Of a stretch of DNA of 41,174 bases, positions 1-41,174 are shown piece after piece. The stretch comes from Treponema sp. (GTDB lineage Bacteria > Spirochaetota > Spirochaetia > Treponematales > Treponemataceae), in NCBI GenBank assembly GCA_004294945.1, contig SHOL01000004.1, forward strand, positions 1 through 41,174, in the 5' to 3' direction. Both the position numbers and the translations under genes were made by a program. The notes below the pieces were generated by a model. That model saw only the letters and a list, made by a program, of their open reading frames with translations, ran no database searches and was not told the origin of the DNA. Within the stretch, counting starts at the first letter, position 1. Each line of letters begins with the position of its first letter.

Positions 1-665
1 TCTCCGCTCCGGTCGAGACCGTCATCCGCCGGCGCAATGTCGACGGCTTGATCATCGGCGCCGAGCAGCTCGATCCCGCCATCACAAGCCGGTTGATCGA
101 AGAGGAGATACCTTTCGTGTTCATCGGGCGCAATGCCCAGATACAGCATTATTCCGTCGATGTCGACAACAAGGGCGGGAGCGATCGTCTGGTTTCGCAC
201 ATGATCGGGGAAGGGTACCGGAAGATCGTCTGCCTTTCAGGACCTGCTTCCTATCTGTATACGCAAGAGCGCGTCGAAGGCTACCGGAGCGCCCTTGCGC
301 GAGCCGGCATCGCCTGGAATGCCGTCGAGTACACCTCGTACAGCATAGAGGCGACCCGGGACATGATGGCCCGCATAATCTCGCTGTATCCCGACATGGA
401 CGCCCTGTACGTAACTGCAGGCGGCGACTTTCTGCTGGACTGCATCGACCTTCTGCGCCTGTCGGCCATCGATCTGCACAAATTCGGCATCGGAACCTTC
501 GACGATTACCGCTTCTTTGATTACCTGTCCCTGCCTATATGCACTATCCGGCAGCCGCTGAAGGACATCGGTTCGAAAGCGGCCGAGCTTCTTTTTACGT
601 TTTTATCCGGCTCTGTCCCGGAACAGATGAATTACATTCTTGACGTTGAACTGGTCTTGCGCTGA
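1..665 (+). CDS. LacI-family transcriptional regulator, C-terminal sugar-binding part (5' end outside window)
   Basis: The frame is open from base 3, so the gene starts before the window and only about 220 C-terminal residues are present. They have the periplasmic-binding-protein fold of LacI/GalR regulators: a VDGLIIGA strand, a segment with VDVDNKGGSDRLVSHM (start of the second subdomain), GYRKIVCLSG, ERVEGYRSAL, a middle strand ending in YVTAGGDFLLD, and the closing FGIGTFDDYRFFDYL...ICTIRQPLKDIGSKAAELL element typical of the family. The DNA-binding helix-turn-helix is not in view. It is probably a sugar-responsive repressor; the ligand and target cannot be read from the sequence. A TTG at 48 is only an internal codon. 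Confidence 0.85.
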   Translation, partial: SAPVETVIRRRNVDGLIIGAEQLDPAITSRLIEEEIPFVFIGRNAQIQHYSVDVDNKGGSDRLVSHMIGEGYRKIVCLSGPASYLYTQERVEGYRSALARAGIAWNAVEYTSYSIEATRDMMARIISLYPDMDALYVTAGGDFLLDCIDLLRLSAIDLHKFGIGTFDDYRFFDYLSLPICTIRQPLKDIGSKAAELLFTFLSGSVPEQMNYILDVELVLR

Positions 666-706
666 ACCTGCCTGTTCCGGACGGTGCCAGGTTCGACTCC
701 GTTTTT
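664..706 (+). terminator. Possible weak terminator after the LacI-type gene
   Basis: Seven-base perfect arms (gaacctg 664-670, caggttc 688-694) overlap the stop codon and are followed after seven bases by a run of five T at 702-706. The loop is long, so this is only a weak candidate. Confidence 0.3.
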
Positions 707-807
707 GATGGAACAAAACTCCGATTTTCGCCTATAGTGTGACAAGGACGTCTCGATTGATGTGCTGGTATTGTCTTTGATTGCTGCTGCCTTATGGAGG
801 ATTGTTG

Positions 808-1419
808 ATGGACGTGTACATTAATCTGCTCGGTTATGCAGGCTCGTTTATTATACTGATTTCGCTTACCATGAAGTCAATCGTCAAGTTGCGCTGGATA
901 AATGCCGCAGGATCTCTGTTGTTTGTCATTTTTGCTTTTTTGACAAAATCGACACCGACGATTGTAATGAACATCGGTATTATTGTGATCGATCTCTGGT
1001 ATGTGTTCAAAATATCAAAGGTAAAGGCTGATTACCGGCTGGTAAAAGCCGAACGCGGAAGCGCATTCCTTGATTTTTTCTATGAACTGCACCGGAAAGA
1101 AATTGTCGGGATTTTTGGCGAAGACTCCTTTGCTGAAGCCCGCGGGTTTTCTTATTTTGTGTGCAACGGCGAAATAGCCGGACTGTTTGCCTGGAAGGAA
1201 AACAGTCCGGCTGAATGTCAGATTCTTATTGATTTTGTGACGCCCCGCTACCGGGATACCAAGATAGGCCGCTATTTTTTCGACCGGCAACTGCCGCTGT
1301 TCCGCGAAAAGGGTTATATCCGCTTTGTCTACAACAACGTTGGCGCAGCACACTGGAAATATCTTTCAAAAATCGGTTTCCGGGAAACCAGCATCGGCTC
1401 ATTCGAAAAGGAAATATAG
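808..1419 (+). CDS. Membrane-anchored GNAT-like acetyltransferase (YgjV-like N-terminus)
   Basis: A 203-residue protein. The ATG at 808 is chosen because GGAGG lies eight bases upstream; an in-frame TTG at 781 has no ribosome site. Residues 1-72 hold three hydrophobic helices (about 5-22, 32-47, 50-70) with the RWINAAGSLLF and PTIVMNIGIIVIDLWYVF pattern of YgjV-type inner membrane proteins. Residues about 75-203 look like a GNAT acyltransferase: a strand near FSYFVCNGEIAGLFAW, DFVTPRYRDTKIGRYFF in the place of the acetyl-CoA loop, and a final GAAHWKYLSKIGFRE helix-strand. The pyrophosphate loop is poorly conserved (TKIGRYF instead of Q/RxxGxG/A), so catalytic activity is not certain. The substrate is unknown. 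It stands alone between a regulator and a long non-coding stretch. Confidence 0.7.
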   Translation: MDVYINLLGYAGSFIILISLTMKSIVKLRWINAAGSLLFVIFAFLTKSTPTIVMNIGIIVIDLWYVFKISKVKADYRLVKAERGSAFLDFFYELHRKEIVGIFGEDSFAEARGFSYFVCNGEIAGLFAWKENSPAECQILIDFVTPRYRDTKIGRYFFDRQLPLFREKGYIRFVYNNVGAAHWKYLSKIGFRETSIGSFEKEI

Positions 1420-1517
1420 CCGGATCGAAAATCTAACCCGGTCGATGCACCCTGCGGGCGCTGTATCTTTCGCCCGTCCTTGCGCGCGACCTTCTTTTGT
1501 AAAATTGCCCAAAAGAG

Positions 1518-1550
1518 GCTCTTTCAAAACTCGGAAAGTTTTGAAAGAGC
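1518..1550. repeat. 14-bp perfect inverted repeat
   Basis: Arms gctctttcaaaact (1518-1531) and agttttgaaagagc (1537-1550) are separated by cggaa. The left arm is shared with the dispersed repeat; the right arm is an extra inverted copy of it. There is no T-run, so it is not a standard terminator. Confidence 0.85.
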
Positions 1551-1590
1551 AACCTTAGATGTACATGGAGAAAAATCACAAGTCATCGAG

Positions 1591-1623
1591 GCAATTTCAA
1601 AAATCAGTGATTTTTGTAATTGC
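1591..1623. repeat. Near-perfect hairpin of about 16 bp
   Basis: Six base pairs (gcaatt/aattgc), one T-T mismatch, then nine base pairs (caaaaatca/tgatttttg) close around a single G. It lies inside the 169-base interruption of the dispersed repeat. Confidence 0.75.
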
Positions 1624-1639
1624 AACAAATAATGTATGT

Positions 1640-1688
1640 GGAGTTCAACAGCAAGTCATTATATTATAAAGACTTGCTGTTGAACTCC
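1640..1688. repeat. 18-bp perfect inverted repeat with AT-rich loop
   Basis: Arms ggagttcaacagcaagtc (1640-1657) and gacttgctgttgaactcc (1671-1688) match perfectly around a 13-base loop made only of A and T. It could be a structured RNA, a protein-binding palindrome or the end of a small mobile element; nothing in the sequence decides. Confidence 0.85.
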
Positions 1689-1983
1689 AAGAGCTTCTTG
1701 CAAAAGTAACCGACTTTTGAAAACGGCTCAAATGGCAGTGTTTTTTCTGTCACCCAGAACACACCGAAAAAGATAATCATTGGTCAGATTGAGTTCGTGT
1801 TCCACTGAAACACTCCTTGCCCTTGAATCGCGGAGAAATCGGCTTTCTGTTATGTGGAGATCCGGAATCCCCGTAAAGAATCCGCGCCCTTTCGAAGATC
1901 CGTTTATCGCGCGGATGCGCGCACAGACACAAAGCTGCAAAGCCGCGAAGCCGCACAGCGATGGACTCTGAGCGCGCAAACCG

Positions 1984-2012
1984 GGGACAGAGTGCGGGTT
2001 TTCTGGTATATT
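1984..2012 (+). promoter_or_regulatory. Promoter of the RluA-type gene, leaderless layout
   Basis: The -10 box TATATT (2007-2012) ends seven bases before the ATG at 2020. A partial -35 (gggaca, 1984-1989) lies 17 bases upstream. Transcription would begin at or within a base of the start codon, and no Shine-Dalgarno sequence is present. Confidence 0.6.
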
Positions 2013-2019
2013 CGCGGGT

Positions 2020-2781
2020 ATGAAAAGAGTGGAACAATTTTCCGTGGTGTATCAGGATGAACATATAGTCGTGCTCAACAAGGCGTCAGGACTGCTCGTG
2101 GCGCAGGACCGCTGGGATCCGGAGGCGCCGAGGCTCGACGTGCTGGCGACGGCGGAGCTCTGCGGCGAAGGGGAGCGGCTGTACGCCGTACACCGCATCG
2201 ACAAGGACACGTCGGGACTTGTAATCTACGGCAGGACCGACAGCGCGCACCGCACACTCAGCATGGCCTTCGAAAACCGGGAGGTGGACAAGACCTACCA
2301 TGCGCTCGTCCACGGACGACCGGGCTGGGACACGCATGAAGTCGACGTGCCGCTGCGGGCCGACGGAGACGCGAAGCATCGCACGGTCCGGGACAAGCAC
2401 AAGGGAAAGGATGCAAAGACGCTGTTCACTGTTCTGGCGATTTGCGGACCGTACAGCTGGATCGAAGCGAAACCGATTACCGGGCGCACGCACCAGATTC
2501 GCGTGCACCTCCAGCTTTCAGACCTTACCATCGTGTGCGATCCCCTCTACGGCAACGGCGAGCCGCTTCTCCTTTCAAAGATCAAGCGCAAGTGGCAGGG
2601 CGACGAATTCACCGAACGCCCGCTTCTGGACCGGCTTGCCCTGCACGCGTACAAGATGCGCATCGCGCACCCGGCAACAGGCGAAATGATGGAGTTTACC
2701 GCGCCCTACCCCAAGGACCTCGACAGCACGCGCAAGCAGCTCGCAAAGCTTTACAAGGCAGATCCGCTGGAATCAGACTGA
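2020..2781 (+). CDS. RluA-family rRNA/tRNA pseudouridine synthase
   Basis: A 253-residue single-domain enzyme that isomerises uridine to pseudouridine in structured RNA. Catalytic motif II is HRIDKDTSGL at residues 58-67, with D61 as the nucleophilic aspartate. Other family signatures are the start VVYQDEHIVVLNKASGL, the KTYHALVHG strand around residue 91, and GRTHQIRVHLQ with LYGN near residue 185. There is no N-terminal S4 domain, and the length fits the short RluA/YlyB-like branch; the exact RNA target cannot be assigned. It is monocistronic: it has its own promoter and ends in a strong terminator. Confidence 0.9.
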   Translation: MKRVEQFSVVYQDEHIVVLNKASGLLVAQDRWDPEAPRLDVLATAELCGEGERLYAVHRIDKDTSGLVIYGRTDSAHRTLSMAFENREVDKTYHALVHGRPGWDTHEVDVPLRADGDAKHRTVRDKHKGKDAKTLFTVLAICGPYSWIEAKPITGRTHQIRVHLQLSDLTIVCDPLYGNGEPLLLSKIKRKWQGDEFTERPLLDRLALHAYKMRIAHPATGEMMEFTAPYPKDLDSTRKQLAKLYKADPLESD

Positions 2782-2809
2782 AGCGGGAAATCTTTTCGAC
2801 GGAAAGAAC

Positions 2810-2844
2810 GGCGAATCCGCAGGACTGCGGATTCGCCTTTTTTT
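2810..2844 (+). terminator. Strong Rho-independent terminator
   Basis: A 12-bp perfect GC-rich stem (ggcgaatccgca 2810-2821, tgcggattcgcc 2826-2837) with a GGAC loop is followed by seven T (2838-2844). It ends the pseudouridine synthase transcript. The same hairpin lies 65 bases past the stop of the opposing Rsm22-like gene and may also help to stop that transcript. Confidence 0.92.
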
Positions 2845-2902
2845 ATGCCCGGGAAGCACGCTCGGGACGGGTCCGATGTCGAATCAGGCCCGTGCGGGGT
2901 TC

Positions 2903-4762
2903 TTATTTAAGGCGGATTAGCAGGGCGCCGGTTTTCTGGTCAGTTTCCGCTTTCTTGTGCGCAGGACGGGGCACCGTCACGAAAGAACCAGAATCGAGGC
3001 CTTTGAGGTAATCGGCAGCCGCGTAGGTTCCCGTCAGCAGGACCATGCCCATTTCGGAGCAGCCGTAGCGTCCGGTGTAGAAGTCGGGCAGCTTGATGGG
3101 ATCGCTCGTGATGCGCACGGAAAGGTCCGGGAACATGCTCGAAAGCCGCGACATGACGAGCGACGGGGCTTCTGCGGAAACGGGAGCTTCGGCAGCATCC
3201 GGCAGGACTGCGGATTCAGGTTCGGCATCGGTGGCCGGCTCTTCAGCATGTTCGGTCCTTGTTGAGAAGACGAACGAGAGCGCAGCGCGGTCTTTGGAAA
3301 GGCCTGCATCCTCGGACAGTTTATGCAGTTTGGCAGGGGCGTCCACGGTGTCGAAGACGAAATGGCACCATTTCCCGTAACGGAGCCCCGGAAACGGGCA
3401 GGTTGTCTGATGGGGACAGGGAGCAACTGCTTCGAAGCCCGTCCGTATGAGCGAATCGCGGAGCAGGGAGACAAAGCGGCCGGCGCGCGGTACGCCCGGC
3501 TCAATGACGAGGATCGACGCGTTCCGGTCGGCATAGCTTGCAAGGGTTTCCGCATGGTGCTTGGCCTGGGCTTCCAGGGGAAGGGGATTGTCCCAGAACA
3601 GTTCGTTGAACATATTCGCGCTCGCGACCAGGGACACTTTCCGGCGGAGGGAAACCCCGCACTCGCCCTTGATGCGCACGATTTCCCAGGGTTCGTTCCC
3701 GGTTTTTGCCGCAAGCGCAAGGAAGAGTTCCTCGCCGGCAGCGAGCGCTCCCTGCGAAATGTCGACACAGTACCATAGAATCTTCTTTGCGCGCAGGTCG
3801 GGGCGCGCCATCCAGAGAGCAATCGGCAACGTCAGGGGGCCGGAACCCAGGTCTACCGCTGCGTCGCCGTCGTTAAGCTCAAGCGGTAGGGACGAAAAGA
3901 TGCGGGTCAGGCGCACGAGGTTCCACCACTGATAGTAGCGGATATAGGCACCAAGGACCGGCGGTTCGTTCATGTAGCCGACGCGGCGTTCGGAACGCTC
4001 GTCGGTCAGCTCGTGGGACAGTTCGCGTATGTCGTTCGGTAATCCCTGTATTTTTTTGCTGTCCATGGGGAATACCGACTGCACGATGTCGGGAAACGCT
4101 TCGAGCAGAGCTCTGGTTTCGCCCGGAAGCGTTCCGAACACCGGTATGCCCGCTCGCGGCGGAACAAAGGGCTTCCCCTTGTAGCCGCCTCCGGCAGAGG
4201 CACCCGTGCGGGGTCGGAAATCACCGGAGCGTTCGTTTGAGCGTTCACTAAAGCGTTCATTGCGGCGGTCGTCGCGGCGATCTCCAGACCGGCCTGAAGG
4301 CGGGCGGTCAGATCGCCCGTCCCAGCCGGAATCCTGACGGCCGCGGTATGGGCCACGCCCGTAAGGCTCGCGCCCTGCAGAATCGCTTCTATCCGTGCCT
4401 CGCTGTTCGCTTTGTTCGCGGGCAAAGAGGCGCTGGCTTTCGGCAAATTCGTTGTCGGCATGCGGATTTACCGGCCCGCGGCGGGCAGGACCCTGGCGGG
4501 CCTGACCTCTGCGAGCCGGGCCGCCGCGAGCCGGGCCGCCGCGATCCGGGCCGAAACGGCCGGTTCCGGGACTTCGGCGCGGAGAAGCGGGACCGCTGCC
4601 CGGGATACGCGGATCGGCTTTGTTGTCTGTGGATGCCTGGTCGGTTCGGGGCTTTTTCGCTCCGGGGCCTTCGTTGTTCTTCCTTTTTCTGGATGGACGG
4701 TTTTTTTTGGACAAGATATCCTCGTAGAACGGTTTGTTCTCTCCGTCGGGTTTGTCGGTCAT
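2903..4762 (-). CDS. Rsm22-like ribosomal methyltransferase with long RG-rich N-terminus
   Basis: A 619-residue protein. Residues 1-200 are disordered and rich in Arg, Gly, Pro and Ser (for example GPARGGPARRGQARQGPARR at 76-95). Residues about 205-500 match the Rsm22 family (PF09243) of small-subunit-ribosome-associated, SAM-dependent methyltransferase-like proteins: AVDLGSGPLTLPIALW at 302-317 is the SAM-binding loop, and C449, C455 and C466 in PCPHQTTCPF...WCHF are the cysteine set linked to Fe-S binding in the family. An Ala/Glu/Pro linker (about 505-545) leads to a small C-terminal domain. It is the last gene of the ptsI-der-merR operon, and its start overlaps the merR stop by four bases (ATGA). 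The RG tail is unusual for a bacterial homologue. Confidence 0.8.
   Translation of the reverse strand: MTDKPDGENKPFYEDILSKKNRPSRKRKNNEGPGAKKPRTDQASTDNKADPRIPGSGPASPRRSPGTGRFGPDRGGPARGGPARRGQARQGPARRGPVNPHADNEFAESQRLFAREQSEQRGTDRSDSAGREPYGRGPYRGRQDSGWDGRSDRPPSGRSGDRRDDRRNERFSERSNERSGDFRPRTGASAGGGYKGKPFVPPRAGIPVFGTLPGETRALLEAFPDIVQSVFPMDSKKIQGLPNDIRELSHELTDERSERRVGYMNEPPVLGAYIRYYQWWNLVRLTRIFSSLPLELNDGDAAVDLGSGPLTLPIALWMARPDLRAKKILWYCVDISQGALAAGEELFLALAAKTGNEPWEIVRIKGECGVSLRRKVSLVASANMFNELFWDNPLPLEAQAKHHAETLASYADRNASILVIEPGVPRAGRFVSLLRDSLIRTGFEAVAPCPHQTTCPFPGLRYGKWCHFVFDTVDAPAKLHKLSEDAGLSKDRAALSFVFSTRTEHAEEPATDAEPESAVLPDAAEAPVSAEAPSLVMSRLSSMFPDLSVRITSDPIKLPDFYTGRYGCSEMGMVLLTGTYAAADYLKGLDSGSFVTVPRPAHKKAETDQKTGALLIRLK
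4511..4555 (-). repeat. 15-bp tandem repeat inside the RG-rich region
   Basis: Two identical 15-base units (4511-4525, 4526-4540; gcgagccgggccgcc) and a third with three changes (4541-4555) encode the GGPAR-type repeats of the Rsm22-like protein. The unit length keeps the reading frame, so copy-number change would lengthen or shorten the tail. Confidence 0.85.
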
Positions 4763-5100
4763 GGCGTGTGTGTTTCTCCCTGTGAGCGCTCTTTGCGCAC
4801 GATAGTATAGAGGCGCATCAATTCGGCGCGGATTTCGTTGAGTTCCTGCCGGGCGCTCTGGGCTTTGACGTCGGTGAGTTCGGCAATGAGCCGCTCTCCG
4901 GCGCCTTCAAGTGTGTACTTTTTAACCTGTACAAGGTGTTTTACGCGGCGTATGAGTTCGATGTCGCGGGTGCGGTAGTACCTCCGGCCCTGATCGTCCT
5001 TGCGCGGGCGAATAAAGGGGACGACTTCCTCCCAGTACCGCAAGACGTGGGCTTTGAGTCCGGTGAGGCGTTCTGCTTCTCCGATCGAAAATTCAGGCAC
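4759..5100 (-). CDS. Small MerR-family transcriptional regulator
   Basis: A 113-residue protein starting at GTG 5100, with AGGA eight bases upstream. Residues 1-70 form the MerR winged helix-turn-helix: FSIGEAERLTGLKAHVLRYW (recognition helix), a wing with RRYYRTRDIELI, then VKHLVQVKKYTLEGA. The rest is a helix for dimerisation, and there is no ligand-binding domain and no cysteine, so a metal or redox sensor of the classic type is unlikely. It resembles the short MerR proteins encoded in housekeeping operons of many bacteria. It follows der by 45 bases and overlaps the next gene by four. The target is not known. Confidence 0.85.
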   Translation of the reverse strand: MPEFSIGEAERLTGLKAHVLRYWEEVVPFIRPRKDDQGRRYYRTRDIELIRRVKHLVQVKKYTLEGAGERLIAELTDVKAQSARQELNEIRAELMRLYTIVRKERSQGETHTP

Positions 5101-5145
5101 TGTGTTAATCCTGTCGAAACGATGGGCGAGGCGCGGTGCGGAGCG

Positions 5146-6549
5146 TCATGTCTCGCGGTTTTCCCATTTCTTGCGGCTGCCTTTGACTTCGAGTACGACG
5201 GGAATGCGGTCAAAACCGAGGTCCTTGCGGATGCGGTTCCGGATATAGGCAAGGTACGAATCGGTGACGGATTCGGGCCTGGTAGCGAATACGAGAAATT
5301 TGACGGGATTCGTCTGCGTCTGCACTATATACCGGATCTTGAATTTGTTCACCCTCCCCTGCGGGGGCGGCGTAGCGGTTACCCAGTCGTTCAGGGCCAT
5401 ATTGAGCGCCGAAGTTTCGATCTTGCGCGACAGCTGGCCGTACAGTTCGATTGCCATATTCAAAAGATCGTTGACACCGGAACCCTTGAGGGCGGAAACC
5501 GGAAGAACCGGGGCATAGTCCATGTGGGCGAACATGACTTTCATGTTGCGCTCCATTTCCTTGAAGGACGTGCGCTCCTTGTCGATGGTGTCCCATTTGT
5601 TGAGCACGAAGATGACGCCGAGTCCGTTGTCCGACGCATGCGCGATGATTTTTTTGTCCTGTTCGGCAAGTCCTTCGTTCGCGTCGATCATGTGGATGAC
5701 GATGTCGGCATGCTTGAGGGTTTTGATGGCACGATTGACGGAGTAGTACTCGATGTCTTCCTTGACGCGGCTTTTGCGCCGGATACCGGCGGTGTCGAGC
5801 ACTTGAAACTTGTGTCCCTTGTACTCGAAGGCCCCTTCGACGACGTCCCGGGTGGTGCCGGCTATGTTCGATACGATGGAAGCGTCGGTGCCGGTGAGGC
5901 GGTTCGAGAGCGTCGATTTGCCGGTGTTCGGCTTGCCGACGATGGCGATGCGAATGCGCTTCTCCTCTTCGCCTTCCTCGACGCGGCTGAAGTCGAGCCT
6001 GCCGGTTATTTCCTCGCCGAGTTCGAGGATGTTGTCGCCGTGCTCGGCGCTGATGAACAGTACTTTTTCAAAGCCGAAGCGGAGGTAGTTCCAGGAATCG
6101 GCTTCGCGCCTTCCGCCTTCGGTCTTGTTGACCGCGACGAGAAGTTTCGATGCGTAGGGCCTGAGGAGCTGGATGAACTCTTCGTCCTCCGCGGTGGGAA
6201 GGCCTGCTTCGAGCAGGAGGAGGATGAGGTCTGCCTTCTTGAGCGAGGAGATGGTTTTTTCGACAACCAGTTCGTCCATTTCGGCTTCGCGGGTTCCCGG
6301 AATGCGCTCCAGCTTGAAGCCGCCGGTGTCCATAACGCGCAGGGGTTTTCCGTTTACAAAGCAGGCATCCTCGATGGGATCGCGGGTGACGCCGGGGGTC
6401 GGGTCGGTAATGGCGCGGCGCTTGCGGAGGAGGCGGTTGAAAAGAGTCGATTTACCGACGTTCGGGCGGCCAACGATTACGACGAGCGGGAGGTTCCGGT
6501 ACGTCTTTTCTTCGTCGAATTCAGGGACGATATCTTCGGTGTCATTCAT
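5146..6549 (-). CDS. der: Ribosome-assembly GTPase Der (EngA)
   Basis: A 467-residue protein with two tandem GTPase domains and a C-terminal KH-like domain, the family layout. It acts in 50S ribosomal subunit maturation. Domain 1 has the P-loop GRPNVGKST near residue 27, PGVTRDP and DTGG; domain 2 has GKPNTGKST near residue 206, AGTTRD, DTAGI and NKWD. The KH-like region (ALNDWVTATPPPQGRVNKFKIRYIVQ) follows. The start overlaps the ptsI stop by eight bases, so translation is probably coupled to ptsI. An open frame of 567 codons on the opposite strand is a by-product of codon bias. Confidence 0.96.
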   Translation of the reverse strand: MNDTEDIVPEFDEEKTYRNLPLVVIVGRPNVGKSTLFNRLLRKRRAITDPTPGVTRDPIEDACFVNGKPLRVMDTGGFKLERIPGTREAEMDELVVEKTISSLKKADLILLLLEAGLPTAEDEEFIQLLRPYASKLLVAVNKTEGGRREADSWNYLRFGFEKVLFISAEHGDNILELGEEITGRLDFSRVEEGEEEKRIRIAIVGKPNTGKSTLSNRLTGTDASIVSNIAGTTRDVVEGAFEYKGHKFQVLDTAGIRRKSRVKEDIEYYSVNRAIKTLKHADIVIHMIDANEGLAEQDKKIIAHASDNGLGVIFVLNKWDTIDKERTSFKEMERNMKVMFAHMDYAPVLPVSALKGSGVNDLLNMAIELYGQLSRKIETSALNMALNDWVTATPPPQGRVNKFKIRYIVQTQTNPVKFLVFATRPESVTDSYLAYIRNRIRKDLGFDRIPVVLEVKGSRKKWENRET

Positions 6550-8290
6550 AGGTTTTCAGTTTTTCCTGTACGAGTTTCCGGATTTCGCGCGCGGCGGACA
6601 GTTCCATCGCGGCTTCGGCAATTTCTTGGGCATCGGTAAGGGTTACGCTCCGGACGAGTTCCTTGATCTGCATGACCAGCGAGGGCGACATGCTGAAGCT
6701 TCTGAGGCCCAGACCCATCAGCAGCAGCACCGAGGCAGGGTCTCCGGCCATTTCGCCGCACATGGACACTTCCGTACCCGTTTTTTTCCCTGCGTCTATC
6801 GTCTGCTTGATCAGGCGCAGAACTGCCGGATTGAAGCCGTCGAAAAGATGGGCTACTTTGGGGTTCTCCCGGTCGACGGCCATGGTGTACTGGATCAGGT
6901 CGTTCGTTCCGATCGACATAAAATCGGCTTTCTTGGCGAGCAGATCGGCACAGACTGCGGCAGCGGGGATTTCGATCATGACGCCTGCCTTGACCTCGGC
7001 GTTGAACGGGATGCCCGCTGCGGATAAATCCGATTTGGCTTCTTCGAGTACGTCGAGGGCCGCGTCGAGCTCTTCCACATTCGAGATCATGGGGAACATG
7101 ATCCTGACGTCCCCGAAAGCGGTTGCGCGCAGGATTGCCCGCAGCTGCTCCTTGAACATGTCCCGGCGGTCCAGGCAAAAGCGGACCGCGCGCCAGCCAA
7201 GCAGGGGGTTTTTTTCATCGAGCTCGATCTGTTCGCCGATCATCTTGTCGGCGCCGGCGTCGAGGGTTCGGATTATTACAGGCGCCCCGTTCATGCGCGA
7301 GGCAACTTCGCGATATGCTTCGAACTGGGTTTCTTCGTCCGGGAGATCCTCTTCTCCAAGGAACAGGAACTCCGAACGGAACAGGCCGATGCCCTCTCCG
7401 CCTTCTATCAGCGACTGTTCTGCGTCTGCGACTCCGGCGATGTTGCACCGAAGCGTCATTGCCGCTCCGTCGCGAGTTTCAGCTTTTGCCGAAAGAAGAA
7501 AGTCCCTGTCGGCCGCGGATGCGGCGAGCTTGCGTTCGGCGGCCAAGGAACGCTGCCGGTAGGCCTCGTATACATCTTTGGCAGGCTCTGAAATGACCAG
7601 ACCGTCGTTTGCGTCCAGGATGATTTCTTCGCCGTCGACCAGGCGCGCAAGGATGCCCCGGACGCCCATGACGGCGGGGATGCGCCAGGAACGGGCGAGT
7701 ATGGCGACATGGCTTGTCGCGCCGCCTTCTTCGAGGATGATGCCGGTGATGCCCGAGTCTCGGAGGGACAGAGCCTCCGACGGCTTGAGGTTGCGGGCAA
7801 CCAGGATGGTTCCGGGCGGAACGAAGCGGCTTCCGGCATTGCCTGAGCGGGCGCCGGGTTTTTCCTGCAAGAGGTGGCCCATGACGCGGCCGAAGGCGTC
7901 TTCAATGTCGACTGCGCGCTCGGCAAGATAGGAGTCGCCGGTCGAACGGAGGATGGACACGGATTCGTCAACCTTGGTCTGCAGGGCGGACTCGATATTT
8001 ACAAGGTTTGATTCCATCGTTTTGCGGATCTGGGGAATGAATTCAGGATCTGAAAGCATCATCAGATGTGCGTCGAGAATTTCGGTCTGTTCCTTGTTCC
8101 GTTCGTCCCGTATCAGGGATATTTCTTTTCGGGACACTTCCAGCGCAGACTGAAAACGCTGCCATTCCCGGTCTATGTCCTTTGCGGCTATTCCGTATCT
8201 GGGAACGGAAACGGGAAGTTCGTCCGCAAGGCAGAACACCGGACCGATGACGATTCCGCGGGAAGCCGATAATCCTTCGAACTTGATCAC
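6542..8290 (-). CDS. ptsI: Phosphoenolpyruvate-protein phosphotransferase (PTS enzyme I)
   Basis: A 582-residue protein from GTG 8290. Enzyme I takes phosphate from PEP and passes it to HPr in the cytoplasm. The N-terminal domain begins with GLSASRGIVIGP; the swivelling domain carries the phosphorylated histidine in GGATSHVAILAR (H194). The PEP-binding barrel has the expected arginine, MFPM and metal-binding signatures (MIEIPAAA, FMSIGTNDLIQY) and the MCGEMAGD cysteine motif near the C-terminus. The GTG is chosen because a -10 box TATAGT lies exactly six bases upstream and homology starts at residue 4; 21 upstream in-frame codons would lie beyond the promoter. No ptsH or enzyme II gene is in the window, so its role here may be partly regulatory. 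Confidence 0.93.
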   Translation of the reverse strand: MIKFEGLSASRGIVIGPVFCLADELPVSVPRYGIAAKDIDREWQRFQSALEVSRKEISLIRDERNKEQTEILDAHLMMLSDPEFIPQIRKTMESNLVNIESALQTKVDESVSILRSTGDSYLAERAVDIEDAFGRVMGHLLQEKPGARSGNAGSRFVPPGTILVARNLKPSEALSLRDSGITGIILEEGGATSHVAILARSWRIPAVMGVRGILARLVDGEEIILDANDGLVISEPAKDVYEAYRQRSLAAERKLAASAADRDFLLSAKAETRDGAAMTLRCNIAGVADAEQSLIEGGEGIGLFRSEFLFLGEEDLPDEETQFEAYREVASRMNGAPVIIRTLDAGADKMIGEQIELDEKNPLLGWRAVRFCLDRRDMFKEQLRAILRATAFGDVRIMFPMISNVEELDAALDVLEEAKSDLSAAGIPFNAEVKAGVMIEIPAAAVCADLLAKKADFMSIGTNDLIQYTMAVDRENPKVAHLFDGFNPAVLRLIKQTIDAGKKTGTEVSMCGEMAGDPASVLLLMGLGLRSFSMSPSLVMQIKELVRSVTLTDAQEIAEAAMELSAAREIRKLVQEKLKTYE

Positions 8291-8302
8291 TCCTGTACTA
8301 TA
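8291..8302 (-). promoter_or_regulatory. ptsI promoter, leaderless layout on a GTG start
   Basis: On the minus strand TATAGT (8302-8297) is followed by six bases and then GTG at 8290, so the start codon would be at +1. AGGAG directly abuts and overlaps the GTG, too close to serve it as a ribosome site. No good -35 was found. Confidence 0.6.
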
Positions 8303-8318
8303 CCGCAAAAAAACAGCC

Positions 8319-8347
8319 TTGCATACAGCCGTTTTTAGTCGTATCAT
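8319..8347 (+). promoter_or_regulatory. Promoter of the GerMN-MoxR operon
   Basis: TTGCAT (8319-8324), a 17-base spacer and TATCAT (8342-8347) lie eight bases before the ATG at 8356. There is no Shine-Dalgarno sequence. The element is back to back with the ptsI promoter; the two start codons are only 65 bases apart. Confidence 0.6.
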
Positions 8348-8355
8348 GAACAACT

Positions 8356-9267
8356 ATGGCTGAACGGAAGAAAAAAAAGAACGCAGCGCTGGGGCCTCTG
8401 TTTTGGGTGGCCGTCATACTCCTTTTTATAGTGCTTTTTCTTCTTAACCGGAAAAACATCGCCGAAACGCTCGAAAAAACCGGGCTGAACGAGGTCTTTT
8501 CATTTGGCGGACGGAACACGGAGCTGGTTCCGAAGGACTTGGAACAGGTGACGGACCAGATCAAGAAAGATCCGGAAAAGGAAGCATCTGGCAAAGCAAC
8601 TGGCGAAGCAGCTGCCGGCGCGGCGAAACCTGCAGACACGACCAAACCTGCCGGCCAGACGGGTGTTGTGCCAGCACCGGCCGAACCGCAGGCTGTCGCT
8701 GGAAGACAAGCCGAGTCTGCGGGAGGGGCACAGTCCACGAAAACCGCAGAAACACCGGCGGGGGGGGCTGCAGCCAAACCGGTCGCACCGGGTACCGCCG
8801 CACAACCGACGGCGGAGAAAACGACCAAACCGGCTGTTACAGTCCCGACACGAAAAGCGAGCCTCTGGTTTGTGAAAATCGACGCGGAGGGAACTGTCTC
8901 GCGAATAGAATCGCACAGGACAATTCCGAAGTCTGATTCGCCGATGACCGACGCTCTGAATGAACTGTTTCGGGGCACAACCCGGGCTGAGCAGGACAAG
9001 GGCTTGCGCAGCCTTATTCCGCAGGGAACCAAGCTTTTGTCGGCTACCGTGAAGGACGGAGTCGCGCTTATTAATGTCAGTGAGGAATTCCAGTTTACCG
9101 AGTATGGCATTGAAGGCTACCTCGGGCAGCTTGCCCAGGTGGTATATACGGCAACTACGTTTCCCACAGTGAAGTCAGTGCAATTTTTGATCGAGGGACA
9201 GCGAAGGGAATATCTTGGGGCCGAGGGAATATGGATAGGAACACCGCTGTCGCGCGATAAATTTTAA
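8356..9267 (+). CDS. Membrane-anchored GerMN-domain protein
   Basis: A 303-residue protein. A short basic N-terminus (MAERKKKKN) precedes one transmembrane helix at about residues 12-31. A linker rich in Ala, Pro, Thr and Gly (about 70-165) follows, then a C-terminal GerMN domain (about 170-300) ending in the VKSVQFLIEGQRREYLGA...IGTPLSR pattern. GerMN domains are named from spore germination protein GerM but occur widely in envelope proteins of non-spore-formers, probably as peptidoglycan-related or protein-binding modules. The domain would face the periplasm. It is the first gene of an operon with MoxR, DUF58 and transglutaminase-like genes, which suggests an envelope role; the exact function is not known. 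Confidence 0.8.
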   Translation: MAERKKKKNAALGPLFWVAVILLFIVLFLLNRKNIAETLEKTGLNEVFSFGGRNTELVPKDLEQVTDQIKKDPEKEASGKATGEAAAGAAKPADTTKPAGQTGVVPAPAEPQAVAGRQAESAGGAQSTKTAETPAGGAAAKPVAPGTAAQPTAEKTTKPAVTVPTRKASLWFVKIDAEGTVSRIESHRTIPKSDSPMTDALNELFRGTTRAEQDKGLRSLIPQGTKLLSATVKDGVALINVSEEFQFTEYGIEGYLGQLAQVVYTATTFPTVKSVQFLIEGQRREYLGAEGIWIGTPLSRDKF

Positions 9268-9288
9268 CACTGCCGCAGGGATCACCGC

Positions 9289-10251
9289 ATGAAGACACAA
9301 GATCAGGACACACGCTGGATTCAGACACTCGCACACGATCTGGAAACTGCGGTTTCCAGCATTTTTATCGGCTCGAAAGAGACTGTCAGCCTTGCGGTCA
9401 CGGGAATTCTGGGCGGACTGCATATCCTCATCGAGGATATACCGGGAGTGGGCAAGACGACACTGGCCCTTGCGCTTGCAAAAGCGGCCGGCATGGACTT
9501 TTCGCGTATCCAGTTCACTCCCGATATGCTCCCGGGCGATGTGCTCGGCATGAATGTCTGGGATCCGGCTCTGGGAAACTTTGTCTTTCGCGAAGGTCCG
9601 ATTCACACACACTGTATTCTGGCAGACGAGCTGAACCGCACATCGCCCCGGACACAGGCAGCGTTTCTTGAGGCAATGCAGGAAGGGAAAGTAACGCTCG
9701 ACGGACAAACACGGCCTTTGCCCGATCCTTTTGTTATGATCGCGACGCAAAATCCAGAATCATTTACCGGCACTTTTCCGCTCCCGGAAGCCGAGCTGGA
9801 CCGGTTCGGTCTTTCGTTTAAAATCGGGTACCCTTCGGCAGAAAATGAATACGAAATACTTGCACGCAAAACGGCACCGGGAAAAGAAGCCGACATACAA
9901 GCAGTATGCAATCCCGAGACCATCGCGCGCGCACGCGCTGCTGTCTCTGCAGTACATGTTTCCGATCCAGTACGCCATTATATTGTAGAACTTGTCCGGG
10001 CGACGCGGCAGCATCCGGACATCAGGCTCGGTGCCAGTCCGCGGGCGGCGCTCTATCTTCAGCAGGCGGCGCGCACCAGGGCTGCGACAGAGGGAAGGTC
10101 GTTTGTAATTCCTGAAGACGCTGAAAGCATTGCACAGGCTGTTCTTGCCCACAGAATACTGCTGTCATCCCAGGCACGACTTTCCAGAACGGACAGCGCT
10201 CAAGCGATTGCAGGGGTGTGTTCAGCGGTTCAAAAGCCGACCGGACTGTAA
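9289..10251 (+). CDS. MoxR-family AAA+ ATPase
   Basis: A 320-residue cytoplasmic AAA+ chaperone-like ATPase. Walker A is GVGKTT at residues 53-58 (in EDIPGVGKTTLALALA), Walker B is ILADELNRTSP near residue 108, and sensor 1 is MIATQNP near residue 150. Members of this family usually pair with a DUF58 protein and often a membrane transglutaminase or VWA protein, and are thought to help assemble or remodel a partner complex. That grouping is intact here: DUF58 overlaps its 3' end and the transglutaminase-like gene follows. The partner substrate is not known. Confidence 0.93.
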   Translation: MKTQDQDTRWIQTLAHDLETAVSSIFIGSKETVSLAVTGILGGLHILIEDIPGVGKTTLALALAKAAGMDFSRIQFTPDMLPGDVLGMNVWDPALGNFVFREGPIHTHCILADELNRTSPRTQAAFLEAMQEGKVTLDGQTRPLPDPFVMIATQNPESFTGTFPLPEAELDRFGLSFKIGYPSAENEYEILARKTAPGKEADIQAVCNPETIARARAAVSAVHVSDPVRHYIVELVRATRQHPDIRLGASPRAALYLQQAARTRAATEGRSFVIPEDAESIAQAVLAHRILLSSQARLSRTDSAQAIAGVCSAVQKPTGL

Positions 10252-11480
10252 GCGCCGTGCGCATCAATCCGCTGGCGCTTGCCGTGTATGCCGTACTGGC
10301 GTTCATTTTCGCGACGTTCGACGGACTTGCGGGACCGCTGTCCGACCTGATTGCGCTTGGGGTGCCGATACTTGTGCTGACCTCGATTCTGCATCTTTTT
10401 CTTTCCAATCACTGGTTTCGATTTCATCAAAACTTTTCCAGCGACCACCCCCGCAAGGGACAAACCGTTGAATACGCGCTTTCTTTTTCGAACGAATCGG
10501 TTGTTCCGCTGGCACAGGGCGTCTGCGTTTTTTCAAATCCCGGACCGTTGGATTCTTTTAGCAGTTCGGTCGCGATTCCTTCCGGAGGCCTGCAAAGCGG
10601 CGAGTACCGCGCGGAAATCCGCTGTTCATACCGGGGAACGTACATTGTTGGGCTTTCTTCGTACCGCTTTACCGATGTGCTGGGCATTCTGACGCTCGAA
10701 ACCCGCATCGAACCCCGCGTTTTTTATGTGTATCCCGAACTCGTGCAGCTCGATTCCTCGGTCGAACGCCTGGCGCGCTCCTCTGGCGCAGATCGTCCGG
10801 GATCAAGCGCGCTCGACGAAGATCCGTCCATTTTTGAATATCTTGCCCCGCTGCGCGCCGGAATTCCCTCCACACGGATCGCCTGGAAACGCTGGGCGGC
10901 GACGGGTACGCCGTCACGGATTGTCAGCGGAAAATCACGATCGACAGCGCTGCGCGTTTTTCTGGACCTCTGGCAAGGACCCCGAAACACCCTTGAAAAG
11001 CTTGCCTCGGAAGATATGGCTGTCAGTGCCGCTTTTTCGGTGCTCCAGTATCTCTCGCAGTCCAGAATACCTGCCGAGCTGGTCTTGGGAAACCGGGAAC
11101 AGGGAATCAGGATAGACAACCCGGAAGACTTTACACGGGTGTTCGACCTGTCGACAAATATTATATTTATGGAAACGGAGTTTCCGGACCGAGCCTTTGG
11201 AAACAGTACGTCGACCCTGCTGATCACGACGAGGCCACTTGTCGGGAGCTTCGGCGGGGCAGAACTGGATCTTTTTACCGCATTCGAGGAAGCTTTGCCT
11301 GCGAACCGTGCTCCGCACCTGCTTGCCTGTCCGGGTCCGATTGCCGCCGAGCGGGAGCGGGCAACGGTCGAAGCGCTTCTGGAGCTGCAAAAAGCCTGCG
11401 GAACAAAACAGCTCGCCGCACTGGCCGATCCTGCACAGGGAATAGAGGACATACGCCATGCGCTTTGCGTTCCATCATAA
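10218..11480 (+). CDS. DUF58-domain membrane protein, partner of MoxR
   Basis: 420 residues from GTG 10218, which overlaps the moxR end by 34 bases; GTG 10257, just after the moxR stop, is an equally plausible start (407 residues). Two hydrophobic helices lie near the N-terminus (about 17-33 and 40-58). A beta-rich domain follows, then the DUF58 signature (about residues 212-236: EYLAPLRAGIPSTRIAWKRW in the place of the usual REYxxGDxxRxIxW) and a VWA-like fold. The aspartate of the common GDxxR motif is replaced by Ile-Pro here. It acts with the MoxR ATPase at the membrane; its biochemical role is not established. Confidence 0.85.
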   Translation: MFSGSKADRTVSAVRINPLALAVYAVLAFIFATFDGLAGPLSDLIALGVPILVLTSILHLFLSNHWFRFHQNFSSDHPRKGQTVEYALSFSNESVVPLAQGVCVFSNPGPLDSFSSSVAIPSGGLQSGEYRAEIRCSYRGTYIVGLSSYRFTDVLGILTLETRIEPRVFYVYPELVQLDSSVERLARSSGADRPGSSALDEDPSIFEYLAPLRAGIPSTRIAWKRWAATGTPSRIVSGKSRSTALRVFLDLWQGPRNTLEKLASEDMAVSAAFSVLQYLSQSRIPAELVLGNREQGIRIDNPEDFTRVFDLSTNIIFMETEFPDRAFGNSTSTLLITTRPLVGSFGGAELDLFTAFEEALPANRAPHLLACPGPIAAERERATVEALLELQKACGTKQLAALADPAQGIEDIRHALCVPS

Positions 11481-13545
11481 CACTGATCCAAACATGAGCG
11501 AGCATCGCAGGCATGCGGCAAGACGCCTTGCCAGAGCCCTTCTGTTTCTGTTTCCTCTCACCGTGAGCGTCGGCTCTCTTGTCGTTTTTTCGATCCTTCT
11601 TCGTGCGGAAGGTCCGCTGATTCAGGTGTATGCATGGAATGCGCTTACAGCGGCGGCTATTCTTCTGGCATCGCGAAAGAAGGATACAGCAGGCCAGGAA
11701 GTCAACAGCCGGAGCGCCCGGCTGCCTGTCACGCTGGGCACAGTTTTTCGCGCGGCCGCTTTGCTTCTTGCCGGAGCGGGAACTCTTCTGGTGCTCGTTC
11801 AGCTCCAGATTGCCCGCCGGTCGCTTGCAGAAGCATGGCTGGATATGGCCAGAAAGGGACATGCCTTCGGCTTTTTTTCCTTTTTTGTGTCCGAGCTTTA
11901 CGCTCTGTTCCTGATCGGACCGCTGCTGCTGTTCGGACAGAAAAAATACGCTGCCTCTGCATGTGCATTTGCCGCACTTCAGTTTTTGTGCGCAGGTATT
12001 ATCCTTGATCGTGCGCTGTTTCTGATACTCGCGTTTGTCTCGGTGCTGCTTTTGTATGCCTTTCTGGCAGGAAAGAACCCCGTCGCCCGGCTGAAATCGG
12101 CATGCGTACCGGTTGCTGCGGCACTCATTGTATCGCTGGTCATACGTGTGCTCCCCCGAGATCCCCGCGCAGAACGGTTTTTTTTGTCGCCGCCGGATAT
12201 TGCCCCGCTTATCAACCGGATTGCCCCTTCTTTTCCGCTTTTACGGGATATTCCCGGCTACGGCTTTACGCCGGGAGCTGCAACAATGCCCTCCACCGTG
12301 TACTTTACCGGCAGACCGCTTTTTTCGGTGTACGGGGCGCCCCGTTCCGTCCACTACCTTGCCGAAACCCGGTATACCGACTGGAACGGGAGTGGATGGA
12401 CCGAAGATGCCGACAAGGGGCCGGAGCTCTCTTTAGTGCGTGAAAACCCCGGGGAGGCGGGGCCGGCCCGCATCGGGCTGGCCAGCGCGGGGCATCAATC
12501 GGGCGCGGGGCAACAGGCCGACACAGTCGACCCGTCAGCCTCTGTTACGCTAGTGTTGACGGAGGATTTTACAACGACAATTCCTGTCTCTGTCGACACG
12601 GTTGCGGTTCGCTTGTCCCGGGACGCTCCCGAGCAGGCCGAAGGCACAGCATTCGGAGGCGTCCGCTTCCAGAGCGGAGCACGCAGAGGTATAAAAGCGA
12701 CGCTTTATACCGCTCACGAAACGGAAAGAGCCCCTGAACCGGAAGGATATGCAGGACAGTGGACAACCCTGACGCCGCGACTTGCAGAACTTGCGCGCAC
12801 GCTGCGCCTCCGGGCCCGGACCGATCGGGAATTCGTTTCGTTGATACTCGATTATTTCGGCGAAGGTTACACCTATTCGCTTGAAACAGAAAAGGTTCCC
12901 TCAGGGAAAGATGCGATTGACTTTTTTGTGTTTGAAGGAAAAAAAGGCTTCTGCCTCTATTTTGCGGGAGCTTTCGTGCTGCTTGCACGAGAAGGTGGAC
13001 TGCAGGTACGGCTTGCCGAAGGATACCGCGTTCAACTGGATGATCGCGGATTGGGCTCGATCAGCGGAAACAACGCGCATGCCTGGCCTGAAGTATACCT
13101 CGACGGCGAATGGCGGATGTTCGAGCCTACACCGCCGTATGCCCGCGAAAACCCCTTTGACTACATAGATGCGCACGACAGAAATGCCCGAAAACAGATG
13201 GAAGCCTTGTTCGGTACAGCCCCGGAGCGTACCGTTGCTTCCGAAAGCAGAAAGGGTACAAGGCTTCAGCCCGGTTTGGCCGGATTGCTGCCGGGCATCC
13301 TTATGGCAGCAGCCGGATTAGGTGCGGCAATTTTTCGGCTGGCAGAGCCGCCGTCGAGGAAAACAATTCGCCGGGCCCGCAAAATGACTGCGAAATTCCG
13401 AAAACAGGGAATCGCCGGACCGGAAATCTCTGGATGGAAAAAATGGGGAGAATCGGTGGAAGCAAAAGCGCCCGATGCCAAAGGACCGGAGCTTGCCGGC
13501 AAAATGATTACTCTTGCCTTTGCGCCGCAAGATCGATCCGGGTAA
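11458..13545 (+). CDS. Transglutaminase-like membrane protein (TgpA type)
   Basis: A 695-residue protein. The ATG at 11458 has AGAGGA eight bases upstream and overlaps the DUF58 gene by 23 bases; ATG 11494 lacks a ribosome site. The N-terminal third carries about six or seven transmembrane helices. The extracytoplasmic part contains a papain-like transglutaminase core: C499 in GFCLYFAGAFVLLAR, H541 in NNAHAWPEVYLDGEW and E556 in MFEPTPPY, where many members have Asp. A further helix (near residues 605-625) precedes a cytoplasmic tail rich in basic residues. Such proteins are predicted envelope cysteine hydrolases or acyltransferases working with MoxR and DUF58. Its 3' end overlaps the convergent phosphoesterase gene by 38 bases. 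Confidence 0.87.
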   Translation: MRFAFHHNTDPNMSEHRRHAARRLARALLFLFPLTVSVGSLVVFSILLRAEGPLIQVYAWNALTAAAILLASRKKDTAGQEVNSRSARLPVTLGTVFRAAALLLAGAGTLLVLVQLQIARRSLAEAWLDMARKGHAFGFFSFFVSELYALFLIGPLLLFGQKKYAASACAFAALQFLCAGIILDRALFLILAFVSVLLLYAFLAGKNPVARLKSACVPVAAALIVSLVIRVLPRDPRAERFFLSPPDIAPLINRIAPSFPLLRDIPGYGFTPGAATMPSTVYFTGRPLFSVYGAPRSVHYLAETRYTDWNGSGWTEDADKGPELSLVRENPGEAGPARIGLASAGHQSGAGQQADTVDPSASVTLVLTEDFTTTIPVSVDTVAVRLSRDAPEQAEGTAFGGVRFQSGARRGIKATLYTAHETERAPEPEGYAGQWTTLTPRLAELARTLRLRARTDREFVSLILDYFGEGYTYSLETEKVPSGKDAIDFFVFEGKKGFCLYFAGAFVLLAREGGLQVRLAEGYRVQLDDRGLGSISGNNAHAWPEVYLDGEWRMFEPTPPYARENPFDYIDAHDRNARKQMEALFGTAPERTVASESRKGTRLQPGLAGLLPGILMAAAGLGAAIFRLAEPPSRKTIRRARKMTAKFRKQGIAGPEISGWKKWGESVEAKAPDAKGPELAGKMITLAFAPQDRSG

Positions 13546-14338
13546 CAGACACAGCTTTATGGGTTTCAAGGTCGATGTCGACGATAAGCCCCCGCAGAGC
13601 GGCAGGCCCGGAGGCGCCTTCCATCCGGTACAGCACCTGCGTGATGTTGCGTTTAATCACAAGAGCGGGATCGACGCCAATTACCGAACGAACCGGACCG
13701 GTCATTCCCAGATCGGTTATATAGCCGGTACCGGAGGGCAGGATGCGTTCGTCGGCTGTCTGGACATGGGTATGCGTGCCGGCTACTACCGAAACCCTGC
13801 CGTCCAGGAACAACGCGAGCGCTTCCTTTTCCATTGTGGATTCTGCATGAAAATCTACAAGAATCACCGGGGGATTCTTTTCCGCAAGCCAGGAGGAGAC
13901 CAGCGAATCGGCCTTTCGGAACGGACAGTCGATTGCTGGCATATCCTCACGGCCCTGCAGATTCAGCACCGCAATCCTGACACCGTTTTTTTCGATTACG
14001 CACGAACCGCTGCCCGGCAGGGCGTATGCGTCATCAGCAGAATCCGGATAATTGGCCGGCCTGAGAATGCGGGAATCAGAAGAAAGAACTGGCCAAAAAT
14101 CCCGCTTTTCAAACGAGTGGTTACCGCCGGTAAGAATGTCTGCGCCGGAGTCAAACAGTGCCGCGGCGTCATCGGCAGAGACACCCGTTCCGCCCGTTGT
14201 GTTTTCGGCATTCAGTACGGTAACATCTATGGATTTTTCACTGATCAGAGAGGGAAGCAGGCTTTGAACGCAGCTCAACCCGACAGAACCGAACACGTCT
14301 CCGCCAATAAACACGCGAATCGAAGAGTCATTCTTCAT
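13508..14338 (-). CDS. YmdB-family metallophosphoesterase
   Basis: A 276-residue protein of the YmdB/TIGR00282 family, dinuclear-metal phosphodiesterases reported to act on cyclic nucleotides in Bacillus and Deinococcus. The metal ligand motifs are in order: GGDVFG (D14), NAENTTGG (N43, E45), TGGNHSFEK (N73, H74), VDFHAESTMEK and GTHTHVQTADE, closing with YITDLGMTGP. The length is normal for the family. The start overlaps the end of the upstream phosphoesterase gene by 11 bases, so the two are translationally linked. The link suggests related or successive roles in nucleotide signalling or RNA-related control, but this is inference. Confidence 0.92.
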   Translation of the reverse strand: MKNDSSIRVFIGGDVFGSVGLSCVQSLLPSLISEKSIDVTVLNAENTTGGTGVSADDAAALFDSGADILTGGNHSFEKRDFWPVLSSDSRILRPANYPDSADDAYALPGSGSCVIEKNGVRIAVLNLQGREDMPAIDCPFRKADSLVSSWLAEKNPPVILVDFHAESTMEKEALALFLDGRVSVVAGTHTHVQTADERILPSGTGYITDLGMTGPVRSVIGVDPALVIKRNITQVLYRMEGASGPAALRGLIVDIDLETHKAVSVTRIDLAAQRQE

Positions 14339-15041
14339 CTGTATACACTGCTGTCCTGAGACTGTTGATGATGCCGGTTCGCCAGGGAACGGCCCGAGCC
14401 TCGAGCGCTTGTACCGCTCGCTCGATATCGTAGGGAATCCTGACGACGTCGAACGAAACCGAACCGGAGCCGGTTTCGATTATGCCGAACGAGGCGCGAT
14501 TGTCGCTGTCCAGCGGTTTGCCGAGGCTTCCCGGATTGAATATATAGGAGCTGCCAACTTTCTGGTTTCTTGGTACATGGGTGTGTCCGCAGACATACAG
14601 CACTTTTCCCGTATACGGAAGCGCAGACTCGTCGAGGGTTTCCTCGTCCGATCCATGCCGACCGTGAATCATGTCGATCGTATATCCGTCCTGCACGAAT
14701 TTGCGCCGAACAGTAAGAGCGCGGAGCCAGGACAGGTTGTCGAAAGAAAGCTGGTCGCGCGTCCAGCGGCAATGAACGACGCCGTCGGGACTTCCGAAAT
14801 ACGGATTATGGTCCAAAGCGCGTTCGTTGATAATGTAACGGTCATGATTTCCCGCCAGATACGTCTTGGCCGGAAATTCGCGGATGCGGCTGACGACTTC
14901 GTCAGGAAAGGCCCCCAGATTTACATAATCGCCCAGGAAGTACACCGGCTCTTCCGAAAGGCCGTGAGCGTCAAGATATTCAAAAAAAGCTTCAAGTGCG
15001 GGCAGATTTGCATGAAGATCCGAAGCCACTATCATTTTCAT
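14328..15041 (-). CDS. YfcE/MJ0936-like calcineurin-type phosphoesterase
   Basis: A 237-residue protein starting at ATG 15041 (MKMIVASDLHANLPAL). Metallophosphatase motifs: SDLHAN (Asp and His ligands), FLGDYVNLG (GD), LAGNHDRYI (GNHD), VDMIHGRHG-like segment IDMIHGRHG and CGHTHVPRN. The fold and length match the small YfcE/MJ0936 phosphodiesterases and bacterial diadenosine tetraphosphatase-like proteins. It is the first gene of a two-gene operon with the YmdB-like enzyme. The 20 open codons upstream run through the promoter and are not used. The natural substrate is unknown. Confidence 0.88.
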   Translation of the reverse strand: MKMIVASDLHANLPALEAFFEYLDAHGLSEEPVYFLGDYVNLGAFPDEVVSRIREFPAKTYLAGNHDRYIINERALDHNPYFGSPDGVVHCRWTRDQLSFDNLSWLRALTVRRKFVQDGYTIDMIHGRHGSDEETLDESALPYTGKVLYVCGHTHVPRNQKVGSSYIFNPGSLGKPLDSDNRASFGIIETGSGSVSFDVVRIPYDIERAVQALEARAVPWRTGIINSLRTAVYTDEE

Positions 15042-15050
15042 CAGAACACC

Positions 15051-15056
15051 AGTATA
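15051..15056 (-). promoter_or_regulatory. -10 box of the phosphoesterase operon
   Basis: On the minus strand TATACT (15056-15051) lies nine bases before the ATG at 15041, giving a leader of only two or three bases if transcription starts at the usual distance. No ribosome site is present. Confidence 0.5.
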
Positions 15057-15118
15057 GACCAGATATTCCGCCTTTTCAATCAAGCACAGACCGGCTTCCA
15101 CGGCAGCCCTGTACGCGA

Positions 15119-15124
15119 TATAGT
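15119..15124 (+). promoter_or_regulatory. -10 box of the BtuF-like lipoprotein operon, leaderless layout
   Basis: TATAGT (15119-15124) is followed by exactly six bases and the ATG at 15131, with no Shine-Dalgarno sequence and no clear -35. The 89-base gap to the divergent gene leaves no room for a cobalamin riboswitch. Confidence 0.6.
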
Positions 15125-15130
15125 AGTGCT

Positions 15131-16072
15131 ATGACAAAGATTCACCGATCGATCAATACACGAAAAGCCGCACTATGGATCCTGCTCGCAGCAGTTGTGG
15201 TTTCCTGCACGCCGCACAAACAAAGTTCGGCCGGGCACAGCGCGGACGGCACTGCCACAGAGGCGTCCCGTGCAAATAGGCCATCTTCCCGCACGATCGC
15301 CTCGATGGCGCCGTCGACAACCACCATTCTGTGTGCGCTCGGGCTAGGACCGTCGATCATCACTGCCGACTCCTGGTCCGCGGGAACCCCGGGACTTCCG
15401 GAAGAGATACCGCTGTTCGACATGATGAAACCCGATATCGAACTGCTTGCCTCCCTTGAAAGCGGCATCATGTTTGTCTCGGCCATGACAAAAGAAGGTA
15501 CCAGCAAAGACCCCTTCAAACCCCTTTCAGACGCCGGAACAGAAGTTGTCTACATTCCGACCAGCGGAAGCATAGCGGAAATCAAAAACGATATTGCCCT
15601 GATCGCGGAAAAGACCGGCGTTCAGGACAAAGGCACACAGCTGGTTGCAGATATGGAAAAGAAGATAGCCGAAATTCGGCGCACAACAGCGAACATCCCT
15701 GCGGACCAGAAAAAACGGGTATTCTTTGAAATATCCCCTGCCCCGTACATCTACAGCTTCGGCTCGGGAGTATTCCTGAACGAACTGGTCGAGTATGCAG
15801 GACTGGTAAACATTCTTGCAGAAGAAACCGGATGGCTTTCCGTCAGCGCGGAAACCGTCGCGGCAGCAGACCCGGACATCATTTTTACAAACGTCAACTA
15901 CGCCGGAGACCCGATCCCGGAAATTCTTTCGCGCACCGGCTGGGAAGGCGTTGCGGCAGTCCGGACCGGACAGGTGTTCTACATAGACAATAATGCGAGC
16001 TCGCAGCCTGCGCACACCGTTGTAAAAGCGCTTGAGCAGATGGCCAAAGCCGCTTACCCCGAACTGTTTTAG
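15131..16072 (+). CDS. Substrate-binding lipoprotein of a BtuF/FepB-type ABC importer
   Basis: A 313-residue protein from ATG 15131; upstream open codons lie in the promoter. A signal peptide with lipobox VVSC places lipidation on C26. The mature part is a PF01497 periplasmic-binding domain: RTIASMAPSTTTILCALGLG, SAGTPGLPEEIP, DIELLASLESGIMFVS, the PAPYIYSFGSGVFLNELVEYAGLVNI segment in two parts, and a final AADPDIIF element. This family delivers vitamin B12, haem or ferric siderophores to FecCD-type permeases. The absence of a B12 riboswitch slightly favours an iron or haem substrate, but the ligand is not decided. The permease gene follows after 12 bases. Confidence 0.88.
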   Translation: MTKIHRSINTRKAALWILLAAVVVSCTPHKQSSAGHSADGTATEASRANRPSSRTIASMAPSTTTILCALGLGPSIITADSWSAGTPGLPEEIPLFDMMKPDIELLASLESGIMFVSAMTKEGTSKDPFKPLSDAGTEVVYIPTSGSIAEIKNDIALIAEKTGVQDKGTQLVADMEKKIAEIRRTTANIPADQKKRVFFEISPAPYIYSFGSGVFLNELVEYAGLVNILAEETGWLSVSAETVAAADPDIIFTNVNYAGDPIPEILSRTGWEGVAAVRTGQVFYIDNNASSQPAHTVVKALEQMAKAAYPELF

Positions 16073-16084
16073 GCAGGCGATCAG

Positions 16085-17200
16085 ATGAGTCACCCCGACG
16101 CTCAAGCCCAAACCCAAACACAAGCCCAAACCCAAACCCAGCCCCAGAGTCCGCAGCATTCGGTACAACCGCCGGTTGCCGCCATCACATTCTGGATGCC
16201 TGCACTGATACTTTCGTTCCTGACAATCGGACTCGCGACCGGAGCGGGCTCCGTTTTTATAGCGCCTGCAGACTGTGTTTCCATCCTGCTGCACAAAACC
16301 CTGGGAACGGAGCTCGCAGACGGAATCAAGGTGTCGGCAGTCGGCATTGTGTGGAACCTCCGCTTCCCGCGCGTTCTTTTCGCCTTCCTCGCCGGGGGCG
16401 CCCTTTCGGTGAGCGGCGCTGTCATGCAGTCAATCCTGAAAAATCCGCTTGCCTCGTCGTTCACCCTCGGCATATCCTCGGGTGCGACCCTCGGCGCCGC
16501 CCTGGTCATACTCGGCGCCGCCTATATCCCGGTTGCAGCTTCGCTCACCGTGCCGGCTGCCGGCTTTATCTTTAGCGCACTTACCTTTTTCGCCGTCATG
16601 GCTCTTTCTCGCGCGGTAGACCCGGAACTGGACAACGGAACCATCATCCTGACCGGCATGGTGGTCTCGCTGTTCATCAGCGCAGCGCTCACCCTCCTTT
16701 CTGCCTTTTCCGGCCAGGAAATGAACCGTCTTCTTCTCTGGCAAATGGGGAGCTTCGCCCTCAAGGGCTGGCCGCCGGTTTACGTTCTTTTGCCCGTCGC
16801 AATCGGAGGCACCGCACTCGTTTCGGCTTTTGCCGGAGAAATGGACATTTTGACTTTTGGCGACGAAGACGCCCAGGCGCTCGGCGTTAACGTCAAACGA
16901 ACCAAACGCATACTGATTGCCCTCTCGTCGCTTCTGACCGGTTGCGCCGTAGCCTGGGCCGGAGTGATCGGCTTTCTCGATCTGGCAGTGCCCCATGCCG
17001 TGCGAAGAGTTGTCGGACCCGGACACCGCGCCCTGATTCCCCTTTCGTTTTTTACCGGTGGAATTGTGATGACTCTTGCAGACCTTGCCGCCCGGACATT
17101 GATTCCACCCCTGGACCTCCCCGTTGGAGCGATCACCGCTGTTCTCGGCGCTCCGGTTCTGGGCTGGATCTATTACCGTTCCGGAAGGGGGCGCAGATGA
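16085..17200 (+). CDS. FecCD/BtuC-type permease with Gln/Thr-rich N-terminal repeat
   Basis: A 371-residue inner membrane permease of PF01032 with about nine or ten transmembrane helices. Family marks include RFPRVLFAFLAGGALSVSGAVMQ, NPLASSFTLGISSGATLGAA, the GDEDAQALGVNVKR coupling segment that contacts the ATPase, and GVIGFLDLAVPHAVRRVVGPGHRALIP in two parts. The first 30 residues are a soluble extension made of Gln, Thr and Pro repeats with no counterpart in typical BtuC. Its stop overlaps the ATPase start (ATGA). It forms the channel for the ligand captured by the upstream lipoprotein. Confidence 0.92.
   Translation: MSHPDAQAQTQTQAQTQTQPQSPQHSVQPPVAAITFWMPALILSFLTIGLATGAGSVFIAPADCVSILLHKTLGTELADGIKVSAVGIVWNLRFPRVLFAFLAGGALSVSGAVMQSILKNPLASSFTLGISSGATLGAALVILGAAYIPVAASLTVPAAGFIFSALTFFAVMALSRAVDPELDNGTIILTGMVVSLFISAALTLLSAFSGQEMNRLLLWQMGSFALKGWPPVYVLLPVAIGGTALVSAFAGEMDILTFGDEDAQALGVNVKRTKRILIALSSLLTGCAVAWAGVIGFLDLAVPHAVRRVVGPGHRALIPLSFFTGGIVMTLADLAARTLIPPLDLPVGAITAVLGAPVLGWIYYRSGRGRR
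16103..16138 (+). repeat. 18-bp tandem repeat at the 5' end of the permease gene
   Basis: Two 18-base units (caagcccaaacccaaaca, 16103-16120; then 16121-16138 with one change) are themselves built of six-base CAAACC/CAAGCC steps and encode QAQTQT repeats. Slippage by whole units would keep the frame. Confidence 0.85.
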
Positions 17201-18054
17201 CCGGAACAGTGACTGTTGGAACGGAACATACTGGGCTCGATCGGGCAGACGGTTGCGCCGCGGATGAAAAAAAAATGCCGATTCTCGAACTTGAATCGGT
17301 CAGCGCAGGCTATGGAAAGCGCGGAAGGGACATTATTTCCGGCATCACTTTTTCCGTGCAGGACGGAGAGCGGCTTTCTGTCATCGGACCGAACGGTTCG
17401 GGGAAAACCACCCTGCTCAGGGTTCTATCCGGAGCACTTCCGTACCGGGGTTCGGTTCGCATCCGGACAACACGCGGACCGCGGGAGCTTTCGGAACTTG
17501 CCCCGAAGGAACGGGCGCAGTGTACCGGCGTGCTTTCGCAGCTGACCGGCGCGCATTTTCCGTTCACCGTTGCCGATACCGTGCTTCTGGGCCGCTACGC
17601 ACGCAAAAAAAGCGTCCCGGGAGGCGATTTTTCGGACGCAGACCGTTTGGACGCCCGGGAAGCCATGCGCATCTGCTCGGTGCTCGACCGTGCCGACGAA
17701 CTGCTCACCCGGCTTTCCGGGGGACAGAAACAGCGGGTCTTTCTTGCGCGCACGATTGCCCAGGACCCGGCGGTACTGCTCCTGGACGAGCCGACAAATC
17801 ATCTGGATCTGGGCTCCCAGCTGGAACTTATCGCGCTCATCGGCGGACTGTACGCACAAAAAGGGAAAGCGGCAATCGGCGTGTTCCACGACCTTTCGCT
17901 TGCGCTCCGGTTTTCCGACACCATGATCCTTCTGGACAGCGGCCGCATCGCACAAAACGGCTTGCCCGACAACGTCGTCCGGAGCCCGGAAATCGAACGA
18001 GCGTACGGCATTCCGGTCGCAGAGCGGATGCGGGAACTGCTCGCCCAGTGGTAA
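17197..18054 (+). CDS. ATP-binding subunit of the BtuD/FepC-type ABC importer
   Basis: 285 residues from ATG 17197, preceded by GGAAGGGGG and overlapping the permease stop by four bases. Walker A is GPNGSGKT at 64-71, the signature LSGGQKQRVFLAR and Walker B VLLLDEPTNHLDLG are followed by the switch histidine in GVFHDLSLAL. The N-terminal 26 residues are not conserved, and the ATG at 17275 is an alternative start. It powers uptake by the two preceding gene products and is the last member of this transporter. Confidence 0.93.
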   Translation: MTGTVTVGTEHTGLDRADGCAADEKKMPILELESVSAGYGKRGRDIISGITFSVQDGERLSVIGPNGSGKTTLLRVLSGALPYRGSVRIRTTRGPRELSELAPKERAQCTGVLSQLTGAHFPFTVADTVLLGRYARKKSVPGGDFSDADRLDAREAMRICSVLDRADELLTRLSGGQKQRVFLARTIAQDPAVLLLDEPTNHLDLGSQLELIALIGGLYAQKGKAAIGVFHDLSLALRFSDTMILLDSGRIAQNGLPDNVVRSPEIERAYGIPVAERMRELLAQW

Positions 18055-18163
18055 AATGCGCCCGGTGGTACATGGCGCCCGGTGGCAACCATACGGGTAT
18101 CAGGTGTGCGCAGCCCTGATGCCCCTCTTTAAAAACGTGCGAAAAAACTTTGGAGTGTGTTGA

Positions 18164-19600
18164 ATGACAGAAAAAACAAAAAACGCAACCGCCGCCGCCC
18201 TGGCCCGCGAACTCGCGTCCGCACACATCCGGACCGGGACGCTCTCCGCCCCGCGAAGGTCCGGAACCGCACACAGCATTGCAGTCAGCACTGCAGATTG
18301 CCCCGCTGACACCACCGCCGCCGGTACGCCGCAACCGGCAGGCGCGCCACAAAAAATCCGCGTGCGTGCAGTCGTCCTCAAATCCGGGCTACGCTGGCAG
18401 ATCGAAGAATTCCGCGGAGCCCAGAGCTTTCACCGCAACGTCGACGCATCAGAGCTGGAGGCAGAACTTGAACAATGGTTTTCCGGCTCCTGGGGGCGTG
18501 CGGAATTCGCTTGCGCAAACAAGCACTATACAATTATGACAAACCGAAGGGGCGAGCTCACCGTTCTTCGAAAATCTGCCGAACGGGGGGAAGCAGAAGA
18601 ACCGGGTTCGACATCCGATCAGGAGCAGGATGCAGAGGAATGCCGCATCCCGGCGCATGACAAGGCAAAGCACTACATACTTGCCGAAGGAACGCCCGTC
18701 CCGTTTCTGGTGGATCTTGGCGTTATGACCAAAGACGGCTGGGTCGTCAAGGCGCGATACGACAAATTCCGGCAGATCAACCGCTTTCTGGAATTTATAG
18801 AAGATATTCTGCCGGAGTTCGACGCAGAAGCGGGCACTGAACGGCCGCTTTCCGTGATCGACTTCGGCTGCGGCAAGTCCTACCTGACCTTCGCCGTCTA
18901 TTATTATCTGACCGTCGTCAAAAAACTCAACGCCCGGGTAACCGGGCTCGACCTCAAGACAGAGGTGATCGGGCGGTGTGCGGCGCTTGCCGATGCCTAC
19001 GGCTACCAGCAACTGTCGTTCGAAGTCGGCGACATTGCACGCTATTCGGGCGCCGAACAGCCCGATCTGGTGATCAGCCTTCATGCCTGCGACACTGCCA
19101 CCGATTTTGCGCTTGCACGCTCGGTGCAGTGGAACGCCCGGGTTATTCTTGCGGTTCCCTGCTGCCAGCACGAAATAAACGCCCAACTCGGAGACGCCCC
19201 GGTAACGGAGCAGCAAAAAGAGGAATCGAGGATCGACACCGGTGAAAGCTCTCGCCAGGTTCCCGGGCGCGCTGCTTTGGAAGGCGCGTTCAGGTTCGGT
19301 ATAGTACGGGAACGGATTGCGGCCCTTCTAACCGATGCGATGCGCGCCGAGGCGCTCGAGGATTCAGGATACCGGGTGCAAATTCTGGAATTTATCGATA
19401 TGACGCATACGCCCAAAAACCTGTTGATCCGGGCAGTCCGGAAACACGATAACGATGCGGGCACACCGGACGGCAGAACACCGGATGGCAAAACACCGGA
19501 GGGCGAAAGCGGGCGGCACGTACGCACAAAACTGGGAGCGGCGTTCGGTGTGCAGTCGACCCTTGAAATGGAGCTGGAACGATGGAAAAAGTCCTTGTAG
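18164..19600 (+). CDS. Methyltransf_32-type SAM-dependent methyltransferase
   Basis: A 478-residue protein with TTGGAG seven bases before the ATG. The N-terminal 60 residues are low-complexity. Residues about 190-400 carry the Methyltransf_32 (PF13679) core: KARYDKFRQINRFLEFIEDIL, the SAM loop VIDFGCGKSYLTFAVYYYL (motif I), GLDLKTEVIGRCAALADAYG, DLVISLHACDTATDFALA and the VPCCQHEIN cysteine motif. The C-terminus has a variable repeat (TPDGR, TPDGK, TPEGE). Relatives include eukaryotic METTL25-like proteins; RNA or protein could be the target. It overlaps mnmA by 19 bases, so a role in tRNA or translation is plausible but unproven. Confidence 0.8.
   Translation: MTEKTKNATAAALARELASAHIRTGTLSAPRRSGTAHSIAVSTADCPADTTAAGTPQPAGAPQKIRVRAVVLKSGLRWQIEEFRGAQSFHRNVDASELEAELEQWFSGSWGRAEFACANKHYTIMTNRRGELTVLRKSAERGEAEEPGSTSDQEQDAEECRIPAHDKAKHYILAEGTPVPFLVDLGVMTKDGWVVKARYDKFRQINRFLEFIEDILPEFDAEAGTERPLSVIDFGCGKSYLTFAVYYYLTVVKKLNARVTGLDLKTEVIGRCAALADAYGYQQLSFEVGDIARYSGAEQPDLVISLHACDTATDFALARSVQWNARVILAVPCCQHEINAQLGDAPVTEQQKEESRIDTGESSRQVPGRAALEGAFRFGIVRERIAALLTDAMRAEALEDSGYRVQILEFIDMTHTPKNLLIRAVRKHDNDAGTPDGRTPDGKTPEGESGRHVRTKLGAAFGVQSTLEMELERWKKSL
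19463..19507 (+). repeat. 15-bp tandem repeat, three units
   Basis: Three in-frame 15-base units (19463-19477, 19478-19492, 19493-19507) encode TPDGR, TPDGK and TPEGE near the C-terminus of the methyltransferase. Confidence 0.85.
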
Positions 19601-20670
19601 GCATGAGCGGAGGAGTCGACAGTTCGGTTGCCGCGAAAATCCTGATCGATCAGGGATACAGCGTTGCCGGAGTTACCCTCAAGCTGTTTTCGAACGAAGA
19701 TATTCTGTGCGCGGAGAAGGAAGGAAAAACCTGCTGTGCGCTTTCGGACGTGCAGGACGCGCGATCGGTGGCGTTCAGGCTCGGGATCGACCACTTTGTG
19801 TACAATTTCCGCGAGTATTTTACGGAGAAGGTGATCAATCATTTTGTTCAAAGCTACCTTGAGGGGAACACCCCGAATCCGTGCATCGAATGCAACCGGT
19901 GGATCAAATTCGACAAGATGCTCGAACGGGCGCGGCTTCTGGGCTACGAATACATCGCGACCGGGCACTATGCGCGCAGCGAATACGATCCTGCGTCCAT
20001 GCGCTGGCTTCTAAAAAAGGGAATCGATCCTGCCAAGGACCAGAGCTATGTGCTGTATACGCTGACGCAGGACCAGCTTGCGCACACGCTTTTTCCGCTT
20101 GGCGGCATGGACAAGCGGCAGGTCCGTTCGATTGCGGAAGCGGCAGGGCTCGTCAACGCCAAAAAGGCCGACAGTCAGGATATCTGTTTTGTGCCCGGAG
20201 GGGATTACGGTGCGTTTATAGAGAAGGCGGCTCCGGGGAAGGTGGAGCCGGGGCCATACGTGAATGCGGAAGGAACGGTGGTCGGTACGCACAAGGGCGT
20301 TGCGCACTACACTATCGGTCAGCGGCGCGGAATCGGTATTGCGCTCGGACAGGCAGCGTATGTAACCGCTAAGGATGCGAAAACCAACACCGTGTCGCTC
20401 GGTCCGAACGAGGCGCTCATGTCACGCTCCCTGGTTGCCCAGGATGTGAACCTTATTGCCGTCGACCTTACAGAATTCGAGCGGCTGGCAAAACCGATGC
20501 GTGTTACGGCTAAAATACGCTATAATCAGAAAGAACAGGATGCCTGGATCAGTCCCGAGGGGATCGGCCGAATCCGGGTCGATTTCGACGCAGATCAGCG
20601 GGCGGTTACGCCGGGACAGGCAGTTGTCTTTTACTCCGGCGACATTGTTGTCGGGGGGGGAACAATTTGA
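19582..20670 (+). CDS. mnmA: tRNA-specific 2-thiouridylase MnmA
   Basis: A 362-residue enzyme that thiolates U34 of the tRNAs for Lys, Glu and Gln using persulfide sulfur and ATP. The PP-loop SGGVDSS is at residues 9-15, the two catalytic cysteines are C101 (in NPCIECNRWIKF) and C202 (in SQDICFVPGGDY), and the tRNA-binding GQRRGIG motif follows. All are in the expected places for a full-length protein. The start lies inside the preceding methyltransferase gene (19-base overlap). A good promoter for the next operon begins at its stop codon. Confidence 0.97.
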   Translation: MEKVLVGMSGGVDSSVAAKILIDQGYSVAGVTLKLFSNEDILCAEKEGKTCCALSDVQDARSVAFRLGIDHFVYNFREYFTEKVINHFVQSYLEGNTPNPCIECNRWIKFDKMLERARLLGYEYIATGHYARSEYDPASMRWLLKKGIDPAKDQSYVLYTLTQDQLAHTLFPLGGMDKRQVRSIAEAAGLVNAKKADSQDICFVPGGDYGAFIEKAAPGKVEPGPYVNAEGTVVGTHKGVAHYTIGQRRGIGIALGQAAYVTAKDAKTNTVSLGPNEALMSRSLVAQDVNLIAVDLTEFERLAKPMRVTAKIRYNQKEQDAWISPEGIGRIRVDFDADQRAVTPGQAVVFYSGDIVVGGGTI

Positions 20671-20695
20671 CAAACGGTGAGTGTAAACGTACACT
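20667..20695 (+). promoter_or_regulatory. Consensus sigma-70-type promoter of the ODP/chemoreceptor operon
   Basis: TTGACA (20667-20672), a 17-base spacer and TACACT (20690-20695) match the housekeeping consensus closely. The predicted start near 20702 gives a leader of about 35 bases with AGGAGAAGG just before the ATG at 20738. A small inverted repeat (gtgta/tacac) overlaps the -10. Confidence 0.75.
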
Positions 20696-20737
20696 GACAA
20701 AGCAGGCATTACGCGTGCGACAACAGGAGAAGGATAG

Positions 20738-21514
20738 ATGATCGAGGAACAGGACGTTACCGGCAAAATATTATATGAAGACGCGGATCACAAATTCATT
20801 TGGCTCGGCACCGAAAACCGGTACCGGAAAGGCGTTATTCAGACTATGCAGTATCTGATTATCGACCGCGGCCGCGGCATTTTGCTGGATCCGGGCGGAG
20901 TGCACTTGTTTTCCCGGGTTGTCGCGTCGGTGAGTCGCTATATATCTATAGACAAGATAGACACTATTTTCTTTTCGCATCAGGATCCGGACGTTTCTTC
21001 CGGTATTGCGCTGTGGCTTGGAGTAACTGACGCCAAAGTGTATATCTCTTCCCTGTGGACCAGATTTTTGCCGCATTTCGGCATTGTAGACACCTCACGC
21101 ATGATCGCGATCGAGGACAAGGGCGGATCGATCAAGCTCGCTTCGGGAGCGGAGCTCAAGATGATTCCGGCCCACTTTATGCACTCGCCGGGACAGTTCG
21201 CCCTGTATGACTCCCGGGCAAAAATTCTGTTTACCGGCGATATCGGTGCGGCGGTTTTTGGCGACGGCGACGAAACACTGTTTGTAGAGGATTTCCGGGA
21301 ACATATTCCGCTTATTCAGGGATTCCATACCCGCTACATGGCATCCAACTCGGTTGTCCGAAAATGGTGCCAGCTGGTCGGAAGGCTGGATCCAGAGATG
21401 ATTGCTCCCCAGCACGGGGCTATCTACAAGGGTAAAACGGCAAAGGAATTCCTTTCCTGGCTGTCCGAACTCCGCTGCGGCACCGACCTTCTCGACCAGT
21501 ATTTCGGCGCGTAG
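20738..21514 (+). CDS. ODP-like oxygen-binding diiron protein (flavodiiron core, no flavodoxin)
   Basis: A 258-residue metallo-beta-lactamase-fold protein aligned with the diiron domain of flavodiiron proteins, but with no flavodoxin domain. Likely ligands, spaced as in FprA, are H81, D83 and D85 in SHQDPD, H149 in HSPGQ, D168 in FTGDIG and H226 in PQHGAIY. The usual His after the HxExDH motif is V86 here, so one iron site is altered. In Treponema denticola a protein of this kind (ODP) is reported to bind Fe(II) and O2 and to signal to an adjacent soluble chemoreceptor. The same partner follows here after 11 bases. It is therefore more likely a sensor than an NO or O2 reductase. Confidence 0.85.
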   Translation: MIEEQDVTGKILYEDADHKFIWLGTENRYRKGVIQTMQYLIIDRGRGILLDPGGVHLFSRVVASVSRYISIDKIDTIFFSHQDPDVSSGIALWLGVTDAKVYISSLWTRFLPHFGIVDTSRMIAIEDKGGSIKLASGAELKMIPAHFMHSPGQFALYDSRAKILFTGDIGAAVFGDGDETLFVEDFREHIPLIQGFHTRYMASNSVVRKWCQLVGRLDPEMIAPQHGAIYKGKTAKEFLSWLSELRCGTDLLDQYFGA

Positions 21515-21525
21515 GAGACTGACCC

Positions 21526-22395
21526 ATGGATGTGAAAGAAATAAGCGGCAACTATTCCGACGCGATTGAAAAATTCGTTGTCGGTTACAACAAGAGTATC
21601 ATTTTAAACTCGATAACCCTCCATTCGCTCGAAATTCTCGACGATGCGATGGACCAGGTTGAAAAGGGCTTGAACACTATCGTGAGCGCCTTCGAGGAAA
21701 TGCGTGCGACGAGCGCAAGCACCTCGGAGAACACCGGACGCATCGATTCGATGATGGCAGAAATTCTTGCAAAGAACAGCGCAATGGACCAGAGCATCGA
21801 AGCGCGTGTGTCCGAAATCGAGAATGCGGGAAATAATGCCAAGACGATCGCAAACCTGTTCGAGGAGCTCAAGGAGAAGTCGCAGAATGTTGCGAGTATT
21901 ACCGGTTCGATCCAGGATGTATCGGATCGCACCGGCATTCTTGCAATCAACGCGTCGATAGAAGCCGCACGCGCGGGAAGCGTCGGACGGGGATTCCGCA
22001 TTATCGCGAACGAAGTGCGCACGCTTGCGATCCAAACCGGAGACTTTGCGAAGCAGATCGAGTCGAACATAGACGAATTCCAGCAAACCGTGGAAACAAT
22101 CAACGGCCAAATGAGCGATTTTATCGCCCTGTTTTCCAAATTCAAGGCTTCTTTCGGCGATGTTCTGGCGAATTTCTCGGAAAACGCAAAAACGATCGAT
22201 CAAGCAGGCAGTTCTCTCTCCCAGATTACCGGTTCAATCCGCGAAGAAGCGCAGGCGCTGAACGACGGGCTGTATTCGCTTGAAAAAGTGAACGATTCGA
22301 TGCGCGACACGCATGCGATCCTCGGCGTCATTCAGCACAGCCATCAGTATCTGGACTCGCTGCTCGAAAAAGACTCATCTTCGATGGGCGTCTGA
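21526..22395 (+). CDS. Soluble methyl-accepting chemotaxis-like receptor, ODP partner
   Basis: A 289-residue, wholly cytoplasmic coiled-coil protein with no transmembrane helix, HAMP or sensory domain. The signalling hairpin tip is at about 129-151 (DVSDRTGILAINASIEAARAG) followed by GRGFRIIANEVRTLA at 154-168. Compared with the usual QTNLLALNAAIEAARAG, the conserved Asn at the trimer contact is Gly137. Helical arms run from about residue 40 to 137 and back to about 240; the C-terminal part (HSHQYLDSLLEK) may contact the sensor. It has no ligand domain of its own, so the upstream ODP probably supplies the input to CheA. RBS GGAGACTGACCC is weak but adequately placed. Confidence 0.87.
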   Translation: MDVKEISGNYSDAIEKFVVGYNKSIILNSITLHSLEILDDAMDQVEKGLNTIVSAFEEMRATSASTSENTGRIDSMMAEILAKNSAMDQSIEARVSEIENAGNNAKTIANLFEELKEKSQNVASITGSIQDVSDRTGILAINASIEAARAGSVGRGFRIIANEVRTLAIQTGDFAKQIESNIDEFQQTVETINGQMSDFIALFSKFKASFGDVLANFSENAKTIDQAGSSLSQITGSIREEAQALNDGLYSLEKVNDSMRDTHAILGVIQHSHQYLDSLLEKDSSSMGV

Positions 22396-22439
22396 CAAAA
22401 CGTACGGACCTCGGGCGTTTCGGGCTTTGTCCTTTTTTT
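22394..22439 (+). terminator. Possible weak terminator after the chemoreceptor gene
   Basis: GACAAA (22394-22399) can pair with TTTGTC (22426-22431), directly before a seven-T run (22433-22439). The loop is long and the stem short, so confidence is low. Confidence 0.35.
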
Positions 22440-22474
22440 ACACGTTCGATCTTCTCCAGTTGGCCTGAATCCGG

Positions 22475-22480
22475 TATAGT
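22475..22480 (+). promoter_or_regulatory. -10 box of the HAD hydrolase gene, leaderless layout
   Basis: TATAGT (22475-22480), six bases, then ATG at 22487. There is no Shine-Dalgarno sequence, so the mRNA is predicted to begin with the start codon. Confidence 0.6.
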
Positions 22481-22486
22481 ACGAGT

Positions 22487-23302
22487 ATGAAAATTCCTGC
22501 AGACATCATCGCAATGGATCTTGACGACACGCTCCTCAGGCACGACCTGACTATTTCGGACCGGACCGTCGACACGCTTCGACGGGTTTCGGAAGCCGGC
22601 AGTACAATACTGCTCGCTTCCGGTCGAGCGCCCGAAGCGATGAGCGCCTACTCGGCCCGTATCGGGCTTGACCGCATGAAAAGCTATCTGATTACGAACA
22701 ACGGTTCTCAGGTAATAACCTCCGATACAAGGGAAACTGTTTTTGAACATTTTTTGCCTGTGGACGTAGCCATCGAAGCGTTTCGGCTGGTAATCGACGC
22801 GGGGCTTTCCTGCCATATCTACGAAAACGACATCAACTATGTTTCGAAAGAAACGGAATTTTCGGATCGAGACTACCAGTTATCGGGCTTGAAACCGGTA
22901 ATACCGGAAGACTACGAAGCCCTGCTCAGAAAAGGCGCGTACAAACTGGTAATTCCCGGACATCCGGACTATATCGTGCCGGTCGAAGCCGAATTCAAGG
23001 TTATTTTTGAAGGTCGGGCCAACGTATTCGTCAGCAAACCGTATTTTCTTGAACTCCTTCCCCTGAACGCAGGAAAAGGCGAAGCGCTGCGGGAACTTGC
23101 AGAAAAGTATCTTGGCGCAGCGCAGGATCGCGTAATGGCCTTCGGCGACAGCATGAACGACGAGTCGATGATTGCCTGGGCGGGACAGAGCGTTGCAATG
23201 TGCAACGGACGGCCGGAAATCCTCAAACTGGCAAAACACCGCACGTACCTTTCAAACGACGAGGACGGCATCGCGGATTTTCTGGAGAAACACGTACTGT
23301 AA
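22487..23302 (+). CDS. Cof-type HAD-superfamily phosphatase
   Basis: A 271-residue protein. Motif I is MDLDDTLL at residues 10-17 with D11 and D13 as nucleophile and acid; motif II is ILLASGRAPEAM; motif III includes the Lys of GKGEALRELAEKYL; motif IV is MAFGDSMNDESMI. The C2-type cap domain (about residues 85-190) places it with Cof/YbhA/YidA sugar-phosphate and nucleotide phosphatases. The natural substrate cannot be told from the sequence. It is transcribed from its own leaderless promoter, and a second such promoter separates it from the next gene. Confidence 0.92.
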   Translation: MKIPADIIAMDLDDTLLRHDLTISDRTVDTLRRVSEAGSTILLASGRAPEAMSAYSARIGLDRMKSYLITNNGSQVITSDTRETVFEHFLPVDVAIEAFRLVIDAGLSCHIYENDINYVSKETEFSDRDYQLSGLKPVIPEDYEALLRKGAYKLVIPGHPDYIVPVEAEFKVIFEGRANVFVSKPYFLELLPLNAGKGEALRELAEKYLGAAQDRVMAFGDSMNDESMIAWAGQSVAMCNGRPEILKLAKHRTYLSNDEDGIADFLEKHVL

Positions 23303-23327
23303 AGATGCAGGGCGCGCGGGGATAGTG

Positions 23328-23333
23328 TATACT
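23328..23333 (+). promoter_or_regulatory. -10 box of the CBS-HATPase operon, leaderless layout
   Basis: TATACT (23328-23333), six bases (tttccc), then ATG at 23340. No ribosome-binding site is present and no clear -35 was found. Confidence 0.6.
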
Positions 23334-23339
23334 TTTCCC

Positions 23340-24287
23340 ATGCTTGCCATTCCGATACATCAGGATAATTCCCCCGAAGCGGTCATCAGCATACTTTTCA
23401 AGCTGAAAGTCAAAGATGTTATGACGCATCCGATTCTGACCGCCAGCCCGTCCGATACCCTGCGCCATATCCAGCAGGTTATGAAAAAAAACCATATTAC
23501 CGGCATTCCGGTCGCGGACAGCGAAAACCGGCTGCTCGGCATAGTCTCGATGGACGACATCGTCACCGCGCTCGACAACGGATGGATCGAAGATCAGGCT
23601 GGACTGCACATGACCACGAACGTTATTGTCCTCGAAGAAAATATGTCTCTGTCGTTTTGCGTCAGCTACTTCAACAAATACTCGTTTGGGCGGTTTCCCG
23701 TGCTCGATTCCCGGTCGCGGCTCGTTGGCATTGTGACGGCCTCGGATGTCATTTCCACTCTGCTCGTGGCGCTCAACAAGGAAGTCGAACGGTTGGAGCA
23801 TACTGCGGAAAGCGCTGAAACCGGCCCGGCAGGAGCGAAACCCGAAAATTCGGGCGAACAGGTGATCGAGTTCAAGACGGAGCCCTTCAATTTTGAAATC
23901 GCAGGACAGGCTTCGACCGAAATCAAAAAATTGCTGAAATCGGGCGGCATTGATACCGCAATCACCCGCAGGGTCGGTATTGCGAGCTACGAACTTGAGA
24001 TAAATCAGGTCGTTCATTCGGCAGGCGGCATCATGCGCTATATTCTGAAAGCAGACACACTCGTTATCGAAGCGGAAGACACCGGGCCGGGCATTCCGAA
24101 TCTGGAAAAGGCTATGACCGAAGGCTTTTCTACCGCAAACGAACGGGTGCGTTCGCTCGGATTCGGGGCCGGCATGGGCCTGCCGAACACCAAACGGGTA
24201 GCGGACGAGTTTTATATAGATTCTGCCGAAGGACGGGGAACCCTTGTCCGGGCAACATTCAACCTTAAAGGATCAACAGCAGTATGA
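23340..24287 (+). CDS. CBS-pair and RsbW-like HATPase fusion protein
   Basis: A 315-residue protein from ATG 23340; upstream open codons lie in the HAD gene and promoter. Two CBS domains (about 24-80 and 92-146; VKDVMTHP, HITGIPVAD, FGRFPVLD, LVGIVTASDV) form a module that usually binds adenine nucleotides. After a linker, residues 180-310 are a GHKL ATPase of the anti-sigma/RsbW type: ASYELEINQVVHS (N box, N222), EDTGPGI (D247) and GFGAGMGLP. There is no dimerisation histidine. The DRTGG gene overlaps its stop by four bases and a PHP gene follows; this trio normally neighbours NAD-linked [FeFe]-hydrogenase genes. A role in hydrogenase regulation or maturation is inferred. Confidence 0.85.
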   Translation: MLAIPIHQDNSPEAVISILFKLKVKDVMTHPILTASPSDTLRHIQQVMKKNHITGIPVADSENRLLGIVSMDDIVTALDNGWIEDQAGLHMTTNVIVLEENMSLSFCVSYFNKYSFGRFPVLDSRSRLVGIVTASDVISTLLVALNKEVERLEHTAESAETGPAGAKPENSGEQVIEFKTEPFNFEIAGQASTEIKKLLKSGGIDTAITRRVGIASYELEINQVVHSAGGIMRYILKADTLVIEAEDTGPGIPNLEKAMTEGFSTANERVRSLGFGAGMGLPNTKRVADEFYIDSAEGRGTLVRATFNLKGSTAV

Positions 24288-24619
24288 AGACAAGCGAACT
24301 GGGCTCCTTTCTTGGAGCAGACTGCCTGCAGGGCGACTACGAAGACCGAGACATTGCAGGGGCCTACACATCGGACTTGTTGAGCGACGCTATGGCAAAC
24401 GCAGTCGATGAAGGAATCCTGATAACCATACAGGCGCACAAAAACACGATCGCCGTCGCGACGATCAAGGATCTTCGGGCGATTGTCCTGTGCAACAACC
24501 GGCCGGTGCCCGACGACATGATCGAAGCGGCGCGCAACGAAGGAATCGCCCTGTTCGTCACAAAAGACAGCCAGTACGAAGTGTCGGGCAAGCTGTACGC
24601 ACAACTGTCCGGAACATAA
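24284..24619 (+). CDS. DRTGG-domain protein of the hydrogenase-associated type
   Basis: A 111-residue protein with the pattern of the short DRTGG-family proteins (PF07085) found next to clostridial hydrogenase operons: an N-terminal helix, DRDIAGAYTSDLLSDAM, a strand with ILITIQAHKNTIAVATIKDL, IVLCNNRPVPDDMIEAA and a C-terminal VSGKLYAQL helix. The domain is also the N-terminal module of some phosphotransacetylases and is thought to bind a small ligand. No catalytic residue is evident. The ATGA overlap with the previous gene shows coupled translation. Annotation of such proteins as serine kinases is not supported by the sequence. Confidence 0.8.
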   Translation: MKTSELGSFLGADCLQGDYEDRDIAGAYTSDLLSDAMANAVDEGILITIQAHKNTIAVATIKDLRAIVLCNNRPVPDDMIEAARNEGIALFVTKDSQYEVSGKLYAQLSGT

Positions 24620-24629
24620 GGATGTTCCG

Positions 24630-25388
24630 GTGACTGTCCTCGCAGACTTTCACACCCATTCATGCCTGTCTCCCTGCGGAGACCTTTCCATGTCGCCGCG
24701 CGCGATTACGCAGACGCTTGCCCTGCGGGGGGTTCAGCTTGCCGCCCTGACCGACCACAACAGTGCGCTCAACTGCCCGGCCTTTGCGGCGGCGGCAAAA
24801 GAAGCGGGCATTGCAGCCCTGTACGGAATTGAAGCGCAGGGGCAGGAAGAATGCCACATCCTTTGCCTCTTTGCAGAACTCCAGGCCGCACTCGCGCTCG
24901 GAGCGGAGCTGTATGCGCTGATGCCTCCGGTTATGAACATTCCGGAGAAAATGGGCGACCAAGTGTATGTTGACGAAGAAGAGAATATTGCGGGAGAAGT
25001 GGACAAGTACCTTATCACGAGCGCGGACATCGGCCTGGACGCCCTTGCCGAACGTGTCGTGACGCTCGGGGGGATCGTAATCCCCGCACACGTCGACCGG
25101 CCGGCGTTTTCGCTTACAAGCCAGCTTGGCTTTATTCCGGACGGCCCCTGGGCGGCACTGGAAGTCGTGCGCATCCCGAGCGAGGCTGACACCCGGGACT
25201 ACCCGCTGATCACCTCGAGCGACGCGCACTACCTTGAACATATCGGCCGCCGTCCCTTCGAGCTGGATATCGGCAACGACCAGCTCGTGGACGCACACGG
25301 CAAGGTTAATCTGGAAACAGTACAAAAAGCGCTCGCACGGCGGCCGCGGCGGGAAACACCTCAGGATCGGTCAGTTCGATCGCACTGA
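24630..25388 (+). CDS. PHP-domain metal-dependent phosphoesterase
   Basis: 252 residues from GTG 24630. PHP metal-binding motifs are in order: DFHTHSCLSPCGD (His pair), LTDHNS, a Glu in GIEAQGQEECHI, IPAHVDRP and TSSDAHYLEHIGR. The fold is that of the polymerase/histidinol phosphatase domain, here as a stand-alone hydrolase. It follows the CBS-HATPase and DRTGG genes within ten bases, completing a trio conserved near trimeric hydrogenases in Firmicutes and Thermotoga-type bacteria. The substrate is unknown. The gene ends 33 bases before the convergent acyl-CoA synthetase stop. Confidence 0.88.
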   Translation: MTVLADFHTHSCLSPCGDLSMSPRAITQTLALRGVQLAALTDHNSALNCPAFAAAAKEAGIAALYGIEAQGQEECHILCLFAELQAALALGAELYALMPPVMNIPEKMGDQVYVDEEENIAGEVDKYLITSADIGLDALAERVVTLGGIVIPAHVDRPAFSLTSQLGFIPDGPWAALEVVRIPSEADTRDYPLITSSDAHYLEHIGRRPFELDIGNDQLVDAHGKVNLETVQKALARRPRRETPQDRSVRSH

Positions 25389-25421
25389 CGGTTTCCCCTA
25401 CGGAATTACTTTGTGACAGTA

Positions 25422-27149
25422 CTACTTTGTGTAGGTTCGCTTTACCTTGCGGGTTGTGGTCATCTCAAGCGGTTCGGCCAGAATAGTGAGTTTCGAGATG
25501 CGCTGGTACGGCTGGAACGTCTTGTTCACCTTGTCGATAATCTCATCAAGAGCCGAACGCATGGCATCCTCGCCTTCTGGAGCCCCGCGCATGACGTTGA
25601 GCCGTTTGTAGAAGTCGTCGGTGGGGTACACCAGCGCTTCGATACCCTCGCTCTTCGTTTCCTTGTCCATGATATAGCCCTGCACCGTTATCTGTTCGAT
25701 TTCGTTATAGTAGAGCTGGAATGCGTTCTCGATTTCTTCGGGGTACACATTTTTTCCGCCTTCCGTAACAATCATGTTTTTCGCACGGCCGCACAGGTAT
25801 ACATAGTTTTCCTCGTCTATCCAGCCAAGGTCGCCAGTCTTGAACCAGCCGTCGGCCGACAGCACTTTTGCAGTTTCTTCGGGCATCTTGTAGTAGCCGA
25901 GCATGACCATCGGGCCCTTGATCGCAATTTCACCGATGCCCTTTTCGTCCGGATCAAGAATCTTCATTTCCATGTACGGATAAAAATTGCGGCCGACACT
26001 ATCGATCTTGAAATTCTCGATCGGATTGAGCGTCACGATCGGCGAGGTTTCGGTCAGACCATAGCCCTGAATAAAGTCTATGCCGAGTTCGTTGTACATG
26101 CGGAAAATGCTCGCAGCAAGCGGACCACCGCCGGAAATGGCAATGCGGACCGTCGAAAGGCTTGCCTTGTCCAAAACAGCCCGGAACATTTTCTTGCCGG
26201 GGTTTGTGCCGGTCAACTTCTTCACCAGGTACGAAATACCCATCATTGTCTTGATCAGGCCGTACACAAGGGGACCTTTTTCCTTGATTCCCTTCATGAT
26301 GCCGGCGAGCAGTTTGTTGAAAAGAAGCGGGACGCCGAGGAGCATGGTGATTTTTCCTTCGCGAAGCTCCTTGAGCATCTTCGAAACAGCCATGCTCTTG
26401 CCAAATACGATTTCTGCACCAACAGACATCGCTTCGATAAACACAGCGAGCATGGTATAGGAATGGTGAATCGGGAGAAGCGCATAAAACACGTCGGTCG
26501 GATAAATCGCAAGATTGGTCTGGGCAATGTAACAGTCGGAAACAAGATTCCGGTGCGTCAGCATGACACCTTTCGGCGTGCCGGTTGTTCCAGAAGTGAA
26601 CATGATGGCGGCAAGATCGGTTTCGGTTGCGGGCTCGATTTTCACAGCCGAAGAAGCTGAAAGCCCGTACACGTACGTATCCATGTACTTTTTGCTGAGC
26701 GAATACACAGACCACCTTTTTTTGAGCGAAACAAAGTGGTCGTGTTTTTCCTCGTCCACAAAAAAGAGCTTCGGCTCCGAGGCATTCAGGAGATTTTCGA
26801 TTTCATGATCGTGAAGGGCGTAATCTATCGGAATAACAGTCGCACCGGCGAACAGGGTTGCCATATAGACAACTGCCCATTCCGGCGAGTTCTTTCCGGA
26901 AACAGCAACGTGGTCGCCCCGTTTGATGCCCTGTTCTGCAAGCCAGGACGCAAGCTTTTCTATGCGTTCGAGCGCTTCTGCATAGGTGAGCGTTACACGG
27001 TCCGGCTCGAAGGCGGTAAAGCAGTTGCGTTCGCCATAGCGTTTGACGCTGATCCGGAACATTTCGGGAAGGGTCGGCCACTCACCGGAAAACTCCTTGC
27101 CGCGCCAGTCATCAAGAAAAGCCCAAGGTTTGCGTTCAACCAGTTTCAT
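25422..27149 (-). CDS. Long-chain acyl-CoA synthetase (AMP-forming)
   Basis: 575 residues from ATG 27149, with AAGGA ten bases upstream; 23 further upstream codons are not needed. The enzyme activates a fatty acid through an acyl-adenylate and transfers it to CoA or another thiol. The P-loop-like motif is FTSGTTGTPKGVMLTHRN, the adenine-binding motif GYGLTETSP, the hinge region GWFKTGDLGW, and the C-terminal motif GRAKNMIVTEGGKNVYPEEIE. It is a stand-alone gene divergent from a lipoprotein-kinase operon. Chain-length preference cannot be read directly; a role in using exogenous fatty acids for lipids is likely in a host-associated or fermentative spirochaete. Confidence 0.93.
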   Translation of the reverse strand: MKLVERKPWAFLDDWRGKEFSGEWPTLPEMFRISVKRYGERNCFTAFEPDRVTLTYAEALERIEKLASWLAEQGIKRGDHVAVSGKNSPEWAVVYMATLFAGATVIPIDYALHDHEIENLLNASEPKLFFVDEEKHDHFVSLKKRWSVYSLSKKYMDTYVYGLSASSAVKIEPATETDLAAIMFTSGTTGTPKGVMLTHRNLVSDCYIAQTNLAIYPTDVFYALLPIHHSYTMLAVFIEAMSVGAEIVFGKSMAVSKMLKELREGKITMLLGVPLLFNKLLAGIMKGIKEKGPLVYGLIKTMMGISYLVKKLTGTNPGKKMFRAVLDKASLSTVRIAISGGGPLAASIFRMYNELGIDFIQGYGLTETSPIVTLNPIENFKIDSVGRNFYPYMEMKILDPDEKGIGEIAIKGPMVMLGYYKMPEETAKVLSADGWFKTGDLGWIDEENYVYLCGRAKNMIVTEGGKNVYPEEIENAFQLYYNEIEQITVQGYIMDKETKSEGIEALVYPTDDFYKRLNVMRGAPEGEDAMRSALDEIIDKVNKTFQPYQRISKLTILAEPLEMTTTRKVKRTYTK

Positions 27150-27180
27150 ATTAATTTTCCTTAGATATAAATGTATGATT

Positions 27181-27194
27181 CCGGGAAAACCCGG
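27181..27194. repeat. Small GC hairpin in the divergent intergenic region
   Basis: CCGGG-AAAA-CCCGG is a perfect five-base-pair hairpin with an AAAA loop, between the two divergent promoters. Its function is unknown. Confidence 0.5.
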
Positions 27195-27222
27195 ACCGGC
27201 TTCCCTGCGGAGCCGCATCAGC

Positions 27223-27228
27223 TATAGT
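27223..27228 (+). promoter_or_regulatory. -10 box upstream of the lipoprotein-kinase-regulator operon
   Basis: TATAGT (27223-27228) predicts a start near 27235 and a short leader carrying AAGGGG (27241-27246) six bases before TTG 27253. Unlike the other TATAGT promoters in the window, this one has a leader with a ribosome site. Confidence 0.5.
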
Positions 27229-27252
27229 ATGACATAAGACAAGGGGATAAAG

Positions 27253-27975
27253 TTGCACAAAATGGCAAAAAAACATTTTTTATGGTCTGTCTGCGTTCTT
27301 TTATTCGTGTGTGCTGCGCTGTTCAGCCTCGCATCCTGCAGTCCGTCGCTCAGTGTTTCGCTGTCGCCGGATGGAACCGGCGCGATCTCCTGGAAGGGAA
27401 CGTTGAGCCCGTCTTCGCGCACGCTGGTACAGCGATTCACCGAACCGCACACCGGATCGGAAGGAAGCCTGTTTAAGCCCGAAGCCATCCGGATCAGTCT
27501 GGCACTGGCCGGGATTACGGCCGAATCGGTATCTGCGCCCGACAGCGCAAGCCTTGCAGTCAAAGCCTCCATAAAGGATGTAAATGCATTGCCCGCAGGA
27601 TGCCTCCGGTTCGACGGAAAAAAGAACGCCGTCACACTCACGCTTTCCAGGGAAGTTCTGGCCGCATCGCTCGGCTTGATGCCGCCGGAAACCGCAGAGT
27701 ACATCGAACTGCTGATGGCTCCTGCCTTCACCGGCGAAGCCCTGTCTCCGGCCGAATATCGGGACCTGATTGCCGCAGCGTACGGAAAAACAATCGCCTC
27801 CGAACTTGCTTCCTCCGCATTCACGCTCGTGCTTTCCTGCCCCGGGCAGCTCACCCGGGTCGAATCGACAGCCCCTGCAACGGTGAAATTCTCGGACAAA
27901 ACGGCGAATATCACTATCCCGCTCGCCGATTTGCTGACCCTTGAAAAACCGGTTATCATCAATGCAGCATGGTAA
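27253..27975 (+). CDS. Putative lipoprotein encoded ahead of a two-component system
   Basis: 240 residues from TTG 27253, chosen because AAGGGG is correctly spaced; ATG 27262 is the alternative. A signal peptide ends in the lipobox SLASC, lipidating C29 (C26 from the ATG). The mature protein has alternating strands and no motif I recognise; FDGKKNAVTLTLSREVLAASLGL and an Ala/Ser-rich region with EYIELLMAPAF stand out. Its stop overlaps the histidine kinase start by seven bases, so it is probably made with the kinase and might tune its sensing. The function is otherwise unknown. Confidence 0.75.
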   Translation: MHKMAKKHFLWSVCVLLFVCAALFSLASCSPSLSVSLSPDGTGAISWKGTLSPSSRTLVQRFTEPHTGSEGSLFKPEAIRISLALAGITAESVSAPDSASLAVKASIKDVNALPAGCLRFDGKKNAVTLTLSREVLAASLGLMPPETAEYIELLMAPAFTGEALSPAEYRDLIAAAYGKTIASELASSAFTLVLSCPGQLTRVESTAPATVKFSDKTANITIPLADLLTLEKPVIINAAW

Positions 27976-29696
27976 AATCGGGATTTTCCTACCAGCAGAC
28001 AGTTTTTGCGCTTTTTCTTGCAGCCAGCCTTTTGCCCCTGATTGTTCTTTCATCCGTGACAATCGGACTATCCTCGGAGATGGTCGATTCGATATTGACA
28101 CAGAACGTCTCCGCAGGGGTCGAACAAACGGGACGCAAGCTTGACGCATTTATCGGGTCCGCAGGACGATCACTCGTTGCGATAGCGGCCCGTCCGGAGC
28201 TTCCGGAACGGCTTTCTCCAACAGGTACGTCAGAGCAAGACAAGGACACCCGCCCAATTTCCGCAACAGTACGCCAGTGGTTCAGGACAGACGAACCACC
28301 GGTTAACGTATATATACTCACCGCAGACGGGCAAACCTTCTATTCGACCAGTGGCATGCCCTACCGAATCGCTTCGGTACCCGCAGACAACAAAGCTGAA
28401 CTCGACCCCTTTCTCAAAAAAATAGCACACAATCCGGCCGGGATTACCGTTTCGGCACGAAAAACGGACGAAAACCGGGATCGCTATGCCTCGTTCAGGG
28501 CAGGCACCGCAGTAATCGGCGCATCCGGAGACTGTACAGGCTTTATTATTGCGGAAGTGCCCCGCGAAACACTGAAAACAGTGCTCGCTCCGCTTCCGCA
28601 AATTCCGGAACTGTCGGTAATCGACGGAGACGGCATCGTTGCGTTCAGTATGTCGGCCCAGGATGCGGAAGGACTTCCATACCCTGACAAGGATCAGACA
28701 GCCGAAGCAGCAGAAGCCAGTTCGAACACCCTTGCCTACTCAGGCAGTAAATTCTCCATACGGGCCGAAAAGCCGACGCGCCTTGTGGAAACTCTTGTGG
28801 AAAAACTTTCCTTTATTTCGGCGGTGTGTTCGCTCGGCTGCGCCCTGTTCGCACTGATCGCAAGCAGTATTCTTTCCCGGCGCCTTTCAGGCCCGATAAC
28901 CCGGCTTATCGGAGCGACACGAGCCGTAGCGGAAGGAGATCTTTCCGTTCGTATCGAACCGGACGGCCGCGGAGAGCTTGCAGATCTGATGAACAATTTT
29001 AACGTAATGGTGAAAGACCTCAAGCGGCTGTTCGACAAGACGGTCGAAGAACAGCATCTTCTAAAACAGGCAGAGCTGGACTCGCTCGGATCACAGATAC
29101 ATCCCCACTTTTTTTTCAATGCGCTTTCCTCGATCGATGCCCTCGCAAAACTCGGCTCCTGCGCGGAAATCTCGACCGTTACCACGTCTTTGGGGAAACT
29201 GCTGCGCAGCAGTATTGCGGGAAAATCCCGCGTCTCGACCCTCGCCGAAAGCGTACAGGAAACGCGTCACTATCTGATTATCCAGAAAATCCGGTTTGCC
29301 GACAAATTCTCGTGGACCGAACAGATCGAAGAACACACAGGCGATGCAGTGCTTCCAAGGCTTGCAATCCAGACGCTTGCGGAAAACGCACTGATCCATG
29401 GCATTGAACCGAGTCCGGAAAGCGCAGTGCTGGAAATCGCATCCCGGCGCAACGGAGACCTTCTAACAGTCACAGTTGCCGACTCGGGCGTCGGAATCGG
29501 AGCGGGACGCCTTGCCGCCATCAACGCAGCGCTTGAAGGCGGTGTAAAACCAGCCGGGAATGTCCATATCGGGCTTATGAACCTGAACCTCCGGATCAGG
29601 CTCGAATACGGCGAGCAATACGGCATACGCTTGCGCGAACGGGAGGGCGGGGGTATTATCTCCGTCATGACGCTTCCTTTCAGGAGATTGGACTAG
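27969..29696 (+). CDS. YesM-type sensor histidine kinase
   Basis: A 575-residue membrane kinase. TM1 is about residues 12-34 and TM2 about 280-302, enclosing a periplasmic sensor of about 245 residues that looks like a Cache domain. A HAMP domain (about 303-355; GPITRLIGATRAVAEGDLSVRI) leads to the His_kinase (PF06580) region with the phosphorylated histidine in IHPHFFFNALSSIDAL (near 377). A GHKL ATPase follows (ENALIHGIEP near 470, VADSGVGIG, HIGLMNLNLRIRLEYG). This is the family paired with AraC-type response regulators, often controlling transport of carbohydrates or phosphorylated compounds. The start overlaps the lipoprotein gene and the stop overlaps the regulator gene by one base. Confidence 0.93.
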   Translation: MVKSGFSYQQTVFALFLAASLLPLIVLSSVTIGLSSEMVDSILTQNVSAGVEQTGRKLDAFIGSAGRSLVAIAARPELPERLSPTGTSEQDKDTRPISATVRQWFRTDEPPVNVYILTADGQTFYSTSGMPYRIASVPADNKAELDPFLKKIAHNPAGITVSARKTDENRDRYASFRAGTAVIGASGDCTGFIIAEVPRETLKTVLAPLPQIPELSVIDGDGIVAFSMSAQDAEGLPYPDKDQTAEAAEASSNTLAYSGSKFSIRAEKPTRLVETLVEKLSFISAVCSLGCALFALIASSILSRRLSGPITRLIGATRAVAEGDLSVRIEPDGRGELADLMNNFNVMVKDLKRLFDKTVEEQHLLKQAELDSLGSQIHPHFFFNALSSIDALAKLGSCAEISTVTTSLGKLLRSSIAGKSRVSTLAESVQETRHYLIIQKIRFADKFSWTEQIEEHTGDAVLPRLAIQTLAENALIHGIEPSPESAVLEIASRRNGDLLTVTVADSGVGIGAGRLAAINAALEGGVKPAGNVHIGLMNLNLRIRLEYGEQYGIRLREREGGGIISVMTLPFRRLD

Positions 29697-30505
29697 TGTA
29701 CCGCGTACTGCTCGCAGAAGACGAAGAATTGGTACGGCGCGCCATCATTGCGACTATACACTGGGAAGCGCACGGGTTTGCGCTGACCGATACCGCAAAA
29801 GACGGTGGCGAAGCCTTGTCGCTCATTTTCAGAACAAAGCCGGATCTGGTTGTTACCGACATCAGAATGCCGGTGCTGGACGGTATTTCGCTGATACGAA
29901 TGGTCCGTGAAGAGATGGACGAAGAAGACCTGCCCGTTTTTATCGTTCTCACCGCGCACAGCGACTTCGACTATGCGCGCCAGGCAGTCAAGCTGGATGT
30001 CGCCGATTTTCTGCTGAAACCCCTCGACGAAGAGGAGCTTGCGGCCTCGCTGGACAAGACTAAAGCTCGACTGGACCGAAAAACAAGATCGGGAATACTG
30101 GAGGCTATCTCGGGAGCACATCCTGCCCTGCTTTCGATTGCAGCAGCGGAGGCACCGGTCGGCGGAGACCCTACAGATACGTACGTTTCCAGAGCAATAG
30201 ATGAAATCTGCAGGTGCTACTCGAGCGATCTAAGCCTGGAAGACACCGCTGCCCGGCTGGGAATTTCGGAAGGATATCTGGCCCGTGTATTCAGGAAAAA
30301 AACCGGAAAAACGTTTTTCGATTATCTGACCTTCGTCCGCATGCGCCAAGCCATGGAGCTGCTTCTGGATCCCGCCGCCAGGATTCAGGAAGTCGCTGCA
30401 GCCGTCGGATACACCGACCAGCGCAATTTCAGCCAGCGATTCAGACAGATTGTCGGCTGCACCCCGACCGAATTCCGGCAGGGTAAAGGCGCCGCAAAAC
30501 AGTGA
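29696..30505 (+). CDS. AraC-type response regulator (YesN-like)
   Basis: 269 residues from GTG 29696, with CAGGAG ten bases upstream and a one-base overlap with the kinase stop (TAGTG). The receiver domain has LLAEDEELVRR and the phosphorylated aspartate D55 in VVTDIRMPVLDG, with the Thr of VLTAHSDF and Lys of LLKPLDEEE. After a short linker, residues 165-265 form two AraC helix-turn-helix units (LEDTAARLGISEGYLARVFR and IQEVAAAVGYTDQRNFSQRF) and the closing GCTPTEFRQ. It is the output of the upstream kinase. The adjacent transporter operon (35626-30565) is a reasonable target by position, but there is no direct evidence. Confidence 0.94.
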   Translation: MYRVLLAEDEELVRRAIIATIHWEAHGFALTDTAKDGGEALSLIFRTKPDLVVTDIRMPVLDGISLIRMVREEMDEEDLPVFIVLTAHSDFDYARQAVKLDVADFLLKPLDEEELAASLDKTKARLDRKTRSGILEAISGAHPALLSIAAAEAPVGGDPTDTYVSRAIDEICRCYSSDLSLEDTAARLGISEGYLARVFRKKTGKTFFDYLTFVRMRQAMELLLDPAARIQEVAAAVGYTDQRNFSQRFRQIVGCTPTEFRQGKGAAKQ

Positions 30506-30564
30506 CAGGCCGGCCTGCGGCATTTTGATCGTCCCGTTGACCGCTGGCTCTCGCTTCTAACATC

Positions 30565-31263
30565 TCAGAATTTCTCCTTGAGCTCCACCTTCTCCACACC
30601 CCCGATATCCTTGAGCCGCCGGTACAGATCTCCGGTGTCGGTGTCGACTGGTATACCGACCAGAAAGCGAACCTCGGCTTCGCCTTTTTTCATGTTTTTT
30701 TCAACATCGACAGACTGAACCGGCACGCCGAAATCTTCGATTACGCGGCGGGCTTTTTCCGGGAAGTCGGAGTTGCCGGAATACCCGACTACCAAATGCT
30801 TGAGCCGCTCTGCCGGAAACAGCCTTCGCTCTACAGGTTCCAGAACAACCAGGGCGAACAGGGACAGCAGGAGGGCAATCGCAGCGGGGAAATACATTCC
30901 AGCGCCGATAACCAGACCGATGGCGGCAACAAACCACAGCGAAGCTGCAGTCGTCAGCCCCTTGATCGTATTACCCAGCCTGATGATCGAACCGGCACCC
31001 AGAAAACCGATGCCCGAAACAACCTGAGCCGCAATGCGCCCCGGATCGCCCGCGCGTTCGCCCATATACTGTGCAGGCAGCCATATCGAAAGCAGCATCA
31101 GGAGCGTTGAGCCGAGGCAAATCAGAATATGCGTGCGCAAACCCGCGTTTTGCTTGCGTCGGGCACGCTCCAGACCAATGATGCTCCCGGCAAGGAGCGA
31201 AGTGCCCAGCCTGAGAACTGCGACCGAATTGGTTATCTCGTTTGTGTTAAAAAAAAGATCCAT
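30565..31263 (-). CDS. MgtC/SapB-family membrane protein
   Basis: A 232-residue protein with AAGGA six bases before ATG 31263. The N-terminal half has four or five transmembrane helices with the MgtC signature: RLGTSLLAGSIIGLERARR, GLRTHILICLGSTLLML, QVVSGIGFLGAGSII and GLTTAASLWFVAAIGLVIGAG. The C-terminal cytoplasmic part (about 145-232) is an ACT-like domain ending in DIGGVEKVELKEKF. MgtC proteins are linked to growth in low magnesium and to control of ATP synthase and phosphate uptake, not to Mg transport itself. It begins 32 bases after the ABC ATPase stop on the same strand and is probably the last gene of that operon. Confidence 0.9.
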   Translation of the reverse strand: MDLFFNTNEITNSVAVLRLGTSLLAGSIIGLERARRKQNAGLRTHILICLGSTLLMLLSIWLPAQYMGERAGDPGRIAAQVVSGIGFLGAGSIIRLGNTIKGLTTAASLWFVAAIGLVIGAGMYFPAAIALLLSLFALVVLEPVERRLFPAERLKHLVVGYSGNSDFPEKARRVIEDFGVPVQSVDVEKNMKKGEAEVRFLVGIPVDTDTGDLYRRLKDIGGVEKVELKEKF

Positions 31264-31295
31264 GAATATTCCTTTTGCGAGCCCGACTCAGGCGG

Positions 31296-32402
31296 TCACT
31301 CTTCGGGCAGCACCCGAACCAGGCTTTCCTTTACGGAAATAGACACTTTCGAGCCCTCGGGCCACACAGTCCGGTTTGCCGGATCGTCGATCTGCGCAAG
31401 CATTTCGCCGTAAGGCGTCGACATCCAGGTTTCCACGCTGGAGCCAAGATAGATATTCGTCGTTACCGTACCGTCCACCAGCCCCTCGCCGGGTTCGCCG
31501 AGACGCAGGGATTCAGGACGAGCCATAAGGGCGGCCTTCGTTCCGGCGCGGATGTCCGCATTTCCGCTCATTTCGCCGCTGATCCGGGCTTTCACCTTCT
31601 TGCCGCCAATCGAGCATACTGCTTCCATGCCGTCGACGCCTTCGACGTCGGCCGGAAAGAACGCGACCTTGCCCACGAAGCCCGCAACAAATTTGGACCG
31701 CGGATTCTCGTAGATGTCGGAAGGCTTGCCCATCTGCATGATATGTCCGTCGCGCATGACGATGACCTTGTCTGAAAGGCTCATTGCCTCGACGCGGTCA
31801 TGCGTCACGTACACCGTCGTATTGCCGAGCTTTTTCTGGATGCGCTTGATTTCCACGCGCATCTGCTCGCGAAGGAGCGCATCGAGGTTCGACAGCGGCT
31901 CGTCCAGAAGGAGCACTTCCGGCTCGACGATAAGGCTGCGCGCAAGGGCGACGCGCTGCTGCTGGCCGCCGGAAAGCCGGCCCGGATTGCGGTCTGCAAG
32001 GTCGGAAAGGCCGACCATCGCGAGAGCCTCGGCAACCCGCCGGGAGATCTCCGCGGGTGCGACCTTGCGGAGCTTGAGGCCGTACGCGACGTTGTCGCCG
32101 ACGTTCATGTGCGGGAAAAGACCGTAGCTCTGGAACACCGTGGCCGTGTTCCGCCTGTTCGGCGGAAGCATGGTCACGTCCGCATCTCCGATTCTGATGG
32201 CGCCGGACGTCGGCAGCTCGAAGCCCGCGATCATGCGGAGCGTCGTCGTCTTGCCGCAGCCCGACGGCCCGAGCAGCGTAACCAGTTCGCCCGGTTCAAT
32301 CGTGAACGTCGAGTCGGCAACTGCGACGACATCTTTTTTCCCCTTCGTGTTGGGGTATATTTTCGCGACATGGTCCAACGAGACCGCAACGCTGTTTCCC
32401 AT
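31296..32402 (-). CDS. ATP-binding subunit of an FbpC/AfuC/PotA-type ABC importer
   Basis: 368 residues from ATG 32402, with AAGGAGA eight bases upstream. Walker A is GPSGCGKTTTLRMIAGFE, the signature LSGGQQQRVALARSL, Walker B VLLLDEPLSNLDALL, with switch His in YVTHDRVEAMSL. Residues about 240-365 form a TOBE regulatory domain. This CUT1-like/ferric-type ATPase works with the fused permease and the binding protein encoded just upstream on the same strand. The family serves ferric iron, polyamines, sugar phosphates and related anions. Confidence 0.93.
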   Translation of the reverse strand: MGNSVAVSLDHVAKIYPNTKGKKDVVAVADSTFTIEPGELVTLLGPSGCGKTTTLRMIAGFELPTSGAIRIGDADVTMLPPNRRNTATVFQSYGLFPHMNVGDNVAYGLKLRKVAPAEISRRVAEALAMVGLSDLADRNPGRLSGGQQQRVALARSLIVEPEVLLLDEPLSNLDALLREQMRVEIKRIQKKLGNTTVYVTHDRVEAMSLSDKVIVMRDGHIMQMGKPSDIYENPRSKFVAGFVGKVAFFPADVEGVDGMEAVCSIGGKKVKARISGEMSGNADIRAGTKAALMARPESLRLGEPGEGLVDGTVTTNIYLGSSVETWMSTPYGEMLAQIDDPANRTVWPEGSKVSISVKESLVRVLPEE

Positions 32403-32416
32403 AATCAGTTTCTCCT

Positions 32417-34618
32417 TCACGATACGATGTTTTTTTCCATGACGCCGTCATCGCGAACCAAAAGGTTCATCACGCCGAACGCGCCGAAGACAATAATAAT
32501 TAGAGTCGTGGCAAGCACGCTCGCAAGCCCGAACCGCAAGTTTTCCGAAAAGTTATAGATTTGCACGGTCAGGTGATACCAGCGCGCCGAAATCAGGAAA
32601 ATAATCGCAGACACGGCAGTCATCGAACGGACGAAGGTGTACGACATGCTCGAAATGAACGACGGCCGCAGGATCGGAAGCACAATCGTGCGGAACACTG
32701 TGGCCGTATCCGCGCCGAGATCCTGCGCCGACTCTTCGATGGAGGGATCGACCTGGCGAAGATTCGCGACGCCCCCTTCGAGGCCGACCGGAAGTTCGCG
32801 GATTACATAGTTGATCACGATAATCGCCGCGGTGCCCACCAGAATGAGCGGGGGCTTGTTAAACGCCAGAATGTAGGAAATGCCGAGCAGGGTTCCGGGA
32901 ATCGCAAACGGAGTCATCATCGTCGCTTCCAGAATCCGTTTGCCGATGAAGGATTTTCGCACCAGAATGAGTGCGCCGACCATCGAAAGAATTCCGGCAA
33001 TCGGAGTTGCTAGGGCAGCGAGCGTGACGGTGTCGAAAATAGCTTTCTTTCCGCGAGACAGGGCTTCAAAAATATTATCAAGCGTGAAGCTGTAATCTAT
33101 ACCCCAGTTCCGGACAAAGCACCCAGCGACAATCGTTGCATAGAGCGCGACGATCAGCGTAAGGATCAGCACTACCAGACCCGTCAAAATCCTGCGGACG
33201 CCGGGGGAGGCAAGCTCGGTAAGGCGGCTTGAAGGCTTGCCCGTAACCGTGACGAAGCTTTTCTTCGAAACCCAGTAGCGCTGGGCGAGGAAGGCGGTAA
33301 GCGTGGGCAAAAGGAGCATGACCGAAAGAGCTGCGCCGCCGCCGAGGTCGTTGCGCCCGGTGACTTCCATATACGCTTCCACAGACAGAACGCGGAAGTC
33401 TCCCGCAAGCAGCAGGGGGTTCGCGAAGTCCGCCAGGCTGTTGGTGAAGACAAGAAGCCAGGCGCTCAGGACTCCCGGCATCGCAAGAGGAAGCGTGATC
33501 GTCGTGAACGTCTTGAAGCGTCCGGCCGAGAGATCGAGCGCCGCGTCTTCCTGGGTCGAGTCGATCGATTTGAGAACTCCGGACATGGTCATATATGCTA
33601 TCGGGAACATGCTGATCGTCTGGACGATCACAAGGCCGTCCAGCCCGTAGATGCTGAAATTGGAAAGCCCGAGAAGCTGTCTGGTGATGAGTCCGTTGTT
33701 TCCCGCAAGCAGGATGACGGACAGGGTGAGCGAAAAAGGCGGCGAAATAACCGGCAGCGTCGCAAAGGCGTTTGCCAGTTTCTTGCCGCGCATGGACGTG
33801 CGGTTCACTGTAAAGGCGAAAAGAAAACCGATCAGGGTGGAGACGGTCGCTGTGAGCACGCCGAGCAGCATGCTGCCGCCGAAGGCGCGGAGGTAGTCGC
33901 CACCGAGAACGCGCTTCCACACGTCGAGGGAGAAATGCCCCTGCGACATGACCGTCAGGCGGAAGGTCTCGAACAGGGGATACGCGATGAACACGAAGGC
34001 GATCACCGCAAGGATAATGATTGCGAAGGCGGAGATACGGTCGCGGGCAAAGGCGACGACAAGCCAGATAACCGAGAAGAGCGCGAGGACGCCGACGGCG
34101 AAGATCAGGAGAATGCGGTCAAAGTCCTTGAAGGCTCCCGATTCCCGGGTGATCATCAGAATGCCGACAATGTCGGTTTCGTCGTCGTTCAGAAGCGGTT
34201 TGAAGGTCACATTCGTTTTGAGTCCCTCAAGCTCGAAGGTTTTAGCGGTGGTGTACGGCTCGAAATAGTATGCACTGTCGAGTCCTTTAACGAATTCGGG
34301 ATCGGAACTGTTTGCCGCCCAGAATTGTGCAAGCGCCGGTTCCGCGTCTACCGGCTTATACGTGCCGGTATCGGGGTCGACGGAAATGAAGGTTACCTGT
34401 TCGCCCTCAAGGGTTTTCTTTGAGGATTCAAGCCATCCGGAAATATCGGCAGGGTCCAGGGGGGCTGTCCCGACAAACAGGTCGACCTGTTTGGCCTGCA
34501 TTCCGTCCACGATCCCGATAAACGCCTTGCGGATGGTCAGGAAAACCCATGCATCCGCGCAGGCGAACACCGTGAACGCGGCGGCGAAAACAAACAGTTT
34601 TTTCCGCGCGTTCGTCAT
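32417..34618 (-). CDS. Fused two-domain ABC permease with extracytoplasmic N-terminal region
   Basis: A 733-residue protein with GAGGTAA before ATG 34618. One N-terminal helix (about 8-30) is followed by a soluble stretch of about 140 residues (31-170) that would lie outside the membrane and contains strands such as GEQVTFISVDPDTGTYKPVD and DDETDIVGILMITRES. Two more helices (about 175-222) lead into two BPD_transp_1 permease halves, each with an EAA-type loop (SIDSTQEDAALDLSAG and VDPSIEESAQDLGAD). FbpB/AfuB-like fused permeases are known, but this outer segment is extra and could sense the ligand or contact the binding protein. It is the middle gene of the transporter operon. Confidence 0.87.
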   Translation of the reverse strand: MTNARKKLFVFAAAFTVFACADAWVFLTIRKAFIGIVDGMQAKQVDLFVGTAPLDPADISGWLESSKKTLEGEQVTFISVDPDTGTYKPVDAEPALAQFWAANSSDPEFVKGLDSAYYFEPYTTAKTFELEGLKTNVTFKPLLNDDETDIVGILMITRESGAFKDFDRILLIFAVGVLALFSVIWLVVAFARDRISAFAIIILAVIAFVFIAYPLFETFRLTVMSQGHFSLDVWKRVLGGDYLRAFGGSMLLGVLTATVSTLIGFLFAFTVNRTSMRGKKLANAFATLPVISPPFSLTLSVILLAGNNGLITRQLLGLSNFSIYGLDGLVIVQTISMFPIAYMTMSGVLKSIDSTQEDAALDLSAGRFKTFTTITLPLAMPGVLSAWLLVFTNSLADFANPLLLAGDFRVLSVEAYMEVTGRNDLGGGAALSVMLLLPTLTAFLAQRYWVSKKSFVTVTGKPSSRLTELASPGVRRILTGLVVLILTLIVALYATIVAGCFVRNWGIDYSFTLDNIFEALSRGKKAIFDTVTLAALATPIAGILSMVGALILVRKSFIGKRILEATMMTPFAIPGTLLGISYILAFNKPPLILVGTAAIIVINYVIRELPVGLEGGVANLRQVDPSIEESAQDLGADTATVFRTIVLPILRPSFISSMSYTFVRSMTAVSAIIFLISARWYHLTVQIYNFSENLRFGLASVLATTLIIIVFGAFGVMNLLVRDDGVMEKNIVS

Positions 34619-34621
34619 GTA

Positions 34622-35626
34622 TTACCTCTTTGATCCGATTTCTTTGTTCCAGCGGTCCTTGAGCCGGTCGACGTTCGCCTTGTCGCCGTCCCAGCGGAGG
34701 TCCTGGTTCACGGTCTTGATTTTGTCGATCGCAAATGTATTCGGGTTGGTCGTCGCGATTTTCGATACGGGGATCACATACCAAGTGGCGATCAGATCCT
34801 GGGCTTCCTTGGTCAGAATCCAGTCATAGAGCTTCTTGGCCTGTACCGCTTCTTTTCCGCCCTTGATCAGGGACATCGAGGCAAGTTCGTATCCGGTTCC
34901 TTCGGCCGGAGCGGTAATCACAACTGGAGCTTTCGCGTCGACAATCAGTTTGACCTGGTCGTGGGCATAGCCGATCGCAATCGGAATCTCGCCGATCGCG
35001 ACGCTCTTGCTTGGAGCGGAGCCGGACTTGGTGTACTGGTCGATGTTTGCGTCAAGCTTGCGAAGGTAATCGAACGCTTTTTCCTCGTCTCCGTTGAAAA
35101 CATAGCGCTGCGTGGTGATCAGGTTGTAGGCGGTGCCGGAGGTGAGGGGGCTCGCGACGCGGATCTGTCCCTTATAGACGGGTTTCAGGAGGTCGGCCCA
35201 GGACTGGGGAACCGGCAGACCGAGCGCTTTTGCGCGTTCGGTGTTTGTGACGAAGGTAAGCGGGCCGACATAGAGGCCGATCCAGTAGTTTTCCGGGTCG
35301 CGGTATTGTGCGGGAGTGTTTCCCGCAAGGCGGCTCTTGTATGCTTCGGTAAGACCGGAGGTCTTTGCCATGATGTGGTCGAGTCCGACGCCGCCTACCC
35401 AAATGGATGCCTGGGGATTGGCTTTTTCGGCTTCGAGCCGGGCCACGACTTCGCCGCCGGAGAGGCGGATGAAGTTGACGGTTGTACCTGTTTTTGCTTT
35501 ATACAGGTCGAACAGAGCTTTCGCGAGCGGCTCCTCGAGAGTCGTGTACGCGGAAACGGATTCCTGCGCGAACATGGTTGCCGCGGCGAGAAGCGCAAGA
35601 ACGGCAGTTGCCAGACGCTTTTTCAT
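34622..35626 (-). CDS. Periplasmic binding protein of an AfuA/FbpA-type importer
   Basis: A 334-residue protein with GGAGG spaced well before ATG 35626. A signal peptide ends near MFA-QE (cleavage after A20; no lipobox cysteine). The mature protein is a type-2 substrate-binding fold: SAYTTLEEPLAKALFDLYKA, GGEVVARLEAEKANPQASIWVGG in two parts, TNTERAKALGLPVPQSWADLL, SPLTSGTAYNLI and IGEIPIAIGYAHDQV. Relatives bind ferric iron, hexose phosphates (AfuA) or 2-aminoethylphosphonate. The sequence does not show the Tyr pair of classic ferric-binding proteins clearly, so a phosphorylated ligand is as likely as iron. It is the first gene of the operon with the permease, ATPase and MgtC-family protein. 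Confidence 0.88.
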   Translation of the reverse strand: MKKRLATAVLALLAAATMFAQESVSAYTTLEEPLAKALFDLYKAKTGTTVNFIRLSGGEVVARLEAEKANPQASIWVGGVGLDHIMAKTSGLTEAYKSRLAGNTPAQYRDPENYWIGLYVGPLTFVTNTERAKALGLPVPQSWADLLKPVYKGQIRVASPLTSGTAYNLITTQRYVFNGDEEKAFDYLRKLDANIDQYTKSGSAPSKSVAIGEIPIAIGYAHDQVKLIVDAKAPVVITAPAEGTGYELASMSLIKGGKEAVQAKKLYDWILTKEAQDLIATWYVIPVSKIATTNPNTFAIDKIKTVNQDLRWDGDKANVDRLKDRWNKEIGSKR

Positions 35627-35845
35627 AACATTTCCTCCTTGGAAATTGCAAAAGGTTCGGCGGCGGCATGCCTGACCACGAATCGCTCAACGGGCTGTTC
35701 AGCCTGACGGTCGAAACGCGCTCCCGCACACCGCTCCTTTTAAAGGCTACGCCGGAACATCCGGATACGCAAGATGTAAAACCGGTACTTTTGTTTGAAA
35801 AACAAACCTTTCCTGCTCGCGTGAAACGGTGGAACCATAACAGGC

Positions 35846-35897
35846 GAGCCGATTTCAAAAGTCGGTTACTTATGAAACCGAGTTTTGAAAGAGCCTC
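35846..35897. repeat. Dispersed palindromic repeat, copy 2 (intact)
   Basis: A 52-bp imperfect palindrome. The halves at 35846-35871 and 35878-35897 (with flank) share the core TTTCAAAA(C/G)TCGGTT in opposite orientation. Both halves reappear at 1515-1534 and 1704-1729 with 20/20 and 25/26 identity, in the reverse orientation. It sits directly upstream of the hydrogenase promoter. Confidence 0.8.
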
Positions 35898-35904
35898 AGG
35901 CTCA

Positions 35905-35933
35905 TTGATAAAAACCCTGAATATCGATACAAT
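35905..35933 (+). promoter_or_regulatory. Sigma-70-type promoter of the hydrogenase operon
   Basis: TTGATA (35905-35910), a 17-base spacer and TACAAT (35928-35933) are near consensus, predicting a start near 35940. A second -10-like TATAAT lies at 35952-35957. hydC starts at 35986 with a G-rich ribosome site (TTGGGGGT). Confidence 0.7.
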
Positions 35934-35965
35934 AGTATCGGTATTATTCGATATAATTTTATCGA
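35922..35965. promoter_or_regulatory. Tandem operator, CGATA-N6-TATCG twice
   Basis: Site 1: CGATA 35925-35929 and TATCG 35936-35940, with arms of nine bases and one mismatch (35922-35930/35935-35943), overlapping the -10 box. Site 2: CGATA 35949-35953 and TATCG 35960-35964, arms TCGATA/TATCGA perfect. Both have a six-base centre and they are exactly 24 bp apart. The layout suggests cooperative binding of a dimeric repressor. It does not fit the Rex, Fnr or Fur consensus; an Rrf2-type regulator is one possibility. Confidence 0.65.
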
Positions 35966-35985
35966 CTACATTTTGGGGGTTTTAC

Positions 35986-36456
35986 ATGGCTACAGCGTGC
36001 GGGTTCTCGAACGAACTCAATGCTTTCATCGACGAATGGAAGATGAAGCCCGGCAACCTGATTATGATCCTTCACCGGGTCCAGGAAGAGCAGGGGTTCA
36101 TTTCAAAGGAAGCGGCAACCGAAGTCGCTAACAGGACGGGAAATCCGTTGGCCCGCGTATACGGAACAATGTCTTTCTACCACTTTTTCAAGACGGTCAA
36201 ACCGGGGAAAAACAAGATTTCAGTCTGCCTCGGAACCGCATGCTACCTCAAGGGAGGTCAGGATCTGATAGACGAGGCTAAAAGTCTTCTCGGCCTCGGC
36301 GAACATGAGATCACCACCACCGACGGTCTGTTTACCGTCGAACCGGTGCGCTGCATCGGATGCTGCGGCCTTGCGCCGGTGCTCTCCGTCAACGGCGACG
36401 TCTACGGCAAGCTCACCAAAGACCAGATCGACGGCGTTATCGCCAAGTACAAGTAA
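35986..36456 (+). CDS. hydC: NuoE-like [2Fe-2S] subunit of the NAD-linked [FeFe]-hydrogenase (HydC)
   Basis: 156 residues from ATG 35986; in-frame codons further upstream run through the promoter. An N-terminal helical bundle (LMILHRVQEEQGFISKEAATEVA, in two parts) precedes a thioredoxin-like [2Fe-2S] domain. Cluster ligands are in SVCLGTACYLKGG and RCIGCCGLAPV, giving C-x4-C and C-x3-C spacing as in NuoE/HydC. In bifurcating hydrogenases this subunit passes electrons to the flavin subunit HydB. It is the first gene of the five-gene operon ending at 40977. Confidence 0.93.
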   Translation: MATACGFSNELNAFIDEWKMKPGNLIMILHRVQEEQGFISKEAATEVANRTGNPLARVYGTMSFYHFFKTVKPGKNKISVCLGTACYLKGGQDLIDEAKSLLGLGEHEITTTDGLFTVEPVRCIGCCGLAPVLSVNGDVYGKLTKDQIDGVIAKYK

Positions 36457-36461
36457 GCGTT

Positions 36462-37037
36462 ATGCATTATACGCTGTGTGACATGTTCAGCGACCTGACG
36501 CAAAATGCGATCGAAGCTGGATCATCGATCATCACGGTGGAAATGATCATGACAGATACGACTATTTCGGTATCGATCCGAGACAACGGCAAAGGAATGA
36601 CGGGAGAACAGCTTGCACGCGCAACGGATCCGTTCTACACCGACGGCATCAAGCACCCGGGGCGCAAAGTCGGACTCGGCATACCGTTTTTGATCCAGAC
36701 TGCCGAAACAACAGGCGGAAGCTGGAATATACGGTCGGACAGGGGCAATGGCGCGGACATTCCTTCGGGAACCGCTGTTGACTGCAGTTTCGACCTTACG
36801 AACATCGACACGCCGCCGGTCGGCGATGTCGCCGGATACTTCCGGCATATTCTTTCCTTCGACGGAAGGTATGAACTGATTATTTCGGGAACCTTTCCCG
36901 GAACATCGTTCACCGTCAAACGATCGGAAGTGCTTGACGCTCTCGGGCTCGCGGAACAAGGCTCGTTTACCGACGCCGGTTCGCTCAAGCTCCTCGGCAT
37001 GTATCTGGAATCTTTATTGGAGGCATACTATGGCTAA
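36462..37037 (+). CDS. Hydrogenase-operon GHKL ATPase-domain protein
   Basis: 191 residues from ATG 36462. The GHKL ATP-binding motifs lie at the very N-terminus: FSDLTQNAIEAGS (N15), DNGKGM (D41), ATDPFYT and GRKVGLGIP. A C-terminal part of about 90 residues (from FDLTNIDTPPVGDVAGYFRHIL) has no catalytic motif. There is no dimerisation histidine or sensor domain. Proteins with this exact layout occur between hydC and hydB in Firmicutes hydrogenase operons; their role, perhaps regulation or assembly, is not established. It overlaps the next gene by eight bases. Confidence 0.85.
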   Translation: MHYTLCDMFSDLTQNAIEAGSSIITVEMIMTDTTISVSIRDNGKGMTGEQLARATDPFYTDGIKHPGRKVGLGIPFLIQTAETTGGSWNIRSDRGNGADIPSGTAVDCSFDLTNIDTPPVGDVAGYFRHILSFDGRYELIISGTFPGTSFTVKRSEVLDALGLAEQGSFTDAGSLKLLGMYLESLLEAYYG

Positions 37038-37425
37038 GATGTCCCTTGAGGACCTGCGCAAGATGCGCGAAGCAACCCAGCAGCAGATTAAAAAACGCGA
37101 AACTGACGGAAAAACAGCACAGATTATCGTTGGTATGGGTACCTGCGGCATTGCCGCCGGAGCAAAAGCAACGCTCGATGCATTTGTCAAGGAACTTGAC
37201 GAAAAAGGAATGGGCGGAGAAGTAGTCATCCGTCAGACCGGATGCATGGGCCTTTGCAACAACGAGCCCACTGTTGAAGTTGTCGTACCCGGCATGCCCA
37301 GCATTATCTACGGCGGAGTGAATGCCGCTGTGGCCAAGGGGATTGTCGAGAAGCACCTCATGAAAAAAGAACTGCTCAACGACCGGATTATCGATCGCCC
37401 AGCGGTCGACCTTCTGAAAAAATAA
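37030..37425 (+). CDS. Small thioredoxin-fold (2Fe-2S)-type protein of the hydrogenase operon
   Basis: 131 residues from ATG 37030. After an N-terminal helix (MSLEDLRKMREATQQQIKKR), a thioredoxin-like ferredoxin domain shows VGMGTCGIAAGAKAT and RQTGCMGLCNNEP. Only three cysteines match the usual four-ligand pattern, since the second is replaced in CGIAAGA; the same pattern is seen in relatives, so cluster binding is uncertain. It lies between the HATPase gene and hydB as in clostridial operons and may be an accessory electron carrier or assembly factor. Confidence 0.85.
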   Translation: MAKMSLEDLRKMREATQQQIKKRETDGKTAQIIVGMGTCGIAAGAKATLDAFVKELDEKGMGGEVVIRQTGCMGLCNNEPTVEVVVPGMPSIIYGGVNAAVAKGIVEKHLMKKELLNDRIIDRPAVDLLKK

Positions 37426-37440
37426 AGGAGAGGCAACACA

Positions 37441-39222
37441 ATGGCATATACCCATTACATCCTTGTCTGCGGTGGAACAGGCTGCGAATCCAGCAACGCT
37501 GACGGGATTTACAACAACTTGCTGGCGGAAGCAAAAGCCGCCGGCGTAACCGACAAGGTTCAGATCGTAAAAACAGGATGTTTCGGATTCTGCGAAAAAG
37601 GTCCGATTGTCAAGGTGCTCCCGGAAGACTCGTTCTACGTTGAAGTAAAGCCCGAAGATGCGAAGGAAATCATCAACGAGCAGATTGTCAAGGGTCGCGA
37701 AGTTACCCGGCTCCTGTACAACAAGGAAAAGAGAAGCATAGAGGACGTCGAAGAGATCGAGTTCTACCAGAAACAGCTCCGCATCGTACTGCGCAATTGC
37801 GGCGTCATCAATCCAGAAAGCATCGAAGAATACATTGCCCGCGACGGCTACCTGGCGCTTGAAAGATCGCTGTATGAGCTGACCCCCCAGCAGATTATCG
37901 ACGAAGTGAAAGCCTCCGGCCTTCGCGGACGCGGCGGCGCGGGATTCCCCACCGGTATGAAATGGGAAGCAGGGCTCAAGGCTCAGGGAGACGTCAAGTA
38001 TGTCGTCTGCAACGCTGACGAAGGCGACCCGGGCGCATATATGGACCGTTCTACCATCGAAGGCGACCCCCATTCGATCATCGAAGCCATGACCATTTGC
38101 GGCAAGGCTATCGGCGCTCACCTGGGATTTGTCTACATCCGTGCGGAATACCCCCTCGCCGTAGACCGCCTCAAGATCGCAATGAACCAGGCCCGCGAAT
38201 ACGGACTTCTGGGCAAGAACATCCTCGGCTCGGGCTTTGATTTCGATATCGAAATCCGTCTGGGCGCCGGGGCATTCGTCTGCGGCGAAGAAACCGCTCT
38301 GCTGCGTTCAATCGAAGGAAAGCGCGGCATGCCCACTCCGAAACCCCCGTTTCCCGCACAGTCCGGTCTGTGGGGAAAGCCCACGATCATCAACAACGTT
38401 GAAACCTGGGCAAATATCCCTGTCATTCTGACCAAGGGACCCGAATGGTTCACAAAGATCGGTACCGCCGATTCCAAGGGAACCAAGGTTTTCGCCCTCA
38501 CCGGCAAGGTAAAGAACTCCGGACTGGTTGAAGTTCCCATGGGCACCACCCTCCGCGAAATTGTCTTTGAAATCGGCGGCGGTATCAAGAACGGCAAGAA
38601 GTTCAAGGGCGTCCAGACCGGCGGTCCTTCCGGCGGTATCATTACCGAAGAAGCGCTCGACACACCGATCGACTTCGGCGCCCTGACCAGACTCGGTTCG
38701 ATGATGGGTTCCGGCGGTATGATCGTCATGGATGAAGACGACTGCGTCGTTGACGTTTCCAAGTTCTACATGGAATTCTGCGTGGATGAATCCTGCGGAA
38801 AGTGCTCCCCCTGCCGCATCGGAACACGCCAGATCCACGCAATCCTGGACAAGATTTCCAAGGGCAAGGGAACCATGGATGACCTCGAGAAGATGAAGGA
38901 AATCGGCTTTGCCATGCAAAAGAGCTCGCTGTGCGCGCTCGGGCAGTCGGCGCCGAATCCCACGCTTTCGACGATCAAGAAATTTGAAAAAGAGTATATC
39001 GAGCACATCGTCGACCACAAGTGCGCCGCGGGAAAGTGCAAGCACCTCCTACAGTTCATCATCAACGACAAGTGTATCGGCTGCGGCGCGTGCGCCCGCA
39101 AGTGCCCCGCGACCTGCATCTCCGGCGAAAAGAAGTCGAAACACGTCATCGACCAGACCAAGTGCCTGAAGTGCGGCGAATGCTTCAACACCTGCAAATT
39201 CGGCGCCATCGACAAGAAATAA
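37441..39222 (+). CDS. hydB: NuoF-like flavin subunit of the NAD-linked [FeFe]-hydrogenase (HydB)
   Basis: A 593-residue protein with AAAGGAG upstream. Domains in order: an N-terminal thioredoxin-like [2Fe-2S] domain (C10, C15, C47, C51); the NuoF FMN/NADH-binding core starting with GLRGRGGAGFPTGMKWE and NADEGDPGAYMDR; an SLBB region; the [4Fe-4S] motif ESCGKCSPCRIGTRQ; and two C-terminal [4Fe-4S] ferredoxin motifs (CIGCGACARKCP, CLKCGECFNTC). This is the complete HydB layout of electron-bifurcating or NAD-dependent hydrogenases, and the site of NAD(H) reaction and ferredoxin contact. hydA follows after 12 bases. Confidence 0.96.
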   Translation: MAYTHYILVCGGTGCESSNADGIYNNLLAEAKAAGVTDKVQIVKTGCFGFCEKGPIVKVLPEDSFYVEVKPEDAKEIINEQIVKGREVTRLLYNKEKRSIEDVEEIEFYQKQLRIVLRNCGVINPESIEEYIARDGYLALERSLYELTPQQIIDEVKASGLRGRGGAGFPTGMKWEAGLKAQGDVKYVVCNADEGDPGAYMDRSTIEGDPHSIIEAMTICGKAIGAHLGFVYIRAEYPLAVDRLKIAMNQAREYGLLGKNILGSGFDFDIEIRLGAGAFVCGEETALLRSIEGKRGMPTPKPPFPAQSGLWGKPTIINNVETWANIPVILTKGPEWFTKIGTADSKGTKVFALTGKVKNSGLVEVPMGTTLREIVFEIGGGIKNGKKFKGVQTGGPSGGIITEEALDTPIDFGALTRLGSMMGSGGMIVMDEDDCVVDVSKFYMEFCVDESCGKCSPCRIGTRQIHAILDKISKGKGTMDDLEKMKEIGFAMQKSSLCALGQSAPNPTLSTIKKFEKEYIEHIVDHKCAAGKCKHLLQFIINDKCIGCGACARKCPATCISGEKKSKHVIDQTKCLKCGECFNTCKFGAIDKK

Positions 39223-39234
39223 GGAGAAAGGCGA

Positions 39235-40977
39235 ATGATTAACGTAAAAATAAACGGAAAGGCCGTTCAGGTCCCCGAAGGGACCACAATCCTCGCGGCC
39301 GCCAAACAGGCGAACGTCAAGATACCTTCGCTGTGCTACAACGCGGATCTTCCCGCCTGGGCCTCGTGCGGCATCTGCATCGTCCGCATGGAAGGCACCG
39401 CGCGCATGATCCGCGCGTGCTGCACCAAGGTTACCGAAGGCATGAGCGTCATTACCCACGATCCTGAAATCGTCAAGGCGCGCCGAACGGTCCTCGAGCT
39501 GATCCTTTCGAACCATCCCCAGGAATGCCTTACCTGCACCCGCAACAACCAGTGCGAACTGCAGTCTCTGGCCGCCGACTTCGGCCTCCGCCAGATCCGC
39601 TTCGAGCACTTTATCATCGACCGCCCCGTAGACAACAGCAACGACGCGATTGTGTTCGACCGCAACAAGTGCATCAACTGCGGCCGATGCGTGGAAGTAT
39701 GCCAGGAAATGCAGAAAGTCAATGCAATCGAGTACCAGGGACGCGGCGGAAAGACGGTTATCGGACCGGCGGCCCTCGCAGACCTTGCCGACTCACCCTG
39801 CGTACGATGCGGTCAGTGCGCGCTTCATTGCCCCGTCGGAGCGATTTATGAAAACCACTCCACCCGCAAGGTATGGGACAAACTCGCGGACGGATCGATT
39901 GTCGGAGTCGCACAGATTGCCCCGGCAGTTCGTGTCGCCCTCGGAGAAGAGTTTGGCTTGGAGCCCGGTGTTATCTCCACTAAAAAAATCTATTCAGCCC
40001 TCCGCCGCATCGGTTTCAAGTATGTGTTCGACACCAACTTCTCGGCCGACCTTACTATCATGGAAGAGGGAACCGAGCTGATTGGACGGCTCCTGAAAGG
40101 CAAGGGCGAAATTCCGCTGTTCACGTCATGCTGCCCGGCATGGGTCGATTATGCGGAAAAGAACTGCCACGACCTTTTGCCCAACGTCTCGACCGCCAAG
40201 AGCCCCCAGCAAATGATGGGAGCCATGATCAAGACTTACTGGGCACAAAAAACAGGCATCGAACCGTCAAAGATTTTCTCGGTTTCGATCATGCCCTGCA
40301 CTGCCAAGAAATACGAACGCAAGCGCAATGACGACATGAGAAGCTCCGGTTTCGACGACGTCGACAGCGTACTGACCACCCGCGAACTGGCGCGCTTTAT
40401 CAAGCAGGCGGGCATCGACTTTAACGACCTGCCGGAAGAAGAAGCTGACAATCCGCTCGGACCGTACACCGGAGCGGGAACCATCTTTGGTGCAACCGGC
40501 GGCGTTATGGAAGCGGCGCTCAGAACCGCGTACGCAGTTATCACCGGCAAAGAGCTCGGCGACATCAACTTTACGCCCGCACGCGGACTGAAGGACGTCA
40601 AGGAAGCGAAAGTCGACGTGAATGGCACAGAAGTACGCATCGCAGTCGTCCACCAGCTGGGCAACGTGGAACCGGTTATCGAGGCGGTCAGAGCAGCGAA
40701 AGCCGCAAAGAAAGAGCCGCCGTACCACTTTATCGAAGTCATGGCATGCCGTGGCGGATGCATCGCAGGAGGCGGACAGCCCTACGGCGCTACCGACGAA
40801 GTGCGCGCCAAGCGCATTGCGGGACTGTATACCGACGACGCAAAAAGCGAAATCCGGGTTTCCCACAAGAATCCCTACGTCCAGGCGCTGTACACCGAGT
40901 ACCTCAAGGAGCCGAACTCCGAAAAGGCGCATCACCTGCTGCACACCCATTATGTAGAACGCCCGTTGTACAAATAA
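39235..40977 (+). CDS. hydA: [FeFe]-hydrogenase catalytic subunit (HydA)
   Basis: A 580-residue protein with AAGGAGA upstream. The N-terminal domain has a [2Fe-2S] site (C34, C45, C48, C62), a His-Cys3 [4Fe-4S] motif (H94, C98, C101, C107) and two ferredoxin clusters (CINCGRCVEVC and CVRCGQCALHC). The H-cluster motifs are intact: L1 TSCCPAW at 298-304 (C299 proton relay, C300 ligand), L2 MPCTAKK (C354) and L3 MACRGGCIAGGGQP (C505, C509). It lacks the extra C-terminal domain of Thermotoga HydA and so fits the shorter M3-type subunit. Together with HydB and HydC it links H2 to NAD(H) and ferredoxin. Maturases HydE, HydF and HydG are not in the window. Confidence 0.97.
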   Translation: MINVKINGKAVQVPEGTTILAAAKQANVKIPSLCYNADLPAWASCGICIVRMEGTARMIRACCTKVTEGMSVITHDPEIVKARRTVLELILSNHPQECLTCTRNNQCELQSLAADFGLRQIRFEHFIIDRPVDNSNDAIVFDRNKCINCGRCVEVCQEMQKVNAIEYQGRGGKTVIGPAALADLADSPCVRCGQCALHCPVGAIYENHSTRKVWDKLADGSIVGVAQIAPAVRVALGEEFGLEPGVISTKKIYSALRRIGFKYVFDTNFSADLTIMEEGTELIGRLLKGKGEIPLFTSCCPAWVDYAEKNCHDLLPNVSTAKSPQQMMGAMIKTYWAQKTGIEPSKIFSVSIMPCTAKKYERKRNDDMRSSGFDDVDSVLTTRELARFIKQAGIDFNDLPEEEADNPLGPYTGAGTIFGATGGVMEAALRTAYAVITGKELGDINFTPARGLKDVKEAKVDVNGTEVRIAVVHQLGNVEPVIEAVRAAKAAKKEPPYHFIEVMACRGGCIAGGGQPYGATDEVRAKRIAGLYTDDAKSEIRVSHKNPYVQALYTEYLKEPNSEKAHHLLHTHYVERPLYK

Positions 40978-40993
40978 CCGTATGAGCTGCCCG

Positions 40994-41174
40994 CACACGC
41001 GGGCAAGCTCACAAGCGCGCGGGCGGGCAAACTCGCAAGCACGCGGGCGGGAGTACAAGCGCAGGCTGCTGTTCACCAAATGAACGGCAGCCTGTTTTGT
41101 TTTACCGTCCGGGACACGCGCGCGGGCGGCCAAGTGCGCGCGCGCAAACTCACAAGCGCGCGGGCGGGCAAGCT
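40994..41174 (+). repeat. GC-rich repeat cluster downstream of hydA
   Basis: The unit ctcacaagcgcgcgggcggg occurs at about 41008-41027 and again at 41149-41168, with shorter degenerate copies (cacgcgggcaagct near 40996, gcaagcacgcgggcggg near 41035). They flank the terminator on both sides and continue to the window edge, so the array may extend further. No open frame or CRISPR-like spacing is seen. Confidence 0.7.
41062..41104 (+). terminator. Terminator of the hydrogenase operon
   Basis: A 14-bp stem (caggctgctgttca 41062-41075, tgaacggcagcctg 41081-41094, one G-U pair) with a five-base loop is followed by ttttgtttta. It lies 85 bases after the hydA stop. Confidence 0.88.

Follow-up and report, generated by a model that had tools for sequence, protein, structure and literature searches.

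The locus raises the question of which regulator acts at two inverted repeats that lie across the promoter of an electron-bifurcating [FeFe]-hydrogenase operon. The repeats were first noticed in a reading of the sequence alone, which described two of the same geometry, 24 bp apart, one over the -10 element and the other after the predicted start. Both are found in the window, the whole 41,174-nucleotide stretch of Treponema sp. DNA analysed here, which comes from an assembly of 2.71 Mb that is 78% complete: CGATACAATAGTATCG at 35925-35940 and CGATATAATTTTATCG at 35949-35964, hereafter sites 1 and 2, with a start-to-start step of 24 bp. They are the only two exact matches to CGATA-N6-TATCG in these 41 kb, without a third copy, while 300 dinucleotide-shuffled windows give an expectation of 0.027 per window and not one of them (0/300) holds two exact copies within 40 bp. 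Both palindromes are thereby confirmed as real. The reading that we favour, to which we give a probability of roughly nine in ten, is that they are operators of Rex1, a Rex paralogue of predicted altered specificity (ATCGATA-N6-TATCGAT instead of TTGTnA-N6-TnACAA) that would repress the hydrogenase operon in an NADH-responsive manner.

The promoter is of the sigma-70 type, with TTGATA and TACAAT separated by a 17 bp spacer, and reads into hndA, the first gene of the operon (Table 1). The two genus promoters that deviate from the common -10 sequence have TACACT and TAGAAT in its place. A stand-alone small HATPase_c protein is encoded inside the hydrogenase operon and is retained there in relatives.

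Table 1. Features of the hydrogenase promoter and operon in window coordinates, together with rex1.
Feature	Position	Strand	Evidence or remark
-35 element TTGATA	35905..35910	+	promoter scan; TTGAWA/TTGAAT/TTGCAA at the same place in genus orthologues
Site 1, ATCGATACAATAGTATCGGT, second variant Rex box (putative)	35923..35942	.	overlaps -10
-10 element TACAAT	35928..35933	+	promoter scan; TACAAT in 10/12 genus promoters
Site 2, TTCGATATAATTTTATCGAC, conserved variant Rex operator (putative)	35947..35966	.	centre 23 bp 3' of -10
Probable Shine-Dalgarno GGGGG	35975..35979	+	seen in sequence; GGGGG retained in genus orthologues
hndA/NuoE-like [2Fe-2S] subunit, first gene of operon	35986..36456	+	PF01257 2e-44
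Small HATPase_c protein, within operon	36462..37037	+	PF02518 4e-12
hndB-like [2Fe-2S] ferredoxin-like protein	37027..37425	+	weak NCBIfam 2Fe-2S ferredoxin matches 5e-11, below cut-off
hndC/NuoF-like NADH-binding subunit	37441..39222	+	PF01512, PF10589; nuoF_fam 7e-149
hndD, NADH-dependent [FeFe] hydrogenase, group A6	39235..40977	+	NF040763 819.9 bits vs cut-off 765
rex1	G000:C42, about 3706-4350		

Conservation of the two sites

Orthologues of HndA occur in 55 of 59 relatives, and conservation upstream of them, which the sequence-only reading had named as a check, is what we observe for site 2. It is present in all 12 genus genomes (12/12), with the operator centre 23-24 bp after the -10 element and the consensus ATCGATAAAATTTTATCGAT, whose core is ATCGATA-N6-TATCGAT. 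In other genera and families of the order, a position weight matrix (PWM) trained on the genus finds it at p<=0.05 in 24 of 38 hndA promoters, and at p<=0.01 in 20 of them. Within the window, a PWM built without this genome gives site 2 the top score (26.2 bits) and site 1 the second-best (12.5 bits). A strict symmetric 20-mer misses most of the known sites when searched genus-wide.

Site 1 has a much narrower distribution. It is confined, letter for letter, to this species and one sister species (locus L287), and the 11 other genus genomes carry TTAGTACAATAC or a similar sequence at its position. The word tandem, as used in the sequence-only reading, therefore holds for these two species and not for the rest of the genus, where a single strong site is the usual pattern. 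Among 294 genomes of the order, a search for the exact 24-bp tandem pattern returned elsewhere only weak matches with 2-3 mismatches and no evident pattern, so that the tandem geometry is not conserved. Over 35899-36060 of the window, the promoter and hndA start are 97% identical to those of the sister species, compared with 84% for the transporter gene on the far side; this may reflect either strong constraint or a recent exchange of the locus, the latter being possible because the start of hndA is identical in the sister as well. Extra half or degenerate boxes (ATCGATATTTCTTTATTGAT; TTATCGATAAAAGATAATTGAATA) were also observed around the hnd -35 element in several members of the genus (L255/L037 in G270, L038, L039 and L040), where they are perhaps a second operator at another position.

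The box and the Rex paralogues

The sequence-only reading had stated that the motif does not match Rex, a claim that we revise: the box keeps the 7-6-7 geometry and the G5 and A8 of Rex operators, sits at rex1 and, outside the genus, is found only together with Rex1. The closest comparison is the Rex operator of Thermoanaerobacter ethanolicus, ATTGTTANNNNNNTAACAAT (ATTGTTA-N6-TAACAAT), which has a counterpart in T. saccharolyticum; in these organisms, Rex sites are predicted upstream of hydrogenase, hydG and adhE genes (PMC5886521). The spirochaete box, ATCGATA-N6-TATCGAT, has the same half-site spacing and is likewise a 20-bp palindrome with an A/T-rich centre and with G and A equally far from the dyad, but differs symmetrically at half-site base 3 (T to C) and base 5 (T to A), giving ATCGATA. 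Its G and the last A of CGATA correspond to G5 and A8, which have been named as highly conserved positions of Thermotogales Rex sites. The published consensus bases TTGTGAA or TTGTTAA are absent from the hnd boxes, and 49 of 50 hnd promoters depart from the classic TGTGAA box by 3 or more mismatches, the remaining one by 2; we therefore term the box a variant, outside the classic consensus. The literature that we searched, which did not extend to the main comparative Rex study (Ravcheev 2012), yielded no spirochaete Rex motif.

A search with the Rex DNA-binding domain finds two Rex paralogues, Rex1 and Rex2, in most genomes of the genus. Rex1 matches both the N-terminal winged-helix (PF06971) and the C-terminal Rossmann domain (PF02629) above gathering score and reaches 285.3 bits against the NCBIfam Rex equivalog NF003994 (cut-off 130). 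Its NAD(H)-binding residues are present, namely GAGNLG, FDQDTAKIG and the partner-subunit Tyr of AGYQEF, and align with GAGNIG, Asp115, Lys120 and Tyr100 of Thermotoga maritima Rex, a regulator of hydrogen production whose structure with NAD+ and operator DNA is known (PDB 7WB3; PMC8836258). In a full-length alignment of the two, Rex1 keeps Arg12, Gln46, Arg48, Lys49, Gly58 and Tyr64 but carries Gly for Ser33, Thr for Glu34, Glu for Lys43 and Ala for Ser52. In 7WB3, Arg48 and Lys49 read G5 and A8, and Arg60 and Gly61 of the wing touch Thy4 and Thy3 (PMC8836258). This wing pair is Pro-Lys in Rex1, and Thy4 corresponds to the base that is C in the variant box; from this correspondence we infer that the Pro-Lys substitution may cause the new operator specificity.

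The two types of box are divided between the paralogues. In these spirochaetes, the classic Rex box, described in Staphylococcus aureus as TTGTGAA-W4-TTCACAA (PMC2883068), marks the rex2 promoters, where it usually occurs twice as TGTGAA-W4-TTCACA, and is absent from the rex1 and hnd promoters: if one mismatch is allowed, TGTGAA-N4-TTCACA is present in 27 of 30 rex2 promoters but in none of those of rex1 or hnd. Conversely, if two mismatches are allowed, 28 of 50 hnd promoters have the variant box, whereas none of the 30 rex2 promoters has it, each differing from it at four or more positions. At the rex1 promoters of the genus, ATCGTTAAAAAAACATCGAT-like boxes with ATCG...CGAT ends lie over the promoter and are less symmetric than the hnd boxes; across the order, many rex1 promoters have ATCGATA-type half or full boxes between -35 and -10, and the site is significant in 20 of 46 at p<=0.05 and in 9 of 46 at p<=0.01, with several Rex1 genomes showing none.

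The presence of the variant box also tracks that of Rex1. Among genomes outside the genus, it lies at hndA in 24 of 30 with Rex1 vs 0 of 8 without (Fisher test, 6e-5, which ignores shared ancestry; this weakens the p-value, not the direction), and is not associated with Rex2 (p 0.19). Six Rex1 genomes lack a significant hndA site (G300, G123, G003, G080, G084 and G016), and one assembly (G295, 84% complete) has the site without a Rex1 that we could find. These distributions bear on a crossed arrangement, in which Rex2 would bind the variant box and Rex1 the classic boxes at rex2, as might be imagined from the co-occurrence of both paralogues in most genus genomes. We consider it very improbable: at least 14 genomes of the order in which Rex1 but no Rex2 was detected have the variant box at hndA, whereas four with Rex2 and no Rex1 (G165, G306, G020 and G092) lack it, and the rex2 genes of three of these (G165, G306 and G092) retain classic boxes.

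Rex2 is a divergent paralogue (G000:C139, L116) in which FDSNVNRVEIL takes the place of the Rex sequence FDxDxxKIG, so that it may have a different ligand. It heads a rex2-serC-serA operon in G195 (L117:4284-7259) and G119 (L127:4102-7200), whose other products are a phosphoserine aminotransferase and a phosphoglycerate dehydrogenase-like protein, and its promoter is the only place in the genus where perfect classic Rex boxes are found.

Candidate targets of the box

The box is not present at random frequency, another check that had been proposed, and a relaxed version of it gives 71 strand matches in 15 genomes vs 6 for the reversed control. Nor is it dedicated to one operon, as had been supposed. 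Besides hnd and rex1, TM1266, the gene before hydG, has the box 168-239 bp upstream in 6 genomes, and a second [FeFe]-hydrogenase locus has it in 4, of which 3 place it no more than about 20 bp from the first gene; in single genomes it is upstream of rnfC (G295) and adhE (G284). Core Rex targets and a rex gene itself carry the box at their promoters. A flavocytochrome-c-like protein has it upstream in G295 and also in G284, and in G214 it lies between an asnA-like gene and one for a D-lactate dehydrogenase-like protein. About half of 32 other places examined lie inside genes or adjoin unrelated ones and look like chance matches, and the other exact matches in the genome of the window are also inside or adjoining unrelated genes.

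Searched phylum-wide, the strict box was found in three genomes, in two of them inside or adjoining unrelated genes. The third, G376, belongs to another class of the phylum, and here two perfect boxes, ATCGATAATATTATATCGAT and ATCGATAAATATTTATCGAT, the second overlapping the -10 element, precede a single operon whose first gene is of the Rex1 type (272 bits to the Rex equivalog) and whose further genes are hndA-, hndC- and hndD-like, together with a second hydrogenase set. Box, Rex1 and hydrogenase are thus linked by evidence that does not depend on the genus. The second hydrogenase of this operon (L301, G376:C288) is likewise an [FeFe] enzyme; the operon also encodes a small 2Fe-2S protein and, after the second hydrogenase, a protein with phosphatase-like sequence.

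That another redox or metal regulator (Fnr/Crp, Fur/PerR, Rrf2 or a dedicated unknown repressor) binds the palindromes, with rex1 merely one of its targets, appears improbable to us on these grounds: the geometry is Rex-type, the box lies on rex1 and tracks the presence of Rex1, and in G376 the hydrogenase operon that follows two perfect boxes begins with rex1. Candidates of this kind do exist, as a Crp-like gene is located upstream of the hnd operon in G284 and the genome of the window encodes Rrf2 proteins, whose neighbours are a cysK-like gene in one case and a sirtuin-like gene in another, but the Rrf2 genes lie away from hnd, and no such regulator gene adjoins the hnd operon in G195, G119, G305 or G301. 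The Rrf2 proteins were set aside as regulators. The characteristic half sites of Fnr/Crp and Fur/PerR are TTGAT-N4-ATCAA and GATAATGATAATCATTATC-like, respectively, and when compared by eye with these consensus sequences, the aligned box consensus does not fit. The proposal of a redox repressor acting at the hydrogenase promoter, as made in the sequence-only reading, is well supported, and we would assign the role to Rex1.

Proposed operator roles and regulatory circuit

Site 2 could in principle act in RNA, if the hnd transcript began with a hairpin that altered its stability or translation, and the strand of site 2 does fold, giving a stem of 6 bp and a loop of 6 bases. This folding is unremarkable, however (z -1.4, with 18 of 200 shuffles equally good), and we reject the hairpin as scarcely credible: site 2 keeps a fixed distance from the -10 element, while its interval to the start codon differs in g11 and G296, and at the rex1 promoters, as in G376, the box lies on or ahead of the -10 element, so that it is not, or not wholly, transcribed there.

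The standing of site 1 is less settled. It may be a chance palindrome around the -10 sequence, with site 2 as the sole operator, a possibility that we take seriously while leaning towards a second operator. Its absence from 11 other genus genomes and its lower PWM score would agree with chance, as would the spacing, since 24 bp correspond to about 2.3 turns of the helix, which puts the two sites on different faces. Against this, site 1 still has the second-best score in the window, the distant G376 promoter likewise has two boxes, and the sister species preserves the site identically despite a diverged region further upstream, although the adjoining part of hndA is identical too and a recent exchange is possible.

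With NAD+, characterised Rex proteins bind their operators, and NADH makes them let go (PMC8836258); by analogy Rex1 would bind, repress and respond to NADH in the same way. At a low NADH/NAD+ ratio, a Rex1 dimer would occupy site 2, just downstream of the -10 element, and in this species probably also site 1, over it, blocking initiation or promoter escape of the hydrogenase operon; both positions, just past the start and over the -10 element, suit repression of initiation. As NADH accumulates, Rex1 would bind it and release the DNA, and the hydrogenase would then be made and dispose of NADH and reduced ferredoxin as H2. Release on NADH and the site positions together predict a hydrogenase that is off at low NADH and on as NADH builds, a response that suits an electron-bifurcating NADH:ferredoxin hydrogenase. 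Rex1 would also autoregulate and control hydrogenase maturation, the second hydrogenase locus and other NADH-linked functions.

On a wider scale, it seems somewhat probable that spirochaetes of this order have a distinct class of Rex, with a rebuilt wing (GKPKKGYPV) and an operator changed from TTG to TCG, and that Rex1 serves hydrogen and fermentation genes and Rex2 serC-serA as insulated NADH-type circuits; in such an arrangement, the rewritten operator and wing would allow Rex1 to coexist with a Rex2 that keeps the classic box. The regulator family is a known one, and what is new is the operator variant and the two-Rex arrangement. They offer a concrete, testable candidate regulator for hydrogen metabolism in treponeme-like spirochaetes, an operator that can be searched for in genomes and would escape a scan for the classic Rex consensus, and what may be a natural case of a repressor family shifting its operator specificity after duplication, in which both the candidate residues (Arg-Gly replaced by Pro-Lys in the wing) and the candidate bases (T replaced by C) can be seen. 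A third Rex-like class (e.g., GAIQVRKDLSMVGAEGRARCGFPV) is present in G270 (L152, G270:C23) and in four further genomes, from families f3 and f4 (L086, L090, L093 and L183).
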